A stretch of DNA of 64,000 nucleotides, from assembly GCF_032842345.1 (NCBI RefSeq), contig NZ_WBKO01000001.1, positions 620,001 through 684,000 of the forward strand, given 5' to 3'. Positions 1 through 64,000 of the stretch are shown here, one piece after another (the stretch's first letter is position 1; each line of letters begins with the position of its first letter). Source of the stretch: Methanoculleus caldifontis. GTDB lineage: Archaea > Halobacteriota > Methanomicrobia > Methanomicrobiales > Methanoculleaceae. The notes under the pieces were generated by a model, which made no database searches, was not told the origin of the DNA, and worked only from the letters and a program-made list of their open reading frames with translations. A program made the translations under genes and the position numbers.

Positions 1-281
1 ACCTCGTCGGGCTTTGCGGGGATGCCGTTCTCCCGGTTGAGTTTCTCCGCGATCGCTTTCGTCAGCGCCGGGATCCCGGTGCTCGGCGCGTAATGGGTCT
101 CGCCCCGCCTGATCGCCTCGATGCAGGCGTCCTTGATGTGGACCGGGGTGTCGAAGTCAGGCTCCCCGATGGAGAGGCTGATGACGTCGACGCCTTCCTG
201 CGCCATCCTCTTTGCGGCGTTCGAGATCTCGATCGTCGCGGAGGGGGCGATGGCCGCAATCTTCTCCGAGAGGCCTTTCAT
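1..281 (-). CDS. PLP-dependent class I/II aminotransferase, N-terminal part (gene runs off the window)
   Basis: My translation of the complement starts [20 protein letters not shown] and reaches [14 protein letters not shown] near residue 40, the usual N-terminal region of aspartate/aromatic aminotransferases of fold type I. About 93 codons are visible. The PLP lysine would lie outside the window. The ATG overlaps the stop of ribH as ATGA (278-281), so it is translationally coupled to the riboflavin genes. Substrate cannot be told from this part. Aspartate or an aromatic amino acid would be typical for this family in methanogens. The start is well supported by the coupled overlap. Confidence 0.85.
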
Positions 282-685
282 CCCAATCGCTGGACCATCT
301 TCACGGCCGATTCGACGGCACGCTTGGCGTAGTCGATACGCTCGGTCGCTTCCATCCGGGTCATTCCCGGCCCGGAGATGCCGAGGGAGACGGGCTTGCC
401 GAACTCGAGGGAGAGATCGATGATCTTACGCGCCGCGTGCTGGACGACGATCTCGTCGTGCTGGGTGGCACCCTCGATGACGCACCCGATCGTGACGACC
501 GCGTCGATGCTCTCGTCCTTGAGCAGCTTCTTGATCGCAAGCGGCATGTCGTAGGCACCGGGGACGTAGATCGTCCCGGCTACTTCGGCGCCGAGGAAGC
601 CCGCATGCTCCCTGGCCTCGATCTCCATCATGTAGGTGATGTCGCGGTTGAACTCCGCGACGACGAATCCAAGTCTTATCGTCAT
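278..685 (-). CDS. ribH: 6,7-dimethyl-8-ribityllumazine synthase
   Basis: The 135-residue product matches the short archaeal lumazine synthase. It has the N-terminal strand [28 protein letters not shown] around residue 45 and [16 protein letters not shown] around residue 65, the loop binding the dihydroxybutanone phosphate and containing the catalytic His. It condenses 5-amino-6-ribitylaminouracil with 3,4-dihydroxy-2-butanone 4-phosphate in the cytoplasm. The same ribitylaminouracil is a substrate for CofH at 7-10 kb. It lies 58 bp after riboflavin synthase on the same strand and overlaps the next aminotransferase by 4 bp, so an operon is likely. Confidence 0.95.
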
Positions 686-743
686 GTCAATCCTTCCCGT
701 GATAGTACTCGCACCGGATACTGATAATCATCGCTTTTTTGCA

Positions 744-2332
<1,589 letters not shown>

Positions 2333-2466
2333 GTAGATCAGTCCATTATCGTCTCGTCGTGGATAGACGCAGTTCCTGCAAGCAACTTGGATGTGGACTC
2401 ATATCAACCTCACCACCATGCGAGACCGGTAAAGAGATGAGGGGGCAGGGGCATACCGGTGTGGAT

Positions 2467-2850
2467 ATGGTTGATGTCGCGGTGATCTGCGGTTCCGCCT
2501 CGGATACCCCCGTCGCGGAGAAGGTATTTGCGGTCCTGGATGAGTACAAGGTACCCTACGACTACCAGGTGATCTCGGCGCACCGGGACCCCGAGAGACT
2601 GGACGAGTATGTGAAGGCAAGCGATGCGCGGGTCTTCATCGCGATCGCCGGGCTCTCGGCGGCTCTCCCCGGCGTGGTCGCCTCGAAGACGGAGCGGCCC
2701 GTGATCGGCGTCCCGGTGAGCGGGAAACTGATGGGGTTTGACGCCCTCCTCTCGATCGTCCAGATGCCGAGAGGCGTCCCGGTGGCCTGTGTCGGCGTGG
2801 ATAACGGCGAGAACGCCGCACTCCTCGCGGTCCGGATCCTCGGCGCGTGA
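2467..2850 (+). CDS. purE: Phosphoribosylaminoimidazole carboxylase / N5-CAIR mutase, PurE
   Basis: The 127-residue protein has the PurE layout: [16 protein letters not shown] at the N-terminus, [11 protein letters not shown] near residue 40, [16 protein letters not shown], then [21 protein letters not shown] and [12 protein letters not shown]. It moves the carboxyl group in the sixth step of purine synthesis. I chose the ATG at 2467 because the family fold begins directly after it and GGTG lies six bases upstream. An open frame continues upstream to 2359 but has no family match, and a GTG at 2461 is possible. It is transcribed divergently from the aminotransferase. Confidence 0.92.
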
Positions 2851-2865
2851 AGCGCCTGAGGTAGC

Positions 2866-2873
2866 CTTTTTTC
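2866..2873 (+). terminator. Oligo-T terminator after purE
   Basis: A run of six T lies 16 bases after the purE stop and is followed by the repeat region. Oligo-T runs are the usual archaeal termination signal. Confidence 0.5.
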
Positions 2874-2890
2874 GCCGGGCCGGTACACAT

Positions 2891-3072
2891 CTCGCGCGAA
2901 GCCGCGAAGTCCCGAAAATGAGAGGATTTTTAAGGTGCCTTCGCGTTCTTCGCGGCTTCGCGCGAGTTTTTCGGTATAGAGGAGCAGTACAGCCTCACGC
3001 GAAGAGCGCGAGGCCGCGAAGGCGAGTGTCCACCCATACCGAATTTCGCATTCTTCGCGGCTTCGCGCGAGC
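2891..3072. repeat. Dispersed hairpin repeat, family A (reverse-oriented copy)
   Basis: This stretch holds several CGCGAAGCCGCGAAG and CTTCGCGGCTTCGCG blocks in inverted orientation. Its inner part (GTTTTTCGGTATAGAGGAGC and so on) is the reverse complement of the 105-bp unit that is tandemly repeated at 19.0-19.3 kb. It fills the gap between purE and the next gene. No open reading frame is credible here. It resembles a REP or MITE-type element, but no transposase gene is visible. Confidence 0.8.
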
Positions 3073-3125
3073 CAGCCATGGAAACCACAGACAACCTTTT
3101 TCCACCCGGCCGTGAAGGGAGGGTC

Positions 3126-3533
3126 ATGAAACAGAGAGTCCTCTTCATCGGCACGAACAACGCTGCCCGGACCCAGATGGCGGAGGGGTATCTCCGCGCC
3201 CGCTACGGCGACCGCTATGAGGCCTGCTCCGCGGGGATCGCTCCGACCGCCCTCGATCCCCTGGCAGTACAGGTGATGGACGAGATCGGGATCGGGATCG
3301 GGATCGCGGATCAACGGGCAAAGGATCTCAGCCTTTTTGACGGAAAAGAGATGGACTACGTGGTCGCGCTCTGCGCAGGGGGCGTCTGCCCGATGTTTCC
3401 CTGGACGAACGAGACGCTTCATGCCGATTTCCCGGACCCGGCCAGGGCCACCGGGACCGGGGATAAAGTGCTTGCGGCCTACCGGCGAAGCCGGGACGCG
3501 ATAACCGCGTGGATCGACGGGCAGTTTGGGTGA
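3126..3533 (+). CDS. Low-molecular-weight phosphatase/arsenate-reductase-like protein lacking the catalytic Cys
   Basis: The 135-residue product is a close paralogue of the arsenate reductase at 23.3-23.7 kb and aligns along its whole length. In the active-site loop CX5R the nucleophilic cysteine is replaced: here FIGTNNAARTQMAEG, there FVCTHNAARSQMAEG. The codon is GGC, one base from TGC. The second cysteine pair (LCAGGVCPMFPW) is kept. Near residue 57 a GATCGG repeat adds an in-frame Ile-Gly expansion (EIGIGIGIAD). By family logic it cannot reduce arsenate or hydrolyse phosphotyrosine. It may be decaying or a non-catalytic binding protein. I start at ATG 3126, where homology begins. The frame upstream lies in repeat A. 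Confidence 0.85.
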   Translation: MKQRVLFIGTNNAARTQMAEGYLRARYGDRYEACSAGIAPTALDPLAVQVMDEIGIGIGIADQRAKDLSLFDGKEMDYVVALCAGGVCPMFPWTNETLHADFPDPARATGTGDKVLAAYRRSRDAITAWIDGQFG

Positions 3534-3596
3534 ACAGAGTTTGAGAAGACCACAGGTCTTCGAAGGCATGAAGTCAGCTGCGATCGCTGGCAACTC

Positions 3597-3735
3597 CCTT
3601 TCGCGGCTTCGCGTCGTTCGCGTGAGACTGTATCGCCATCCGCACCCGATAGTTCGCGCGAAGCCGCGAAGAACGCGAAGTTCGCTATAAGAGTGCTGAC
3701 AGTCCCCTTCGCGACTTCGCGTGAGACTGCACCGC
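3597..3735. repeat. Dispersed hairpin repeat, family A
   Basis: Blocks such as TTCGCGGCTTCGCG and GCGCGAAGCCGCGAAG occur in inverted orientation in the space between the phosphatase-like gene and the thiC stop. Bases 3540-3575 (TTGAGAAGACCACAGGTCTT) resemble the B-type element next to the repeats at 18.95 kb. No gene is visible in 3534-3810. Confidence 0.7.
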
Positions 3736-3810
3736 GACCTGCAACAATCAACTTACACGAAGCGATGATGGTGGTACGATCGCTGAGAGAGTGTTCCAGG
3801 CCCGGAAAAC

Positions 3811-5094
3811 TCACGGCTCCATCCGCTCTTCCGGCGGCACATCAAGGATCTCGCGCACCATCTTGACGGCGCAGAGGTCGCCGCACATCGAGCAGGTCTC
3901 GATCTCCCCGTCCCGCTCGTGAATGCGCCGGGCCTCCTCGGGAGCGAGCGCCGCTTCGAACTGCTTCTCCCAGTCGAGCGCCCGGCGCGCCTCGGCCATC
4001 CGCACCTCGCGGTTCTTCGTGCTCCCGGCGGCGCGGGAGAGGTTCCCGACATGCGCCGCGATCCTCGCCACCCGCGTCCCCTCCACGATGTCGCGGACGT
4101 CCGGCAGGGCCAGGTGCTCGCTCGGCGAGACCATGCAGAGGAAGTCCGCGCCGTGCATGCAGGCGAGCGCGCCGCCGATCGCTCCCACGACGTGATCGTA
4201 GCCCGGCGCCACATCGGTCACGAGCGGGCCGAGCAGGTAGAGCGGGGCGCCGTCGGTCAGCTCCTTGAGCATCCGGACGTTGTAGCCGACCTGGTCGGCA
4301 GGGATATGTCCCGGCCCCTCGATCATCCGCTGCACCCCGGCGGCGAGCGCCCGCCGCGCCAGGTGGCCGAGCGTCAGGTACTCGGTCGACTTCGCGAGGC
4401 GGCCGGCATCCACGAGGGCGCCCGGCCGCATCCCGTCGCCGAGGCTCACGACCACGTCGTGCTCGGAGAGGATCTCGAGCAGGTAGTCGTACTCGGCGTA
4501 CAGGGGGTTCTCCTCACCGGTCGCGGCCATCATCGCGACGTGGAAGGCCCCGCCGCGGGAGACGACGCCCATCGTCCGGGGATCGATCCGGAGCGAGGCG
4601 AGGGCGTCGCGGTTCACGCCGCAGTGCAGGGTCAGGAAGTCCACGCCCTGCCGGCAGTGCTCCCGGATCACCTTAAAGAGCAGGTCGGCGTCGACGTCCG
4701 CGGCAGCCCCCGCCCGCCGGACCGCCTCGTAGATCGGGACCGTCCCGACGGTCGTATCGAGTTCGAGGATCCGGCGCCGGATGCGGACGAGATCGCCCCC
4801 GGTCGAGAGGTCCATCAGGGCATCCGCGCCCTCCCGGAGGGCCGCCTGCGCCTTCTCGACCTCGAGGTCCTCGTCGCACCGGGTTCCCGACGTCCCGACG
4901 TTCACGTTGACCCGCACCCTGCAGCCCTCCCCGATGGCGCAGAGCCGGTGCGGCCGTACGGGGTTTGCTGGAATGACAATCCGGCCACGGGCGACGGCCC
5001 GCGCGGCCCGGTGAGGGACGAGACCCTCCTCACGGGCGATCGTCTCCACTTCAGGGGGGACGCCACGCAGGCATGCGGAGATCAGGGTGTGCAT
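3811..5094 (-). CDS. thiC: Phosphomethylpyrimidine synthase ThiC
   Basis: This radical SAM enzyme rearranges aminoimidazole ribotide to hydroxymethylpyrimidine phosphate for thiamine. Visible family motifs are VNVNVGTSG near residue 65, ALMDLSTGGDL, THYCG-like LTLHCGVN, VSLGDGMRPG, MIEGPGHIP and a C-terminal iron-sulfur motif CSMCGDLC. The cysteine spacing is CX2CX3C, one residue shorter than the CX2CX4C of bacterial ThiC. I start at the ATG at 5094 (MHTLISACLRG), where family similarity begins and which leaves some room to the divergent hydrolase gene. The frame is open to an ATG at 5130 that would overlap that gene's start. No TPP riboswitch is apparent. Confidence 0.92.
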   Translation of the reverse strand: MHTLISACLRGVPPEVETIAREEGLVPHRAARAVARGRIVIPANPVRPHRLCAIGEGCRVRVNVNVGTSGTRCDEDLEVEKAQAALREGADALMDLSTGGDLVRIRRRILELDTTVGTVPIYEAVRRAGAAADVDADLLFKVIREHCRQGVDFLTLHCGVNRDALASLRIDPRTMGVVSRGGAFHVAMMAATGEENPLYAEYDYLLEILSEHDVVVSLGDGMRPGALVDAGRLAKSTEYLTLGHLARRALAAGVQRMIEGPGHIPADQVGYNVRMLKELTDGAPLYLLGPLVTDVAPGYDHVVGAIGGALACMHGADFLCMVSPSEHLALPDVRDIVEGTRVARIAAHVGNLSRAAGSTKNREVRMAEARRALDWEKQFEAALAPEEARRIHERDGEIETCSMCGDLCAVKMVREILDVPPEERMEP

Positions 5095-5128
5095 AAGAAC
5101 CATTTGTCCGGAAGCCATATTAGTCTGC

Positions 5129-5731
5129 ATGCCAGTCCGGTGGATTGCAAGCGACGCGACCTACGCCAATTCGTTCGTTTACGGAAACGTCCTCGTGGAT
5201 GCAGGCGTTCTCCCGATGGCGGTGGAGCCGTATGCCAAGACGATCGAGACGATCGTCATCACACACGCTCACTACGACCATATCGCCCATATCAGGGAGA
5301 TCGCCCGGCTATGCGGTGATCCGACCATCTGCATCCACGAAGCGGACGCCCTCGGCCTCACCGACGATACGCGGTGCCTCGCGATGCTCTTCGGGGCCCG
5401 GGCGCCCGGAATCTCCCCCGACACCATCCTCCACGACGGCGACCGGGTCGGCGGCCTTCGCGTCATCCACACGCCGGGCCACACCCCGGGCGGGATCTGC
5501 CTCTACGGCCCGGAGGAGAAGGTGCTCTTCTCGGGCGACACCGTCTTTACGGGCGGGTCCTTCGGGCGCTACGACTTCCCCGGCGGGGACCGGGAGGCGC
5601 TCGCGGCGTCCCTGGAGCGCCTCGCGACGCTGGAGGTCGAGGGCCTCTACCCCGGCCACGGGGAGCCCGTCGCCCGGGGCGGCGGGAGGCATATCGCGGC
5701 CGCTGTCGAGGCGCTCCGGTTCTATGCATAA
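5129..5731 (+). CDS. Metallo-beta-lactamase-fold hydrolase (glyoxalase II-like)
   Basis: The roughly 200-residue protein has the HxHxDH zinc motif in ITHAHYDHIAH near residue 52, then HTPGHTPGG, the metal aspartate in FSGDTVFTGG and the late histidine in LYPGHG. This is the glyoxalase II branch of the superfamily, and the substrate is unknown. I chose ATG 5129 (MPVRWIASD) because the beta-lactamase fold starts directly after it. The frame is open to 5087 but would run into thiC. It overlaps the following GIY-YIG gene by 8 bp, which suggests co-translation. Confidence 0.88.
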   Translation: MPVRWIASDATYANSFVYGNVLVDAGVLPMAVEPYAKTIETIVITHAHYDHIAHIREIARLCGDPTICIHEADALGLTDDTRCLAMLFGARAPGISPDTILHDGDRVGGLRVIHTPGHTPGGICLYGPEEKVLFSGDTVFTGGSFGRYDFPGGDREALAASLERLATLEVEGLYPGHGEPVARGGGRHIAAAVEALRFYA

Positions 5732-6179
5732 AGGGATCTACGCCCTCGTCCTCGAGAACTTCCCTTGCACGGTCCGTATCGGCGCCCTGGGACCACAGGA
5801 GTTTGCACCCGGCCGGCACGTCTACATCGGGTCGGCGCTGGGAAGCGGCGGGCTCGCCCGGGCCGACCGGCACGTGAGGCTCGCCCTCCGCCGTGACCGC
5901 CCTCCCCGGTGGCACATCGACTATCTCCTTCTTTCCCCGCACTTCACCCCCGCCGCCGTCGTCACCGCCGCGACGGACCGGGACTTCGAGTGCGCCCTCG
6001 CCCGCGCCCTCGGCGGCCCGTCCGTGCCGGGATTCGGGTGCAGCGACTGCACCTGCCCCTCGCACCTCTTCCACCGCTCCGGCGACCCGGTCCCGGAGAT
6101 CCTCGCCCGCCTCCACGACCTCGACCTCGATGCCCGGATCACAAGAATCAAGAACGAGGGGTGCGAGCATAGGGTATGA
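5724..6179 (+). CDS. GIY-YIG/DUF123-family protein
   Basis: The 151-residue protein begins MHKGIYALVLENF and continues to GRHVYIGSALGSGGL, the two strands of a GIY-YIG nuclease fold in the DUF123 arrangement. In archaea DUF123 is often found alone or fused to endonuclease III. Three cysteines in GCSDCTC near residue 110 are a further DUF123 feature. Nuclease activity is not established for this family. The ATG lies inside the end of the hydrolase gene (8-bp overlap) and its stop overlaps the next gene as ATGA, so the three genes form one operon. Confidence 0.85.
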   Translation: MHKGIYALVLENFPCTVRIGALGPQEFAPGRHVYIGSALGSGGLARADRHVRLALRRDRPPRWHIDYLLLSPHFTPAAVVTAATDRDFECALARALGGPSVPGFGCSDCTCPSHLFHRSGDPVPEILARLHDLDLDARITRIKNEGCEHRV

Positions 6180-6727
6180 ATGTTCTCGGCATCTCCGGAA
6201 GCATGCGGAAGAACGGCAACACCGCGATGCTCGTCACCGCCATCCTCGACCGGGTGCAGGAGGCGGGCATCGAGACCGAGTATGTCTCGCTCGCCGATTT
6301 GGACATCCGGCCCTGCACCGGCTGCGAGGCCTGCAGGGACGCGAAGTGGTGCGTGACGGAGAACGACGACTGGGCCGGCGTGGCGCAGAAGATGATCGAC
6401 TGCGAGGTGTTGATCCTCGGCGCCCCGACCTACTACTATGACATCAACGGCCAGACGAAGAACCTGATCGACCGGACCTACTCTCTCTTCCACGACAGAA
6501 GGCTTTCGGGAAGAAGGGCGGTTGCCGTCGCCGTCTGCGCCGACCGGGGAGGGGAACGGGCGCTTGCGACCATCGAGGGATTCTTGAACGCTCACGAGTT
6601 CTCGTACCTGGGCTATGTCTGCGGCAGGGGCTATGCACCGGGAGATGTCAGGAAAGACGAGCAGGCGATGAAGAGCGCCGCCCGGGTTGCAAAGACAATC
6701 GTCAGGTACCTCCGGCCGGAGGACTGA
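6176..6727 (+). CDS. Iron-sulfur flavoprotein (Isf-like flavodoxin-fold reductase)
   Basis: The 183-residue protein starts MNVLGISGSMRKNGNT, an FMN phosphate-binding loop of the NADPH-dependent FMN reductase family. CTGCEACRDAKWC near residues 47-59 fits the compact CX2CX2CX4-7C motif that binds a 4Fe-4S cluster in methanogen Isf. GAPTYYYDINGQTKNLIDR is the usual flavin-site helix region. Isf-type proteins take electrons from ferredoxin and are linked to oxygen or peroxide defence in Methanosarcina. The role here is inferred. It overlaps the GIY-YIG gene by 4 bp. Confidence 0.9.
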   Translation: MNVLGISGSMRKNGNTAMLVTAILDRVQEAGIETEYVSLADLDIRPCTGCEACRDAKWCVTENDDWAGVAQKMIDCEVLILGAPTYYYDINGQTKNLIDRTYSLFHDRRLSGRRAVAVAVCADRGGERALATIEGFLNAHEFSYLGYVCGRGYAPGDVRKDEQAMKSAARVAKTIVRYLRPED

Positions 6728-6867
6728 GAGCCCGGAGCCCCTCATCACCGGATGACGGTCTGACGGAGCCTCTCTCGTGACCCTCCCCTGTTACGGGCAG
6801 GGTGTTTCAGGGAAAGAGACACGGTATCCTCACCGGATGCCCGGAGTCTCTCCCTGCCCGGCTACAG

Positions 6868-7029
6868 TCAGAGTAGCAGCGATATGATCGCGAGGATGAT
6901 GAAGATGATAACCAGCCACTTCGCGACCGACATAGACATCCCTGCAACGCCTCGTGCTCCAAGTAAGGCAAAGACAAGTGCCAGTATGAAGAAGAGGATT
7001 GCAAGGCCTACAAGACCACCGCCTAACAT
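6868..7029 (-). CDS. Small two-helix membrane protein, DUF1328 family
   Basis: I found this 53-codon gene on the complement. The product starts [20 protein letters not shown], has a short glycine-rich turn ([12 protein letters not shown]), and ends with a second hydrophobic helix ([16 protein letters not shown]). Length and pattern fit the DUF1328/UPF0391 family of tiny membrane proteins, whose function is unknown. A strong Shine-Dalgarno GGGAGGAGA lies directly upstream of the ATG, and an ATTATAAATA box is about 65 bp upstream. It stands alone between the flavoprotein and cofH. Confidence 0.8.
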
Positions 7030-7090
7030 ACCATTCTCCTCCCAATCGCCGGCACCCGCCGGCGTTGAGGAGCCATACTCGATTCAAGGG

Positions 7091-7100
7091 TATTTATAAT
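7091..7100 (-). promoter_or_regulatory. TATA box for the DUF1328 gene
   Basis: On the complement the sequence reads ATTATAAATA, preceded by TTTCCGG. It is centred about 66 bp upstream of the small membrane protein start, so transcription would begin near 7070. Confidence 0.55.
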
Positions 7101-7154
7101 TATCCGGAAATAAATCGTAGGACCGCGGCGGGGCAGCCCGGTCACCACCAGAGA

Positions 7155-8246
7155 TCACTCGATAGCGTAGGTGGTCGTCCGACGCCGGAGCGTCCGCCCG
7201 ACGTCCCCGGCCATCCGTTGCATCTCGGCCGGGTCCAGGTAGTCGGTGTCCCGGGCACCCGCACCCCGGGAGATGCTCTCCTCAAACATCGTCCCCCCGA
7301 GATCGTCGGCACCGGCGAGGAGCGCCACCTGGGCCATCTTCGTCCCGAGCTTCACCCACGAGGCCTGAATATGGTCGAGGTTGTCGAGGAAGAGCCTTGA
7401 AGCCGCAAACATCAGGATATCCTCCCGCCCGGTCGCCCCGGGCCGTGCGAGCCCCGCGCGGTAGAGAGGGGTATCGGGGTGGATGAACGAGAGCGGAACA
7501 AACTCCGTGAATCCATGGGTCCCATCCTGGATCTCGCGGAGGATCGCGAGGTGCCGGGCGCGGTCCGCCTCGCTCTCGCAGTGGCCGTACATGATCGTCG
7601 CCGTCGTGCGGATCCCGAGGGCGTGCGCCTCACGGATGATCCGGACCCAGGCCGCCGTATCGATCTTCTCCGGGCAGATCACCTTCCGGACGTCATCGAC
7701 CAGGACCTCGGCCGCCGTCCCGCAGAGGGTGCCGAGCCCCGCATCCCGCATCGCGGCGAGCACCTCACGGGTGGAGATGCCGCTCCTCTTCGCAGCATAG
7801 GCCACCTCCATCGGGTTGCTCGCGTGAATATGGACCTCCGGCGCCTCATCGCGTATCCAGGAGTAGATATCGATGTAGGATTGGGCGTCGAACTCCGGGT
7901 GGAGGCCGCTCACCGTGCAGACCTCGGTCACGTCCCGCTCGCGCGCCGTCCGGGCCTTCTCCCGGACCACGGCTTCGTCGTGACGGTAAGCGTCGGCGTC
8001 GCCGGGCTTTCTCGAGAACCCGCAGAACCCGCAGGCGTTCACGCAGAGATTGGTCACGTTGATGTTCTGGTTCCGGACGTAGGTGACGACGTCCCCGACC
8101 TTTCGCTCACGCAGTTCGTCCGCGGCGGCGGCGATCTCCCAGACGCCCCGGCCGCGCGTCGTGAAGAGACGTACAGCCTCCTCTTCCGTGAGCCGGTGGC
8201 CGGCAAGTACGTCGTCAAGCAGTTCTCGTAGTGGCGATCCCATCAT
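7155..8246 (-). CDS. cofH: FO synthase subunit 2 (CofH), paralogue 1
   Basis: CofH is a radical SAM enzyme that joins a tyrosine-derived 4-hydroxybenzyl group to 5-amino-6-ribitylaminouracil, the first half of making FO, the deazaflavin of coenzyme F420. The SAM cluster motif CX3CX2C is seen as CVNACGFC near residue 60, after VVTYVRNQNINVTN. Later come MYGHCESEADRARHL and LGGTMFEESISRGAGA, typical of CofH. I start at ATG 8246 (MMGSPLRELLDD), because the frame upstream to 8330 shows no family match. A second copy lies at 8704-9792. cofG is not in the window. Confidence 0.9.
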   Translation of the reverse strand: MMGSPLRELLDDVLAGHRLTEEEAVRLFTTRGRGVWEIAAAADELRERKVGDVVTYVRNQNINVTNLCVNACGFCGFSRKPGDADAYRHDEAVVREKARTARERDVTEVCTVSGLHPEFDAQSYIDIYSWIRDEAPEVHIHASNPMEVAYAAKRSGISTREVLAAMRDAGLGTLCGTAAEVLVDDVRKVICPEKIDTAAWVRIIREAHALGIRTTATIMYGHCESEADRARHLAILREIQDGTHGFTEFVPLSFIHPDTPLYRAGLARPGATGREDILMFAASRLFLDNLDHIQASWVKLGTKMAQVALLAGADDLGGTMFEESISRGAGARDTDYLDPAEMQRMAGDVGRTLRRRTTTYAIE

Positions 8247-8359
8247 CTTCGCCCATCCCGGCAGGGATACTCTCATTTGGAGCGGGCCAGGCCAATAACC
8301 TTCGGGCGCGCGCCCCGGTGGTGCATACACTTATTACTCTCAGAGGTATCCCGACAGCC

Positions 8360-8674
8360 ATGGCTCAACAGCAGATCCTATGCCACCAGCGCACAAGGCT
8401 CAGTTATAAGGACGCATTCGGCTACGTCATCCCGGTCGGAGAGGCCAGCCTGATGGCCTGGGTGACCGACGAGGGAATGATCGGGACCGACGGGTTCGAT
8501 ATCGAGGCGCTGGCAAACGTCGGCGTTCCTGCGGCGATCGTCGGCGCCTCGGAATCCACCCTTGAGGACCTCGACAGCCTGATGGATGCCGAGGTGAAGG
8601 CGGCAAACCTCCCGGCGGTGCAGCGCCGCGTCGATATCGGGATCTCAGGAAGAGAGGCCCTGAACAGGATGTGA
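8360..8674 (+). CDS. DUF1805 domain protein
   Basis: The 104-residue product starts MAQQQILCHQRTRLSYKDAF and has the pattern of DUF1805 (YunC-like): a central strand ASLMAWVTDEGMIG, then FDIEALANVGVPAAIVGAS, a helix EDLDSLMDAEVKAAN and an ending with GISGREALNRM. Function of the family is unknown. GAGGTATC upstream may serve as ribosome-binding site. The gene sits on the opposite strand between two cofH paralogues, diverging from the first and converging on the second. Confidence 0.78.
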   Translation: MAQQQILCHQRTRLSYKDAFGYVIPVGEASLMAWVTDEGMIGTDGFDIEALANVGVPAAIVGASESTLEDLDSLMDAEVKAANLPAVQRRVDIGISGREALNRM

Positions 8675-8703
8675 GCCCGGCCGAAGGCCGGTCGAAAACC
8701 GGG

Positions 8704-9792
8704 TCACACCATCTCGTAGAGCGTCGTCCGCTGCCGGAGCGTCCGGCCGAGGTCGCCTGTTATCCGTTGCATCTCAGCGGGGTCCAGGTAGTCGGCACCC
8801 TCGCCGCCGGCGTCGACCGAGACGTCGTCGCAGAACATCGTCCCGCCGAGGTCGTCGGCGCCGGAGAGGAGGACCGCCTGCGCCATCTTCGTCCCCACCT
8901 TCCCCCAGGAGACCTGAACGTGGTCGAAGTTGTCGAGGAAGAGCCGGGCGACCGCGACCATCAGGATGTCCTCCCTGCCGGTCGCCCCGGGACGGGCAAG
9001 CCCCGCGCGGAAGAGAGCCGTCTTTTCGTGGAGGTACGAGAGGGGGACAAACTCGGTGAACCCGCCGGTCTCGTCCTGGATCTCGCGGAGGATCGCGAGG
9101 TGCCGGGCGCGATCCGCCTCGCCCTCGCAGGAGCCGTACATGATCGTCGCCGTGGAGCGGATGCCCATGGTGTGCGCCTCCTTGATGATCCGGACCCAGG
9201 TCGCCGTGTCGCACTTGTTCGGGCAGATCACCTTCCGGACGTCGTCGACCAGCATCTCCGCCGCCGTTCCCTGGAGGGTTCCGAGCCCCGCCTCACGGAG
9301 CCGGGCGATGGCCTCGACGGTCGAGATACCGCTCCGCCCGGCAGCCCAGGCGATCTCGTCCGGGCTTGCGGTGTGAATATCCACGCCAGGCGCCTCCTCG
9401 CGCACGCTGGAGATGAGGTCGACGTAGGAGTCGAGCGTGTACTCCGGGTGCACCCCGGAGAGGAGGCAGATCTCGGTGACACGCCGCGCCATCGCCGTCC
9501 GGGCCTTCTGGCGGATGGTCTCCGGGTCGTCGCGGAACGCCCCGGGGTCGCCCGCCCGCCGCCCGAACCCGCAGAACCCGCAGAGGTTCTTGCAGATGTT
9601 GGTGACGTGGATGTTCTGGTTCCGGACGTAGGTGACGACGTCACCGACCTTTTGTTCGCGCAGTTCGTCCGCGGCGGCGGCGATCTCCCAGACGCCCCGG
9701 CCGCGCGTCTCGAAGAGACGTACGGCCTCCTCCTCCGTGAGCCGGTGGCCGGCGAGCGTATCGCGAAGTAGATCATGCAGCGAAGACGGCAT
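8704..9792 (-). CDS. cofH: FO synthase subunit 2 (CofH), paralogue 2
   Basis: The 362-residue protein is closely similar to the cofH copy at 7155-8246 over its full length. The SAM motif is CKNLCGFC near residue 57, and the C-terminal LGGTMFCDDVSVDAGG is conserved with changes. I start at ATG 9792 (MPSSLHDLLRD), matching the start of the other copy. The open frame continues to 10059 but lies antisense within the signal peptidase gene. The copies differ at clustered positions (PEFDAQSY against PEYTLDSY), so one may be specialised. It lies 28 bp after the signal peptidase stop on the same strand. Confidence 0.9.
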   Translation of the reverse strand: MPSSLHDLLRDTLAGHRLTEEEAVRLFETRGRGVWEIAAAADELREQKVGDVVTYVRNQNIHVTNICKNLCGFCGFGRRAGDPGAFRDDPETIRQKARTAMARRVTEICLLSGVHPEYTLDSYVDLISSVREEAPGVDIHTASPDEIAWAAGRSGISTVEAIARLREAGLGTLQGTAAEMLVDDVRKVICPNKCDTATWVRIIKEAHTMGIRSTATIMYGSCEGEADRARHLAILREIQDETGGFTEFVPLSYLHEKTALFRAGLARPGATGREDILMVAVARLFLDNFDHVQVSWGKVGTKMAQAVLLSGADDLGGTMFCDDVSVDAGGEGADYLDPAEMQRITGDLGRTLRQRTTLYEMV

Positions 9793-9820
9793 GGTTGACA
9801 GCTCTATTGCAATCAGGGAT

Positions 9821-10489
9821 TTATTCTCCTTTCCCTTTACGCCGGGCAAGGACGAAATCATGGATGAGGATGACGACGATGACGATGACGGCGAACTCGG
9901 CGAGGTGCAGGGGGAGATAACCCACGAGCGGGACCGAGACGAGGGCTTTGCCCACGATCCACTCCTTCTGCACCGGCTCGACCACGCCGACGCCCACGAT
10001 CCGGAGATTCCCCTGGTCGATGTAGGGGTTGTTGTCGCCTTTGGTGATGTAGCCGCCATGTGGATTGGTATAGTACTCCGCGAGCCCCGACTCCTCCACG
10101 GCGGCGGTATCGACGTAGGTCATCGCCCGATGGATGATCGGGTGGACGGAGTCGGCCCCGTTCGGCCGGTAGACGATCACGTCGCCGTAGTCCCCGAAGG
10201 ACGAATGCCCGGCCAGACGCCCCTCGTCCCAGGTCGTCAGCCCGCCGAACCGGTCCTCGTCGACGACGAGCACCAGGTCCCCGACGTTCATGTTCGGGAC
10301 CATGCTTTCGGACTCGATCGTGACCACCGCCGGCCAGGTCCCGGCGATGAGGTAGAGGGCGAGGGCGATACCGCCCACGACCGCAACGACCCAGAGGAGG
10401 TCCCGGGCGAGAGAGACGACCGGGTTCTCGCTCTCCCGGAACGCCGCGAGCCCCGATGCTGCACGTTGCAGCCAGGTGGTATCCGACAT
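9821..10489 (-). CDS. S26 signal peptidase, archaeal type
   Basis: The 222-residue membrane protein cleaves signal peptides outside the membrane. An N-terminal helix (LLWVVAVVGGIALALYLIAG, residues 32-51) leads to the catalytic serine in ESESMVPNMNVGD. The second catalytic residue is histidine in VHPIIHRAM, as in the ER and archaeal enzymes rather than the bacterial lysine. The aspartate region is TKGDNNPYIDQG. A C-terminal helix (FAVIVIVVILIHDFVLA) ends in basic residues. It is divergent from the polymerase gene and followed by cofH. Confidence 0.92.
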   Translation of the reverse strand: MSDTTWLQRAASGLAAFRESENPVVSLARDLLWVVAVVGGIALALYLIAGTWPAVVTIESESMVPNMNVGDLVLVVDEDRFGGLTTWDEGRLAGHSSFGDYGDVIVYRPNGADSVHPIIHRAMTYVDTAAVEESGLAEYYTNPHGGYITKGDNNPYIDQGNLRIVGVGVVEPVQKEWIVGKALVSVPLVGYLPLHLAEFAVIVIVVILIHDFVLARRKGKGE

Positions 10490-10592
10490 TGCTTAAAGAG
10501 AATACTATTTACCCCTACATAGGTTCTCCCCCGCATCCATGCGGGCGGCAGGGCGTGAAAAGATAAACCCATATTTCCGGGGAGAGAATAAC

Positions 10593-12005
10593 ATGGAGTC
10601 CATGCTCGCCGACGGGGAGATTGTGCGCCGGTTCCTTGCGCTGAAGCACCAGGTCCATCCTGAGGTCGTGAGTTACATCCGGGAGCAGAACGACCCGACA
10701 CTCATCGACCGGATAGCGGCGGGTGTCCCCGACGGCACCCTGGTCATCTCCGCAGAGCATATCCCGGGGATGAAGAAGGTCCGGGACGGGACGCGGTTCC
10801 TCGTCGATCCCGAACTCGAGGTGATCATGGGAAGCGCCGGCACCACGGGGAGCGTCAGCGGCCACGAGGATGCCGTCCACTACTTCCGTGACCGCTACAA
10901 CAACCTCTCCTCGATGATCCGGAGCCGGCTGACCGCGATGCCGATCGAGGCGCTGGTCAAGTCGCCTCATCGCTACCGCGACGAGGAGTGCGGCATCATC
11001 GGGATGGTGGCCGACGTCCGGACGACCGCCAAAGGCCACCGGCTCGTCGAGGTGGAGGACCCCACCGGCGCTATCCGGGTGCTCTTCAACAAAGGGAAGG
11101 GCGACGCGTTCGCCGAAGCGGAGCGGATCCTCCCCGACGAGGTGCTCGGCGTCAAGGGGAAACTCTCAAGCGACGGAGGGCTCTTCTTCGCCGAGCAGCT
11201 CTCACGCCCCGACGTCCCCATCAACAACGCCCCGTTCAAGAGCGACCGGCCGGGAAAGGCGGTCCTGATCTCCGACGTCCACGTCGGGAGCGACACCTTC
11301 CTCGAGGACGGCTGGAACCGATTCGCCGACTGGCTCCAGGACTCCGATGCCGGTTATCTCCTGATCGCGGGCGACCTCGTCGACGGGATCGGGATCTACC
11401 CGGGGCAGGATAACGAACTGACGATCAAGAACATCTACGAGCAGTACGACGTCTTCGGGGAGATGCTCCGCGACCTCCCCTCACGGATCCGGATCGTCGC
11501 CGCGCCGGGCAACCACGACGTCGTCAGGATGGCCGAGCCGCAGCCGGCGCTCCCCCCCGAGTTCACGACGCGGTTCCCGTCCAACTGCACCGTCGTCGAG
11601 AACCCCTGCCTGCTGAACCTCCAGGGCGTCCGGGTCCTGATGTACCATGGCCGGTCTATCGACGATATGATCGGGCTCATACCGGGGGCGAGTTACGAGC
11701 GGCCCGGCGAGATCATGGAGGAGATGCTGAAACGCCGCCTGCTCGCGGGACCTTACGGGATGCGGACTCCCATCGCCGCGATGAAGAACGATCGGCTCGT
11801 CATCGACCCGCTCCCGGAGATCCTGCTGACGGGGCACGTCCACATCTGCGGCATCACCCGGTACCGGGGCGTTCTCGGGGTGAACACGGGTACCTGGCAG
11901 TCCCAGACTGCGTTTCAGAAACAGATGAATATCCACCCCACGCCCGCGCGAGCTTTCGTCATCGATCTCCAGACGCTCCAGCCAGAAGTGATGGATTTCA
12001 GTTAA
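10593..12005 (+). CDS. polB: DNA polymerase D small subunit (DP1)
   Basis: DP1 is the exonuclease/scaffold subunit of the archaeal replicative polymerase D. The 470-residue protein has an OB-fold region (GIIGMVADVRTTAKGHRLVEV, near residue 128), followed by an Mre11-like phosphoesterase domain with metal motifs ISDVHVGSDTF, AGDLVDGIG, APGNHDVVR and LTGHVHICG. All are intact, so 3'-5' exonuclease activity is expected. I start at ATG 10593 because GGGGAGAGA lies six bases upstream. The frame is open to 10539 without family match. The large subunit is not in the window. Confidence 0.94.
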   Translation: MESMLADGEIVRRFLALKHQVHPEVVSYIREQNDPTLIDRIAAGVPDGTLVISAEHIPGMKKVRDGTRFLVDPELEVIMGSAGTTGSVSGHEDAVHYFRDRYNNLSSMIRSRLTAMPIEALVKSPHRYRDEECGIIGMVADVRTTAKGHRLVEVEDPTGAIRVLFNKGKGDAFAEAERILPDEVLGVKGKLSSDGGLFFAEQLSRPDVPINNAPFKSDRPGKAVLISDVHVGSDTFLEDGWNRFADWLQDSDAGYLLIAGDLVDGIGIYPGQDNELTIKNIYEQYDVFGEMLRDLPSRIRIVAAPGNHDVVRMAEPQPALPPEFTTRFPSNCTVVENPCLLNLQGVRVLMYHGRSIDDMIGLIPGASYERPGEIMEEMLKRRLLAGPYGMRTPIAAMKNDRLVIDPLPEILLTGHVHICGITRYRGVLGVNTGTWQSQTAFQKQMNIHPTPARAFVIDLQTLQPEVMDFS

Positions 12006-12037
12006 ATATCCATCAGATTGCCCGATATGGTTTCCAC

Positions 12038-12047
12038 ATATTTAAAA
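12038..12047 (+). promoter_or_regulatory. TATA box of the membrane pyrophosphatase gene
   Basis: ATATTTAAAA, flanked by CCAC and GTGTGG, lies about 55 bp upstream of the hppA start. This gives an expected transcription start near 12070 and a short leader containing CGGAGGA. Confidence 0.6.
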
Positions 12048-12095
12048 GTGTGGAATTCCTTTCTATATGGTAACAAATCGGAGGAATGCAGAGAG

Positions 12096-14120
<2,025 letters not shown>

Positions 14121-14131
14121 CCCAACTTCCC

Positions 14132-14137
14132 TTTTTT
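14132..14137 (+). terminator. Oligo-T terminator after hppA
   Basis: CTTTTTTC follows the hppA stop by 11 bases. Confidence 0.55.
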
Positions 14138-14241
14138 CTCCCATATGCACCGGGCAGCGGATGCCGAGGCGAGCATACCTTCTTCCCGCCGCGCGGACAA
14201 CCTGATCTTGTGAACTCGCGAAAGGGGAGGTGACGATCCGC

Positions 14242-15183
14242 ATGCTCCGCATCTACCGCACGATTGAGGGAGCCCCGGTCCCCCGGACCGAGGAGACCGG
14301 CCGGTTCGAGCCCGGCTCCTGGGTCTCGCTGATCAACCCCTCGACCGAGGAGATCGAGGAAGTGGCAACAAGGCTCTCCGTTCCGGGCGACTACCTCCGG
14401 GCAGCGCTCGACGAGGAGGAGCGCCCGCGGACCGAGACCGAGGACGGCGTCACCCTGATCGTCATCGACATCCCGATGCCCTACCCCGAGCAGACGATCC
14501 TCTACACGACGATGCCGCTCGGGATCATCGTCGCCTCCGAGACCATCGTCACCGTCTGCCTCCGCGAGAACCCGATCGTCCAGGACTTCACGACCGGGCG
14601 GGTGAAGCTCTTCTACACCTTCAAGAGGACCCGGTTCGTGTTGCAGATCCTCTTTCGGAACGCATCCTACTTCCTCCAGTATCTCCGGCAGATCGAGCGG
14701 GTCTCCGATCGGATCGGGGCCGAACTGAACCAGTCGATGCGGAACCGCGAGCTGATCCAGCTGATGAACCTGAAGAAGAGCCTGGTCTACTTCTCGACCT
14801 CGCTCCGGAGCAACCAGATCGTCCTCGACAAGACGCTGACGTTCCAGCCGCTCCGGCTCTATGCGGACGACGCCGATCTCCTCGAGGACGTCATCATCGA
14901 GAACAAGCAGGCTATCGAGATGGCGAACACATACTCGACGATCCTCACCGAGACGATGGACACTTTCGCCTCTATCATCTCAAACAACTTCAACAATATC
15001 TTGAAACTCCTCACCTCGATCACCATCATCCTCGCGATCCCCACGATGATCGCGAGTTTCCTCGGGATGAACGTCCCGGTCCCCCTGGAGGACAACCCGA
15101 ACGGATTCCTCATCATCATCGTTCTCTCCCTGATCGTCTCCTCGCTCCTCGCGGTGGCCATCAACCGCAAGGGCTGGCTGTGA
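14242..15183 (+). CDS. corA: CorA family magnesium/metal channel
   Basis: The 313-residue protein has a soluble N-terminal domain, a long helical region (SYFLQYLRQIERVSDRIGAE and following, residues 140-240) and two C-terminal membrane helices. The first ends in ASFLGMNVPVPLE, the GMN signature of CorA pores. A positively charged tail (INRKGWL) follows the second. It forms a pentameric Mg2+ channel in the family. I choose ATG 14242 because a near-perfect GGAGGTGA sits eight bases upstream. A GTG at 14230 overlaps that ribosome-binding site and is less likely. Confidence 0.92.
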   Translation: MLRIYRTIEGAPVPRTEETGRFEPGSWVSLINPSTEEIEEVATRLSVPGDYLRAALDEEERPRTETEDGVTLIVIDIPMPYPEQTILYTTMPLGIIVASETIVTVCLRENPIVQDFTTGRVKLFYTFKRTRFVLQILFRNASYFLQYLRQIERVSDRIGAELNQSMRNRELIQLMNLKKSLVYFSTSLRSNQIVLDKTLTFQPLRLYADDADLLEDVIIENKQAIEMANTYSTILTETMDTFASIISNNFNNILKLLTSITIILAIPTMIASFLGMNVPVPLEDNPNGFLIIIVLSLIVSSLLAVAINRKGWL

Positions 15184-15449
15184 CGTCTCTGAGGGAGACC
15201 GGGCCCCGCCGGGCGGGACCCCGTAACCACCGTTCTCTCGCGCCTGAGGGTGCTCAAACTCCCGACCGGATAGCCGTCGCCCCCCGGAGTGAGGCAGGTT
15301 ACCGTCCACCGGGCAGCGCGCCGCGCGGATGAGAGGGTCGAGCCAGGGTGCGGTGCATTCCGGGGGCTCGGGCTGACGTCAGAAATCTGGTGCAGTCGCC
15401 CCGGGCACCGGAAGGTATATCTCCGATCCTACATTATTGATCATGTCAA
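15184..15449. other. Intergenic region upstream of acetyl-CoA synthetase
   Basis: Between corA and acs there are 465 bases. The first half shows no credible gene. GGAAGGTATATCTCCG near 15411 could be a TATA element. The palindrome at 15450-15475 is listed separately, and 15476-15648 is GC-rich leader with no visible gene. Confidence 0.5.
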
Positions 15450-15475
15450 ATTATACATGATAGATCATGTATAAT
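15450..15475. promoter_or_regulatory. Perfect 12-bp inverted repeat, candidate operator of acs
   Basis: The arms ATTATACATGAT and ATCATGTATAAT are exact inverse complements separated by AG. A related, less perfect TTGATCATGTCAA lies immediately to the left (about 15437-15449). The AT-rich block stands out in a GC-rich setting, and GTATAAT could also act as TATA element. It is about 170 bp upstream of the acs start. No known regulator site is matched. Operator function is inferred from symmetry and position. Confidence 0.6.
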
Positions 15476-15648
15476 CTGGAGGCGGCCGGCGGGGGCCGGC
15501 ACGGTCGCATGCACGAGAGGACGAACACGGACCGGTCGGCCGGGAACCGCCGGGCCGGAACGATCAGCCGCTTTTGCACGGTGCCGGGTCCCCTATCGGG
15601 CTCGACCGGAGCAATCCGGCATGATTAATCGATCAGGAATGTGAGGGT

Positions 15649-17538
15649 ATGACAGAGACGTTCGCCGTGAAACTGGAGGAGAAATGCTACATCCCCGACC
15701 CCCGGTGCAAGGCGGCTGCCTGGGTGCCGGATTACGCGCAGGCATACCAGGAGTTCGTGCGCGACCCGGAGGGGTTCTGGGACCGGATAGCCCGTGAGCT
15801 CGCCTGGTTCAAGCCGTGGGGCCGGGTCAGGGAATGGAACTACCCCTACGCGAGGTGGTTCGTCGACGCGAAACTGAACATCACCCACAACTGCCTGGAC
15901 CGCCATGTGGCGAGCGACCGGAAGGAGAAGCCGGCAATCGTCTGGCGCGGCGAGGACGGGGAGGAGCAGGTCGTTTCCTACGAGGCCCTCCACCGCGAGG
16001 TGATGCGGTTTGCAAACGGTCTGAAAGCCCTCGGCGTCGGCAAAGGCGACCGGGTCTGCATCTACATGCCGCTCGTCCCCGAGCAGATCGTCGCGATGCT
16101 CGCCTGCGCCCGGATAGGAGCCGTCCACTCCGTCGTCTTCGGCGGATTCGGACCCGATGCGCTCGCGATGCGGATCAACGACGCGGGAGCAAAGGTCATC
16201 GTCACTGCGGACGTCGGCTACCGGCGGGGGAAGACCGTCCCGCTCCGGGAGATCGCGAGGGAGGCGCTCAACCACGCGCCGTCCGTCGAGCGGGTCGTCG
16301 TCCTCCGGCGCGAGAGCCCGGCCGTCGATATCGACCCCGCCCGCGAGGTCGACTACGCGGCCCTCACGGCAGAGGCGGCGCCCGATTGCCCGGCGGAGGT
16401 GATGGACGCGGAAGACCCGCTCTTCATCCTCTATACGAGCGGCTCGACCGGGGCGCCGAAAGGGATCGTGCACACCTGCGGCGGCTACATGGTCGGGACC
16501 TACTACACGATGAAGTGCGTCTTCGACGTCAAGGAGAACGACGTCTTCTGGTGCACCGCCGACCCCGGCTGGATCACCGGCCACAGCTACGTCGTCTACG
16601 GCCCGCTCGCCGTCGGCACGACCGTCGTCATCGCCGAAGGGACGCCGGACTACCCGGACCCGGGCGCCTACTGGCGGCTGGTCCAGGACCTCGGGGTGAC
16701 GATCTTCTACACGGCGCCGACCACCATCCGGATGTTCATGCGCCACGGCGACGAGTGGCCGGCGAAGTACGATCTCTCGTCGCTGCGCGTGCTCGGCTCC
16801 GTCGGGGAGCCGCTCAACCCCGAGGCGTTCGAGTGGTACTACCACCGGATCGGGGGCGGGCGATGCCCGATCGTGGACACCTGGTGGCAGACCGAGACCG
16901 GGATGCACATGGTGACCACGATGGTCGGCGAGCCGATGAAGCCCGGGTTCGCCGGGAAACCCGTCCCCGGCGCCGTCGTCGACGTCGTCGACAGGACGGG
17001 AGCCCCGGTCCCGCCGGGAACCGGGGGGTTCCTGGTCATCAGGGAGCCCTGGCCCTCGATGCTCCGGACGGTCCACGGCAACGACGAGCGCTACCGGACC
17101 TACTGGGGGACCATCCCGGGATGCTACACCGCAGGGGACCTCGCGGTGAAGGATGAGGACGGCTACATCATGGTCATCGGGCGGGCCGACGACCTGATCG
17201 TCGTCGCCGGGCACAACATCGGGACCGCGGAGGTCGAGAGCGCGCTCGTCTCCCACGAAGCCGTCGCGGAAGCGGCCGTCATCGGGAAACCCGATCCCTT
17301 GAAGGGGAACGTCATCAAGGCCTTCGTCACCCTCCGCGTGGGCGCGGATTCCGGTGACGGGCTCACCGACGACCTCGCCCGCCACGTCAGGAAGAGCCTC
17401 GGCCCCGTCGCGGTGCCGGCCGAGATCGAGTACCTGGACCGGCTCCCCAAGACCCGGAGCGGCAAGATCATGAGGCGGGTCCTGAAAGCCCGCGAGCTCG
17501 GCATGGACCCGGGCGACATATCGACCCTGGAGGAGTAG
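15649..17538 (+). CDS. acs: Acetyl-CoA synthetase (AMP-forming)
   Basis: The 629-residue enzyme activates acetate with ATP and CoA to acetyl-CoA, AMP and pyrophosphate. It has the Acs N-terminal domain (WFDAKLNITHNCLDRH-like WFVDAKLNITHNCLDRH near residue 70), the P-loop YTSGSTGAPKGIVHT near residue 263, the acetate-pocket tryptophan in VDTWWQTETG, the hinge GRADDLIVVAGHNIG and the acetylatable lysine in KTRSGKIMRR. Hydrogenotrophic methanogens use it for acetate assimilation. TGAGGGT precedes the ATG. It is followed after 6 bp by an MFS transporter, which suggests that substrate import and activation are co-expressed. Confidence 0.96.
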   Translation: MTETFAVKLEEKCYIPDPRCKAAAWVPDYAQAYQEFVRDPEGFWDRIARELAWFKPWGRVREWNYPYARWFVDAKLNITHNCLDRHVASDRKEKPAIVWRGEDGEEQVVSYEALHREVMRFANGLKALGVGKGDRVCIYMPLVPEQIVAMLACARIGAVHSVVFGGFGPDALAMRINDAGAKVIVTADVGYRRGKTVPLREIAREALNHAPSVERVVVLRRESPAVDIDPAREVDYAALTAEAAPDCPAEVMDAEDPLFILYTSGSTGAPKGIVHTCGGYMVGTYYTMKCVFDVKENDVFWCTADPGWITGHSYVVYGPLAVGTTVVIAEGTPDYPDPGAYWRLVQDLGVTIFYTAPTTIRMFMRHGDEWPAKYDLSSLRVLGSVGEPLNPEAFEWYYHRIGGGRCPIVDTWWQTETGMHMVTTMVGEPMKPGFAGKPVPGAVVDVVDRTGAPVPPGTGGFLVIREPWPSMLRTVHGNDERYRTYWGTIPGCYTAGDLAVKDEDGYIMVIGRADDLIVVAGHNIGTAEVESALVSHEAVAEAAVIGKPDPLKGNVIKAFVTLRVGADSGDGLTDDLARHVRKSLGPVAVPAEIEYLDRLPKTRSGKIMRRVLKARELGMDPGDISTLEE

Positions 17539-17544
17539 ACCCTT

Positions 17545-18837
17545 ATGCCGGACACACCGACGGTCTTCGGCCTGCCCGCGGAGAAAGGGAGGTGGGGGCT
17601 TGTCGCCCTCGGCCTCCTCATCAACCTCGGTCTCGGGAGCATCTACTCCTGGAGCGTCTTCGTGGCGCCGCTCTCCGTGCACTTCACGGAGGCGCTCGGC
17701 CGGGAGGTGACGGCGGGGGAGGTCCTCCTCCCGTTCTCGGTCTTCCTCGCCTTCTTCGCGATAGCAATGCCGCTCACCGGGAAGTACATCGAGCGCTACG
17801 GGCCCCGGACGGTGACGGCCGTCGGGGGCGTCCTGACGGGGCTCGGCTGGCTCCTCGCCTCGACGGCGACGTCGGTCGAGGCGCTCTACGTCGTCTACGG
17901 GGTTATCGGGGGACTCGGCGTCGGGATCGCCTACGGGGCGCCGGTCGCCGTCGCGGCCCGGTGGTTCCCGGACCGGCGGGGGCTCGCGGTCGGGCTTGCC
18001 CTGCTCGGCTTCGGGTTCTCGGCCTTCGTCACTGCGAACGCGGCGGGCGCCCTGATCGCCGCCTACGGCGTGATGGCGACCTTCCGGATCTTCGGGGCCG
18101 CGCTCATCGCCGTGCTGCTCCTCGCCGCCCTCCCGCTCCGGTTCCCGCCGGCAGGATGGCGGCCGCCGGGGTGGACGCCTCCCGCGCCGGGGGTCGGCAC
18201 GGCGCCGGTCTGCGAGTGCGACCGGCCTGCGATGCTCCGGACGGGGACGTTCTACGGGCTCTTCGCCTGCTACTTCGTCGGCTGCCTCGCGGGGCTCACC
18301 GCGATCTCGATCGCAAAGCCGGTCGGGACCGAGGTCGCCGGGGTGGATGCGGGGCTCGCGACGCTCCTCGTCGGGTTCTTCGCCGTCTTCAACGGGCTGG
18401 GCCGGCCGGCCTTCGGTGGGCTTACCGACCGGATAACCCCGCAGAAGACCGCGATGCTGACGTTTGCGCTGATCGCGGCGGCATCGGTCCTGATCTGGCT
18501 CGTGCCGGGAGTGCCGGCCTACATCGTCGCCTTCGCCGTCCTCTGGGGCTGCCTGGGGGGCTGGCTTGCGATCGCGCCGGCGGCGACGGCCTCCTACTTC
18601 GGGACGTGCGACTACCCGCGCTGCTACGGGGTCGTCTTCCTCGCCTACGGTGCAGGGGCCATGGTCGGGCCGCAGCTTGCGGGGTTCGTCCGGACGGCGA
18701 CCGGGACCTATCTCGGTGTCTTCCCGCTGGTCGCGGCCCTCGCCGCCGTGGGGTTCGCCGCCGCCTGGCTCCTGATGCGGCCGCCGGTCGGGGTTCCGGC
18801 GAGCGCGCCCGTGCCGGCGACGGCGGTGGAAAAATAA
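17545..18837 (+). CDS. MFS transporter, oxalate/formate antiporter (OFA) family
   Basis: The 430-residue protein has about twelve hydrophobic helices. It begins WGLVALGLLINLGLGSIYSW, the typical first helix of OFA-type carriers, and has KYIERYGPRTVTAVGG in the first cytoplasmic loop and GGLTDRITPQKTAM in the matching loop of the second half. A proline-rich loop with CECDR separates the halves. The family carries small carboxylates. With acs 6 bp upstream, uptake of acetate or a related monocarboxylate is a reasonable inference, not shown by the sequence. Confidence 0.85.
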   Translation: MPDTPTVFGLPAEKGRWGLVALGLLINLGLGSIYSWSVFVAPLSVHFTEALGREVTAGEVLLPFSVFLAFFAIAMPLTGKYIERYGPRTVTAVGGVLTGLGWLLASTATSVEALYVVYGVIGGLGVGIAYGAPVAVAARWFPDRRGLAVGLALLGFGFSAFVTANAAGALIAAYGVMATFRIFGAALIAVLLLAALPLRFPPAGWRPPGWTPPAPGVGTAPVCECDRPAMLRTGTFYGLFACYFVGCLAGLTAISIAKPVGTEVAGVDAGLATLLVGFFAVFNGLGRPAFGGLTDRITPQKTAMLTFALIAAASVLIWLVPGVPAYIVAFAVLWGCLGGWLAIAPAATASYFGTCDYPRCYGVVFLAYGAGAMVGPQLAGFVRTATGTYLGVFPLVAALAAVGFAAAWLLMRPPVGVPASAPVPATAVEK

Positions 18838-18908
18838 GAGTGATCGAGACCGGAGAATCTCTCCGCTAAGGATAGAGTTCCCTCCGGAATAATCCTGCAT
18901 CATTGATT

Positions 18909-19282
18909 CACGCGAAGTCGCGAAGGACGACGGTTCGTAGAACCGGAGTTTAAGAAGCCCTCAGGCTTCGAAGCGTGAACGAAGTGAGCGTGAGCACCGT
19001 CAGGTGCGAAGAATACGAAATTCGGTATGGGTGGACACTCCCCTTCGCGGCTTCGCGCTCTTCGCGTGAGGCTGTACTGCTCCTCTATACCGAAAAACTC
19101 ACGCGAAGCCGCGAAGAATGCGAAATTCGGTATGGGTGGACACTCCCCTTCGCGGCTTCGTGCTCTTCGCGTGAGGCTGTACTGCTCCTCTATACCGAAA
19201 AACTCACGCGAAGCCGCGAAGAACGCGAAATTCGGTTAATGGGTGGACACTTCCCTTCGCGGCTTCGCGCTCTTCGCGTGAG
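18909..19282. repeat. Family A hairpin repeats with a 105-bp tandem array
   Basis: A 105-bp unit starts at 19008, 19113 and, partly, 19218. Each holds AATTCGGTATGGGTGGACAC, TTCGCGGCTTCGCG and CTCACGCGAAGCCGCGAAG, so every unit contains an inverted pair. Bases 18935-19007 hold a B-type element ending GAGCACCGTCAGGTGCGAAG, whose reverse complement recurs at 42084 and 42216. Because 105 is a multiple of three, an apparent repetitive reading frame runs through the array. I do not regard it as a gene. The stretch fills the gap between the MFS gene and the RNase III-like gene. Confidence 0.85.
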
Positions 19283-19352
19283 GCGACACTACCCTCTATC
19301 GATAACCGGGTGTTCTCCGGGGGTTGTATGAAATGTTCAACGGAGAGAACGG

Positions 19353-19808
19353 CTAAACCCTCTCCGTGAGCCCGAGCCGCCGGAGCACCCCGGCGGCCGC
19401 CTCCATCCCGCCGTCCAGGTAGACGGCGCCGACGAGCGCCTCCAGGCACTCGGCGAGGACCCGGCCGGAGGTCCAGACCATTTGCGCGGCCTCCCCCTTT
19501 CCCCAGCGGACGTACCCGGCGAGGTCGAGGCCTTCCGCGAGCCCCCGGAGCCGGGTCATGTTCACCAGATTCATCTTTCTGTTGGTGATCGCGCCTTTGT
19601 CGTGCGCCCCGCCGGCGACCACCGCCTCCACGACCGCGACGTTGATGACCGCGTCGCCGAGGGTCGCGAGGGCATCCATGTGCGCATCGGGCGGGAGGCC
19701 GGCCTCCAGGGTGTAGGCGAGGCGGGTGAGCGCCCGCTCGAGGAGTAAGCGATCCTTAAAGGCGTAGCCGATCCGCGCCTCGATCCCGGCCGGGTCCCGG
19801 CGGTTCAT
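19353..19808 (-). CDS. RNase III-like domain protein without dsRNA-binding domain
   Basis: The 151-residue protein shows the RNase III fold: IGYAFKDRLLLERALTRLAY at the N-terminus, ALATLGDAVINVAVVEAVV near residue 50 (family signature ERLEFLGDAVL) and AECLEALVGAVYLDGG near residue 120. The glycine-aspartate of the signature and the later glutamate are kept, but the two signature glutamates read Asp and Ala. There is no double-stranded-RNA-binding domain. Catalysis is uncertain. It begins 10 bases after the cyclophilin stop, directly behind a T7 run, with no clear ribosome-binding site. Confidence 0.75.
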   Translation of the reverse strand: MNRRDPAGIEARIGYAFKDRLLLERALTRLAYTLEAGLPPDAHMDALATLGDAVINVAVVEAVVAGGAHDKGAITNRKMNLVNMTRLRGLAEGLDLAGYVRWGKGEAAQMVWTSGRVLAECLEALVGAVYLDGGMEAAAGVLRRLGLTERV

Positions 19809-19818
19809 AAAAAAAGGG

Positions 19819-20313
19819 TTACTCCAGGACTTCGGCCTTCTCGATCCGGACGGGGACCTTGGGCTTGTCCGCGGAGTTCGTCGCGACCTTCCCGATCTTG
19901 TCGATGACGTCCATCCCCTCCACCACTTCACCGAAGACCGGGTGGGCGCTCGGCGTCTGGGGGTTGTCCCAGTCGAGGTAGGTGTTGTCCACCAGGTTGA
20001 TGAAGAACTGGCTTCCGCCGGAGTTCGGGCGGCCGGTGTTTGCCATCGCGATCGTGCCCCGGCGGTTCGAGTGGCCCTTCACGAACTCGTCGGTGATGGT
20101 GTAGCCCGGCCCGCCGGTCCCGGTGCCGGTCGGGTCGCCGCCCTGGATCATGAACCGGGGGATGACCCGGTGGAAGATCGTGCCGTCGTAGAACCCGGAT
20201 TTCGCGAGTTTCGCAAAGTTCCCTGCGGTCACCGGCATGTCGTCGTAGAGCCGGATGACGATGTCGCCCATGGTCGTGTGGAACACGACCTTCTTTCCGT
20301 TCGCTTCTGCCAT
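19819..20313 (-). CDS. Peptidyl-prolyl cis-trans isomerase, cyclophilin type
   Basis: The 164-residue cytoplasmic protein has the cyclophilin core: GDIVIRLYDDMPVTAGNF, GTIFHRVIPRFMIQGGDP with the catalytic arginine, TIAMANTGRPNSGGSQFFI and HPVFGEVVEGMDVIDKI. It accelerates proline isomerisation in folding proteins. I start at ATG 20313 (MAEANGKK), because GGAG lies eight bases upstream; an ATG two codons earlier would sit only two bases from it. There is no signal peptide. A T7 run follows the stop. Confidence 0.93.
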   Translation of the reverse strand: MAEANGKKVVFHTTMGDIVIRLYDDMPVTAGNFAKLAKSGFYDGTIFHRVIPRFMIQGGDPTGTGTGGPGYTITDEFVKGHSNRRGTIAMANTGRPNSGGSQFFINLVDNTYLDWDNPQTPSAHPVFGEVVEGMDVIDKIGKVATNSADKPKVPVRIEKAEVLE

Positions 20314-20359
20314 AGGCATAACTCCGTAAGGTATTGTCCGTCGCTGCTACTTATACTGC

Positions 20360-20656
20360 ATGCCGCCGGCACGTCCCCCGGCGGTGGCTCATCGTTCCGG
20401 GGACGCAGGGGCAGTGCAAGACGACGTTCTGCACCTGGTGCTCGGGCTCATTGTCGGGGCAAACGTCCGGGTCCGGGGCGTCCTCGCTCCCGGCCACGTG
20501 CGCGGCGGCCGGAGATCGGGGTTCACCCTGGTTGACCTCGACCCCGACCCGCGATGCGAGCTCCAGGGCGCGGTCTGGGCCGACGCGCTTGACCGGTTGA
20601 CCGCGCACCCCCCGATGGTCTGGACTGTCCGGCGGCGCTACGGAACTGAGGGGTGA
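20360..20656 (+). CDS. Hypothetical protein, orphan
   Basis: The open frame encodes 98 residues including LHLVLGLIVGANVRVRGVLA and GFTLVDLDPDPRCELQGAVW. Third codon positions are strongly G/C, as in the neighbouring genes, which supports coding in this frame over the competing frame on the other strand. CTTATACT about 15 bases before the ATG might be a TATA element of a nearly leaderless message. I do not recognise a family. It is convergent with the DUF2703 gene and ends 9 bases before it. Confidence 0.45.
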   Translation: MPPARPPAVAHRSGDAGAVQDDVLHLVLGLIVGANVRVRGVLAPGHVRGGRRSGFTLVDLDPDPRCELQGAVWADALDRLTAHPPMVWTVRRRYGTEG

Positions 20657-20665
20657 CGGGCCCCT

Positions 20666-21058
20666 TCACTCCATCTCAAGCGCTCTTGCAGCAGCCCGCC
20701 CGATCAGCTCAGGCGGGATATCTTCGTACGCCTCGCCGTTATAGCGGAGCATCCGACAATCCGCCTCTTCCCCACAGTCCTCTCCGCAGTCCTCACCGCA
20801 GGTGGCGCAGGAGGAGCAGGACGTGGCGGTCACCTCGACCCCCTCCAGGAGCTCCTCGATCGGAACCCCGTTGAAGAGGAGGCTGTCCGACTCCGCGGCC
20901 GTCTCGACTATCCGGACACTGACCCCTTCCATCTCAAGGAGCATGCGGATCTCGTCGAGAACGGCATCTAACGGCATCCCGGTCTCTTTGCAGGTCTCAA
21001 AGACGTTTTCAGCATCTCTTGTAACGTGTCTCCATTCGATGACGAGTTCCTTCTTCAT
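20666..21058 (-). CDS. DUF2703 protein, paralogue 1
   Basis: The 130-residue protein starts MKKELVIEWRHVTRDAENVF, followed by CKETG, a region rich in acidic residues, LLFNGVPIEELLEGVEVTAT and a cysteine cluster CSSCATCGEDCGEDC before a conserved RYNGEAYEDIPPELI ending. This is the DUF2703 pattern, which I recall near metal and arsenic genes. The close relative at 23672-24064 lacks the duplicated CGED. The cysteines suggest binding of a thiophilic metal or metalloid. I start at 21058, where homology between the two copies begins. The preceding gene encodes a small Cys-rich protein, probably in the same transcript. Confidence 0.82.
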   Translation of the reverse strand: MKKELVIEWRHVTRDAENVFETCKETGMPLDAVLDEIRMLLEMEGVSVRIVETAAESDSLLFNGVPIEELLEGVEVTATSCSSCATCGEDCGEDCGEEADCRMLRYNGEAYEDIPPELIGRAAARALEME

Positions 21059-21155
21059 GTTATACCATCTCCTCTGTAATCGGCGGGAGATCTTCCTGCC
21101 GCCCCTTCGTAATACCACCGGTCATCTCGGGCACCCGACAGACCGTGCCGGCAAC

Positions 21156-21314
21156 CTACTCTTCTTCCGGCTCAGGCTCTTCTTTCTTTGCCTTCGGGAC
21201 GACCCGTGTCCCGCAGCAGCCGCCGCCGCTCCCGCAGCCGCAGCCGGAGGAGAAGAGTTTTTTCACCCGCGATCCGATACATCCTTCTTCGTTCTTTCCA
21301 TTCTCATCCGTCAT
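21156..21314 (-). CDS. Small Cys/Gly-rich protein with CGCG-GGCCG motif, copy 1
   Basis: I read this 52-residue product from the complement. It starts MTDENGKNEEGCIGSRVKKL, has the motif CGCGSGGGCCG near residues 25-35, then TRVVPKAKKEE and an acidic tail. The gene at 28558-28707 encodes the same layout (MTDD, basic helix RIKKLF, CGCGGGCCG, KIVPKK). Five cysteines in eleven residues point to metal or metalloid binding. GAGTGA stands before the ATG. A candidate ArsR operator lies 82 bp upstream, and the promoter segment resembles that of the second copy. I know of no described family. Confidence 0.75.
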   Translation of the reverse strand: MTDENGKNEEGCIGSRVKKLFSSGCGCGSGGGCCGTRVVPKAKKEEPEPEEE

Positions 21315-21395
21315 ATTGTCACTCTCGCTCCGGCAGGCGGGCCGGAATGTTTCACGCCGACTAGCTGTTTGCGGCCCCGGCGTATGAAGGTTTTA

Positions 21396-21415
21396 GTCTC
21401 ATTAATGTTTGAATC
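21396..21415 (-). promoter_or_regulatory. Candidate ArsR operator 1
   Basis: GTCTCAT-TAATGT-TTGAATC follows the six-base-spacer palindrome seen five more times in this island. It precedes the small Cys-rich gene and DUF2703 copy 1, and is followed on the complement by AACCTTCAT, as in the promoter at 28.77 kb. Confidence 0.5.
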
Positions 21416-21455
21416 CCCCGGTGCAGGCGCAGGCAGGAGCCCGGCGGAAGGCGTA

Positions 21456-22172
21456 TCAGGCGAGCAGCATTGCCGCAAGAAGGTATACCCCGATCCCGAC
21501 GAGGAGCACCCCGACAATGCGCCGCGTCCAGTACTCGAACTTCTCCGCCGCCTTCATCGCGCTCCCCACCTTCGCGATCCCGGTCACCATGATCAGCGAG
21601 AACGCGATCACCGGCAGAGCGGTCGCGACGGCAAAGACCGCCGGTACTCCGAGCGGATCAGAGGTCCGGAGCGCCAGCGGGACCAGCATCGCAAAGAAGA
21701 GCACCGCCGAGAACGGGCAGAAGGTCAGCGCGAAGAGCACGCCGAGGAGAAAACTCCCCGCGAGCCCCTTATCGGCGACCCGCTCCTTGAACGCGGCAAA
21801 CCGCCTGCTGCCTCCCTGAAAGGAGGGGAGCGGGACGAGGTCGAGCATGATGACCCCGATCGCGATCAGCAGCGGGCCGACCAGCACCTCGCCCCAGGAC
21901 TGGAGGAAGAGCGAGATCCCCTGGACGGAGAGGCCGAAGACGACGATCAGTGCCGCAATGCCGACGTAGACGACCATCCTCCCCGCGCTGTAGAGCGACC
22001 CGGCGAGGAGGGTCTGTCCCGGACTCCCTATCCGGCGGGAGAGGTAGCCGATCGCGGCGATGTTCGTCGCGAGCGGGCAGGGCGAGAGGGCCATCATCAG
22101 CCCGATGAAGAACGCGGCGACGAGGGGAATGCTGCTCGTCCCCATCGTCTCCATGAACCCCATCAGGCTCAT
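21456..22172 (-). CDS. CcdA/DsbD-like membrane protein, resembling ArsG-family permeases
   Basis: The 238-residue protein has about six hydrophobic helices and two internal cysteine-proline motifs, MALSPCPLATN in helix 1 and ALTFCPFSAVLF in helix 4. This is the symmetric arrangement of CcdA/DsbD thiol transporters. A branch of this family is described as ArsG, an efflux permease for aromatic arsenicals, encoded with ArsE and ArsF. Its ATG overlaps the stop of an ArsF-like gene as ATGA. It could either pass electrons across the membrane to that partner or export an arsenical. The sequence does not decide. It ends 141 bp before the next gene. Confidence 0.8.
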   Translation of the reverse strand: MSLMGFMETMGTSSIPLVAAFFIGLMMALSPCPLATNIAAIGYLSRRIGSPGQTLLAGSLYSAGRMVVYVGIAALIVVFGLSVQGISLFLQSWGEVLVGPLLIAIGVIMLDLVPLPSFQGGSRRFAAFKERVADKGLAGSFLLGVLFALTFCPFSAVLFFAMLVPLALRTSDPLGVPAVFAVATALPVIAFSLIMVTGIAKVGSAMKAAEKFEYWTRRIVGVLLVGIGVYLLAAMLLA

Positions 22173-22708
22173 TGCGAGAAATCCCCTGCAAGGCGCATCC
22201 CGATCAGCGTCTTGAGGTACTGCAGGTATCCGGGCCTGTCGTTGAGTTTGTACCAGACACGGATATCCTCCTCTTTATAAAAGCCGCCCTGGTCGTCGTA
22301 GGTGCCGATCCATAGGGACGAGCCGGTCGCGCCGTAGCGCTCGACAAATTCCTTCTTTTCCGGGTCGGCGATATCGACATGGTCGAAGACGAGCTTTCCG
22401 GAGCCGAGTTCTTCGGGGAAGTGTTTCTTTACGGTCTCTTCGGCATAATCGCCGAGCACCACGCAGGAGTAGCACTGGTTCGGCGCGGTGAAGTGGATGA
22501 CTTCGACCCTGGTGACGGTGCCGTTGAGCGGCGAGACGGTGGCGGCATCCGCTCCGCCGGGTGCTGTCGTGCATCCTGCAGAGAGGGCGGCAAACGCCAG
22601 GAGAACCGACAGCACAACTAACGGCAGGACCTTCCGGGCGGGGGCGCTGCGGGGGAACAGTTCCTGCGTGCGCCCGGGTTCGGAGTAACTCACATGTGTT
22701 CGTCTCAT
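22169..22708 (-). CDS. Membrane-anchored thioredoxin-like CxxC protein, ArsF-like
   Basis: The 179-residue product has a basic N-terminus, a hydrophobic stretch (VLPLVVLSVLLAFAALSAGC, about residues 27-46) ending in a lipobox-like LSAGC, and an extracytoplasmic thioredoxin-like domain with HFTAPNQCYSCVVLGDYAEE (CxxC) and a C-terminal VWYKLNDRPGYLQYLK. It fits the family annotated as ArsF, subunit of a nitroarsenical reductase, but no ArsE reductase is present here. With the CcdA-like protein it forms a plausible thiol relay. I start at ATG 22708, with GGGGTG upstream. The frame continues to 22738. Confidence 0.78.
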   Translation of the reverse strand: MRRTHVSYSEPGRTQELFPRSAPARKVLPLVVLSVLLAFAALSAGCTTAPGGADAATVSPLNGTVTRVEVIHFTAPNQCYSCVVLGDYAEETVKKHFPEELGSGKLVFDHVDIADPEKKEFVERYGATGSSLWIGTYDDQGGFYKEEDIRVWYKLNDRPGYLQYLKTLIGMRLAGDFSQ

Positions 22709-22736
22709 CAGGGACACCCCTGGTGCTGGATAGACC

Positions 22737-22756
22737 ATTACAAGAGATCTTGAAGT
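22737..22756 (-). promoter_or_regulatory. Candidate ArsR operator 2
   Basis: ATTACAA-GAGATC-TTGAAGT has the same six-base spacer as the other sites, with two mismatches in the left arm. It lies between the start of the ArsF-like gene and a TATA box, the position expected for repression. Confidence 0.4.
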
Positions 22757-22780
22757 GGTGATGACCTGTTGTTCAATCGG

Positions 22781-22790
22781 ATATATAATT
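22781..22790 (-). promoter_or_regulatory. TATA box of the ArsF-like/ArsG-like operon
   Basis: AATTATATAT on the complement, about 75 bp upstream of the ArsF-like start. The segment 22791-22911 between this and the DGC gene stop shows no gene. Confidence 0.55.
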
Positions 22791-22911
22791 CATTCTGGTA
22801 GACGCCGGAGGAGATGAACGCCGCCGGCGGGAAAGCAGCCTGCCCGATCATGCATGAGGAGCGAAAGAGTCGGTCTGATAGCCGCTAACAAAAGAGGTCC
22901 GGGGCCGGCAT

Positions 22912-23259
22912 TTATCCCCTGATCGCCTCCATAACGGCGGCTGATAGGCGCTCGATCTCGTCGAACCGGGGTTCGGCCATCCCGTTCTTTGCGATGCCGC
23001 AGTCGGTTGCGACGATATGCAGGTGCGGCTCGATCCCGAGCGCCCGCACCTTCTTCCTCCCGCAACAGTCGCCGCACCCGTCCAGCACCAGGATACGATC
23101 CGCGTGCCGGACGGAAGCCTCCAGCGACGCCGTCGGCCGGGTGGCCGCGATGCAGGCCTCAACCGCCCCGCAGGAGCAGCGGAGGAGCATCGCCCCTGCC
23201 TGGGCCGTCAGTTTCCCGGTGTTCGAGATCCCCGAACAGGCGATGACGGTGACCGCCAA
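22912..23259 (-). CDS. DGC-domain putative zinc-binding protein, copy 1
   Basis: The 115-residue protein begins VIACSGISNTGKLTAQAGAM and has the DGC signature in ILVLDGCGDCCGRKKVRALG near residue 70, then IVATDCGIAKNG. Further cysteines stand in RCSCGAVEAC. The domain is called zinc-binding in databases; its function is not established. It frequently accompanies thiol and metal genes. The start is TTG at 23259, directly abutting the arsC stop, with GGGGGGA upstream. No ATG is available near the homologous start. It is the last gene of the long operon from 28.7 kb. Confidence 0.82.
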   Translation of the reverse strand: MAVTVIACSGISNTGKLTAQAGAMLLRCSCGAVEACIAATRPTASLEASVRHADRILVLDGCGDCCGRKKVRALGIEPHLHIVATDCGIAKNGMAEPRFDEIERLSAAVMEAIRG

Positions 23260-23667
23260 TCAGTTCCCCCCGAACGCCGCATCGATCCAGCCGACGATCT
23301 CGTCCCGGACCCGCCGGACGCCCGCCATGATCTCCTCGTCGGTGCCGGTGAGTCTCGACGGGTCGGGGAACTCCCGGTGGATCTCTTCCTTCGCCCAGGG
23401 GAAGAGGGGGCAGATCCCTCCCTCGCAGACGGCGACGAGAAGATCCATCTCCTGTTCGTCGAACTCACCGAGATCCTTTGAGCGGTGGCCGGAGATATCG
23501 ATCCCGAGCTCGGCCATCGCCCGGACCGCATAGGGGTTCAGGGTCCCCGGCGTGGTGCCGGCGGAGAAGGCCTCGTAACGGTCGCCGTAGCGGGTGTTCA
23601 GGTAGCCTTCCGCCATCTGCGAGCGAGCGGCGTTATGGGTGCAGACGAAGAGGACCCTCTTCTTCAC
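23260..23667 (-). CDS. arsC: Arsenate reductase, low-molecular-weight phosphatase type (thioredoxin-coupled)
   Basis: The 135-residue protein reduces arsenate to arsenite. The CX5R loop is intact in FVCTHNAARSQMAEG, with the general-acid aspartate region FPDPSRLTGTDEE and the resolving cysteines in VAVCEGGICPLFPW. This is the ArsC family fold shared with protein tyrosine phosphatases, recycled by thioredoxin. Two mini-thioredoxins lie upstream in the same operon. Arsenite formed here would be exported by Acr3, four genes away at most. It lies 4 bp after DUF2703 copy 2. A damaged paralogue is at 3126-3533. Confidence 0.92.
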   Translation of the reverse strand: MKKRVLFVCTHNAARSQMAEGYLNTRYGDRYEAFSAGTTPGTLNPYAVRAMAELGIDISGHRSKDLGEFDEQEMDLLVAVCEGGICPLFPWAKEEIHREFPDPSRLTGTDEEIMAGVRRVRDEIVGWIDAAFGGN

Positions 23668-23671
23668 GGTA

Positions 23672-24064
23672 TCACTCCAGCCCGAGCGCCGCGAGTGCCG
23701 CCCGGGCGATCAGTTCCGGCGGGATCGACTCGTAGCGCTCGCCGTTATACTCGATTGCCCGGCACTCGACGTCGTCCTGCCCGGTGATGCAGGCGCAGGA
23801 GGCGCAGGGCGTACTGGTGACCTCCATCCCTTCGATGAGGTCCTCGAGCGGCACGCCGTTGAAGAGGATGCTGTTCGACTCCGTTATCGCCTCGTTTTCA
23901 AGGACGGTCTCGACAACCCGGACCACGATCCCCTCCTCCTCGAGGATGGGGCGGATCTGCTCGACGACGTCCATCACCGCCCGTCCGGTCGCGCCGCAGC
24001 GCTCGCAGGTGTTCTCGACGTCTCTTCCGACGTGTTTCCATTCTACGATAAGTTCGTTCTTCAT
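23672..24064 (-). CDS. DUF2703 protein, paralogue 2
   Basis: The 130-residue protein starts [20 protein letters not shown] and continues [44 protein letters not shown] and [14 protein letters not shown]. It aligns end to end with the copy at 20666-21058. Two N-terminal cysteines and the CASCAC cluster suggest a thiol metal site. It is placed between acr3 (ATGA overlap at 24061-24064) and arsC, so it is part of the core arsenic operon. Function of DUF2703 is not known. A chaperone for arsenite between reductase and pump is one possibility. Confidence 0.85.
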
Positions 24065-25173
24065 GATAATCCCTCATATGGCGCAGGACAACGTGCTTCG
24101 ACTGCTCCTCCATACCAGCGGTCCCGGAGCCGGAGGGCGACGTTGACGAGCGCGAGCAACACCGGCACCTCGAGCAGCGGCCCGATGACGGTGGCAAACG
24201 CCACGCCGGAGCCGATCCCGAAGACACCGATGGCGACGGCGATGGCGAGCTCGAAGTTGTTGCTCGCGGCGGTGAACGCAAGCGACGTCGACTTCCCGTA
24301 GTCGACGCCGATCTTCCAGCTCATCCAGAAGCTTGCAAAGAACATGATCAGAAAGTACAGTGTGAGCGGGATGGCGATCTGGACGACGTCGAGCGGCAGC
24401 GCCACGATGTTGCCGCCCTGTGTCGAGAACATTACCACGATGGTAAAGAGCAGGGCGATCAGGGTGATCGGCGAGATCTTCGGGATGAACCGTGTGTGGT
24501 ACCACTCCTTCGACTTCACCCTGAGGAGCGCGAACCGGGTCAGGAATCCGGCGATGAACGGGATGCCCAGATAGATAAAGACCGTGACGGCGACGCCCGC
24601 GATGGTGATCGGCACCTCTGTTCCGGCACCGATACCGAGGAACGGCGGGAGCACGGTGATGAAGACGTAGGCGTAGACTGCATAGAAGAGCACCTGGAAG
24701 ATCGAGTTGACGCCGACGATGGCGGCACAGTACTCGCAGTCGCCCTTCGCGAGATCGTTCCAGACGATGACCATCGCGATGCACCGGGCAAGGCCAACCA
24801 GGATGAGGCCGTACATGAACTCAGGCCGCCCTGCGAGGAAGGCTGCCGCAAGGAGGAACATCAGCACCGGGCCGACGAGCCAGTTCTGGACGAGGGAGAG
24901 GCCGAGTACCCGGGTGTCCCGGAAGACCCGGCCGAGCTCCTCGTAGCGGACCTTCGCGAGCGGCGGGTACATCATCAGGATCAGCCCGAGCGCGATCGGG
25001 ATGGAAGTGGTGCCGACCGAAAACCCCGTGATCGCCTCCGGCACGCCGGGGAGGAGGTAGCCGATGGCGACGCCGGCCGCCATCGCAAGGACGATCCAGA
25101 GGGTCAGGTAGCGGTCGATCGCCGAGAGGCGTGGGGCCGTGGTCGCCGAATGGATCTGGTTGACGGTGCCCAT
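24061..25173 (-). CDS. acr3: Arsenite efflux transporter, Acr3 family
   Basis: The 370-residue protein has about ten hydrophobic helices. The conserved cysteine region [20 protein letters not shown] (residues 123-142), needed for arsenite transport in Acr3, is intact, and so is the conserved glutamate in [14 protein letters not shown] near residue 300. It exports As(III) from the cytoplasm by ion antiport. The N-terminus [19 protein letters not shown] is typical. Its neighbours are a DGC protein 3 bp upstream and DUF2703 downstream with a 4-bp overlap. Confidence 0.95.
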
Positions 25174-25176
25174 CGG

Positions 25177-25650
25177 TTACTCACCGCCGCAGCCCCCGCC
25201 GCACCCGCACCCACCGGATGGCCTGCGCCCTTTCTCCGTCTCCGATCTTCCCTTCCCCTCCCAGGCGGCGGAGACGATCGTCTCCACGTCCTCTTCGGAG
25301 AGGTCGAGGCTCCCGCCCTTCTCGATCCCGAGGTCCGTGACCACGATCTCCTGGTCGGGCGTGATCCCGGCCTTCTCAGCGATCTGGCGGGCGCAGCCGA
25401 CCGGGCAGCCGTCGATGACGACCACCTCGTCCGCTGCCTCGACCTTCTTCATGATCGAGGGTGTCCCGACAGCGAGGGAGGCCGTGCAGGCGATCTTCCC
25501 GTATCCTTCCTCTGTCAACTGAACGGCAGCCTCGTTCGAGAGCTGTCCGGCCTTCGCTGCGCCGGCGCAGGCGAAGATGATCCGTTTCGTGCCGCCTTCC
25601 GGCTCCGCGCCGCACCCGCAGGCGCACCGGGGTAAGTTCTGTTCCGTCAT
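25177..25650 (-). CDS. DGC-domain putative zinc-binding protein with C-terminal Cys/Gly tail, copy 2
   Basis: The 157-residue protein carries an N-terminal CACGCG, a central domain IIFACAGAAKAGQLSNEAAV and VVVIDGCPVGCARQIAEKAG, and a C-terminal tail GGCGCGGGCGGE after a basic linker. The tail is almost the same as the motif of the two small Cys-rich proteins in this island. The domain is usually found with metal or arsenic genes and lacks an assigned reaction. I start at ATG 25650, inside the end of the thioredoxin gene region (25652). An open frame to 25710 is antisense-like extension without homology. Confidence 0.82.
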   Translation of the reverse strand: MTEQNLPRCACGCGAEPEGGTKRIIFACAGAAKAGQLSNEAAVQLTEEGYGKIACTASLAVGTPSIMKKVEAADEVVVIDGCPVGCARQIAEKAGITPDQEIVVTDLGIEKGGSLDLSEEDVETIVSAAWEGKGRSETEKGRRPSGGCGCGGGCGGE

Positions 25651-25651
25651 C

Positions 25652-25894
25652 TCACTTCTCTCCGAGCAGTATCTGTTTGATATCCTCGACGCAGGGGACG
25701 TGGCCGACAACTTTGGCCTCGCCGTCGACGTAGAGCGCCGGCGTCAGCATCACTCCCCGCTCAATCATCTCATCGAGGCTCTCGATCTTGCGGACCTCCG
25801 CATCGATCCCGAGATCCTCGACCGCGATCTCGACATTCTTGATCATCCGCCCGCATTTGGCGCAGCCGGTCCCGAAGACTTCAACCAGCACCAT
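25652..25894 (-). CDS. Mini-thioredoxin (redox-active disulfide family), copy 1
   Basis: The 80-residue protein has the thioredoxin/glutaredoxin mini-fold: VEVFGTGCAKCGRMIKNVE with the active CxxC at residues 10-14, a Cys-free middle, VMLTPALYVDGEAKVVG with the cis-proline, and PCVEDIKQILL. It belongs to the MTH895/TM0996-like group. It probably reduces disulfides in the island, for example ArsC. A second copy with CAKC lies 32 bp upstream. The spacer between them contains a T6 run. Confidence 0.9.
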   Translation of the reverse strand: MVLVEVFGTGCAKCGRMIKNVEIAVEDLGIDAEVRKIESLDEMIERGVMLTPALYVDGEAKVVGHVPCVEDIKQILLGEK

Positions 25895-25926
25895 CTCTCA
25901 GACTCCTGTGCAGGGAAAAAAGGGTC

Positions 25927-26160
25927 TCACCCCTGCAGGATCTCCTTGATCTCTCCGACGTCGGCCACCCTGCCGGAGACCTTGAGTTCCCCGTCGACGG
26001 CGAGCGCCGGCGTCAGCATCACGCCGCGGTCCATGATCTCCGTGATATCGTCGACCTTGACGAGTTCGGCCTCGATGCCGAGCTCCTTGATCGCCGCCTC
26101 TGCGTTCTTTGCGAGCCGCTTGCACTTGGCGCAGCCGGTTCCGAGCACTTCTACCTTCAT
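25927..26160 (-). CDS. Mini-thioredoxin (redox-active disulfide family), copy 2
   Basis: The 77-residue protein KVEVLGTGCAKCKRLAKNAE has the CxxC at residues 10-13 and VMLTPALAVDGELKVSG with the cis-proline. It is a clear tandem paralogue of the 25652-25894 product. Its ATG overlaps the upstream small gene as ATGA (26157-26160). This family is commonly encoded beside ArsP-type permeases in methanogens, matching the order seen here. Confidence 0.9.
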   Translation of the reverse strand: MKVEVLGTGCAKCKRLAKNAEAAIKELGIEAELVKVDDITEIMDRGVMLTPALAVDGELKVSGRVADVGEIKEILQG

Positions 26161-26426
26161 CGTTTCTTCACCTCGTTCTGGTAATCCCGCATGAGCGCCG
26201 CCCGGTAGAGCGGTTCCGCCTCCTTCGGGACGTAGTTGTAAATCTTTACCTGTTTGACGAGTTCATCGCCGATAGCGGTCTCGCCCGCGATGCCGCGATC
26301 GACGATGTCGGCCAGGATATCGTCAAGCATCGCGAGCCCGACGACGGCCCCGCCGAGATCGATCCGGCGGACGCGCCGCAGGGCCTCTGCGGCGCAGCAG
26401 GGTTTCTCTCTCTTCTTCGTCTCCAT
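26157..26426 (-). CDS. Conserved small protein with N-terminal Cys pair
   Basis: The 89-residue protein begins METKKREKPCCAAEALRRVR and has GAVVGLAMLDDILADIVD and VKIYNYVPKEAEPLYRAAL. I recall similar proteins next to thioredoxin and permease genes in methanogens, where the database names are not informative. The adjacent cysteines may bind a metal. It lies between an ArsP-like permease (10 bp) and a mini-thioredoxin (4-bp overlap), so it is translated as part of the permease operon. I assign no function. Confidence 0.75.
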   Translation of the reverse strand: METKKREKPCCAAEALRRVRRIDLGGAVVGLAMLDDILADIVDRGIAGETAIGDELVKQVKIYNYVPKEAEPLYRAALMRDYQNEVKKR

Positions 26427-26436
26427 AGGTTCCCCT

Positions 26437-27516
26437 CTAGAGTAATACTATCCCGTTCCCGTACACGAACCCGGCGATGGTCGCGAAGACGATCACCAGC
26501 GCCACGTAGGCCGCCGTCTTCTTCGCCCCCATGATCCGCGAGATGACGAGGACGGAGGGAAGACTGACCGTCGGGCCCGCGAGCAGGAGGGCGAGCGCCG
26601 GTCCTGCCGCCATGTGCCCGGTGGTGTAGCCGAAGGTGGTCCCGATGATCGGGACCTCAAGCAGCGTCGGCATGTAGAGGATCATCCCGACAATGGCCGC
26701 AAGGAAGTTCGCGCCGAGCGAGTTGTTCCCGAAGTAGGGCTGGAAGGTCTCTGGCGGGAGGAAGAACGCGATGATCCCGACGAGGAAGGTCCCCCCGATC
26801 AGGATGGGAAAGATCTTCTTCGTCAGATCCCAGGTCTCCATCCCCCAGTCGGTCACCTCGTCCTTATCAAAGTAGTAGATGAGCAGGACGGCGATCGCGA
26901 GCGTGAGGATGTAGACGATCGAGAGCCGGATCACCCACTCGAGCGGCGACGCCCCGAAGACCAGCACCCCGACCAGGAGGGCGAAGAATGCCGGCGTGAC
27001 CCAGCGCGGCTTCTCCTCCTCGCACGCCCCGGCGACGCTCGGCGCCATCGCCTTCTTCTTGAGCGTCTCGATATCGGTCGACCGGAAGATCAGCGCCATG
27101 GCAAGCCCGATCACGATGGCGAGCAGGACCGCCGAGACCGCCCGGGCAATACCCAGGTCGAAGCCGAGGACCCATGCGGTATAGATGACCGCGAGGATGT
27201 TGATGGCGGGGCCGGCAAAGAGGAACGTCGTTGCCGGGCCGATGCCGCTTCCTTTCTTGAGGATGCCGGCGAAGATGGGCAGGATGGTGCAGCTGCAGAC
27301 CGCAAGGACCGTCCCCGATACCGATGCGATCCCGTAAGAGATGTGCCTGGGCGCGTCCGGGCTGAAGTACTTCAGGATCGCGTCCTTCTTGACGAAAGCC
27401 GCGATGGCGCCGGCGATGAAGAACGCCGGGACAAGGCAGGTGAGGACGTGTGCCGAGAGGTAGTCGAGCACGGAGGCAAGCCCGGATGCCAGAGCGCCGA
27501 TGAGGATATCGATCAT
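26437..27516 (-). CDS. ArsP/DUF318-type permease, copy 1
   Basis: The 359-residue membrane protein has eight or more helices in two halves. The family motif is seen as AVCSCTILPIFAGILKKGSG and FLFAGPAINILAVIYTAWVL, and the second half has PTLLEVPIIGTTFGYTTGHM and LLLAGPTVSLPS. Members of this family include ArsP, which exports trivalent methyl and aromatic arsenicals, and others linked to Cu/Zn. Substrate here is not known. I start at ATG 27516, with GAAAGGAA upstream. A TTG at 27549 is possible. It differs clearly from the permease at 27558-28463. Confidence 0.85.
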   Translation of the reverse strand: MIDILIGALASGLASVLDYLSAHVLTCLVPAFFIAGAIAAFVKKDAILKYFSPDAPRHISYGIASVSGTVLAVCSCTILPIFAGILKKGSGIGPATTFLFAGPAINILAVIYTAWVLGFDLGIARAVSAVLLAIVIGLAMALIFRSTDIETLKKKAMAPSVAGACEEEKPRWVTPAFFALLVGVLVFGASPLEWVIRLSIVYILTLAIAVLLIYYFDKDEVTDWGMETWDLTKKIFPILIGGTFLVGIIAFFLPPETFQPYFGNNSLGANFLAAIVGMILYMPTLLEVPIIGTTFGYTTGHMAAGPALALLLAGPTVSLPSVLVISRIMGAKKTAAYVALVIVFATIAGFVYGNGIVLL

Positions 27517-27557
27517 GGTCTGTTCCTTTCTCAGTTCTTGTATGCTCAATCAGGGAT

Positions 27558-28463
27558 TCAGAGAACGGCAATGGCCTGGAACGCCACGCCGGCCAGGACG
27601 GCGACCCCGAGGATGATCGCCACGAACGCGGCGAGTAGGCGCCGCTCGAAGATCGCGGCAAGCAGCGTCACTTCCGGAATGCTCGCTCCCGCGCCGCCGA
27701 TGATCAGCGCCATCACGGCGCCGATCCCCATCCCCTTCTCGAGAAGGACGGCACTGATCGGGATGAGCGTCTCCGCCCGGATGTACATCGGCACGCCGAT
27801 GACCGCCGCGACCGGGATGGCGAGGGGGTTGCCCGGCCCCGCGACCGCGACGATCAGGTCTTCGGGGACGAACCCGTAGATGAACGCCCCGATCCCGGCG
27901 CCGAGCAGGAGGTAGGGGAGCACCTGCCGGAAGAGACCGACCGCGAAAGAGACGGCTCCCCGGATGCGGGTGCCGTGGGTTGCGGCGCAACCGCAGGGTT
28001 CCGGTCTCCCTTCGACCATGACGTCCTTGACATAACGTTCGTACCCGAACCGGCCGAGGAGCCAGCCCAGCACGACTGCGGCCGTGAAGGTGAAGGCGGC
28101 GTAGATGGCGGTCGGGACGACCCCGACGAGCGCGACGAGGAGGGCGAGGATCACCGGGTTTAAGAGCGGGGATGCGAGCAGGAACGACATGCAGACCCCA
28201 AACGGGATCCCGATGTCGAGGAGGCCGAGCAGGATCGGGATCGTCGAGCAGGAGCAGAACGGGGTGAGGGCCCCGAACCCGGCCCCGATAACATTCCCGA
28301 CGCCCTGCCGCCTCCCGGCAAGCACGCTCCGGATCCGCTCTTCGGGGATGTAGGCCTGGAGGAGCCCGACGAGGAAGGTGATCCCCACAAAGAGCAGGAC
28401 CAGTTCCCCGGCAATGACGACGAAGAACTGTCCGGCGGTGATCAGGTTCGAAGCGGCATCCAT
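27558..28463 (-). CDS. ArsP/DUF318-type permease, copy 2
   Basis: The 301-residue membrane protein shows the same family hallmark as the downstream permease: GALTPFCSCSTIPILLGLLD near residue 65 and SFLLASPLLNPVILALLVAL, repeated in the second half as GVPMYIRAETLIPISAVLL. A central cytoplasmic loop carries PCGCAATHGTR, a possible metal-binding cysteine pair. Two adjacent permeases of one family suggest two substrates or a heteromeric carrier. It follows a small Cys-rich gene after 94 bp. Confidence 0.85.
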   Translation of the reverse strand: MDAASNLITAGQFFVVIAGELVLLFVGITFLVGLLQAYIPEERIRSVLAGRRQGVGNVIGAGFGALTPFCSCSTIPILLGLLDIGIPFGVCMSFLLASPLLNPVILALLVALVGVVPTAIYAAFTFTAAVVLGWLLGRFGYERYVKDVMVEGRPEPCGCAATHGTRIRGAVSFAVGLFRQVLPYLLLGAGIGAFIYGFVPEDLIVAVAGPGNPLAIPVAAVIGVPMYIRAETLIPISAVLLEKGMGIGAVMALIIGGAGASIPEVTLLAAIFERRLLAAFVAIILGVAVLAGVAFQAIAVL

Positions 28464-28557
28464 GGTCGTTCACTCACCGGTTCTGTTCCCTCTCCAGAGG
28501 CTCGTCGCCGCCCGGGTACGGAACTCCTCGACCCATCCTGCCATGCTCCGCGTCCGG

Positions 28558-28707
28558 TCACTCCTTCTTCTCGTCGGTCTTCTTCGGCACAATCTTCACG
28601 TTGCCGCAACAGCCGCCGCCGCAGCCGCAGTCGCTCTCCGGTGCAAAGAGTTTCTTGATCCGTCCGGCGATGCCTTCCTTCCGGTTTTTGCAGGTGTCGT
28701 CCGTCAT
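28558..28707 (-). CDS. Small Cys/Gly-rich protein with CGCGGGCCG motif, copy 2
   Basis: I read this 49-residue product from the complement. It starts MTDDTCKNRKEGIAGRIKKL, has DCGCGGGCCG at residues 26-35 and ends in a lysine-rich NVKIVPKKTDEKKE. It matches the product of 21156-21314 in layout: MTD start, basic helix ending KKLF, Cys/Gly core, VPK and a charged tail. A GGAG precedes the ATG. Two candidate ArsR operators lie upstream, so it heads the long arsenic operon. Metal or metalloid binding is inferred from the six cysteines. Confidence 0.78.
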   Translation of the reverse strand: MTDDTCKNRKEGIAGRIKKLFAPESDCGCGGGCCGNVKIVPKKTDEKKE

Positions 28708-28725
28708 GGTACTACGCTCCACTCT

Positions 28726-28745
28726 GTTTCAAATAATGTTGAAAC
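28726..28745 (-). promoter_or_regulatory. Candidate ArsR operator 3
   Basis: GTTTCAA-ATAATG-TTGAAAC is a perfect inverted repeat with 7-bp arms, centred 28 bp upstream of the small Cys-rich gene that heads the long operon. Confidence 0.65.
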
Positions 28746-28777
28746 AATGTGAGCACCGCCACCCGATAAAGGTTCTG

Positions 28778-28797
28778 GTTTCAAAAAGAGTTGAAGT
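28778..28797 (-). promoter_or_regulatory. Candidate ArsR operator 4
   Basis: GTTTCAA-AAAGAG-TTGAAGT lies 52 bp from operator 3, about five helical turns. The neighbouring AACCTTTATC on the complement may be the TATA region of the long operon. It lies just after the stop of the reductase-like gene. Confidence 0.55.
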
Positions 28798-28802
28798 TGG
28801 GG

Positions 28803-29582
28803 TTATTCAGCGAGCTTGCGGTAGAGTCCGGTCAGGTTCGTCCGGTAGATCTCCCGGATGGCCTCCTCGCCGGCGGCGATCGGCCTGACAGGGACGAGGT
28901 CAATCACGGCATCGGGCGTGAGGTCCGGACTCTTCATCGTCCGGAGCGCCCCCTCGACCATCGCGGCGAGCCCTTCCTTTGCCTCGGCGTCGGTAAGCCC
29001 GAACGACCGTGCGAGGTCGAGGAGTTCGTACCACTGGAACCAGAAGTAGGTCGGCCCCATGGCGGTCAGGACGGCGTATGCCTCGAGCTTCTCCTCAGCA
29101 ACCTCCGGCATCTCGCCGAGCGTGCCAAAGACCCGCTCAAACTGCCGCCTCTGTTCGGGCGTCACCCCGTCGGAGAACGCGACCGGGTTGTAGCCGCTCC
29201 CGACGGTCGCCGGAGCGTTCGGGATCATCCGGACGATCGCCCGCCTGCCGCCGAGTCCCCCGGCAATCCCGGCGATCTTCCACTTCGGCGCGAGCGAGAC
29301 GAGGAGCGCCTCGCTCCGGAGGGCCGGGGCGATCGCCGGCAGCACCGCTCCGACGGCAGGCGGGTGCAGGCCGAGAACCACGATATCCGCCGACGCCGGC
29401 CGGGCGTTGTCGTCGCCGGCGACCTCGATCGCCGGGAACCGTTCCTTGAGTGCGGCGAGCGCCGCCGGGTTCGGATCGCTCACGATGACCCGCTCCGGCA
29501 TTGATCCGGCCTTCTCCCACCCGGTCAGGATGATCCGCACGATCCTGCCGCCGCCGATGAAACCGACGCTTGTACTGTCCAT
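28803..29582 (-). CDS. Pyrroline-5-carboxylate reductase-like NAD(P)-binding protein
   Basis: The 259-residue protein begins with a Rossmann loop VGFIGGGRIVRIILTGWEKA, continues VIVSDPNPAALAALKERFPA and ADIVVLGLHPP, has IVRMIPNAPATVGSGYNPVA and a helical C-terminal domain (MGPTYFWFQWYELLDLARSF). This is the two-domain layout of ProC and F420-dependent NADP oxidoreductases. A role in proline synthesis is doubtful because it is divergent from an ArsR operator site and has a degenerate second copy beside arsR. I start at 29582, with GGAGGAAAGA upstream. The true substrate is unknown. Confidence 0.8.
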   Translation of the reverse strand: MDSTSVGFIGGGRIVRIILTGWEKAGSMPERVIVSDPNPAALAALKERFPAIEVAGDDNARPASADIVVLGLHPPAVGAVLPAIAPALRSEALLVSLAPKWKIAGIAGGLGGRRAIVRMIPNAPATVGSGYNPVAFSDGVTPEQRRQFERVFGTLGEMPEVAEEKLEAYAVLTAMGPTYFWFQWYELLDLARSFGLTDAEAKEGLAAMVEGALRTMKSPDLTPDAVIDLVPVRPIAAGEEAIREIYRTNLTGLYRKLAE

Positions 29583-29655
29583 GTTCTTTCCTCCTCCGCA
29601 GTCGAACGACTGGTTGGTACACGTACGGTAGCAGCGAAAGGTTATAGGCATTTCT

Positions 29656-29675
29656 ATTTCATATTATTTTGAAAC
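29656..29675. promoter_or_regulatory. Candidate ArsR operator 5 (left copy of the divergent module)
   Basis: ATTTCAT-ATTATT-TTGAAAC is identical to operator 6. Flanks are also alike: GCAGCGAAAGGTTATAGGC on the left and GCGTGATACCCGGATGGC on the right are shared by both copies. On the complement CCTATAACC could be the TATA box of the reductase-like gene. Confidence 0.65.
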
Positions 29676-29693
29676 AGCGAGCGTGATACCCGG

Positions 29694-29932
29694 ATGGCAG
29701 AAGAGGGAGAGTACCTCCACGCATCGACGTCCCTCACGGAACAGAGGAGCCGTTCCGCACGAGGATCCTCCCGAGACCCTCCGTGCAGCCGCTCTGTGTA
29801 TCCCCGGGACGGTCCTCCTGACGGCAGACTCAAGACCGACCTACCGTCTCCCGGTCCCGAAGAAGGCAGGGCTGATCGCCGGCGACCGGCAGGGGCACCG
29901 GATCCCCCGCAGCCTCTCGATCCAGAGAGATC
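29694..29932 (+). pseudogene. Degenerate arsR copy
   Basis: The segment starts ATGGCAGAAGAGG, 18 bases after operator 5, as in the intact arsR (ATGGCGGAAGACG, 18 bases after operator 6). Further matches are CCGTGCAGCCGCTCTG and GAAGAAGGCAGGGCTGATCG near 29870, but the segments between are shortened and out of frame. The remainder is about 240 bp instead of 396. The last part is transcribed antisense by the carbamoyltransferase gene. Confidence 0.75.
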
Positions 29933-31686
29933 GGCGGGCTGCGGGAGGTTGCGAACGCCCGGACCCCCGGTACATCGGGAAGCATGCCGGGCTGCTTGCC
30001 GACGACGTAGTTCCCCAACACCAGGTAGTCCAGACCGGTGGAGAAGAAGCAGCGGATGGCATCCTGCGGCGACTCCACGATCGGCTCGCCCATCACGTTG
30101 AAACTCGTGTTCAGCAATACCGGGACGCCGGTGAGTTTCTCGAACTCTTTCAGCAGTCGGTGAAACCGCGGGTTGGTCTCCCGGTGGACCGTCTGCAGTC
30201 GGGCCGTGCCGTCCACATGGGTGACGGCCGGTATGACTGCCTGCTTCTCCGGCCGCACACGGCATACCTTCAGCATGAACGGATCCGCCACGTGCTGTTC
30301 GAAGTACTGCGGGGTGTCTTCGACCGGGCAGGAGGGCGCGAAGGGCCGGAACGCTTCCCGGTGCTTGACCTCTGCATTGATCTTGTCTTTCATGTCCGGC
30401 AGCGTCGGGTTGGCGAGAATTGAACGGTTGCCGAGAGCCCGGGGCCCGATCTCCATTCGGCCCTGAAACCAGCCGACGATCTGGCCGCTCTGGAGCAAGC
30501 GTGCGGTTACGGCCTCCAGTTGGCCGTCCGGGAGGTAGCGATGCTCCAGTTTGCACTCCTCGAGCAGCTTCTGGATAGTCCCGTTCCCGTACCCGGTGCC
30601 GACATAAGGATCGTCGTGGACGTAGGTGCGGGGCTGGCCCAGTATGCTGTTATACAGATAGTATGCAGCGCCGATGGCCGTCCCGTTATCGCCGGCCGCC
30701 GGCATCACGTAGAGGTCCTCAAATCCGCTCTCCCGCACCAGCCGGCCGTTCGCCACGCTGTTGAGGGTGACCCCGCCGGAGATCACCAGATAGTCCTCCT
30801 GCGTGCGTTCACGCAGCTGGCGGGCGATCTTCAGTACACATTCCTCGAGCTGCTTCTGAAAAGCCGCCGCCACGTCCAGGTGGTGCTGCTCGAATCTGGC
30901 GTCCCGGGTCTTCTGCCGGGCCTGACCGAACGTCTCGTAGAATTTTTTCGAGCAGCGTGGTCCGTAGTGCTGAAAATCGAAGTAGGAGAGGTCCACGCCT
31001 ATGGACATATCCTCGTTGACCCAGAAGATCTTCTCCACGATCCCGGAGAAGGTATCGGGATTGCCGAGCGGCGCCAGTCCCATGGTCTTGCCCTCATCAT
31101 AACTGGTCCGGAACCCGCAGAAGTCGGTGGGCACTTCATACACCGCGCCCAGGGAGTAAGGGAAGAGATCCTGGGCGAAGCACTCAACGGTAGTGCCCCG
31201 CCCGACCCCCTTGAACGTCGTGGCCCACTCGCCCCACCCGTCCAGCGACAGCAGAGCAGCGCTCTCATAGGGGCTGACGAAGAACGAGCCGGCTGCATGA
31301 GAGAGGTGGTGGGGAACGAAATGCACCTCCGGCTTCCTGTCCTTTGTGAATGTTGCATCGAACCAGAGCCTGAAGGCTCTTGTTGCGAAGAGGGCGAAGC
31401 CCAGTTCCTTGGAGGAGAAGGCCCTGGTCTTCCATCCCAACTTCAGGGCGTAGGCAATTTTTCTTGGTCTTTCCAGGTCGGGCCGAAACGAGATCGCGAT
31501 ATGGTCGATCTCTTCGGCCGTTAACCCGGCAATCTCCAGACAGCGTGCAATCGCCTGTTTGGGGAACGCATAGGTATGTTTTTCCCGGTTCAGCCGCTCC
31601 TCTTCCAGTGAGGCGATCAGTTTGCCGTCTTTGACCACACAGGCCGTGGAGTCGTGGTAGATGTAATTGATGCCAAGAATAATCAT
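29830..31686 (-). CDS. Carbamoyltransferase, NodU/CmcH family
   Basis: The 618-residue protein has the N-terminal ILGINYIYHDSTACVVKDGK, the catalytic-region FVPHHLSHAAGSFFVSPYES, LSLDGWGEW and the C-terminal MEIGPRALGNRSILANP motif. The family transfers carbamoyl from carbamoyl phosphate to hydroxyls of small molecules or sugars. After LDYLVLGNYVVGKQPG, where relatives usually end, about 45 more residues are read, partly antisense to the dead arsR. Codon use is less GC-biased than in its neighbours, which hints at transfer. No partner biosynthetic genes are nearby. It lies behind the degenerate reductase copy and may use its promoter. Confidence 0.85.
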   Translation of the reverse strand: MIILGINYIYHDSTACVVKDGKLIASLEEERLNREKHTYAFPKQAIARCLEIAGLTAEEIDHIAISFRPDLERPRKIAYALKLGWKTRAFSSKELGFALFATRAFRLWFDATFTKDRKPEVHFVPHHLSHAAGSFFVSPYESAALLSLDGWGEWATTFKGVGRGTTVECFAQDLFPYSLGAVYEVPTDFCGFRTSYDEGKTMGLAPLGNPDTFSGIVEKIFWVNEDMSIGVDLSYFDFQHYGPRCSKKFYETFGQARQKTRDARFEQHHLDVAAAFQKQLEECVLKIARQLRERTQEDYLVISGGVTLNSVANGRLVRESGFEDLYVMPAAGDNGTAIGAAYYLYNSILGQPRTYVHDDPYVGTGYGNGTIQKLLEECKLEHRYLPDGQLEAVTARLLQSGQIVGWFQGRMEIGPRALGNRSILANPTLPDMKDKINAEVKHREAFRPFAPSCPVEDTPQYFEQHVADPFMLKVCRVRPEKQAVIPAVTHVDGTARLQTVHRETNPRFHRLLKEFEKLTGVPVLLNTSFNVMGEPIVESPQDAIRCFFSTGLDYLVLGNYVVGKQPGMLPDVPGVRAFATSRSPPISLDREAAGDPVPLPVAGDQPCLLRDRETVGRS

Positions 31687-31701
31687 ACGCGTCCTCGCTG
31701 C

Positions 31702-31914
31702 CTATCGTCCTTCCAGCAGTTCATCGAGCCGGTATTGTCGAGGGATGAAGCAAGACGATACCGTGGAAGCCCGGAGATCCGAACGCCGGTGCCGGCCGGC
31801 GATCTCGATCGCAGGGCTTGCACCACTGGTGATGACCCGCTCCGGCAGGTTCCCGGTCAGGATACCCCGTGCGACCCAGCTGCCGCCGATGATACCGACC
31901 CCTGTATCGTCCAT
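31702..31914 (-). pseudogene. Degenerate copy of the pyrroline-5-carboxylate reductase-like gene
   Basis: The 70 codons start MDDTGVGIIGGSWVARGILT, then LPERVITS and PAIEIAGRH, matching the first 55 residues of the intact product (MDSTSVGFIGGGRIVRIILT, MPERVIVS, PAIEVAGDD). In-frame deletions and a later frame change remove the rest. The upstream sequence with TTCTCCTCTGCAGTCGAACG also matches the intact copy. Only the N-terminal fragment survives, between the carbamoyltransferase start and operator 6. Confidence 0.78.
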
Positions 31915-31988
31915 GCTTTTTTCTCCTCTGCAGTCGAACGACTGGCTCGAACCGCCTATGGTGGCAGCGAAAGGTTATAGGCGTTTCC

Positions 31989-32008
31989 ATTTCATATTAT
32001 TTTGAAAC
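31989..32008. promoter_or_regulatory. Candidate ArsR operator 6 (right copy, arsR promoter)
   Basis: ATTTCAT-ATTATT-TTGAAAC ends 18 bases before the arsR ATG and contains the AT-rich TATTATTTT that could serve as TATA box, so binding would block the promoter. This is the arrangement expected for autoregulation. Confidence 0.65.
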
Positions 32009-32026
32009 AACGAGCGTGATACCCGG

Positions 32027-32422
32027 ATGGCGGAAGACGAAAAATACCAGGATGCATCCCTGCCCCTCCCTCCCGGAGTGGAGGAATCCCTCTGCCGGTG
32101 CGGCGGCATCGCAGGGCTGGTGGAGCAGTTGCCGGACGATGCAACGCTTGAGCAGGAGAGCGGCATCCACCGCGCGCTCGCCGATCCTCTCCGCCTCAAG
32201 ATCCTCGCGATGCTCTCCGTGCAGCCGCTCTGCGTCTGCGTCATCAAGGCGGTGCTCGGGATAGCGGACTCGAAGCTCTCCTACCACCTCTCGGTCCTGA
32301 AGAAGGCGGGGCTGATCGCCGGCGAGGCTCAGGGGAACTGGATCGTCTACCGGCTGACCCCCGACGGCAGTCTCCGGGCGCCGCAGGCACTGAGCGGCAC
32401 CGGGTGCTGTAAAAAAGAGTAA
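32027..32422 (+). CDS. arsR: ArsR/SmtB-family transcriptional repressor with CVC metalloid site
   Basis: The 131-residue protein has a winged-helix domain: HRALADPLRLKILAMLSVQP near residue 45, the As(III)/Sb(III) motif CVC in PLCVCVIKAVLG, and the recognition helix SKLSYHLSVLKKAGLIAGE. An N-terminal extension holds CRCGG, and the C-terminus ends GTGCCKKE. The CVC pair in helix 3 is the arsenite sensor of classical ArsR. It should release DNA on binding arsenite. Operator 6 lies directly upstream and similar palindromes precede four other transcription units of the island. The ATG corresponds to that of the degenerate copy. Confidence 0.92.
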   Translation: MAEDEKYQDASLPLPPGVEESLCRCGGIAGLVEQLPDDATLEQESGIHRALADPLRLKILAMLSVQPLCVCVIKAVLGIADSKLSYHLSVLKKAGLIAGEAQGNWIVYRLTPDGSLRAPQALSGTGCCKKE

Positions 32423-32431
32423 GTCCGGGGC

Positions 32432-33010
32432 CTACACCCCGAGCCCCGCCAGAAACATCCGGTGCAGGCGCAGATCCCCGCCGAGCTCCGGGTGGAAGGC
32501 GAACGCCATATGCCGGCCGTGCCGGACGGCAACGATCCCCTCCGGGATGCGGGCGAGCACCTCGACGTCGGAGCCGACACCCGTCGCCACCGGGGCCCGG
32601 ATGAAGACTCCCCGGAAGGGTTCGGCGAGGCCCGCGACCTCGAGCATCGCTTCGCGGGAGTCGACCTGCCGCCCGAAGGCGTTCCGTGCGACGTGCATCG
32701 GGATGAGGGAAAGGGGCCGGACCCTGGGGTCGTCCACCCGGTCCGCGATGAGGACCATCCCGGCGCAGGTGGCGAAGATCCCGCCCTCGAACCCGGCGAG
32801 CGGCTCATAGAGCCCGTTCTTCCCGATCAACCTGGAAATCGTCGTCGACTCCCCGCCCGGGATCGCGAGGGCGTCGAGGTCCGCGAGATCCGCTGCCGTT
32901 CGGACGACCACGACCGACGAGCCCGGCCGGTCGGCGAGGGCATCGTGGAACGCCGTGATATGCTCGGCGACGTCGCCCTGGAGCGCGAGAACGCCTACCT
33001 TAACGCCCAC
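32432..33010 (-). CDS. pdxT: PLP synthase glutaminase subunit PdxT
   Basis: The 192-residue class I glutaminase supplies ammonia for pyridoxal phosphate synthesis. It shows [13 protein letters not shown], the oxyanion region [12 protein letters not shown], the nucleophile in [12 protein letters not shown] near residue 82 and the catalytic His-Glu in [11 protein letters not shown]. Its start overlaps the end of pdxS by 11 bp, so the two subunits are coupled. It is the last gene of the purA-pdxT operon and convergent with arsR, 9 bp apart. Confidence 0.95.
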
Positions 33011-33896
33011 GGGTCTGCAACACCTCTTCCGCGCGGAGCATGTGGATGTCGAGGCCTTTCATCGCATCCCCAAGACCCCTGCTCACCTCGGCGATGACCT
33101 TCGCGTCGTCGTAGTGGTTCACCGCCTCCACGATCGCCCGGGCGGTCGCCTCGGGGTTTGAGGACTTGAAGATCCCCGACCCGACAAAGACACCGTCGGC
33201 GCCGAGCTGCATCATCAGCGCCGCGTCGGCGGGCGTCGCGATCCCGCCGGCGGAGAAGTTCACGACGGGGAGGCGGCCGAGGTTCGCGCACTCGATGACG
33301 AGCTCCGCCGGCGCCTCGATATCGCGGGCCCGGTCGACGAGCTCCTGACTGGAGAGACCCTTCAGGGTCCGGATCTCGCCCATGATCGCCCGCATGTGCC
33401 GGACGGCCTCGACGACGTTGCCGGTCCCGGCCTCGCCCTTCGTCCGGATCATCGCCGCTCCCTCGTTGACCCGCCGCAGGGCCTCCCCCAGGTTCCGGGC
33501 GCCGCAGACGAACGGGACCGAGAACCGGGTCTTATCGATATGGAACTGCTCGTCGGCCGGGGTCAGCACCTCGCTCTCATCGACCATGTCCACGCCGAGG
33601 GCTTCCAGGATCTGCGCCTCGACGAAGTGGCCGATCCGGGCCTTCCCCATCACCGGGATGGAGACCGCATCGATGATCTCCGCGATCTTCTGCGGGTCGG
33701 CCATGCGGGCCACGCCCCCGGCCGCTCTGATATCGGCAGGGACTCTCTCAAGCGCCATGACGGCGACGGCACCGGCCTCTTCGGCGAGCTGCGCCTGCTC
33801 TGCGTTGACCACGTCCATGATGACGCCGCCCTTCTGCATCGACGCAAAGCCGCGCTTGATCAGCTCGGTGCCAAATCTCAGTTCCTCGAGTTTCAT
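33000..33896 (-). CDS. pdxS: PLP synthase synthase subunit PdxS
   Basis: The 298-residue TIM-barrel protein makes pyridoxal 5'-phosphate from ribose 5-phosphate, glyceraldehyde 3-phosphate and ammonia channelled from PdxT. Seen are [20 protein letters not shown] near residue 22, [20 protein letters not shown] with the catalytic lysine, [34 protein letters not shown] and [18 protein letters not shown]. Length is standard. It lies 5 bp after cbiB and overlaps pdxT. Several PLP enzymes in this window would use the product. Confidence 0.97.
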
Positions 33897-33901
33897 TACT
33901 C

Positions 33902-34822
33902 CTAACTATAGCTCATGGACCCCAATAAAAATAGTGCGGCGATCTCAGAGATCGCAAAGATCACCGTCGCCGCCCGGACCGCGCGGACGATCCCGGCGCC
34001 CCCCTCCGCGAGGGTCATCTCCGGGTCCCCGATGGTATAGACACCGGGCTTCTCGAGCCGTATGCCGACGCCGCCGGCGATGACGGCCATCGGGATCCCG
34101 CCGTTGAATCCGGGACGCTTCTTCCTATCTCTCCGGAGCGCAGCCCAGGCCGGTCCAAACCGGCCCTGCGCCGCGAAGTAGGCGAGGAGGATCAGCCCGG
34201 TGAGCCGGGCCGGGATGAAGTTCAAGACGTCGTCGGCGCGGGCCGCAAACCACCCGATCCGGATACGCTCGTCCCGGTAACCGAGCATCGCGTCCATGGT
34301 GTTGACCGCCCGGAAGGCGGCGGCCCCCGCAAGGCCGAAGAGCCCGAAGTAGAAGAGCGGGGAGATGATGCTGTCGACGAGGTTCTCGGTCATCGACTCG
34401 TAGGCTGCCGAGAGGACGTGCTCGCGATCGAGATGCGCCGTCTCCCGGCTCACCATCATCCCGACCGTCGAGCGGCCCGCGTCGATGCTCTCGCTCTCGA
34501 GTGCCCGGACCACGGCGGCGACGTGCTCCTCGAGCGCCCGCCAGGCGAGACAGGCCTTGAGGAGGAAGGGCGCGAGGAGGAGGTAAAGGTACCAGGGGGC
34601 CGCAAACTGGACGAGAGCGAACGGGGCGGCAAAGAGGAAGACGGTCGTGAAGGCCCCCGCGATCCCGACCGCCCGCTGGATGCCGGGCGGGTAGCGGGCC
34701 GGTATTCCCCACCACCCGATGAACCGCCCGATCATCGCCACCGGGTGGTACCGCGAGTGGGGATCCCCGATCAGGCGGTCCACCAGCAGCGACGCGGCGA
34801 CTACGACCGCTGCCGCGACCAT
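33902..34822 (-). CDS. cbiB: Adenosylcobinamide-phosphate synthase CbiB
   Basis: The 306-residue membrane protein attaches the aminopropanol phosphate arm to adenosylcobyric acid in corrinoid synthesis. Family motifs are [20 protein letters not shown] at the N-terminus, [53 protein letters not shown] and [20 protein letters not shown]. Four or more helices are visible. I start at 34822 ([16 protein letters not shown]), inside the end of the upstream gene (22-bp overlap). The frame continues upstream without homology. Methanogens need corrinoid for methyl transfer. Confidence 0.93.
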
Positions 34823-35328
34823 GCGAGGACGACCCCGACAAGCAGCGCCGCGAACGCAGCGGCGTTCAAGAGATCGACCCGGTAGACCAGCCACAATCCG
34901 TAGAGGATCAGACCGGCCGCGACGGCGGCGAGGACCCCGGCCGGAGGCAGCGGCGGGAGCGCTATCGCCGGGAGGGCTGGGCCGGCCGGGCCGGACTCCT
35001 CCGGCACGGGCTCGGCGGCTGCCCGCTCCCTGACGACGACCCGGAACTGCGCTTTCTTCGCGCCGTATCCCGCGATGACCTCCACGTTAAAGATCCCCGG
35101 GTAGGCATCCTCCCGGATGGGGATGCGGAACTCCTCGATCTCGTCCACGTAGATATTCTCGTGGAAGAAACCGCTGAAGGGCGAGGAGTCTGAGGAGGCG
35201 AGGGTGATATGGAGCGGCGAGCCGTGGTTGACGATACGGAGGGGGAGATCGCTCCCCACCGCCGCCTCAACCTCTTGTGGGACCTCGATGGCGTTGATCC
35301 CCCGGCGGTTGAGATGAATCTCCGACAT
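34801..35328 (-). CDS. Membrane-anchored archaeal protein, DUF7524-like
   Basis: The 175-residue protein has a beta-rich N-terminal domain (IHLNRRGINAIEVPQEVEAA, LRIVNHGSPLHITLASSDSS, GIFNVEVIAGYGAKKAQFRV), a proline-rich linker and two C-terminal hydrophobic helices. The motif NHG followed by FxxENIYVD and GYGAKKA resembles a family I know from haloarchaea (DUF7524); I am not certain of the number. Function is unknown. The start at 35328 follows the Trm112-like stop by 8 bp. It overlaps cbiB. Confidence 0.7.
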   Translation of the reverse strand: MSEIHLNRRGINAIEVPQEVEAAVGSDLPLRIVNHGSPLHITLASSDSSPFSGFFHENIYVDEIEEFRIPIREDAYPGIFNVEVIAGYGAKKAQFRVVVRERAAAEPVPEESGPAGPALPAIALPPLPPAGVLAAVAAGLILYGLWLVYRVDLLNAAAFAALLVGVVLAWSRQRS

Positions 35329-35336
35329 CGGCCGGG

Positions 35337-35522
35337 TCAGTCCTCGCAGGCGGTCTGGGGGAGGAGGTTCGGGATGCCTTCGGTGATCGGGTAATCGACG
35401 CGGCACGCCGCGCACCGGAGGGTGCCCTCGAGCACCTCGTCACCGCTCTCCTCGGCGACGGTGAGGACGAGAGCGCCCTTACAGACGGGACAGCAGAGGA
35501 TCTCCATGAGGTTCTTTCTCAT
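35337..35522 (-). CDS. Trm112-family methyltransferase activator
   Basis: The 61-residue protein has a zinc-ribbon-like layout: LMEILCCPVCKGALVLTVAE, then GTLRCAACRVDYPITEGIPN and a short tail. This is the Trm112/UPF0434 fold. Archaeal Trm112 proteins stabilise several RNA and protein methyltransferases. Its ATG overlaps the purA stop as ATGA (35519-35522). The first and second cysteine pairs (CPVC, CAAC) are complete. Confidence 0.85.
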   Translation of the reverse strand: MRKNLMEILCCPVCKGALVLTVAEESGDEVLEGTLRCAACRVDYPITEGIPNLLPQTACED

Positions 35523-36529
35523 AGCTCTCCCCGAAGATCGATGATCTGGGACATCTCGGGGCCGGTCGAGATCAGGGTGACGGGCTTGCCGATGTCCTTT
35601 TCCGCCTGCGCGATGAAGTCCTTCGCCTTCTTGCTTAACTGGCCGTAATCCGTTGCGCCGAAGCAGGCCGGGTCGACCCGGTCGATCCCGGTGATCGCCG
35701 CCTGCGTGCAGCCGTTGATCATCGCCGAGTAACGGGCCATCTTCCCGTCCCAGGTGCCGATACGGCGCTGGCGGTGGGTGACGGTCCCGAACTCCTCGAT
35801 GCCGAGCTCGTGCGACCGCTCCATCGTCATCTCGGTGGAGAAGGGCCCTTCCCCAACCCGGGTCGGGTAGGCCTTGAAGACGACGATGACGTCGTCGATC
35901 CGGGTCGGACCGACGCCGTTGTCGGCAGCGATCTGCGAGGCGGAGGTGTCCTTGCTCGTCACGAACGGGTAGGTCCCGAAGTAGAGCGAGATCCCGAAGC
36001 CCTGGGTCCCCTCGAGGAGGACCACCTCATCGTTGTCGATAGCCCGGTTGACGTCCTCGGCCACATCGGTGATGTAGTCCGCGAGCTCCGGGACATCTTT
36101 TGCCTGCCGAGACGTCCGCAGAACACGGTCCGAATTCGCCGGGCCGCACCCGGTCCCGGTGCTCCCGATCTTCTTGCTGAGATGCTCGCTCCCTCTATCC
36201 CTGGCAATGTGCTCTTCTTCGATGATGCCGCACCGTCCGTCGACGAAGATCCTGCCCTGGACGCCGAGCAGGTCGACTTCCCGCTTGAAGACGCGCGGGT
36301 CGACGAGTACGCCGCTCCCGATCATGAGAGCGGCTTCCGGATAGACGAACCCCGAGGGAACCATCCTGACACCGTATTCTTTCTCCCCGATGCGGACGGT
36401 GTGCCCGGCGTTCGGGCCGACGCCGCCACGGGAGATGATGGATGGTCTGTCCTGATGGGCGACATGCGCCACGATCTTTCCTTTTCCCTCGTCACCAAAG
36501 AACCCGCCGACGATAATAGTACAACTCAT
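35519..36529 (-). CDS. purA: Adenylosuccinate synthetase, archaeal short form
   Basis: The 336-residue enzyme joins IMP and aspartate using GTP on the way to AMP. It has TIIVGGFFGDEGKGKIVAHV with the P-loop-like DEGKGK, GGVGPNAGHTVRIGEKEYGV, STGTGCGPANSDRVLRT, LLEGTQGFGISLYFGTYPFV and THRQRRIGTWDGKMAR. Archaeal forms are about 100 residues shorter than bacterial ones, as here. I start at 36529 (MSCTIIVGG). The open frame to 36595 has no homology. TGTTTATCAG about 35 bp upstream may be the TATA box of this six-gene operon. Confidence 0.95.
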   Translation of the reverse strand: MSCTIIVGGFFGDEGKGKIVAHVAHQDRPSIISRGGVGPNAGHTVRIGEKEYGVRMVPSGFVYPEAALMIGSGVLVDPRVFKREVDLLGVQGRIFVDGRCGIIEEEHIARDRGSEHLSKKIGSTGTGCGPANSDRVLRTSRQAKDVPELADYITDVAEDVNRAIDNDEVVLLEGTQGFGISLYFGTYPFVTSKDTSASQIAADNGVGPTRIDDVIVVFKAYPTRVGEGPFSTEMTMERSHELGIEEFGTVTHRQRRIGTWDGKMARYSAMINGCTQAAITGIDRVDPACFGATDYGQLSKKAKDFIAQAEKDIGKPVTLISTGPEMSQIIDLRGEL

Positions 36530-36594
36530 CGTTCTATCAAGTAGGATGGAGCGATACATACTGATAAACATTACAATGCGACACCGGGAGAACA

Positions 36595-36869
36595 CCAGGT
36601 TTGTTTAAAGGCAACGCGGTTCCCGGCCATCCTGTACCGCGCGCTCCGGGCCGTTCCGCGCCGTCCCGGGGGAACTCCGGCTGGGTTCTCCCCGGCACGG
36701 GCGGCAGCACGCATCCCGGGGCCGGGTCTCCCGGCAGAAACGGGGAGCCGCAACGCCCCTGCAATCTACGGTTAGCCGCAGATACGGTGCCCGGAGCGCT
36801 GAAAATCCATCATATATCAACCTTCGCGGGCGGCGACCGTCCTCCGGTCCGGCTGCCGCCGGGATCTGA
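36595..36869. other. Intergenic region between purA and origin-box pair
   Basis: Together with the following inverted repeat this fills 36530-37215. Frames here are short or antisense to nothing known. The segment GCCGTTCCGCGCCGTCCCGG-type GC-rich sequence holds small palindromes but I see no gene or RNA. Confidence 0.4.
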
Positions 36870-36892
36870 ACCCCTTTGTTTCCACTGGAAAC
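36870..36892 (-). other. Origin-recognition-box-like motif 1
   Basis: ACCCCTTTGTTTCCACTGGAAAC matches the archaeal ORB layout, a GGGG tract next to a TTTCCAsTGGAAA dyad. The orientation is inverted relative to motif 2 at 37088. Together they bound a long imperfect inverted repeat. Confidence 0.65.
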
Positions 36893-37087
36893 TCCATCTC
36901 ACAGGAATTCCGGACCACCACGTCGAGTTTTTCCCCGAGAGCGGCAGGGTGAACCGACAGAGGATCATTCCACCGGAGCGCAGATGCGAACCCGGCGATC
37001 CGTCCGGGATTTGCAGGATGGAATGCGTATCCCGTGTGTCGGAAGGGGCGGATCCCGGGTGCCCACAATTCCTGAATATATCCACAT

Positions 37088-37110
37088 CTCCAGTGGAAAT
37101 AAAGGGGTTC
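37088..37110 (+). other. Origin-recognition-box-like motif 2
   Basis: CTCCAGTGGAAATAAAGGGGTTC has the dyad followed by the G tract, opposite in orientation to motif 1. It stands about 105 bp beyond the stop of the aminotransferase gene. Confidence 0.65.
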
Positions 37111-37215
37111 TCCGACCGTCATTCCCGGGTCGGACAACAAACCACCGGCCGGTCATGCAGCGTAGCAGCTGAAAAAAGTTTTGATCTTGATCCTTCGCGG
37201 GCGGCGGCGGTGTTC

Positions 37216-38376
37216 TTATTTCACCGACTCCAGGAAGGCCGCCATGCGCGAGAGGGCCTCCTTGAGATCGTCGCGCGAGACCGCGTAGGCGCACCGGATG
37301 TGCCCGGCGCCCGAGGGGCCGAGGACGCTTCCGGGGACGACCGCCACGTGCTGCTCTCTGAGGAGGTTCTCCGCAAACTCGACATCGGTCATGCCGGTAC
37401 TCTCCACCGACGGGAAGGCGTAGAACGCACCCTTCGGGAGGTGACAGGCAAGGCCGAGCTTGTTCAGTCCGTCGACGAAGAGGTTGCGCCGGAGGCGGTA
37501 TTCCCGGACCATGGCGTCCTTCTCGGCCGCCCCGTTTCGGAGCGCCTCGTAGGCCGCTATCTGGCCCATGACGGGGGCGCAGAGCGCGACGTACTGGTGG
37601 ATCTTCAAGGCCGCCGCGGTGATTGCCGGCGGCGCGCAGAGGTAGCCGATCCGCCATCCGGTCATCGCGAAGGCCTTCGAGAAGCCGTTCAAGGTGATCG
37701 TCCGCTCGAAGAGCTCCGGGATCCTCGCCGGCGAGAAATGGCCGCTGTCGTAGGTGAGCTCGGCGTAGACCTCGTCGCTGATGAGGAGGAGGTCGTGGTC
37801 GACCAGGAGGTCGGCGATACCGCGCCAGTCCGCTTCCTGCATCACCCCACCGGTGGGGTTGTTCGGGAAGTTCGCGATCAGGGCCTTCGTCCGCGGGGTG
37901 ATGCTCTCCGCGAGCGCGTCGGCCGTCAGCCGGAACTCGTCCTCCGCCCGGCAGGGGACGGTGATGGGGACGCCCCCGGCAAGCGAGACGCAGGGGGTGT
38001 AGGAGACGTAACAGGGCTCCGCGACCAGAATCTCGTCGCCCGGGTCCGTGACGGCCCGGATGGCGATGTCTGCCGCCTCCGAAACGCCGCAGGTGACGAT
38101 GATCTCCGCTTCGGGGTCGTAGCGGGTGTTAAACCCGGCATCGAGGTAGCGGCTGATGGCACCGCGGAGCTGGGGCGTCCCCTTGTTCGAGGTATAGGCG
38201 GTCGAGCCCTGCTCGATGGAGTAGATGGATGCCTCGCAGACGCACCAGGGCGTCACGAAGTCCGGTTCGCCGACACCCAGGGATATGACGTCTTCCATCG
38301 TCTGGGCGATATCGAAGAACTTCCGGATGCCCGACGGCGGTATGGCGCGGGCCCTTGCCGAGACGAAATCCCTCAC
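37216..38376 (-). CDS. PLP-dependent aminotransferase, aspartate/aromatic family
   Basis: The 386-residue fold-type-I enzyme has VISLGVGEPDFVTPW near residue 32, STAYTSNKGTPQLRGAISRY, LIANFPNNPTGGVM, the PLP aspartate in LLLISDEVYAELTYD and the Schiff-base lysine in LNGFSKAFAMTGWRIGYLCA near residue 230. It is complete. The Lrp/AsnC regulator directly upstream (9 bp) suggests regulation by an amino acid. Substrate is not defined by sequence. Aspartate or an aromatic amino acid is likely. It is distinct from the partial aminotransferase at the window start. Confidence 0.9.
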   Translation of the reverse strand: MRDFVSARARAIPPSGIRKFFDIAQTMEDVISLGVGEPDFVTPWCVCEASIYSIEQGSTAYTSNKGTPQLRGAISRYLDAGFNTRYDPEAEIIVTCGVSEAADIAIRAVTDPGDEILVAEPCYVSYTPCVSLAGGVPITVPCRAEDEFRLTADALAESITPRTKALIANFPNNPTGGVMQEADWRGIADLLVDHDLLLISDEVYAELTYDSGHFSPARIPELFERTITLNGFSKAFAMTGWRIGYLCAPPAITAAALKIHQYVALCAPVMGQIAAYEALRNGAAEKDAMVREYRLRRNLFVDGLNKLGLACHLPKGAFYAFPSVESTGMTDVEFAENLLREQHVAVVPGSVLGPSGAGHIRCAYAVSRDDLKEALSRMAAFLESVK

Positions 38377-38385
38377 GCTCTCACC

Positions 38386-38877
38386 TCAGAACGAGTAGGG
38401 GAGACGCTCGACACCCTCGCGCTCGGCGAAGGTGGTGCCGTTCTCCTTGTAGGTCTTCATGGTGATATGCGTCGCCGTCTCCCGGATCCGGTCCATCGGG
38501 GCGATCTGCTCGGCGACGAACCGGGCTATCTCGTGCATGCTCGGCCCGGTCACCAGGAGCTGGAGGTCGTAGGCCCCCGTCATCAGCCGGAGCGAGCGGA
38601 CCTGCGGGAACCGCGAGATCCGCTCGGCGATCCGGTCGTAACCGAAGTCGCGCTCGGGCGAGACTTTGAGCTCGATCACGGCGGCGACGTTGCCGTTGCC
38701 GGCCTGCTCCCAGTCGATGACCGCGCCGTAACGGCGGATGGCGCCGGCGGCTTCCAGTCGGGAGATCCGGTCCTTCGCGTCCTGCTCGCTCACCTCGGCC
38801 AGCACCGCGAGTTCGCTTATCGGGGTGCGGCAGTTCTCCTCCAGAAGCTGGAGGAGGATACGGTCCTTCTCGTCCAT
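38386..38877 (-). CDS. Lrp/AsnC-family transcriptional regulator
   Basis: The 163-residue protein has an N-terminal helix-turn-helix (DRILLQLLEENCRTPISELA, VLAEVSEQDAKDRISRLEAA, GAIRRYGAVIDWE) and a C-terminal RAM ligand domain (VAAVIELKVSPERDFGYDRI, VRSLRLMTGAYDLQLLVTGP). It binds DNA and responds to an amino acid. It lies between orc1/cdc6 (4 bp upstream) and the aminotransferase, so the three genes may share a transcript. Control of the aminotransferase is the simplest inference. Confidence 0.92.
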   Translation of the reverse strand: MDEKDRILLQLLEENCRTPISELAVLAEVSEQDAKDRISRLEAAGAIRRYGAVIDWEQAGNGNVAAVIELKVSPERDFGYDRIAERISRFPQVRSLRLMTGAYDLQLLVTGPSMHEIARFVAEQIAPMDRIRETATHITMKTYKENGTTFAEREGVERLPYSF

Positions 38878-38881
38878 AGTT

Positions 38882-40165
38882 TCACCTGAACATTGCTCTT
38901 AAACGGTTGATGTCGAGTTGCTTGAGTCGCTGGTCGTCCAGCCTCGGATCGCGCGTGACGACCTCCTCGATCTTGCTCGTCGCCGCATCGAACCACATCT
39001 CCTTCGTCCGGCCGTACCGACCGCGTGAGACGACCCGGGTGTTGATGACGCCGAGCATGTTGAGCTCGGAGATGAGATCCGTGATCCGGCGGTGCGTCAG
39101 GACGTCGAGGTCGATGATCCGGGCGATCTCCCGGTAGACCACGGTGACCTCGCCGCTCGTGAAGATCCTTTTACCCATCTGCTCGAGGATCAGCATCGCG
39201 TAGAGGACCGCCTTGCTCTGGGTCGGGAGGGTGGAGACGCACTCCACCATGCTGTCGGTCTCGATCTTCTCCTGGGCCATCCGGACGTGCTTCTCGGTCA
39301 CGCCCGCGGCGTTCTCGCGGTCTGCAAGCTCCCCCGATACCCGGAGGAGGTCGAGCGCCCGCCGGGCGTCGCCGTGCTCCTGGGCCGCGAGCGCCGCGCA
39401 GAGCGGGATGACCGTCTCGTCGAGCGCGCCCTCGATGAAGGCGATCTCGGCCCTCTGCTTGAGGATGTCGCAGAGCTGCGGGGCGTTGTAGGGGGGAAAG
39501 ACGATCTCCTCTTCAGAGAGCGAGGAGAGGACCCGGGGGTCCAGGAAGTCGGTAAACCGGAGGTCGTTTGAGATCCCGATGATGCTGACCTTCGCGAACT
39601 TCAGGTCGGAGTTGATCCGGGTGAGGTTGTAGAGGGTATCGTCACCGCTCTTCTTGACAAGCTTGTCGATCTCGTCGAGGATGATGACCATGACCCCCCC
39701 GCTGCTCTCGAGCTGGTTCTTGAGCTCCATATAGACCTGATCGGTCGGCCACCCGGTCATCGGGATGTGGTTTCTCGTGCTGTCGCTCGGGTGCTGGTCG
39801 GCGTCGTCGAGGCTGTTCGCGATCTGGGCGAGCACCCGGTACTGGGTATCGATCACTTCGCAGTTGAGGTGGACGATCCTGCACCTCGTCCCGGCGAGCG
39901 CACTGGCACCCTCGAGCTCCGTCCCCACATACCGGACCGAGGCCGTCTTCCCGGTCCCGGTCTTGCCGTAGATGAGAATGTTTGAAGGAGTCTCGTTGGT
40001 GAGGGCAGGCGCAAGGATAGAGGCAAGCTCGTCGATCTGCGGTTTCCGGTGAGGAAGGATGTGAGGACGATAGCTGTGACGCAGCACTTCCCTGTTCTTA
40101 AATATACGTCTATTGGTGAGGTATTTTTTGAAGAGGCCCATTGGATTGGTCTTATCGTCCGACAT
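38882..40165 (-). CDS. cdc6: Orc1/Cdc6 replication initiator
   Basis: The 427-residue initiator binds origin boxes and loads MCM. The AAA+ domain has the Walker A ILIYGKTGTGKTASVRYVG near residue 65, Walker B VMVIILDEIDKLV, sensor SIIGISNDLRFTDFLDPRV and a winged-helix C-terminus (FTSGEVTVVYREIARIIDLD, RRITDLISELNMLGVINTRV). GGTGACACC precedes the ATG, and CATATTAAGG about 55 bp upstream could be the TATA box. Motif 3 (ORB) stands just upstream of this, so the protein may regulate its own gene. It is adjacent to the putative origin, as in many archaea. Confidence 0.96.
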   Translation of the reverse strand: MSDDKTNPMGLFKKYLTNRRIFKNREVLRHSYRPHILPHRKPQIDELASILAPALTNETPSNILIYGKTGTGKTASVRYVGTELEGASALAGTRCRIVHLNCEVIDTQYRVLAQIANSLDDADQHPSDSTRNHIPMTGWPTDQVYMELKNQLESSGGVMVIILDEIDKLVKKSGDDTLYNLTRINSDLKFAKVSIIGISNDLRFTDFLDPRVLSSLSEEEIVFPPYNAPQLCDILKQRAEIAFIEGALDETVIPLCAALAAQEHGDARRALDLLRVSGELADRENAAGVTEKHVRMAQEKIETDSMVECVSTLPTQSKAVLYAMLILEQMGKRIFTSGEVTVVYREIARIIDLDVLTHRRITDLISELNMLGVINTRVVSRGRYGRTKEMWFDAATSKIEEVVTRDPRLDDQRLKQLDINRLRAMFR

Positions 40166-40242
40166 GGTGTCACCGGAGGGGGTTACCAGGACAGGAGATT
40201 TTCTTGTCGAGGACCCTTAATATGATCGTTTTCGTGATTGAT

Positions 40243-40265
40243 AACCCCTTCGTTTCCAGTGGAAC
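40243..40265 (-). other. Origin-recognition-box-like motif 3
   Basis: AACCCCTTCGTTTCCAGTGGAAC, with a complete dyad and G tract, lies between the cdc6 promoter and the origin core. On the complement it reads dyad first, then GAAGGGGTT. Confidence 0.75.
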
Positions 40266-40361
40266 TTATGAGCGGTCGATTGCCGGCAGAATTCTGGTGA
40301 TATTGCCGGGACAGGGGAGGGACCCGGGAGAGGAGATGGGGTGATGGACCGGGATCACCCC

Positions 40362-40383
40362 GACCCCTTTGTTTCGCGTGGAG
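40362..40383 (-). other. Origin-recognition-box-like motif 4
   Basis: GACCCCTTTGTTTCGCGTGGAG is a variant box. Its complement shares CACGCGAAACAAAGGGGTC with motif 5 apart from one base, in the opposite orientation. Confidence 0.65.
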
Positions 40384-40489
40384 GGTGATGGTGATACCGC
40401 CCTGCGGTATCATCCAATCAAAGGTGATGGTGATAGTCATGTGTACCTCTGAAACTCAAGATATATAGTTTTGTCGTATCAGTACAGGG

Positions 40490-40850
40490 TCAGGGAAGAA
40501 GCAAGGAAAGCAGGATGAATGTTGTACGGGATGATTAAAACAGAGAACCGGGCTGGAAAGGGAGGAGAGAATGAAGGAAGAGAGAAGGGCGAGATGAGGG
40601 AAATACAGGGTGAAGTGGGAGAGAACGCGGGTACGGAGGCACAAAATATGGATGGAACGGAGGTTGGGGAGAGGATGTGGAGGGGGATCAGGAGGTGGGG
40701 GGCCGGAGAATGCAAGAGGATAGGAGGAAGAACTGGGGGGTAAGGTAACCAGGGAGTGAAAAGAGAGGAGAAGGGGAGGACTGGAGAGGGAGAGGATCGG
40801 GGAATGAGAAGAAAACAGGAGGGAGGGCTCGAGGGTAAGAAGCCAGGTCA
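40490..40850. repeat. Purine-rich tract, left half of the origin core
   Basis: The top strand is almost entirely A and G, with runs such as GGAGGAGAGAATGAAGGAAG and GGGAGAGGATCGGGGAATGA. It is low in complexity but not a simple tandem repeat. No gene fits. Confidence 0.85.
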
Positions 40851-40852
40851 CA

Positions 40853-40880
40853 GGACCCGGAGAACCGAATCTCCTGGTCC
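40853..40880. repeat. Hairpin at the strand-switch centre of the origin core
   Basis: GGACCCGGAGA and TCTCCTGGTCC form 11-bp arms with one mismatch around ACCGAA. A second small inverted pair ACCGGCAG/CTGCCGGT follows at about 40914-40945. They mark the transition from the purine to the pyrimidine tract. Confidence 0.6.
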
Positions 40881-40949
40881 GGGGAATGGCAACCCGATCG
40901 GAGAGCCGGATCGACCGGCAGAGTATCGGGTTCTTCCCTGCCGGTGTTG

Positions 40950-41410
40950 AGAGCTTCTCCGGATCTTGCCTTCTCCTTCCCTCCCCTCTTCGCTTCTCCA
41001 ACCCCCTTCTCGCCCTTCGTTCATATCTCTCCTTTCCCTCTCCTTTTTGCCTGTTTCAGCTCTCTTTCCTCCCCCTCTCCAGAACTGTCCCCTCTCTTCA
41101 ACCTCTCGCTCCGTGCTGGTTTCCTCCGGCAGTCCTCCTCGTTCTCTCTCCTCTCGCGCCGTCCCGGCACTCTCCCTTCTCGCTTCCCCCTTCCTCCTCC
41201 CGTCCCTGCTCTTCTGTCCCCCTCTCTTGCTCCCTTCCCCTCCGCCCTCCTCTCCTGCCCCTTCTCTTCCGCTCTTCCTCCTCCTGCCCCTTCTCTTCCG
41301 CCTTCCTCTCCTGCCCCCTTTTCTCTTCCGTTCTTCCTCCTCCTGCCCCTGCTCTTTCGCCCTCCTCTCCTGACCCCTCCTCGCTCCGCCCCTCCCTCTC
41401 CCCAACCCCG
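40950..41410. repeat. Pyrimidine-rich tract, right half of the origin core
   Basis: The top strand is almost only C and T. From about 41240 to 41390 a degenerate unit of about 29 bp recurs around five times, with the core CTCCTGCCCCTTCTCTTCCG. Several long open frames on both strands arise from this composition and look unlike proteins. Confidence 0.85.
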
Positions 41411-41425
41411 TGAGGGATCATTACA

Positions 41426-41448
41426 TTTCCACACGAAACAAAGGGGTC
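41426..41448 (+). other. Origin-recognition-box-like motif 5
   Basis: TTTCCACACGAAACAAAGGGGTC lies at the right border of the pyrimidine tract, inverted relative to motif 4. Confidence 0.65.
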
Positions 41449-41519
41449 AGGGTTTTCTCCCCTCCTGCCGGGGGATACAAAGAAGTAAAATACGCAGTAC
41501 AGGGGTACTGGGAGATTCC

Positions 41520-42014
41520 ATGGAGAGCAATCATCTTAAACCCCTAATCGTGACCGGTGCCGTCATTACGGTCTCATCGAGCCGGAAAGCCGAGACCGAT
41601 ACCAGCGGGAAGACGCTCATCGACCTTCTCTCCGAGGCCGGGATCGGGGTGACCCATTACGCCGTCATCCCCGACGATATCGAGCGGATCCGGTCCGAGG
41701 TCCACCTCGCGCTTTCGCGTGCAACCTGCATCATCATCACCGGGGGCACCGGGCTCACCCCCGACGACGTGACGATCGAGGCGGTCGCGCCGCTGCTCGA
41801 GAAGACGATCGACGGGTTCGGGGAGCTCTTCCGGCTGAAAAGTTACGAGGAGATCGGGACCGCCGCGATCCTCTCGCGGGCGATTGCGGGGGTCATCGGC
41901 GGCAGGGTGGTCTTCTGCACGCCGGGTTCGACGAAGGCGGTCACCCTCGCCGCACGGGAGATCATCATCCCCGAGGTCCGGCACATCCTGACCCACGCCG
42001 GGGCAGGTCGGTGA
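41520..42014 (+). CDS. moaB: Molybdenum cofactor biosynthesis protein MoaB/MogA family
   Basis: The 164-residue protein has GAVITVSSSRKAETDTSGKT at the N-terminus, IIITGGTGLTPDDVTIEAVA near residue 82, GFGELFRLKSYEEIGTAAIL, and VFCTPGSTKAVTLAAREII. These are the molybdopterin-binding motifs of MoaB/MogA, which adenylates molybdopterin before metal insertion. Methanogens need it for formylmethanofuran and formate dehydrogenases. GGGAGA stands just upstream of the ATG at 41520. An open frame continues far upstream through the pyrimidine tract and is not part of the gene. Confidence 0.93.
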   Translation: MESNHLKPLIVTGAVITVSSSRKAETDTSGKTLIDLLSEAGIGVTHYAVIPDDIERIRSEVHLALSRATCIIITGGTGLTPDDVTIEAVAPLLEKTIDGFGELFRLKSYEEIGTAAILSRAIAGVIGGRVVFCTPGSTKAVTLAAREIIIPEVRHILTHAGAGR

Positions 42015-42083
42015 CAGCAGATCGTTTCACTTGCGAAGGATGATCACCTCATGCGAAGACTGGCTCGGTTGTGAGTAGCCCGT

Positions 42084-42274
42084 CTTCGCACCTGACGGTG
42101 CTCAAGCTCGCTTTGCTCGCCCTTCACACCTGCGGTGTTCGACTCCACTCCTGACGGAACGTCGTCCTTCGAAACCCTCTGGGTTTCTCATGCTCCGAAC
42201 GTCCCGTCCATCGCACTTCGCACCTGACGGTGCTCAAGCTCGCTCTGCTCGCCCTTCACACCTGCGGTGTTCGA
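42084..42274. repeat. Two direct copies of a 59-bp element, family B
   Basis: The unit CTTCGCACCTGACGGTGCTC followed by AAGCTCG, a short T/C variable run and CTTCACACCTGCGGTGTTCGA occurs at 42084-42142 and 42216-42274 with one or two differences. Each copy holds short inverted pairs (CACCTGACGGTG, ACACCTGCGGTGT). The reverse complement of its first half recurs at about 18990. Confidence 0.8.
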
Positions 42275-42298
42275 ACTCCGGCCCTTCGGGCCATCACA

Positions 42299-42382
42299 CT
42301 TCGCGGCTTCGCGCTCTTCGCGTGAGGCCATATCATCACTCATAAACAGTTAGCTCACGCGAAGCCGCGAAGCCGCGAAGGA
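42299..42382. repeat. Family A hairpin element
   Basis: CTTCGCGGCTTCGCGCTCTTCGCGTGAGG on the left is mirrored by CTCACGCGAAGCCGCGAAGCC on the right around a 24-bp AT-rich loop. With family B it fills 42015-42498, where I see no gene. Confidence 0.8.
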
Positions 42383-42498
42383 CGCGAAGTCTGGAAATGG
42401 CTATGTAACTCCCCCCGCATCCGGGTGCCCGAACGACGCCCCTATAGAGCATCGTCCCCCTAACTCATGCGAAAGGTATCCGGAGTCTGCCAGTTCAG

Positions 42499-43038
42499 TT
42501 ACCGGTAGACGTCGAGGAGCGCCACCCGTTCGAGGACCAGGTCGCGGAACCGCTCCTCCCCGACCACGGCAATCTCTCTTTCCGTGATCGAAAATAAGGC
42601 CGCGAGGCGTTCCCGCTTCGCGGGGTCGATCGCCTCCCAGTCCTCCTCGACGAAGGTCACAAGACCGGCAAGCCGCTCGCGGACGCCCGGCGCCGGCGGG
42701 CAGACAGCGAGATACGAGCGGTTCTCTCCCGGGTGGACCCCGAAGGACGAGCCCACCTGGCACTGCCTTGTCCCCCCGGCGTAGAGGAGGGTCTCCATCT
42801 CGAACGAGTTCGCTATCGGCTCCCCGCCTTCCCAGGACCGCCGGGCATGCCGGAGCGCCGCCTCCACGTGTTTTCGCCCCGCGAGGCGGTCGGCGTCGAG
42901 GAGGATGATGTGCGTCCCCGTCGCATCGGCGATCTTCCGGATCTCCTTGAGAAAACGGATATTGTCGTCGACGGTGAAGACCGCCTGGTAGATCTCGCAT
43001 GCTATTTCTGTCATCTCTTTTCCTGCCATTTTACTCAC
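42499..43038 (-). CDS. cgi121: KEOPS complex subunit Cgi121
   Basis: The 179-residue protein is the archaeal Cgi121 subunit, which delivers tRNA to the KEOPS complex for t6A37 synthesis. Typical features are [20 protein letters not shown] near residue 45, [20 protein letters not shown] and a C-terminal region ending [12 protein letters not shown]. It overlaps the Hel308 stop as ATGA (43035-43038), a neighbourhood found in other methanogens. Other KEOPS subunits are not in the window. Confidence 0.88.
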
Positions 43039-45179
43039 CCGAACCGGGAGAGGGTCGACTGCTCCTCGGCGACCTCTCCCACCTCCTCGCGCGTCCCCTC
43101 AACCTGCTCGAAGATCCGGGCGGCGATCCCCTGGCCGAGGATCTTTCCGACCTTCTCGGGGCCGGCGGCGCGGAGCGCCTCCACCGAGTCGATACCGTTG
43201 TTGAAGAGCCGGCGGGCCCGGACCCGGCCGATCCCCCTGATCCTGATGAGAGGCAGGAGCTCCTTCTTGATGCCGTGTTTCGCGCGGAGTTCCATCTCCT
43301 CGATCGGCCGCACCAGGTGCGGGGCAAAGAGCCCCGCGAGGTGCCGGGCCCCGTGGACCAGCCACGCGACGCTCTCCACCATCCCGTAGACGTCGCCCGG
43401 ACCGACACTGTAGCGCTCGCAGATCGCGTCCTCGCCGATCTCATCGGCCCAGTCGGCTAGGAGGAGCGCGGTCTTGAGGCTCCGGTCGAACCCCTCGCCC
43501 GCGTCCCAGGGGATCTCCGTCCAGAGTTCGTCGCGGTGGTCGGCGAGGAACCGGTCGAGGAGGTACATGTCGTCTCTCCGCACGAAGAGCGTCGGCATAT
43601 CGGGCGTCGAGCAGAGGAGGTGGAGGAGCCCGATCTCCGTATACTCCTTTCGGCCGAGCCCGATCATCGCCTTCACGATCACCTCGGCGCTCCGGGGGTC
43701 GATGTAGAGCCTTGAAACGAGCGACCCATACTCCGTCGGCTCGAGCCACTCCCCCACCTCGGTGATCATCTCCGCTTCGCGCAGGAACTCAAGCGCCCGC
43801 TGGACCGCGCGTTTGAGCGCGAGGGGGCTCTCGCCCTGGTGGGCGTAGAACGTCCCGTCCATGAACCCGAGCACCTCGTCCCGCTCGCGGGCGAACCCCG
43901 TCGCGATGAGGGAGAGGATGTGGGTGCAGAGGACCGCTTCGTCCGCGCACCGGCTCCGGACGTCTTCCGCCGCCGCCTCGATGTAGCAGGCGAAGAGCTC
44001 GTCGACCATCTCCTCGGACTTTGCGATCATGACCGCCTCGCCGTAGGGGTCGAGATGCGGCCGCCCGGCCCGCCCGGCCATCTGCCGGTACTCGCGGACC
44101 GGGATCGGGACCATCCCCTCCCCGGCGTTGAACCGGAGGTAGTCGCGGACGATCACCCGCCGGGCCGGGAGGTTTAAGCCCGCCGCGAGCGTCGGGGTGG
44201 AGGCGATCACCTTGATATGCCCCTCCCGGAACCCCGCTTCGACGATCTGCCGCTCCTCCCGCGCGAGCCCCGCGTGGTGGAACGCCGCGCCCTGCGCGAC
44301 GCAGGCGGCGAGCATCCGGCCCATCTCGGTCGCGGCGTTCGAGCGGAGTTTGTCGGCATAACCGGCGAGGACGGGGTTTGCAAGTTTCAGGCCCGAGGCC
44401 GCGCGCTTCGCGAACGCCTCGGCGTTCTTCCGTGAGCTGACGAAGACCAGGCACTGGCCCCCTTCCGCCACCGTGTCGAGGACGAGGTCCAGGTCCTCGT
44501 ACTTGCTCCGGCGCTCGACCTGGCGGTCGTGGTCGGCAAACCGGATGCAGTCCTGCAAGAAGACTCCCTCCCGCAGGTCGACCGGCCGCCAGTCGCTCTC
44601 GACGAGTTCGGCGTCCAGCCACCCGGCGAGGTCCTGTGGGTTCCCAATGGTCGCCGAGAGGGCGATGAGCTGGATCTCGGGATTCTTGTGGCGGAGCTTC
44701 GCGATCACCATCTCGAGCGTCGCCCCCCGCGAGGGGTCGTCGATCAGGTGGACCTCGTCGAGGACCAGCAGGCTGATCTCGGAGAGCCACGGCGTCCGGT
44801 TCCGGAGGAGCGAGTCGACCTTCTCGCTCGTCGCGACGATGATGTCGTTCCTCCCCAGGTAGTCGTCCCGCCGGTCGAAGTCGCCGGTGGCGATCCCGAC
44901 CCGGAGGCCTTTGCCCGAGAACTCCTCGAACTTCTCGCTCGCGAGCGCCCGCAGGGGGACGATGTAGAGGCACTTGCCTCCCCGTTTCACCTGGTGGTGC
45001 ATCGCCATCTCGGCGACAAGCGTCTTGCCGCTCGCGGTCGGGATGGCGATGAGGAGGTTCTTCCCCGAGAAAAGCCCTGCTTCGACGCAGGCCGCCTGCG
45101 GCGGGTAGAGTTCCGTGATCCCGCGGCGAGCATAGCCGGCCGCGAGATCGGGCGGGATCGGGAGGCCGGCTATCTCCAT
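43035..45179 (-). CDS. hel308: ATP-dependent DNA helicase Hel308
   Basis: The 714-residue superfamily 2 (Ski2-like) helicase acts on stalled forks with 3'-5' polarity. Motifs in order: Q-motif [13 protein letters not shown], Walker [21 protein letters not shown] near residue 48, DEVH box [15 protein letters not shown] in [10 protein letters not shown], motif [17 protein letters not shown] and [15 protein letters not shown]. The C-terminal HhH region [20 protein letters not shown] is complete. An ORB-like motif lies just upstream of the start. Its stop overlaps the Cgi121 start. Confidence 0.95.
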
Positions 45180-45181
45180 AT

Positions 45182-45204
45182 ATACCCCTTCATTTCCAGT
45201 GCAA
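45182..45204 (-). other. Origin-recognition-box-like motif 6
   Basis: ATACCCCTTCATTTCCAGTGCAAC starts 3 bases upstream of the hel308 start codon. The dyad has one mismatch (TTTCCAGTGCAAC). It is 3.7 kb from the origin core. Confidence 0.5.
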
Positions 45205-45261
45205 CCTGTATAGAATGTGTGTCATCGTGGCCGGGGACGGGGGCCCCGCCCCCCGGCCGCA

Positions 45262-45804
45262 TCAGGAGTAGTACTCCAGCATCGCCTGTTTGGCTTCCTT
45301 CTTCTTCCGGTCGAGGAAGGCGTAGACATGCTCGTGGGGCACACCCTGGATCAGCATCTCGACCGCCTTCCGCGCGGTCTCCACCTGATCGGGGAGGCCG
45401 ATGATCGCGACGGTCTTGCCCTGAACCGAGATCTCCGTGGTGGTCATATCCTCGATCTGGGCGCGGGACGTTCCCGCTTTGCCGATGATCCGGCCCCGGA
45501 GCCGTTCGAGCTGCCGGGTCGTGCCCGAGAGGTCGGCGAGGTCGAGGATGTCGAGCATCATGTCCTCGTCCTCGAGGAGCTGGAACGCGCGCTCCGGCGA
45601 GAACCCGCGGTTGATCGCGGAGACGACGTTCGTCGCCGTCATGACGGCCACGGGGTCCTCCGCCTCGATCGCCACCATCCCCTCCTCGCTGTCGATCCGG
45701 AGGGTTATGCCGGTCTTCTCTTCGATCTCGCGTTTGGTAGACCCGCTCTTGCCGATGATCACGCCTATCCTGGCTGTTGAAACTTTTATCTCCTGTCTGG
45801 TCAT
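45262..45804 (-). CDS. KH-domain RNA-binding protein (archaeal Dim2/Krr1-like)
   Basis: The 180-residue protein has two KH domains with the GxxG loops IGVIIGKSGSTKREIEEKTG near residue 13 and GRIIGKAGTSRAQIEDMTTT near residue 105. Eukaryal Dim2/Krr1 and the archaeal homologue act in small-subunit ribosome maturation. The gene order RIO1-KH is common in archaea and fits that role. I choose ATG 45804 (MTRQEIKV). The frame continues to 45888 within rio1. Confidence 0.88.
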   Translation of the reverse strand: MTRQEIKVSTARIGVIIGKSGSTKREIEEKTGITLRIDSEEGMVAIEAEDPVAVMTATNVVSAINRGFSPERAFQLLEDEDMMLDILDLADLSGTTRQLERLRGRIIGKAGTSRAQIEDMTTTEISVQGKTVAIIGLPDQVETARKAVEMLIQGVPHEHVYAFLDRKKKEAKQAMLEYYS

Positions 45805-45826
45805 GATAGCACCCTTTTTCCGGTCT

Positions 45827-46603
45827 TCAGGGCTCCCGGCGCCCGGTGCCGGTGATCGCACGGAGGACTTCTTCCTCGTCCGGCACATCGCAGTAGCGGG
45901 AGAAATATCGATTCAGGTTCTTCACGTCCCGGATCAGAAACGCGGGCGCCCGCGGGTGATCCAGGGTGACCGCCTGTCCCATATCGATCAGGTATGGTTT
46001 CTCGTGGTAGAGGATATTGTATTCGGAGAGGTCGGCATGGACCAGGCGCGCCTCCTGGTAGAGCCGCTTGATGTAATCGAGGATCGTGCCGTACACCGCC
46101 CCGTAATCCTCGACCGCGGCGTTCCGGAGCTGCGGGTAGGGCACCTCGTCCTCGCCGAGGAATGTCATTAAGAGGATGTTCCGGTCGAACGCGAGAGGTT
46201 CGGGGACCGGAATCCCCACCTCGTGCGCCCGGGCGAGGTTGCTGTACTCCTTCTTCGTCCAGGCGAAGATGAGTGCCTTGCGCGTGCCCCGGACGCTTGA
46301 GAACCGGCGGTCTCCTGCCAGGTACTCGTTCATCGCCTTGAAGTTCGCCGTCTGGATCCGGTAGATCTTGATGGCGAGCCCCAGCCCGTCGCGCTCGCCG
46401 TAGAAGACGTTCGCCTCTTTCCCGGTGCTGATCGGGCCGCCGATGGCCGAGATCAGCTTCTTGTGGACGAGCTTGTAGAGGGCCATCAGGGTGACCTCGT
46501 CAAAGACATCGTCCCGTACCTTCACCGCGTCGGCGTCCTTGATCCTGACGCCCATCGCTTCGATCTCGCGATCGAACTGCTCGTACTCATCGTTGCGGCC
46601 CAC
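45827..46603 (-). CDS. rio1: RIO1-type serine protein kinase
   Basis: The 258-residue atypical kinase functions in late 40S-type ribosome maturation. Motifs are the P-loop-like GGPISTGKEANVFYGE near residue 55, lysine in LAIKIYRI, the catalytic LVHADLSEYNILYH and the metal-binding LIDMGQAVTLDHP. All key residues are present. It precedes the KH protein by 22 bp and follows tyrS by 7 bp on the same strand. Confidence 0.94.
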   Translation of the reverse strand: MGRNDEYEQFDREIEAMGVRIKDADAVKVRDDVFDEVTLMALYKLVHKKLISAIGGPISTGKEANVFYGERDGLGLAIKIYRIQTANFKAMNEYLAGDRRFSSVRGTRKALIFAWTKKEYSNLARAHEVGIPVPEPLAFDRNILLMTFLGEDEVPYPQLRNAAVEDYGAVYGTILDYIKRLYQEARLVHADLSEYNILYHEKPYLIDMGQAVTLDHPRAPAFLIRDVKNLNRYFSRYCDVPDEEEVLRAITGTGRREP

Positions 46604-46610
46604 GGCCGGA

Positions 46611-47558
46611 TCACCTGCTAAAGACGTAGTCGTGTACGGGGGCGAGGATATCGATGAGGTGGACGGCGGCCGCGTTCTTCAGGTCCAGGGGGTGGATCTC
46701 GCCCGCCGCGTAAGCCCGCTCGAGGTCCTCGTAGGCGTTAAACTCCCGGTCCCCGCCGAACTTCTCGGGCCGCCGGATGACGACCGTCCCGGCCCGGGGG
46801 AAGACATGATACCGGAGGATCTGGAGCACCGGGTTGTTCTCGACCTCCGGCGGGCAGAAGGCCTTCTTCATCTTCTGTCTGATATCCTCCTCGGAGTCGG
46901 CGACCGATATGACGTTGCCCGCCGACGACGACATCTTCTTCCCGTCGAGGCCGTTGATGATCGGCGTGTGGATACAGACCGGCGCCGGATACCCGATCGA
47001 GGGGAGGTGTTCCCGCGCCAGCATGTGAATCTTTCGCTGGTCGATCCCGCCGACGGCGGCGTCCACGCCGAGGGTCATGATATCGACCATCTGCATGATG
47101 GGATAGACCATCTGCGAGACCGTGGGGTTGTCCATCTGGCGCCCGACCTCGTCCATGCTCCTCTTGGCCCGGTTGAGGGTGATCGCCTGGGAGAGCGTGA
47201 GGACCGAGAGCTCGTACTCCGGCGTGAGCTGCACGTCAGAACCGAGGACGTACTTCGCGCCGCGGAGGCCGAGCCCCTCGAAACAGCGCTGGTTATACTC
47301 GGCGGTCTCCCGGATCTCTTCCATCGTGCCTTTGCGGTTCAAGAACGCGTGGAGGTCGGCGATGAGCACGGTCACCTCGAACCCCGCCTGCTGCAGGTCC
47401 ATCAGCTTGTTCACCGTCACCATGTGGCCGAGGTGGATCTCCCCGCTCGGCTCGTAGCCGGTGTAGACCCGCCTGACCGGACGGTCGATGAGCGCGCGCA
47501 GTTCCTCGTCGGTGACGACCTCGACGGTATTCCGGGTCGCCAGTTCGTACGGATCCAT
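46611..47558 (-). CDS. tyrS: Tyrosyl-tRNA synthetase, archaeal type
   Basis: The 315-residue class I synthetase charges tRNA-Tyr. HIGH appears as SGEIHLGHMVTVNKLM near residue 37 and KMSKS as GLDGKKMSSSAGNVISV near residue 205. The tyrosine-pocket region VYPIMQMVDIMTLGVDAAVG is recognisable. It lacks the bacterial C-terminal domain, as usual for archaea. I start at ATG 47558 (MDPYELATRNTVE). The frame continues into the GAPDH gene. Confidence 0.95.
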   Translation of the reverse strand: MDPYELATRNTVEVVTDEELRALIDRPVRRVYTGYEPSGEIHLGHMVTVNKLMDLQQAGFEVTVLIADLHAFLNRKGTMEEIRETAEYNQRCFEGLGLRGAKYVLGSDVQLTPEYELSVLTLSQAITLNRAKRSMDEVGRQMDNPTVSQMVYPIMQMVDIMTLGVDAAVGGIDQRKIHMLAREHLPSIGYPAPVCIHTPIINGLDGKKMSSSAGNVISVADSEEDIRQKMKKAFCPPEVENNPVLQILRYHVFPRAGTVVIRRPEKFGGDREFNAYEDLERAYAAGEIHPLDLKNAAAVHLIDILAPVHDYVFSR

Positions 47559-47614
47559 TGAAAAGAGTGGGTCTGCCGGGGAGTTAATCCTTCTTCCTCC
47601 CCGGCTCCCGCCGT

Positions 47615-48640
47615 TCATCCGATGGCGACGAAGCCGAGCGCTTCGTTGGTCATCCGGATGGACTCTTTCGGATCCTTCACCGTCCCCATCAGGGCGCGGA
47701 TGCAGTCGACGTTCTCGGGGACGACGTCGGCCTCCTGGTGGATGGCCTGGAAGCAGTAGAACTCTTTCCCGTCGAGGACCGAGACCGACTCCTCAAAGAC
47801 CCCGTTCTCCCAGAGGTCCGTCCGCGGCCTGCCGAGGTCCTGGGTGTACTCCCGGAGTTCGGCGTTGCTCTTGATCCCGGTGGCCTTGCGGACGAGCCCG
47901 ATCCGGCTGTGGTTCTCAAAGACCTTCAGCACCTCCTCGCGGGTGGTCTCCTTCTTCAGGTCCATCTGGATCACGTGCATGTGCATGAAGGTGGTGGGGA
48001 CGATCATCGCGAGGGTGACGATGTTGATCTGCGGGAGGACGGTGTTGACGTCGGGGCCGTGGTGGCTCGGGATCGTGGCCGGGTTGAGGACGATCGCGTC
48101 CACCGGTCCCCTCTTGACGTCGCTGGGGTCCGCCGCCCGCCGGACCATCACCGCACGGACCCGCCCGACGCCGAAGGCCTGGTCCATGGCGTGGATGATC
48201 CGGATGAGCCCGGTGCTGTTGCACGAGACGACCCTGGCGAACTGGTGCCCTTCAGCCTCCTTGTAGTTCGCGTGGGCGTTGAAGGAGAAACCGGCGACCT
48301 CGTGCCCCTCGCCGCCCTGGAAGATTGCCTTTTTTCCAAGGCGCTCATAGAGCGGCCGGTTCTTCTCGCCGACGCCGCCGGGGGTGGCGTCCACGACGAT
48401 ATCGGCGACCTTGAGCATCGCCTCGACGTCGCCCGCGACCTCGATCCCGGCCTTCTCGAACGCAGGTTTCTTCCCGAGGTCCGCGATGTAGAGGGGATAC
48501 CCGCGTTGTTTTGCGATGTACGCTTCAGCGGAGACGCTCGTCTTCGAGACCCCGATGACTTCCATGTCGGGTTGTGCGGCGACCGCATCGGCTACCCGTT
48601 TGCCGATGGTGCCGAACCCGTTGATCGCGACTTTGATCAT
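47615..48640 (-). CDS. gap: Glyceraldehyde-3-phosphate dehydrogenase, archaeal type II
   Basis: The 341-residue enzyme interconverts glyceraldehyde 3-phosphate and 1,3-bisphosphoglycerate with NAD(P) in gluconeogenesis. The Rossmann start is IKVAINGFGTIGKRVADAVA, the active cysteine is in RVVSCNSTGLIRI near residue 139, and NPATIPSHHGPDVNTVLPQI and MHMHVIQMDLKK are archaeal signatures. Start ATG 48640 lies about 25 bp from a TATA-like CTTTATTAATTTTTG, so the message may be leaderless. Confidence 0.95.
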   Translation of the reverse strand: MIKVAINGFGTIGKRVADAVAAQPDMEVIGVSKTSVSAEAYIAKQRGYPLYIADLGKKPAFEKAGIEVAGDVEAMLKVADIVVDATPGGVGEKNRPLYERLGKKAIFQGGEGHEVAGFSFNAHANYKEAEGHQFARVVSCNSTGLIRIIHAMDQAFGVGRVRAVMVRRAADPSDVKRGPVDAIVLNPATIPSHHGPDVNTVLPQINIVTLAMIVPTTFMHMHVIQMDLKKETTREEVLKVFENHSRIGLVRKATGIKSNAELREYTQDLGRPRTDLWENGVFEESVSVLDGKEFYCFQAIHQEADVVPENVDCIRALMGTVKDPKESIRMTNEALGFVAIG

Positions 48641-48660
48641 GCATGTTGGAATACAGAACA

Positions 48661-48676
48661 AAAATTAATAAAGGTT
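48661..48676 (-). promoter_or_regulatory. TATA box of the GAPDH gene
   Basis: The complement reads CTTTATTAATTTTTG, about 25-35 bases upstream of the start codon. The remainder of 48677-48860 shows no gene. Confidence 0.5.
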
Positions 48677-48924
48677 GCTGGTTTGCAAATCCGACCCTCA
48701 TTAGGGGATCATATCGAAAAAGAGGCTCCATGGTATGCCTCAATAACCATCAGGGCCGGTAAATCGAAAATTTCCGACCTCAAGGTATAAACCGGGCGAT
48801 TTCATGCAGGCTATACGGCCGGGCAGGAGGGCTTTTCCCGACCGCCCCCTTCTCGTCCTCTCCCGCCGGCCGGGAGGCAGCGCGGCAGGATTTATAACCG
48901 GCCGGCACCATCTGGATATCATCC

Positions 48925-49497
48925 ATGGAGTCGCAGCCCATCCTTGCAACCGGTCGCCTGCTCCTGCGGCCGTTCACCCTCGCGGACGCACCTGAGGTGC
49001 AGCGGCTCGCCGGAGACTACGCCGTCTCCGCGACCACCCTCCTCCCCTATCCCTACCCGGACGGCCTTGCGGAGGTCTGGATCGCGTCCCTCCGCGAGGG
49101 CGCCGAGCGTGGCGATGCGGCGGCATTCGCCGTCACGCTTGCCCGGGGGGGAGACCTCATCGGCGGCGTCCGCCTCCAGATCGACGCCGAGCATTCCCGG
49201 GGGGAGCTCGGGTTCTGGATCGCGCAGGCCTGCTGGGGGCGGGGGTATGCCACCGAGGCGGTCGGGGCGGTGATCGGCTACGGGTTCTCCGCCCTCGGCC
49301 TGCACCGGGTCCATGCCATCCACTTCTCCCGGAACCCGGCGTCGGGCCGGGTGATGGAGAAGTGCGGGATGGTGCATGAAGGCCGGCTTCGCCAGCACGT
49401 CAGGAAATGGGGCGTCTATGAGGATGTCGACCTCTGGGGGATCGTCAGCCCCATCAGGGCAGAGATTCCCCACCCGCTGCGAAGCATGCCCGTATGA
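48925..49497 (+). CDS. GNAT N-acetyltransferase (RimJ/RimL-like), tandem copy 1
   Basis: The 190-residue protein has LATGRLLLRPFTLADAPEVQ, the acetyl-CoA loop region LGFWIAQACWGRGYATEAVG near residue 92, and FSALGLHRVHAIHFSRNPAS. This is the RimJ/RimL branch, which acetylates protein N-termini or amino compounds. Substrate is unknown. GGATTTATAACCGG about 35 bp upstream looks like a TATA box, placing transcription close to the ATG. The next gene is a close paralogue with a 4-bp overlap. Confidence 0.88.
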   Translation: MESQPILATGRLLLRPFTLADAPEVQRLAGDYAVSATTLLPYPYPDGLAEVWIASLREGAERGDAAAFAVTLARGGDLIGGVRLQIDAEHSRGELGFWIAQACWGRGYATEAVGAVIGYGFSALGLHRVHAIHFSRNPASGRVMEKCGMVHEGRLRQHVRKWGVYEDVDLWGIVSPIRAEIPHPLRSMPV

Positions 49498-50081
49498 CCG
49501 GACAGCCCGTTCTCCTGACCGATCGCCTGCTCCTGCGGCCGTTCGTCCTTGCGGACGCCCCCGGGGTGCAGCGGCTCGCCGGCGATTACAGGGTTGCATC
49601 GTGCTCGCTTGCGATACCCTACCCCTATCCCGACGGAGTGGCGGAGGCCTGGATCGCCACGCATAAGCCGGGGTTTGAGAAAGGGATGCACGCTGTCTAC
49701 GCCGTCACCCATTCCGGGGACGGTGCTCTCGTGGGCGCGGCCGGGCTCGTGGAGGTCAACCGCCGCCACGGGCGGGCGGAGCTCGGCTACTGGGTGGGGA
49801 GGCCCTACTGGGGCCGGGGCTACGCCACGGAGGCCGCCCGGGCGGTGATCGAGTACGGGTTCTCCGTAATCGGCCTGCACCGCATCTACGCCACGCACTT
49901 CTCCTGGAACACTGCGTCGGGAAGGGTGATGGAGAAGTGCGGGATGGTGCACGAGGCCCATCTCCGGGAGCATGTCCTGAGAGAGGGCGTCTTTGAGGAC
50001 CTCGATCTCCGGGGGATCCTCGATAACGAGTGGCGGGAGCGGTCTTCGGCCTCGGCGATACGGGAGTGCCGGGTCTGTTGA
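49494..50081 (+). CDS. GNAT N-acetyltransferase (RimJ/RimL-like), tandem copy 2
   Basis: The 195-residue product aligns end to end with the preceding one: LLTDRLLLRPFVLADAPGVQ, GYWVGRPYWGRGYATEAARA and FSVIGLHRIYATHFSWNTAS. The Q/RGxGxA acetyl-CoA loop is intact. The start ATG overlaps the previous stop (ATGA). It is a tandem duplication with diverged substrate side, so the two may act on different acceptors. Confidence 0.88.
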   Translation: MTGQPVLLTDRLLLRPFVLADAPGVQRLAGDYRVASCSLAIPYPYPDGVAEAWIATHKPGFEKGMHAVYAVTHSGDGALVGAAGLVEVNRRHGRAELGYWVGRPYWGRGYATEAARAVIEYGFSVIGLHRIYATHFSWNTASGRVMEKCGMVHEAHLREHVLREGVFEDLDLRGILDNEWRERSSASAIRECRVC

Positions 50082-50271
50082 ACCGGCCGGTTCAACCTCG
50101 GAACTCCTCCCGTGCGGGGATTATATCACCTCCCCTGCCGACGAAGTAATGGGGAATGTGGATGGGGTTCGCCCCCCACTCTGTTATCGCTCCTCTCGCC
50201 GAAGGCGTCCCCCCGTGCTTCGACCTCCACCGGACAGATAGCAGGGCAGCTGCCTCTGCGGTCTCGCGGAC

Positions 50272-50481
50272 CTAGCGTTCGACAAAGACGGCGTAACCCC
50301 GGTGCCCGCCCTCGCTGGCGGTCGGGAGAACGAGAACCTCCTTGCCCAGCCTCTGCGCCTCCCGTGCGTAGGAGGTTGCGGCCTGCCGGGTCTCGTAGAG
50401 CCGCTCGGCGTAATACTCCCCGTCGTCGATGACCCGTCGCTGCCGTATTCTTACCCATTCGGCGTTTGCGCGTCGTTCCAT
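50272..50481 (-). CDS. Small hypothetical protein
   Basis: The 69-residue product is basic and has RIRQRRVIDDGEYYAERLYE, ATSYAREAQRLGKEVLVLPT and a glycine-rich end GGHRGYAVFVER. The alternating charged pattern looks like a real globular protein, but I do not recognise it. It lies alone between the acetyltransferases and a TM2-like gene. The gap 50082-50271 contains no feature I can name. Confidence 0.5.
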   Translation of the reverse strand: MERRANAEWVRIRQRRVIDDGEYYAERLYETRQAATSYAREAQRLGKEVLVLPTASEGGHRGYAVFVER

Positions 50482-50595
50482 GCCCTTATGGTTGTAGCTC
50501 GCGGAGGATAGTTGTTGCGCAGCCGCGGGCAGGCCCCGCCGTCACCCGCAAAGCATTTCTTCTTGCGGCGCTCTTTCTGGTGCTGGTGCCTACCC

Positions 50596-50964
50596 TTGAC
50601 CTCCAAAATAATCCCTTCGACCGGCCTGGAATCGAAAGATCCGCGGTTTTCCGCCCTCCTTTCGATCGTCTTCGCAGGGCTCGGCCAGGTGTATAACGGG
50701 CAGTTCGCCCGCGGACTCGTCATCCTCGCCGGGACTCTTGTCGGGGCTCTCGGCTTTGCTCCTGCCGGGGCGGCTATATGGCTCTACGGCACGTACGACG
50801 CATACGCCACCGCCCGACGGATGAACGAGGGAGCGATCCCGTACCATGAGAGCAGCATCCCGTCCGTCCTCCTCTTCGCCCTCGTCTGGCTGTTCATCCT
50901 CCTTCTCCTGCCCGCCGCTCCCGAAGCGGTATCCGGCGTCGCGGCAGGGCTGTCGTGGCGGTGA
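50596..50964 (+). CDS. Small membrane protein, TM2-like, copy 1
   Basis: The protein (about 122 residues from a TTG start) has RFSALLSIVFAGLGQVYNGQ, a second hydrophobic stretch, AAIWLYGTYDAYATARRMNE and a further C-terminal helix pair. The GLGQ.YNG and YDAYATARRMN motifs are shared with the gene at 51355-51744. TM2-like domains have no assigned function. The start is uncertain: no ATG exists near the homologous start, TTG at 50596 follows GGTG by about ten bases, and TTG 50512 is possible. Confidence 0.65.
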   Translation: MTSKIIPSTGLESKDPRFSALLSIVFAGLGQVYNGQFARGLVILAGTLVGALGFAPAGAAIWLYGTYDAYATARRMNEGAIPYHESSIPSVLLFALVWLFILLLLPAAPEAVSGVAAGLSWR

Positions 50965-50970
50965 CCGCCC

Positions 50971-51255
50971 TCACTGCGGGGCCGCCTTCCGCTCCGTCCA
51001 GTAAGCTTCCGCCTCCTCCTCCATCTTATCGAGCCGGTCGTAGTAGTCGGGGAACTCGTTCAAGTGCGCAAGCGCGATCTTTGCGGTCAGGAAGAGATCG
51101 TCGTCGGTGACGTTTGTTGCCGGGTCGTGGAGGCCGTGCTCGAGCTCCACGACCATGCCGCGCCGGAATTGTTCGACGTCGAAATCCTGCCAGGTGATGC
51201 CGAGCTGCTCGCCCATCGCCTTTGCTTCGTCGCGGGTCACTTCTCTACGTGTCAT
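50971..51255 (-). CDS. DUF5661-like protein
   Basis: The 94-residue protein has TRDEAKAMGEQLGITWQDFD, QFRRGMVVELEHGLHDPATN, then VTDDDLFLTAKIALAHLNEF and PDYYDRLDKMEEEAE. I recall this conserved run as DUF5661, which is found scattered in bacteria and archaea and has no known role. It is convergent with TM2-like copy 1 (6 bp) and divergent from copy 2, so it lies inside a duplicated pair. Confidence 0.75.
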   Translation of the reverse strand: MTRREVTRDEAKAMGEQLGITWQDFDVEQFRRGMVVELEHGLHDPATNVTDDDLFLTAKIALAHLNEFPDYYDRLDKMEEEAEAYWTERKAAPQ

Positions 51256-51354
51256 GCAGTCTCCCTCGGAGGAGGGGTGGGGCCCCGGGGTTATGAGCCT
51301 GTCGGCGTCGTGGCGGGGACAGGCCGAAATATCCTTCCCCCGCTAAAGAGCAGT

Positions 51355-51744
51355 ATGTCAAGGATCATGGCGGAATCGGTAGTACTTCCCGGGGCCGGTA
51401 CCCCGGCGAGGCGGGAGAAGAGCCCGGTGTTTGCGGCGGGGCTCTCCCTCCTCTTTCCGGGCCTGGGGCAGGTCAGCAACGGCGAGACGCTGAAGGGCCT
51501 CTTCGTGCTCGTTCTCGCGCTCGCGGGGCTTCTCGTGATGCTCATTCCCGGTGTTGCCGTCTGGCTCTACGGGATCTACGATGCCTGGGCAACGGCCCGG
51601 CGGATGAACGCAGGGACCGTCCCGTTCCGGGAGGCGGGTCTTGCGACGATCGCCCTCTTCATGATCGCCTGGACGGCCGGGGTGCTCGTCTTCCTCACGC
51701 TCCTTGGGCTTGCGGCAGTCGCGGCCTTCGTCACGACGGTGTAG
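51355..51744 (+). CDS. Small membrane protein, TM2-like, copy 2
   Basis: The 129-residue protein has an N-terminal polar segment, FAAGLSLLFPGLGQVSNGET, a hydrophobic helix LKGLFVLVLALAGLLVMLIP, VAVWLYGIYDAWATARRMNA, and a C-terminal pair of helices. It matches copy 1 in motifs and length. I start at ATG 51355, with AAGAG upstream; ATG 51367 is the alternative. A long open frame upstream is antisense to the DUF5661 gene. Confidence 0.75.
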   Translation: MSRIMAESVVLPGAGTPARREKSPVFAAGLSLLFPGLGQVSNGETLKGLFVLVLALAGLLVMLIPGVAVWLYGIYDAWATARRMNAGTVPFREAGLATIALFMIAWTAGVLVFLTLLGLAAVAAFVTTV

Positions 51745-51884
51745 GGCGGACTTTTCCCTGAAAACGAAGCCCGCTCTTTCCGGCAGCTATCCAACTTCGC
51801 AAAGCCTATCCGGAAGAACCGGCGGCTCCACCTCGCCCGGGCGGCACCTTTATCCCCTCCCGCTCCTCTGGTGGCCGGAGGACG

Positions 51885-53558
51885 ATGGCGCAGATGGACC
51901 GGAGGCGAACGTATCTGCTCTTCCTACTTCCGGTGCTGCTGCTCACCTCTGCCGTGTCCGGTGCCGGCATCTCCGACCCGGCAGGGGATTTCCCGGACCC
52001 CGATATCACCGGCCTCTCCTGTGAGGTCCGTGAGAGCGTCCTCTACGTCCGGATGGACCTTGCCCGGGAGCCCGCGGGGGACTACGGCGGGGTGGTCTTC
52101 GTCGATGCCGACCGGGACCCTGCGACGGGCTACCGGGAGGGGACCGGCGCGGACTACGTCTACGCCTTCTCCGTCATGCCGATCATCTATACCGAACCTA
52201 TCATCTCCACGACCGTAAATGACGACCCGGTGAGCGGGAACACCCTCTCGGTGAGTGGAAACAGGATCGATGTCGCGGTGCCCCTCGGCAGCCTCGGAGG
52301 CAGTACCGACCCGGACCTCTTTGCAGTCGTCTATGCCGGGACCGGGCCGGGTTTTGCCTTCGACCGGGCCCCGGATTACGGGGTCATGAACGCCGAAAGC
52401 GGCGAGGTCCGCGTCCCCTACGGGGGTGAACCGACGAGCAGCAGGTTCCGGGACCCGGCAGGAGAGACCCCCTCCGGGGACGTAACAGATCTTGAGATGA
52501 ACGTCCACGACGGCGTGCTCGATATCCTGGTGACCTACGCGGCCGCTGTCGGGAGCGACGGGAGTTCCCTCGGGGGAGACCTGACAGGCTGGATCCTCCT
52601 CGATACGGACCAGAACCTGGCCACGGGGTTCATGAACGCCGGGGAGGCGCCGCCGTCGTTCGGGGTCGACTATCGCCTGGTCTACACCGCCGGGACCCTG
52701 CTCGGGACAGGCGCGAGCCTGGAGAAGGCCGGCCCGGGCCTCCTCGAAGGAGGGGATGCGGAGACGACGGGGGTTCCCCTCGGCCTTCCCTACAACGATG
52801 CCATGTTTCTGGTTGCCGGCAATCAGACCTTCCTCCGGATTCCGCTTGCGCTGCTCGGCCCCGACGACGGGCGGGCGAGCATCGTCCTCGACTCATTCCC
52901 GCTCGATACGATGGGCACTCCCGGAGGACCGGATCAGGTCCCGGATACGGGGGCGATCGACTCCGCGACCGGTGCGGTCCTGCCTCTTCTGGCATACACC
53001 GGGCAGCCGGTCCTCGTCTCCGACCCTGCAGGCGACTCCGCCGGGTTCGGCTACGACGGGGACGAGATCGCTTCGGTCGAGGCCGGGTATGCGGGGAGCA
53101 CCCTGCTCGTGAAGGTCACCTACGCAAGCCTTGAGCCGGACGACGGTGCCGTGACCACGGTCTTCCTCGACACCGACCAGGCCGCGGACGGTCTCTTTGA
53201 GTCGGCGCTCGTCTACTCCCTCTACAACGGGAGGCTCGACGCCATGTTCGTGGGGGATACCGGCGGGGTCTTCGGCGCGAGGGGTGTGCGGCACCTCGTC
53301 ACCGTGCAGGGGAAGAGCATGTATGCGAGCGTCCCCCCGGAGGTCTTGAACGACGACGGGAGCCTGAACTTCTACGTCGAGACCGCCCTCGTGCCGAGCA
53401 GGGCGGGTATCCCCCTCACCGACCAGCTCAGGGAGTGGGTAGCCTCCGGGTACGAGACCCGGTTCGGGGTGGGCCAGGTCCATATCAGCCCCGACAAGTT
53501 CAACAGGACGGTCTACGACCGGGCTCCGGATGCAGGGTTCATATCGGTCGAGCCGTAA
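51885..53558 (+). CDS. Secreted protein with three repeated calcium-type beta domains
   Basis: The 557-residue product has a signal peptide (RRRTYLLFLLPVLLLTSAVS, residues 6-25, then GAG) and three similar domains of about 170 residues. Each begins DPAGDxxxxD-like (ISDPAGDFPDPDITG, RDPAGETPSGDVTD, SDPAGDSAGFGYDGDE) and carries FVDADRDPATG, LLDTDQNLATG or FLDTDQAADG. The repeated acidic loops look like Ca2+ sites. It is probably at the cell surface. I know of no name for the family. GGAGGACG precedes the ATG. Confidence 0.75.
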   Translation: MAQMDRRRTYLLFLLPVLLLTSAVSGAGISDPAGDFPDPDITGLSCEVRESVLYVRMDLAREPAGDYGGVVFVDADRDPATGYREGTGADYVYAFSVMPIIYTEPIISTTVNDDPVSGNTLSVSGNRIDVAVPLGSLGGSTDPDLFAVVYAGTGPGFAFDRAPDYGVMNAESGEVRVPYGGEPTSSRFRDPAGETPSGDVTDLEMNVHDGVLDILVTYAAAVGSDGSSLGGDLTGWILLDTDQNLATGFMNAGEAPPSFGVDYRLVYTAGTLLGTGASLEKAGPGLLEGGDAETTGVPLGLPYNDAMFLVAGNQTFLRIPLALLGPDDGRASIVLDSFPLDTMGTPGGPDQVPDTGAIDSATGAVLPLLAYTGQPVLVSDPAGDSAGFGYDGDEIASVEAGYAGSTLLVKVTYASLEPDDGAVTTVFLDTDQAADGLFESALVYSLYNGRLDAMFVGDTGGVFGARGVRHLVTVQGKSMYASVPPEVLNDDGSLNFYVETALVPSRAGIPLTDQLREWVASGYETRFGVGQVHISPDKFNRTVYDRAPDAGFISVEP

Positions 53559-53619
53559 CCCCGGCCGATACGGTCATCCCCCGCAACCCTTATCCCTCAC
53601 AACTCCACTACCCCCGTCC

Positions 53620-53832
53620 ATGCAACGCCAGGCGGTCGCGTCCACCAACATCAGGTCTGTCGGCTACGACGAGGAAGACGAGATCCTGGAGGTCGAGTTC
53701 CACAGCGGCGGCGTCTACCACTACGTGGGGGTGCCGGCCTCCGTCTACGAGGGGCTGCTCACCGCCCGGTCGAAGGGCCGGTACTTCGGGGACTTCATCC
53801 GGCTGCGCTACCCCTACGAGAAGGTCCGGTGA
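53620..53832 (+). CDS. KTSC-domain protein, copy 1
   Basis: The 70-residue protein has STNIRSVGYDEEDEILEVEF, GGVYHYVGVPASVYEGLLTA and GRYFGDFIRLRYPYEKV. The pattern of S.I.S.GYD, L.V.F..G..Y.Y.GVP..V...L..A, S.G..F is the KTSC domain. The domain occurs in phage and stress-related proteins, and its role is not settled. Upstream start at 53620 follows ACCCCCGTCC, with no strong Shine-Dalgarno. A paralogue follows after 58 bp. Confidence 0.82.
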   Translation: MQRQAVASTNIRSVGYDEEDEILEVEFHSGGVYHYVGVPASVYEGLLTARSKGRYFGDFIRLRYPYEKVR

Positions 53833-53890
53833 TCGGTACGGCAGCACCCTGCCGCAACCGCTATCATCCTCCCCGACTACACCGGGCCGC

Positions 53891-54127
53891 ATGTCTCAGC
53901 AGCCAGCCGGGCATGACGGCACGCGATCGATCGGCTACGATCCGACGACGAAGGCGCTCCTCGTCATCTGCACGACCGGGAACGCCTACCGCTACGCCGG
54001 TGTCCCAAAAGAGGTCTATGACCGCCTCCTCGCCGCCCCGTCGCGGGAGGAGTTCGTACGCGAGTCGGTCCAGGGCAGGTATCCGCGGGAGAAGTACCCC
54101 TGCATGGCGGTCGGGGAGGAGATCTGA
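53891..54127 (+). CDS. KTSC-domain protein, copy 2
   Basis: The 78-residue protein has GTRSIGYDPTTKALLVICTT, GNAYRYAGVPKEVYDRLLAA and SVQGRYPREKYPCMAVGEEI. The KTSC core is conserved with copy 1, but the last segment FGDFIR is replaced, and two Cys are added. Tandem duplication followed by divergence is likely. It starts 58 bp after copy 1 on the same strand. Confidence 0.8.
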   Translation: MSQQPAGHDGTRSIGYDPTTKALLVICTTGNAYRYAGVPKEVYDRLLAAPSREEFVRESVQGRYPREKYPCMAVGEEI

Positions 54128-54221
54128 GCCGGGAGCCCCCTTCCCCCCGTGACCTGCCCGGACCTGCCGGGCGTAGGTTTATGCCCGCGCTCCGCGTACT
54201 TCGAGATAACGTCAGAGAGAT

Positions 54222-55154
54222 ATGACCATGACGACCGTGATTGCCGTCGACCTCGGCGCGACCAACCTTCGCGCCGCCCTGGTAGGCTCCGATGCGACCA
54301 TACCGGCCCACGTCGCCGTCCCGACCCCGACCGCGGGGTCCGGCGGGGCGGTGATCACCGCCGAGATCATCGCCCGGATCGAGGCTCTCCTCGCCTCACC
54401 GGAGGGAAAGGACGTCGCGGCGATCGGCGTCGCGTCGGCCGGCCCCCTGGACCTCGGCCGCGGGTGGGTCACGAACTCCCCCAACATCGCCTTCCCGGTC
54501 GTGGAGATCACCGGCCCGCTTGCCGGGCGGTTCGATCTCCCGGTCGCCCTGATCAACGACGCCCGGGCCGGCGTCCTCGGCGAGCGCTGGGCGGGCGCCG
54601 CCCGCGGCTCCGATAACGTCGTCTATATCACCCTCTCGACCGGGCTCGGCGGCGGTGCGGTGGTGAACGGCCGCCTCCTTCTCGGGGCGGACGGGAACGC
54701 CGGGGAGATCGGCCACATCCCCGTCGAGACCTGCTACAACCTCACCTGCGGGTGCGGCTATAAGGGCCACTGGGAGGCCTACGCCTCGGGGAAGAACGTC
54801 CCCGGGTTCTTCGCCGCCTGGCGGGAGGCTACGGGCGCCGGGAGCGTCGCATTCGACGCCTCTTCGACCCGGGCGATCTTTGCGGCGGCGCGAGAGGAGG
54901 ATCCGGTCGCCCTCGCCTTCATGGAGGCGCTCGGGCAGGTGAACGCCCGGGGGGTCTCGGCGGTCGTCGTCGCCTACAACCCCGATGTGATCGTGCTCGA
55001 CGGGCCGATCGCCCGCTACCACGGGGACCTCGTGATCCGGCATATGGAGCCCTATATCGACCGCTACCTCGCCCTCCCGCGGATCGTCGTCTCCAGTCTC
55101 GCCGGACAGGCGCCGCTCCTGGGCGCGGCGGCATATGCGCTGGAAGGGCGGTGA
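54222..55154 (+). CDS. ROK-family sugar kinase (glucokinase-like)
   Basis: The 310-residue protein has the ASKHA nucleotide fold: VIAVDLGATNLRAALVGSDA, GVASAGPLDLGRGWVTNSPN, LINDARAGVLGERWAG, ITLSTGLGGGAVVNG near residue 138, GNAGEIGHIPVE, and the ROK zinc motif in CGCGYKGHWEAYASG. The last canonical cysteine is His here. It probably phosphorylates a hexose at C6. Substrate cannot be stated. GTAGGTTTATGC about 45 bp upstream could be a TATA element. It is followed by a phosphatase gene after 7 bp. Confidence 0.88.
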   Translation: MTMTTVIAVDLGATNLRAALVGSDATIPAHVAVPTPTAGSGGAVITAEIIARIEALLASPEGKDVAAIGVASAGPLDLGRGWVTNSPNIAFPVVEITGPLAGRFDLPVALINDARAGVLGERWAGAARGSDNVVYITLSTGLGGGAVVNGRLLLGADGNAGEIGHIPVETCYNLTCGCGYKGHWEAYASGKNVPGFFAAWREATGAGSVAFDASSTRAIFAAAREEDPVALAFMEALGQVNARGVSAVVVAYNPDVIVLDGPIARYHGDLVIRHMEPYIDRYLALPRIVVSSLAGQAPLLGAAAYALEGR

Positions 55155-55161
55155 GAGGGGC

Positions 55162-55671
55162 ATGATCGAGATCTATCCGAACCTCTATGTCGGGACGCAG
55201 GAGGACTACGAGGTCACGGTGGAGACCCACGAGACCTGGTGCGTGGTACATGCCTGCCGGAGCCCCTACCACTGCCTGGCCGTCACCTACTCCCCCGTCG
55301 GGACGGTGCCGGAAGACCACCCCGAACGCCTGGTCGCCCGGCGGGGGAACCGGCTGATGCTCAACTTGGTCGACTCGAGGAATCCCGCCGACGTCCCGAA
55401 GGAGGCTATCGACGCCGCCCTCTCCTTCATCGGCCGTTGCCTCGCGGCAGGCCGGCCGGTGCTGGTCCACTGCGGCTTCGGGGTCTCGCGGTCGGCGTCG
55501 ATCGGGCTCCTCTACCTTGCGGCCTACACCGACGTTCTGCCGACGGAGAGCCTCGCCGCCGCGGAGGAGGCCTACCGCCGGATATACCCGCCATACAGGC
55601 CCGGTCGGGGGTTCCGGGGCTTTATGGAGGCGCACTGGGAGGAGTATACGAAGAAGCGGGTGGCTGCGTGA
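55162..55671 (+). CDS. Dual-specificity/tyrosine phosphatase family protein
   Basis: The 169-residue protein has the active-site signature PVLVHCGFGVSRSASIGLLY (CX5R) near residue 105, following IDAALSFIGRCLAAGRP, and a possible general-acid region NLVDSRNPADVPKEAID. A long C-terminal helix ends YRRIYPPYRPGRGFRGFMEA. The fold is that of archaeal dual-specificity phosphatases. Target is unknown. I take ATG 55162, as the start is 7 bp after the ROK stop. It overlaps the next gene by 4 bp (GTGA). Confidence 0.85.
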   Translation: MIEIYPNLYVGTQEDYEVTVETHETWCVVHACRSPYHCLAVTYSPVGTVPEDHPERLVARRGNRLMLNLVDSRNPADVPKEAIDAALSFIGRCLAAGRPVLVHCGFGVSRSASIGLLYLAAYTDVLPTESLAAAEEAYRRIYPPYRPGRGFRGFMEAHWEEYTKKRVAA

Positions 55672-56036
55672 CCGCAGAGCCGCTCGGCGCGGCAAAGTTT
55701 GAGGTCCGGCGGTCGCGGTTCCACGCGCACCTCTACCGGGTGGCAGGGCCGGGGGATCTCGCACCGGTCCTCGCCGGCCACCGGGAGGCCTACCCGAAGG
55801 CCGCCCACCACTGCGCCGCTCTCCGGTGCGGCTCGATCGAGGAGTTCAAGAACGACGGCGAGGTCGGCCGGCCGGGGAGGGTGCTCCTCGACCTCCTCCG
55901 GAAGCATGCCCTCGACGGCCACGTGCTGGTCGTATCGAGGATCTTCGGCGGGGTGCTCCTCGGGCCGGGAAACGTCGGTCGCGCGTTCCGCGACGCCGGG
56001 GAAGCGGCGATCCGCGAGGCGGGGGTCACCCGGTGA
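55668..56036 (+). CDS. YigZ/IMPACT-like domain protein
   Basis: The 122-residue protein starts with GTG overlapping the phosphatase stop. It has AAKFEVRRSRFHAHLYRVAG, YPKAAHHCAALRC, the family signature NDGEVGRPGRVLLDLLRKH and VLVVSRIFGGVLLGPGNVGR. These match the UPF0029 N-terminal domain of YigZ/IMPACT. IMPACT binds Gcn1, but the archaeal role is unknown. It converges on a hypothetical gene, overlapping by 11 bp. Confidence 0.8.
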   Translation: MTAEPLGAAKFEVRRSRFHAHLYRVAGPGDLAPVLAGHREAYPKAAHHCAALRCGSIEEFKNDGEVGRPGRVLLDLLRKHALDGHVLVVSRIFGGVLLGPGNVGRAFRDAGEAAIREAGVTR

Positions 56037-56316
56037 CGGAGGTCCGCCTGCCGGCGGGAAGGACCGCCGCGACGGGAGCGAACGCGGCGGCCCGTGCGAA
56101 AACCGCCCGGACCGCCGTCGTCGGCACCGTGTAGCGCTCCCCGGTTAAGAGCGTGAACGTGAGCGCCGCCCCGGACCGGGAGAGTTCCCCGCTCCCGGCC
56201 GCACCGTCGAGGACCGGGCCCCGGTCCTGGCGGAGCCATTCTATCCGGGCAGGGCGCAGGCCGTCGAGCGCCTGCCGGAGTTCCCATGCCCTGACCCCGA
56301 ACCGCCCGGCCGTCAA
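56026..56316 (-). CDS. Hypothetical protein, TTG start proposed
   Basis: From TTG 56316, with GAGGT six to seven bases upstream, the frame encodes 96 residues: GRFGVRAWELRQALDGLRPA, LTFTLLTGERYTVPTTAVRA and an alanine-rich end. The frame is open upstream to 56493 but that part is without credible composition. I do not recognise a family. It is weakly supported; codon composition and the ribosome-binding site are the only arguments. Confidence 0.4.
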   Translation of the reverse strand: MTAGRFGVRAWELRQALDGLRPARIEWLRQDRGPVLDGAAGSGELSRSGAALTFTLLTGERYTVPTTAVRAVFARAAAFAPVAAVLPAGRRTSVTG

Positions 56317-56567
56317 GCATAACCTCGAGGGTCCGGCAGGATCTTCCCTTCTCGTCGATCGCGGCGCATCTGCACCTCTGGATGTATCCCGCCCTTCGCA
56401 GCATGCCCCCGGGTCTTCCTGCAGGGGTCTAAAAGCCGCGCCGTGCGGGGGGTGAAAGTGTAGGGTTCTCTCTGCTGTGCCCTGTCGACTCATGCGGAGC
56501 GGCGAAACTTGTGAAGGAGGCTTCCTTTGAGTGTGCTTGAGGCCGTGTCACTGTCCCTATACTTTAC

Positions 56568-56644
56568 CTCACGCGAAGCCGCGAAGCCGCGAAGAGAAGG
56601 GATGTATGTACCCAAACTTCGCGTTTTTCGCGGCTTCGCGTGAG
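56568..56644. repeat. Family A hairpin element
   Basis: CTCACGCGAAGCCGCGAAGCC on the left pairs with TTTCGCGGCTTCGCGTGAG on the right across about 35 bases. It is the most compact copy of the family, just downstream of the ABC permease stop. The rest of 56317-56676 shows no gene. Confidence 0.8.
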
Positions 56645-56676
56645 ATCCGATTCCTACCCGGAAGTTCCGGTAATTG

Positions 56677-58080
56677 TCAGTAACCCGGCATCTCCCATGC
56701 CCGCCACTTTCTCCGCCCGCGGACGATAAGGAGTCCTGCCGTCGGGACGAGGAGGAGGCTCGCGAAGGCGTATGCCGGGTCGATGAGCGAGGCGAAGATC
56801 AGGCCGAGGAGGACCGGGCTTATCGCGAGGACGTAGCGGAGGAAGACCCCGGCGGCATAGAGCATGACGTTCGGGTGGAGGCCGGTGAGGTAGACCGTCA
56901 CCGCGAGGGTGTAGGCGGAGACCGAGAGGAACGCGGCGAAGGCCGGGAGGAGGGTCCCCTCCCCGCCGGTCGTCGCCGCCGCGAGCACGAGCACCGCGGC
57001 CGGGAGGAGGTTTGCGAGGGCGTAACTCTTCAGTTTCCCGTCGATGACCTCCGAGACCTCCACCGGCAGGACGGCGTAAGCCGTGAAGGAGTCGAACTCG
57101 GTCAGCCAGTTGTAGATGGTGGCCGAGAGGACGCCGAGCAGGACCGCGAAGACGACGAGCGGGTCGATCCCCGGGATGAACCGGATCAGGATCCGGAGGC
57201 AGACCCAGACGAGGCCGAGCGGGAGGAGGAACGAGAAGATCACCTTTCCGGCGCCGCCCTCGCTCCGCAGGAGGTCGAGGGCGTCTTTCGCGATGAAGTG
57301 CCCGCTGCCGACGGTGCGGAGCCTCTCTGCGAGGGGGTCGAGGCGGTTTTCGAACCGTCTCGTCCGGTCGGGGTAGTCGACAGTGACGAGAAGGACCGAG
57401 GCGGCGGCCGGGACCAGGATGAGGAGGAGCGAGAGTACGAGCGGGGACGGTCCCGGGGCGAGGAGGAAGGCATACGGGGGGAAGACGGGGATGGTCCCGA
57501 GGGCATACACCGCGACCCCGCAGGCCGCGAGGACCGCGATCGCTCCCGCGAGGAGCCGGACGGAGCGGGCGTAGAGCGTCGAGAGGAGGCAGACGATCGA
57601 GAGCCCGATGAGGAAGGCGAGCGCGAGCGAGACGAGCGCAAGAATGCCGAGAGCCGGGTCGAGGGAGATGAACGGGGTCGCCGCGGTGAACCCCGCCGCG
57701 AAGGGGAGGACGTAGAGGAGGACGTAGTAGACGGTATCTTTTACCAGGAACGTCGCAAAGATCCGCCGCTCCGAGATCGGGAGGCTCCTTGAAGCGTAGG
57801 CGAGGAGGCTTGCCTGGCCGAACCGGCGGTTCATGAACTCCCGGCCCATCGTCCCGAACGACCCCACCATCACGCCCGCGAGCAGGAAGAGGGCGAGCGC
57901 GAGGGGGGCCATCGCGGCATACGGGAGCGTGTCGGAGAAGATCGGGAGGGTGAGCGAGCCCGCGAAGGCGAAGAACGCGACGACCACCGGAAAGAGCGCA
58001 AAGCCGGCGCTCCCGAAGATCGTCGAGTGGATCCGCCACTCCTCCTTCATCATTGCCCAGAAGAGGTCAGGCACCGGCAT
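56677..58080 (-). CDS. ABC-2-type transporter permease
   Basis: The 467-residue protein has about twelve hydrophobic helices, starting after MMKEEWRIHSTIFGSAGFAL, with GREFMNRRFGQASLLAYASR in an early loop and SLPISERRIFATFLVKDTVY after it. The large loop near residues 240-290 (DYPDRTRRFENRLDPLAERL) is cytoplasmic. It pairs with the ATPase encoded 14 bp overlapping upstream. Direction is probably export. Substrate is unknown. I take the start at ATG 58080, consistent with homology and overlap. Confidence 0.82.
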   Translation of the reverse strand: MPVPDLFWAMMKEEWRIHSTIFGSAGFALFPVVVAFFAFAGSLTLPIFSDTLPYAAMAPLALALFLLAGVMVGSFGTMGREFMNRRFGQASLLAYASRSLPISERRIFATFLVKDTVYYVLLYVLPFAAGFTAATPFISLDPALGILALVSLALAFLIGLSIVCLLSTLYARSVRLLAGAIAVLAACGVAVYALGTIPVFPPYAFLLAPGPSPLVLSLLLILVPAAASVLLVTVDYPDRTRRFENRLDPLAERLRTVGSGHFIAKDALDLLRSEGGAGKVIFSFLLPLGLVWVCLRILIRFIPGIDPLVVFAVLLGVLSATIYNWLTEFDSFTAYAVLPVEVSEVIDGKLKSYALANLLPAAVLVLAAATTGGEGTLLPAFAAFLSVSAYTLAVTVYLTGLHPNVMLYAAGVFLRYVLAISPVLLGLIFASLIDPAYAFASLLLVPTAGLLIVRGRRKWRAWEMPGY

Positions 58081-58783
58081 CGCCCCGCACCAGGTCGAGG
58101 AAGGAACGCTCGAGGCTCTCGCCGGACCCTGCAAGGTCCCCGGTCCGGCCGCAGTAGAGGAGCCTGCCGTTGTGGAGGACCGCTACCCGGTCGCAGATCT
58201 CGGCGGCGATCTCGAGGATGTGGGTCGAGATGAAGACGGTCCCGCCGTCACGGACGTAATCCTCCAGGAAGTCCTTGACCGTCCGCTGCACGATGGGGTC
58301 CAGGTTGATCAGCGGCTCGTCGATGAGCGCGAGCCGGGGCTCGTGGAGGAACGACTGCGCAAACATCAGTTTCTGCCGGGTGCCCCGCGAGAGGTCCTTG
58401 CAGAGGACGCCTCGTTTCTCCCGGAAGTCCAGGAGGTCGAACCAGCGGTCGCACCGCTCCTCGATCCGGTCGAGGTTCCGGATCCGGGCCACGAAGTGGA
58501 GATACTCCTCGGCGGTCAGGAAACTCGGCGGCGACTCCTGTTCAGGGATGATCCCGACGAGACCCCTGACGCCGATGGGATCTCTCGCCGGGTCGAGCCC
58601 CATCACCCTTGCCGATCCTGCGGTCGGGGGAATCTGCCCGGTCAACATCCGGATCATCGTCGTCTTCCCCGACCCGTTCGGGCCGAGCAGGCCGAAGAGT
58701 TCTCCTTTTCCAACGGAGAACGATACCCCGTTCACCGCCGCAACATTGCCGTAGTTCTTCGTGAGGCCGTCCGCCTCGATCAT
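58067..58783 (-). CDS. ABC transporter ATP-binding protein
   Basis: The 238-residue ATPase has Walker A FGLLGPNGSGKTTMIRMLTG near residue 35, Q-loop VGIIPEQESPPSFLTAEEYL, signature DLSRGTRQKLMFAQSFLHEP, where LSGGQ reads LSRGT, Walker B RLALIDEPLINLDP and H-loop VFISTHILEIAAEICD. It drives the adjacent permease. I start at 58783 (MIEADGLTKNYG). The open frame to 58867 has no homology. Confidence 0.9.
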   Translation of the reverse strand: MIEADGLTKNYGNVAAVNGVSFSVGKGELFGLLGPNGSGKTTMIRMLTGQIPPTAGSARVMGLDPARDPIGVRGLVGIIPEQESPPSFLTAEEYLHFVARIRNLDRIEERCDRWFDLLDFREKRGVLCKDLSRGTRQKLMFAQSFLHEPRLALIDEPLINLDPIVQRTVKDFLEDYVRDGGTVFISTHILEIAAEICDRVAVLHNGRLLYCGRTGDLAGSGESLERSFLDLVRGDAGA

Positions 58784-59067
58784 CTTCTGCACGCCGGTCA
58801 CGCTCCTCCGCGTTCTTCGTGAATGAACATCGGCAGCAGGTCCGTATAATATTTTTCTATTTATCACTCCTCTCTTCCCGTGATTTCCGTCAAAAAGGGC
58901 TCTCAGGTCTCCTCTATTACGGGCTGCAGCCTCGTTTCATCCCGGCCGGCATCCCGCCCGCGCCCGGCTGCCGCCCGGCCACGGCTCCCTGCGGGATTCC
59001 CTCCGGTGCAGAGCCGGCCCCGGAGCACATGGATAGGTATAACCGCTCGGGCCGGCTACCGGGATTC

Positions 59068-59346
59068 ATGGATGAACAGGAACGGCATGCCCATGCGAGG
59101 AGACAGGTTGAGGAGATCCGCGGGTTCTATACGCACTTTGCCATCTACGTTGTCGTCAACCTCCTTCTCTTTACGATCAACATGGTGACCAGCCCCGGCG
59201 GGCTCTGGTTCTACTGGGTGACCATCTTCTGGGGGGTAGGCGTGATCTTCCACGCGCTCAGCGTCTTCGTCGGCGGCCGGGTCTTCGGCAGGGAATGGGA
59301 GGAGCGAAAGATCCGGGAGATCATGGAGCGGGAAGAGCGGCGATAG
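59068..59346 (+). CDS. 2TM-domain membrane protein
   Basis: The 92-residue protein has an N-terminal helix RRQVEEIRGFYTHFAIYVVV, hydrophobic segments YVVVNLLLFTINMV and FYWVTIFWGVGVIFHALSVF, and a charged tail REWEERKIREIMEREERR. This is the 2TM family (PF13239), seen as a stand-alone protein or as a domain of sensor kinases. GATAGGTATAACCG about 30 bp upstream is a likely TATA box, so the mRNA is nearly leaderless from ATG 59068. An ATG at 59029 is possible. Confidence 0.8.
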   Translation: MDEQERHAHARRQVEEIRGFYTHFAIYVVVNLLLFTINMVTSPGGLWFYWVTIFWGVGVIFHALSVFVGGRVFGREWEERKIREIMEREERR

Positions 59347-59401
59347 TTTGGTTTCTGAGCGGCCGTGAGGTGACAGAAGCACTTATCAGGTGTGACCGGT
59401 A

Positions 59402-61609
59402 ATGCCCGTCACGATGATGACGGAGATACCCTACGACCGGTTCGCTCACGTCCCGGAGCGGATCTCCGGGCTGGTCGACCTTGCGTACAACCTCTGGTGG
59501 AGCTGGCACTCCTCGGCAAGCGTTCTCTTCAAGATGTTGAACCGGGCGGAGTGGAAGATGAGCGGCCACAACCCGGTCAGAATGCTTCTCGATACTCCGC
59601 CGCGGTTCTTCGAGCGGGCAGCGACGAACCCGGAGTACCTCCGCCGCTACGACATCATCATGTACCGGTTCCGGCAGTATATGGAGCCGAAGACGAGCTG
59701 GTTTTCGCAGTACTACCCCGGCCGCGTGCCGCTGACGATCGCCTACCTCTCAAGCGAGTTCGGGCTCCACCACTCGCTCCCGTTCTACGCGGGGGGGCTC
59801 GGCATCCTCGCGGGGGACCATGTCAAGGCGTCGAGCGACCTCGGCGTGCCGCTGGTCGCCGTCGGGTTCATGTATGCCGAGGGTTACCTGCACCAGCACA
59901 TCGAAGCGAACGGCTGGCAGAAGAACATCGCAGAGGTCCTGGACCGCGACGCCGCGCCGGTTCTCCGGGTGCTCGACGATAGCGGCCGGCAGCTCGTGAT
60001 CCGTGTCCCTCTGATCGAGCCCGCCATCTACGTCGCCGTCTGGAAAGTGCAGGTGGGGCGTGTCCCCCTCTACCTCCTCGATACCCACATCGACGAGAAC
60101 GAGCCCGAGAACCGGAACATCTCCCACCGCCTCTACTTGAAGGAGATCGAGTGCCGCCTCCGGCAGGAGGTGGTCCTCGGCATCGGCGGGCGGAAGGTCC
60201 TCCATACCCTTGGCATCGAGTACTCGGCGATGCACTTGAACGAGGGCCATTCGGCGTTCGCCCTCCTCGAGCGGCTCCGCGAACGACTCGATGCCGGGAT
60301 GCCCCCCGGAGATGCGCGGGAACAGGTCCGGGGGACCTCGGTCTTCACCACCCACACCCCTGTGCCGGCCGCCCACGACGTCTTCCCTGAGGAACTGATG
60401 GCGAAGTACTTCCGCACCTACTGCTCGTCGCTCGGTCTGACCTGGGACGAGTTCATGGCGCTCGGAGAGGACCCTCACAGCCCGGGCGCCGGGTTCAACA
60501 TGACCGCCTTCGCCCTCCGTATGAGCCGCTTCCACAACGGCGTCTCGCAGAAACACGGCGAGGTCGCCCGCGAGATGTGGCAGCCCCTCTGGCCCGATCT
60601 GCCCGTCGAGAAGATCCCGATCGACGCCATCACGAACGGAGTCCACATGCCCTCATGGCTGAACCACCGGATCGAAGCGCTCTTTGACCGGTACATGGAC
60701 TCGGTCTACCCGAACTGGCGGGAGGAGTACGATAACCCGGCGCTCTGGGAGGTGGTCGACGAGATCCCGGACGAAGAGCTCTGGCGCGAGCACCAGTGGC
60801 TGAAGATGAAACTCTTCGCCCGGCTCCGGGATCGGAAACGGATGAAGTGGGCGGGGCACCGGGAGGAGCCCGCGAACCTGGCCGCCGAAGGGCTCATGCT
60901 CGACACCTCGGCGCTGACGATCGGGTTTGCCAGGCGGTTTGCCGAGTACAAGCGGGCCGACCTCATCTTCGAGGACCTGGACCGCCTCGACCGGATCGTG
61001 AACAACCGCTGGAGGCCGGTGCAGTTCATCTTCGCCGGGAAGGCCCACCCTGCCGACGAGCGGGGCAAACAGATCCTGCAGGAGATCTACCAGTACTCCC
61101 AGGACCCCCGGTTCGGAGGCCGGATCGCGTTCATCGAGGATTACGGCGAGCAGCTTGCACGCTACATGGTCCACGGCGTCGACGTCTGGATGAACACTCC
61201 CGTCCCGCTCATGGAGGCGAGCGGGACGAGCGGCATGAAGGCGGGGATGAACGGGGTGCCGAACCTCTCGGTCCTGGATGGCTGGTGGGTCGAGGGCTAC
61301 AACGGCAGAAACGGCTGGGGCTTCGAGGGCCGCCCCCCCTACTCGGGAGAGGGGCAGCCTGACGCAGGGACGCTCTACGACCTGATCGAGAACGAGCTCG
61401 CCCCGCTCTACTACTCGCGGACGATAGATGATACCCCGCACAAGTGGGTCCGGATCATGAAAGAGTCGATCAAGAGCATCGCCCCGCAGTATTGCGCGGT
61501 CCGGATGCTCAAAGAGTATGTCACGCACTACTATCCCTCGGTCTGCATGTACGCGGCCGGCCCGGCGAAGCGGGCGGCCGGAATCGAGGGGGTCTGCATC
61601 CCCCGCTGA
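59402..61609 (+). CDS. glgP: Alpha-glucan phosphorylase (GT35)
   Basis: The 735-residue PLP enzyme releases glucose 1-phosphate from glycogen-like glucans. The N-terminal region (DLAYNLWWSWHSSASVLFKM) is that of the archaeal/bacterial alpha-glucan phosphorylase of shorter type. Seen are YLSSEFGLHHSLPFYAGGLG, VFTTHTPVPAAHDVF, FARRFAEYKRADLIFEDLDR and the PLP-lysine motif EASGTSGMKAGMNGVPNLSV near residue 610. AGGTGTGA stands eight bases before the ATG. The lack of other glycogen genes nearby leaves regulation open. Confidence 0.93.
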   Translation: MPVTMMTEIPYDRFAHVPERISGLVDLAYNLWWSWHSSASVLFKMLNRAEWKMSGHNPVRMLLDTPPRFFERAATNPEYLRRYDIIMYRFRQYMEPKTSWFSQYYPGRVPLTIAYLSSEFGLHHSLPFYAGGLGILAGDHVKASSDLGVPLVAVGFMYAEGYLHQHIEANGWQKNIAEVLDRDAAPVLRVLDDSGRQLVIRVPLIEPAIYVAVWKVQVGRVPLYLLDTHIDENEPENRNISHRLYLKEIECRLRQEVVLGIGGRKVLHTLGIEYSAMHLNEGHSAFALLERLRERLDAGMPPGDAREQVRGTSVFTTHTPVPAAHDVFPEELMAKYFRTYCSSLGLTWDEFMALGEDPHSPGAGFNMTAFALRMSRFHNGVSQKHGEVAREMWQPLWPDLPVEKIPIDAITNGVHMPSWLNHRIEALFDRYMDSVYPNWREEYDNPALWEVVDEIPDEELWREHQWLKMKLFARLRDRKRMKWAGHREEPANLAAEGLMLDTSALTIGFARRFAEYKRADLIFEDLDRLDRIVNNRWRPVQFIFAGKAHPADERGKQILQEIYQYSQDPRFGGRIAFIEDYGEQLARYMVHGVDVWMNTPVPLMEASGTSGMKAGMNGVPNLSVLDGWWVEGYNGRNGWGFEGRPPYSGEGQPDAGTLYDLIENELAPLYYSRTIDDTPHKWVRIMKESIKSIAPQYCAVRMLKEYVTHYYPSVCMYAAGPAKRAAGIEGVCIPR

Positions 61610-61731
61610 CGGCTCCGGCAGGTTGATGCGACGGCGGGGACAACCTGCTCCCATATGGCATCCTGCCCGGCAACGGTCCGGCGTGAAGCGAGAGGGGGCT
61701 ACCCGGTGCCCCGGGAAGGGAACCCGGACGC

Positions 61732-62601
61732 ATGACGAGCGGCCTGTTTGCCCGGGGGGCGCTGCTCGCCGCGGTGGTTGCGACGATGCTCGGTTCAGCC
61801 CTCGTCGTCGCGCCGCCGGCGACGCCGGGCGCCGTCCTCCTCCTTCTCGCCGTCGGCGTCGTCGCCGGGGTCTTCGGGGGGCTGATCGGGGTCGGGGGGT
61901 CGACGATCATGCTCCCCGTCATGTACTTCTACCTCGGATTTCCGGAGCCCGTCGCTATCGGGACCGGGCTCTTTGTGGTCGTCTTCACCTCGCTCTCCGG
62001 CGCCGTCGGCCACCTTGCGCGGGGGAATCTCGACGGCCGGGTGGCAGCCCGGATCGCCACGGGCGGCCTTCTCGGTGTCCTCATCGGCTCCTGGCTCTTC
62101 TCCTTCATCGTCGACCATACCCGCGTCCTCGACCTGATCCTCGGCCTGATCTTCCTCGCCCCGTCGATAGGGATGATCCGGGACGGGCTCCGGTCCGGCA
62201 CCCGGCCGGAGCCTGAGCGTGTCGGGGGAACCGCTCCCGGCCACGCCCTCTTCGGGGCCACCGTCGGGGTCCTGACCGGGATCACCGGGCTTGGGGGCGG
62301 TTACGCCCTCGTCCCGGGGCTGCTCTACCTCTTCGGCGCCCCGGTCTCTGTCACGATGGGGACGTCGCTAGCGTCCATGATCCCGATGGCGGTCGTCGGG
62401 GGCGGGATCAAACTCGCGGAAGGGTATGTCGCCGTCGGGGCGGGGCTGATCCTCGCTGCCGGGTCGATCGCCGGCGCCCAGGCGGGGGCCGCGTCGATCG
62501 GAAGGTTCCGGCCGGCGACCCTGAAACTGGTCTTCGGCCTCTACTTCCTCTACGCGGCGATCCGCTTTATCGCGGGGTTCCTCGGTATCGGGGTGCCCTG
62601 A
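61732..62601 (+). CDS. Sulfite exporter TauE/SafE-type permease
   Basis: The 289-residue protein has about eight hydrophobic helices in two repeats. The first has VAGVFGGLIGVGGSTIMLPV near residue 44, and the second has GVLTGITGLGGGYALVPGLL near residue 180, the duplicated G-x-G-G motif of the TauE/SafE family. Members move sulfite, sulfonates or other organic anions. The substrate here is unknown. It stands alone between glgP and the transglutaminase-like gene. Confidence 0.86.
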   Translation: MTSGLFARGALLAAVVATMLGSALVVAPPATPGAVLLLLAVGVVAGVFGGLIGVGGSTIMLPVMYFYLGFPEPVAIGTGLFVVVFTSLSGAVGHLARGNLDGRVAARIATGGLLGVLIGSWLFSFIVDHTRVLDLILGLIFLAPSIGMIRDGLRSGTRPEPERVGGTAPGHALFGATVGVLTGITGLGGGYALVPGLLYLFGAPVSVTMGTSLASMIPMAVVGGGIKLAEGYVAVGAGLILAAGSIAGAQAGAASIGRFRPATLKLVFGLYFLYAAIRFIAGFLGIGVP

Positions 62602-62737
62602 ACCGTATCTCCGGAATGGTTGCCGGGGAGGCGGACGGGCCTCCGGGACCGGCAGTGACGGAAAGCCCGGTTGCCGTCAAGGTTTTTAGCCGGCGGCCGC
62701 CCATATCCTAGTACCGATACGCGGTGGGGCCCCGGAG

Positions 62738-63679
62738 ATGGAGTGGAAGGATATTGTCAGCGTTCTCGCGGGCGGGATCGTGATCCTGCTCGTCGCTCTC
62801 GTAGTGAAACCCGCGCTCCTCCCGGCATCGGGCGGCCCCTCTCTCGCCGGGGCGGCACCGCCCGTGTATCACCCGCCCATCCCGGCCCCGGCCGCGACGC
62901 CGTTCCCGGAAGGCGCTCCGGTCTACACCCGGACCTTCCGCTGGACGTCGATCGACGGCGGGGTCCATACAACGGAGGTCCGGGTCCCGGAGGCGCTCTT
63001 CCTCGAGCGCCGGGCGACCCCCCGGTTTGCCGACCCGCTCGCCTGGGGGCGATACGCCCTCGCGGATGCCGATCGGCCGGTCCTCGACGACCTCGCCCGC
63101 CGGATCGCACCCCCGACCGCCAACCCGGAAGAGGAGTACTTCCGGCTGATGAACCTGATCTTCTTCGTCCAGCAGATACCGTACGCGCCCGACAACAGCA
63201 CCGACTCCTATACCGAAGGCGTCCTCCCCCGGTATGCCCGGCATGTGGGAAAGAGTGTTGAGTACACCAGATACCCCGTCGAGACGCTCGTCGACGGGAA
63301 GGGAGACAGCGAGGATGCGGCTATCCTGATGGCTGGGCTCCTCGACGCTCTCAGCTACGATACGGTGCTGCTCCGGTACCCGGACCACATGGCGCTCGGT
63401 ATCCGGATGGAGGGGTTCAACCCCTATTACGCGAAGTACACGCCGAAATACTTCACGTACGAGGGGAAGCACTACTACTACGTCGAGGGGACGAACTACA
63501 CCTCGGTCTCCACGGGAAATTCGACGTTCTGGGCCAGGCCTGCCCCGATCGGTGATACCCGGGCCGGGCCGGTCGAGAGCGTGAGGTCGGGGACGCCGGA
63601 GATCATTCCCCTGCGCTACCTCCTCATGCCCGCCGAATACCGTATCCACCCGGTCCGGCTGCCGGGGAGAGGGGCGTGA
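62738..63679 (+). CDS. Membrane-anchored transglutaminase-like protein with Ser for Cys
   Basis: The 313-residue product has one N-terminal helix (DIVSVLAGGIVILLVALVVK) and an extracytoplasmic domain with VEYTRYPVETLVDGKGDSED, AAILMAGLLDALSYDTVLLR and PDHMALGIRM. The layout is that of the transglutaminase-like cysteine protease fold, where the usual GDCED contains the nucleophile. Here it reads GDSED. His (PDHM) is kept. The C-terminal part GKHYYYVEGTNYTSVSTGNS holds further conserved residues. It may be a binding rather than cleaving protein. The next gene overlaps as GTGA. Confidence 0.8.
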   Translation: MEWKDIVSVLAGGIVILLVALVVKPALLPASGGPSLAGAAPPVYHPPIPAPAATPFPEGAPVYTRTFRWTSIDGGVHTTEVRVPEALFLERRATPRFADPLAWGRYALADADRPVLDDLARRIAPPTANPEEEYFRLMNLIFFVQQIPYAPDNSTDSYTEGVLPRYARHVGKSVEYTRYPVETLVDGKGDSEDAAILMAGLLDALSYDTVLLRYPDHMALGIRMEGFNPYYAKYTPKYFTYEGKHYYYVEGTNYTSVSTGNSTFWARPAPIGDTRAGPVESVRSGTPEIIPLRYLLMPAEYRIHPVRLPGRGA

Positions 63680-64000
63680 GTGCCGTGGACCTGAAGGCTC
63701 CGAAACTCCCGAAACTTCCGAAAATCACCGTCAGCCGGCGGCAGGCGCTCATCGCCGTCGGGGCGGCGGTTGCCCTGATAGCCGTCGTTTTCATCGGGTG
63801 GAACCTGTATCTCGACCACACCAAGGAGCAGCGGGTTGCGGCGTTCGGCAGCCATATGGCAGCCTCGGAGGCAGACCTCCACCGGCTCCACGAGGCGGTC
63901 TCGACGCACATGCGCTCTTCCCCTGACCACCTCTCGATCGGTGAGACTGACGCGTATATGCGGCAGTTTGGAGCCCTCGCGGAGTACGGGAGGGGGGTCA
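63676..64000 (+). CDS. Membrane-anchored hypothetical protein, 3' end outside the window
   Basis: A GTG at 63676 overlaps the previous stop and opens a frame to the window end. My translation is MSAVDLKAPKLPKLPKITVS, then a hydrophobic helix QALIAVGAAVALIAVVFIGW, and a helical extracytoplasmic part with HTKEQRVAAFGSHMAASEAD. An alternative GTG is at 63685. It is probably co-transcribed with the transglutaminase-like gene. No family can be named from this part. Confidence 0.6.
   Translation, partial: MSAVDLKAPKLPKLPKITVSRRQALIAVGAAVALIAVVFIGWNLYLDHTKEQRVAAFGSHMAASEADLHRLHEAVSTHMRSSPDHLSIGETDAYMRQFGALAEYGRGV

What the first reader, a model, noticed from the sequence alone, without database searches (positions are those of the whole stretch)
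40384..41425. Origin core with a purine tract mirrored by a pyrimidine tract
About 360 bases of nearly pure purine on the top strand are followed by a hairpin and about 460 bases of nearly pure pyrimidine. The whole is enclosed by two inverted origin boxes (motifs 4 and 5). Such mirror asymmetry is exactly what strand-specific bias at a bidirectional origin would give, but the degree here is extreme. It could form triplex or slipped structures, or act as a fork-polarity signal.
Basis: partly seen in the sequence, partly recalled or inferred. Interest (0 to 1): 0.8.

Follow-up and report, generated by a model that had tools for sequence, protein, structure and literature searches.

The report
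Archaeal replication origin with mirrored tracts
This is the chromosomal replication start site of a methane-making archaeon (Methanoculleus), in which purines crowd onto one strand in the left half and onto the other strand in the right half; related species keep the strand composition although the sequence has turned over, a longer version of a short element known to boost replication in salt-loving archaea.

Summary
Between orc1/cdc6 and moaB lies a 351-bp 82%-purine tract (40492-40842), a hairpin (40843-40953) and a 450-bp 87%-pyrimidine tract (40954-41403), enclosed by inverted ORBs. Scores are 165 and 279; the best tract in 440 kb of the same genome scores 54. All six ORB matches in the 2.62-Mb genome lie within 8.4 kb here, and AT skew changes sign here, so this is very probably the single oriC. 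Triplex and G-quadruplex motifs do not exceed shuffles. 24 Methanoculleus genomes, this one included, keep a purine tract right after a conserved AT-rich element, in the same polarity, although its sequence is unalignable between most species. Purine fraction is conserved (0.78), G content much less. Methanocalculus, in another family, has the same layout, and haloarchaea a short one; in Haloarcula a G-rich inverted repeat in that place is a proven enhancer. Best reading: a composition-encoded, structure-free initiation zone that helps helicase loading or first priming. Mechanism is inferred. New variant of a known kind.

The parts
38882..40165 (-). orc1/cdc6 initiator gene (427 aa)
   Evidence: NCBIfam NF001625 ORC1-type DNA replication protein, E 2.8e-181, above cut-off; 88-97% identical orthologue next to the same region in nearly all genomes of the family
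40244..40263 (+). ORB1 (ACCCCTTCGTTTCCAGTGGA), beside the orc1 promoter region
   Evidence: pattern search of whole genome; same offset in relatives
40363..40382 (+). ORB2 (ACCCCTTTGTTTCGCGTGGA), left enclosing box
   Evidence: 26-bp inverted-repeat partner of ORB3, 92% complementary
40385..40452 (+). conserved block GTGATGGTGATAC..GTATCATCCAATCAAAGGTGATGGTGATAGTCATGTGTAC, present in Methanoculleus and partly in sister genera; function unknown
   Evidence: alignments
40447..40478 (+). conserved AT-rich, TATA-like element (CTCTGAAACTCAAGATATATAGTTTT); candidate melting/start site or rightward promoter
   Evidence: most AT-rich 40-mers of the intergenic region lie at 40433-40487; element at a nearly constant offset of 255-301 bp from orc1 in most Methanoculleus and as CTCT..TATAAA in several sister genera
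40492..40842 (+). purine tract (82% A+G on + strand)
40843..40953 (.). GC-rich hairpin-forming centre; not alignable with relatives
   Evidence: fold z -3.2; alignment
40954..41403 (-). pyrimidine tract on + strand (87% C+T), purine-rich on - strand; its right part is an imperfect tandem array of about 59-bp units
41428..41447 (-). ORB3, right enclosing inverted box
41520..42014 (+). MoaB/MogA-like molybdopterin biosynthesis gene, conserved right-hand neighbour
   Evidence: TIGR00177 above cut-off; synteny in 30 of 31 f1 genomes with sequence reaching that far
36870..36889 (+). additional ORB, pairs with 37089-37108 (-)
37089..37108 (-). additional ORB (1 mismatch)
45184..45203 (+). weak additional ORB (2 mismatches) upstream of the Hel308-type helicase gene

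Best explanation
The region is the oriC1-type chromosomal origin of a Methanoculleus. SHOWN: the core is ORB1-ORB2-conserved block-AT-rich element ... ORB3. In most Methanoculleus the spacer between the AT-rich element and ORB3 is expanded (85-320 bp in several sister genera, 440-960 bp here). Its start is purine-rich on the strand running inward from ORB2; its far end is pyrimidine-rich, meaning purine-rich on the strand running inward from ORB3. What is kept is strand composition, not sequence. Each strand of the two tracts is almost free of secondary structure when single-stranded. INFERRED: the tract works as an initiation-zone element. Orc1 on the ORBs directs MCM to the DNA between them; melting starts at the AT-rich element; the tract then supplies an unstructured pyrimidine strand (bottom strand on the left, top strand on the right) as translocation strand and leading-strand template for the fork entering from each side, easing helicase engagement, RPA binding or first priming. 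[quoted passage not shown]
For: Origin: adjacent orc1, inverted ORBs, all ORB matches of the genome in this one cluster, AT-skew sign change at the locus (Mann-Whitney p 0.005 in this genome and 0.03 in G007), two single-contig relatives numbered from just beside this point. Tract: the first 50 bp after the AT element are 64-86% purine in all Methanoculleus aligned there, R always before Y. Purine fraction 0.78 +- 0.048 against G fraction 0.31 +- 0.075 over 24 genomes. ssDNA folding -0.4 to -2.5 kcal/100 nt in this tract against -17.6 +- 4.4 background; weak in all 24 genomes on the left side, mean -3.7/-2.7. Same polarity in 7 Methanocalculus genomes by GC skew and, over the first 50 bp inside the ORBs, in 9 of 9 (left) and 8 of 9 (right) haloarchaeal genera. 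In Haloarcula, mutating the G-rich repeat directly inside the ORBs reduces colony size (PMC3936714). Sulfolobus inverted ORBs flank the DUE, Orc1-1-ATP directs MCM to it, and replication starts at the DUE/ORB3 junction (PMC12141716). A. pernix Orc1 prefers T-rich ssDNA (PMC8287685).
Against: No experiment on this organism. Most other Methanomicrobiales genera lack the layout (8 of 21 genera positive, n.s.) and one (G122) has it reversed, so it is not required for an origin. The right-hand pyrimidine tract is weak in many Methanoculleus. In Haloarcula the tested change kept purines and removed G, which points to G there, whereas purine is what is kept here. Structure-freeness follows from purine content and is not independent evidence.
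Confidence: 0.4

Rival explanations
1. Non-functional spacer: the interval between AT element and ORB3 expanded by slippage and tandem duplication of simple sequence and has an extreme, locally biased mutation pattern linked to initiation, but no selected role.
For: Imperfect 59-bp tandem units in the pyrimidine tract. The tract is the fastest-changing part: G007/G013 differ at 22% of tract sites, 4% of the rest of the spacer and 9% of fourfold sites. Lengths vary widely between species.
Against: The common strand-asymmetric lesions (cytosine deamination) cause transitions and cannot change purine content. Composition and polarity persist after sequence turnover in 24 genomes and recur in Methanocalculus. 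Where the spacer is not purine-biased in the same genomes it evolves more slowly.
Confidence: 0.3
2. Transcription-coupled opening: the AT-rich element is a rightward promoter (TATAAA-like) making a purine-rich untranslated RNA that forms a stable RNA:DNA hybrid and opens or primes the origin.
For: Rightward TATA-like box at the left edge, conserved in Methanoculleus and some sister genera; the left tract is the more constant half; purine-RNA/pyrimidine-DNA hybrids are the stable kind (general knowledge).
Against: The element is kept in sister genera that lack the tract. No matching promoter was seen at the right edge. In Methanocalculus the purine tract lies on the ORB side of the AT-rich centre. 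No RNA data; no relevant Rfam match.
Confidence: 0.15
3. Tract acts on chromatin: long purine/pyrimidine runs keep histones or other nucleoid proteins off the origin, independent of polarity.
For: Composition, not sequence, is conserved.
Against: A polarity-independent role does not explain why R always precedes Y in the genomes compared, nor the same polarity in Methanocalculus. Not tested directly.
Confidence: 0.08
4. Equilibrium of ordinary replication strand bias at a bidirectional origin.
For: The mirror symmetry sits at the origin.
Against: Wrong axis, wrong GC sign and about 50-fold too strong compared with the arms; absent at the origins of sister genera.
Confidence: 0.02
5. DNA structure element: intramolecular triplex (H-DNA) or G-quadruplexes.
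For: Long R/Y strands with G-runs.
Against: Longest mirror arm 7 nt, against 7.6 and 9.0 in shuffles. No G3+ quadruplex motif in either tract, against 1.9 and 3.4 in shuffles; such motifs in only 5 of 24 relatives' spacers. The R and Y tracts are not inverted copies (local score 47 against 43.8 +- 5.3).
Confidence: 0.05

Closest known systems
Haloarcula hispanica oriC1 internal G-rich inverted repeat (Wu et al. 2014, PMC3936714)
   Same: Sits inside two inverted ORBs next to orc1/cdc6; purine/G-rich on the + strand at the left and C/pyrimidine-rich at the right, the same polarity as here; shown to enhance initiation.
   Different: There: a perfect 10-bp repeat directly inside each ORB, with an AT-rich centre. 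Here: 351 and 450 bp, imperfect, not inverted copies; the left tract starts about 110 bp inside ORB2 after an AT-rich element; purine rather than G is conserved; non-halophile.
Methanocalculus oriC (this work, G054, G109 and others)
   Same: Purine tract inside the left ORB and pyrimidine tract inside the right ORB, up to 94% purine per 100 bp.
   Different: Tracts directly at the ORBs with the AT-rich DUE in the centre, the Haloarcula order; shorter.
Saccharolobus/Sulfolobus oriC1 (ORB3-DUE-ORB2)
   Same: Inverted ORBs flanking the initiation region next to orc1-1.
   Different: A short, highly AT-rich DUE with a ucm motif; no purine/pyrimidine tracts described in the passages read (PMC12141716).
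Eukaryotic MCM activation by thymine-rich single strands (recalled, not tested)
   Same: Strand-composition preference of the helicase at origins.
   Different: Eukaryotic, T-rich rather than pyrimidine-rich; a lead only.

Membership tests
Archaeal oriC1-type (Orc1/ORB) origin | Adjacent orc1/cdc6 gene | tested here: met
   synteny
Archaeal oriC1-type (Orc1/ORB) origin | Inverted ORBs enclosing the core | tested here: met
Archaeal oriC1-type (Orc1/ORB) origin | AT-rich unwinding element between the ORBs | tested here: inconclusive
   only a short element, 70% AT over 40 bp at 40433; the rest of the inter-ORB DNA is 57-65% GC
Archaeal oriC1-type (Orc1/ORB) origin | Skew switch at the locus | tested here: met
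   weak AT-skew switch in 20-kb samples; GC skew weak
Archaeal oriC1-type (Orc1/ORB) origin | Replication initiates here in vivo; Orc1 binds the ORBs | not testable with these tools
   needs marker frequency, nascent-strand mapping, ChIP
Haloarcula-type G-rich inverted-repeat enhancer | Purine/G-rich on the ORB strand at both inner sides (polarity) | tested here: met
   50 bp inside ORB3 mean 0.73 purine, minimum 0.54 over 24 genomes
Haloarcula-type G-rich inverted-repeat enhancer | Perfect or clear inverted repeat | tested here: not met
   R tract against reverse complement of Y tract at shuffle level
Haloarcula-type G-rich inverted-repeat enhancer | Directly adjacent to both ORBs | tested here: not met
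   right tract ends 24 bp from ORB3, but the left tract starts 109 bp from ORB2
Haloarcula-type G-rich inverted-repeat enhancer | G-runs conserved | tested here: not met
   G fraction 0.21-0.45 in the first 150 bp while purine stays 0.68-0.85
Haloarcula-type G-rich inverted-repeat enhancer | Enhances initiation | not testable with these tools
   needs plasmid or chromosomal mutants
H-DNA-forming mirror repeat | Mirror repeat of at least 10 nt in an R/Y tract | tested here: not met
   longest arm 7 nt, below shuffles
G-quadruplex origin element | G3+ quadruplex motifs above chance | tested here: not met
   0 in both tracts; 2 on the bottom strand of the whole spacer, and in 5 of 24 genomes overall
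Replication strand bias | Same axis and sign as the chromosome arms | tested here: not met

The most novel reading that the evidence does not exclude
A compositional rather than sequence-coded cis-element: purines are partitioned inward from each ORB so that both strands of the initiation zone stay unstructured and polar, in a GC-rich genome with only a short AT-rich unwinding region; the layout arose or was elaborated independently in Methanoculleus and Methanocalculus, with short versions in haloarchaea.
Probability: 0.4. Interest if true: 0.75.

Novelty: new variant of a known kind. Interest (0 to 1): 0.55.

Why it matters
How archaeal (and eukaryotic) helicases pick strand and direction between inverted initiator sites is open. 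An origin in which strand composition, not sequence, is preserved with ORB-linked polarity gives a natural, mutable test: flip or replace the tract and measure initiation. It also suggests that the Haloarcula G-rich enhancer is one case of a wider layout.

Tried and rejected
Replication strand bias: wrong axis and sign. Triplex and G4 (31): not above shuffles. Giant inverted repeat between the tracts: not above shuffles. Coding sequence: interruptions show no clear 3-base phase and the region does not align between relatives, so the ORFs across the tracts are taken as spurious. RNA family: only a sub-threshold match to a mammalian lncRNA model, 15.3 against 55 bits. Order-wide rule for all inverted ORBs: not supported. 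Strict protection of purine sites: transition fraction in the tract (0.69) is above fourfold sites (0.58) but below the rest of the spacer (0.78), so there is no simple per-site purifying signal. Polarised Y>R and R>Y changes were too few to conclude.

Full report
OBSERVATION. The interval between orc1/cdc6 (38882-40165, minus) and a moaB/mogA-like gene (ATG at 41520, plus) is 1.35 kb. It carries ORB1 (40244), ORB2 (40363), a conserved block, an AT-rich element, a purine tract (40492-40842, 82%), a GC-rich hairpin region (40843-40953, z -3.2), a pyrimidine tract (40954-41403, 87%) and the inverted ORB3 (41428). Tract scores of 165 and 279 compare with a maximum of 54 in 440 kb of the same genome.

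IT IS THE ORIGIN. The ORB pattern occurs six times in the 2.62-Mb genome with up to two mismatches, all within 8.4 kb in this window. AT skew at fourfold sites is mostly positive on the left and mostly negative on the right (p 0.005, and 0.03 in relative G007). orc1, origin and moaB are syntenic through the family. In vivo initiation was not testable.

NOT REPLICATION BIAS. Arms: left GC -0.012, AT +0.028; right GC +0.005, AT -0.031; purine 0.50 on both sides. The leading strand is thus faintly G+T-rich. The tract is purine/pyrimidine-biased, GC +0.7 left and -0.7 right: a different axis, opposite GC sign and about 50 times the size.

COMPARATIVE. In Methanoculleus, Orc1 is 92-97% identical in the genomes with the tract, yet the spacer right of the AT element is unalignable between most species, apart from close pairs. 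Even so the first 50 bp after the element are 64-86% purine, and R precedes Y in the genomes carrying the tract. One genome, G034, has only a weak tract. Basal members G011 and G031 and genera g2-g5 lack it, and in several of these the element-to-ORB3 distance is only 85-240 bp (G001, where the element was not found, gives 321), so the tract looks like an expansion inside an older core. The purine fraction of the first 150 bp is 0.78 +- 0.048, close to the binomial 0.033, while G is 0.31 +- 0.075, twice the binomial value.

TURNOVER. In the cleanest pair (G007/G013) tract divergence is 22%, against 4% for the rest of the spacer and 9% at fourfold sites (p 2e-9 and 6e-4). The ratio varies between pairs: it is about equal in G009/G015 and reversed in G003/G004 against a 'rest' that includes the pyrimidine tract. 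Duplication contributes too: the pyrimidine tract contains about three imperfect 59-bp units.

ELSEWHERE. Across Methanomicrobiales, excluding Methanoculleus, there is no general rule (8 of 21 genera positive), and G122 is reversed. Methanocalculus, in another family, shows GC skew +0.39 to +0.76 left and -0.30 to -0.77 right in 7 of 7 genomes, with 74-90% purine just inside the left ORB and 16-27% inside the right in the three measured. Its sister group Methanocorpusculum-like g20 does not (genus names from matching contig lengths, or inferred). In haloarchaea the first 50 bp inside the ORBs are purine-rich on the ORB strand in 9 of 9 genera (left) and 8 of 9 (right) (pair choice was automatic). 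[quoted passage not shown] I found no description of such tracts in methanogens in the papers searched.

PHYSICAL PROPERTY. Either strand of either tract folds at -0.4 to -2.5 kcal/100 nt, against -17.6 +- 4.4 in the window. The left tract is weakly structured in all 24 relatives (mean -3.7/-2.7), and the G007 background never rises above -6.0. This follows from composition but is a plausible selected property in a GC-rich genome. H-DNA and G4 motifs are not above shuffles.

MECHANISM (inferred). Orc1 at inverted ORBs directs MCM to the DNA between them (Sulfolobus; PMC12141716), and Orc1 itself prefers T-rich single strands (A. pernix; PMC8287685). On this reading the AT element melts first and the tract offers an unstructured pyrimidine strand to the inward-going helicase and primase from each side. 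Polarity, composition conservation and the Haloarcula enhancer support it; absence from many genera means it tunes rather than enables initiation. A neutral spacer with strong local bias remains a serious rival (0.3), and a promoter/R-loop scheme a lesser one (0.15).

VERDICT. A new variant of a known kind: a long compositional counterpart of the haloarchaeal intra-ORB enhancer.

Noticed in passing
36870-37108: A second inverted ORB pair (about 200 bp apart) between purA and the aminotransferase gene, 3.3 kb left of the origin; possibly an accessory origin or Orc1-titration site.
   Followed up: partly
45184-45203: A degenerate ORB just upstream of the Hel308-type helicase gene (43035-45179).
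   Followed up: no
40385-40452: Conserved GTGATGRTGATA direct/inverted motif between ORB2 and the AT-rich element, kept in sister genera; may bind an unknown origin factor.
   Followed up: partly
42070-42400: Repeated phrases (TTCGCACCTGACGGTGCTCAAGCTCGCT.. and CACACCTGCGGTGTTCGA..) in the gap after moaB.
   Followed up: no
L118-L125, G070 (L122): In a Methanogenium-like genome (G070) a 215-bp purine tract lies outside, left of, its ORBs rather than between them.
   Followed up: no
G240 (L273) 1414-1794: A strong 380-bp purine tract (score 227) amid ORB-like sites upstream of orc1 in a genome of another family in the phylum; layout not worked out.
   Followed up: no
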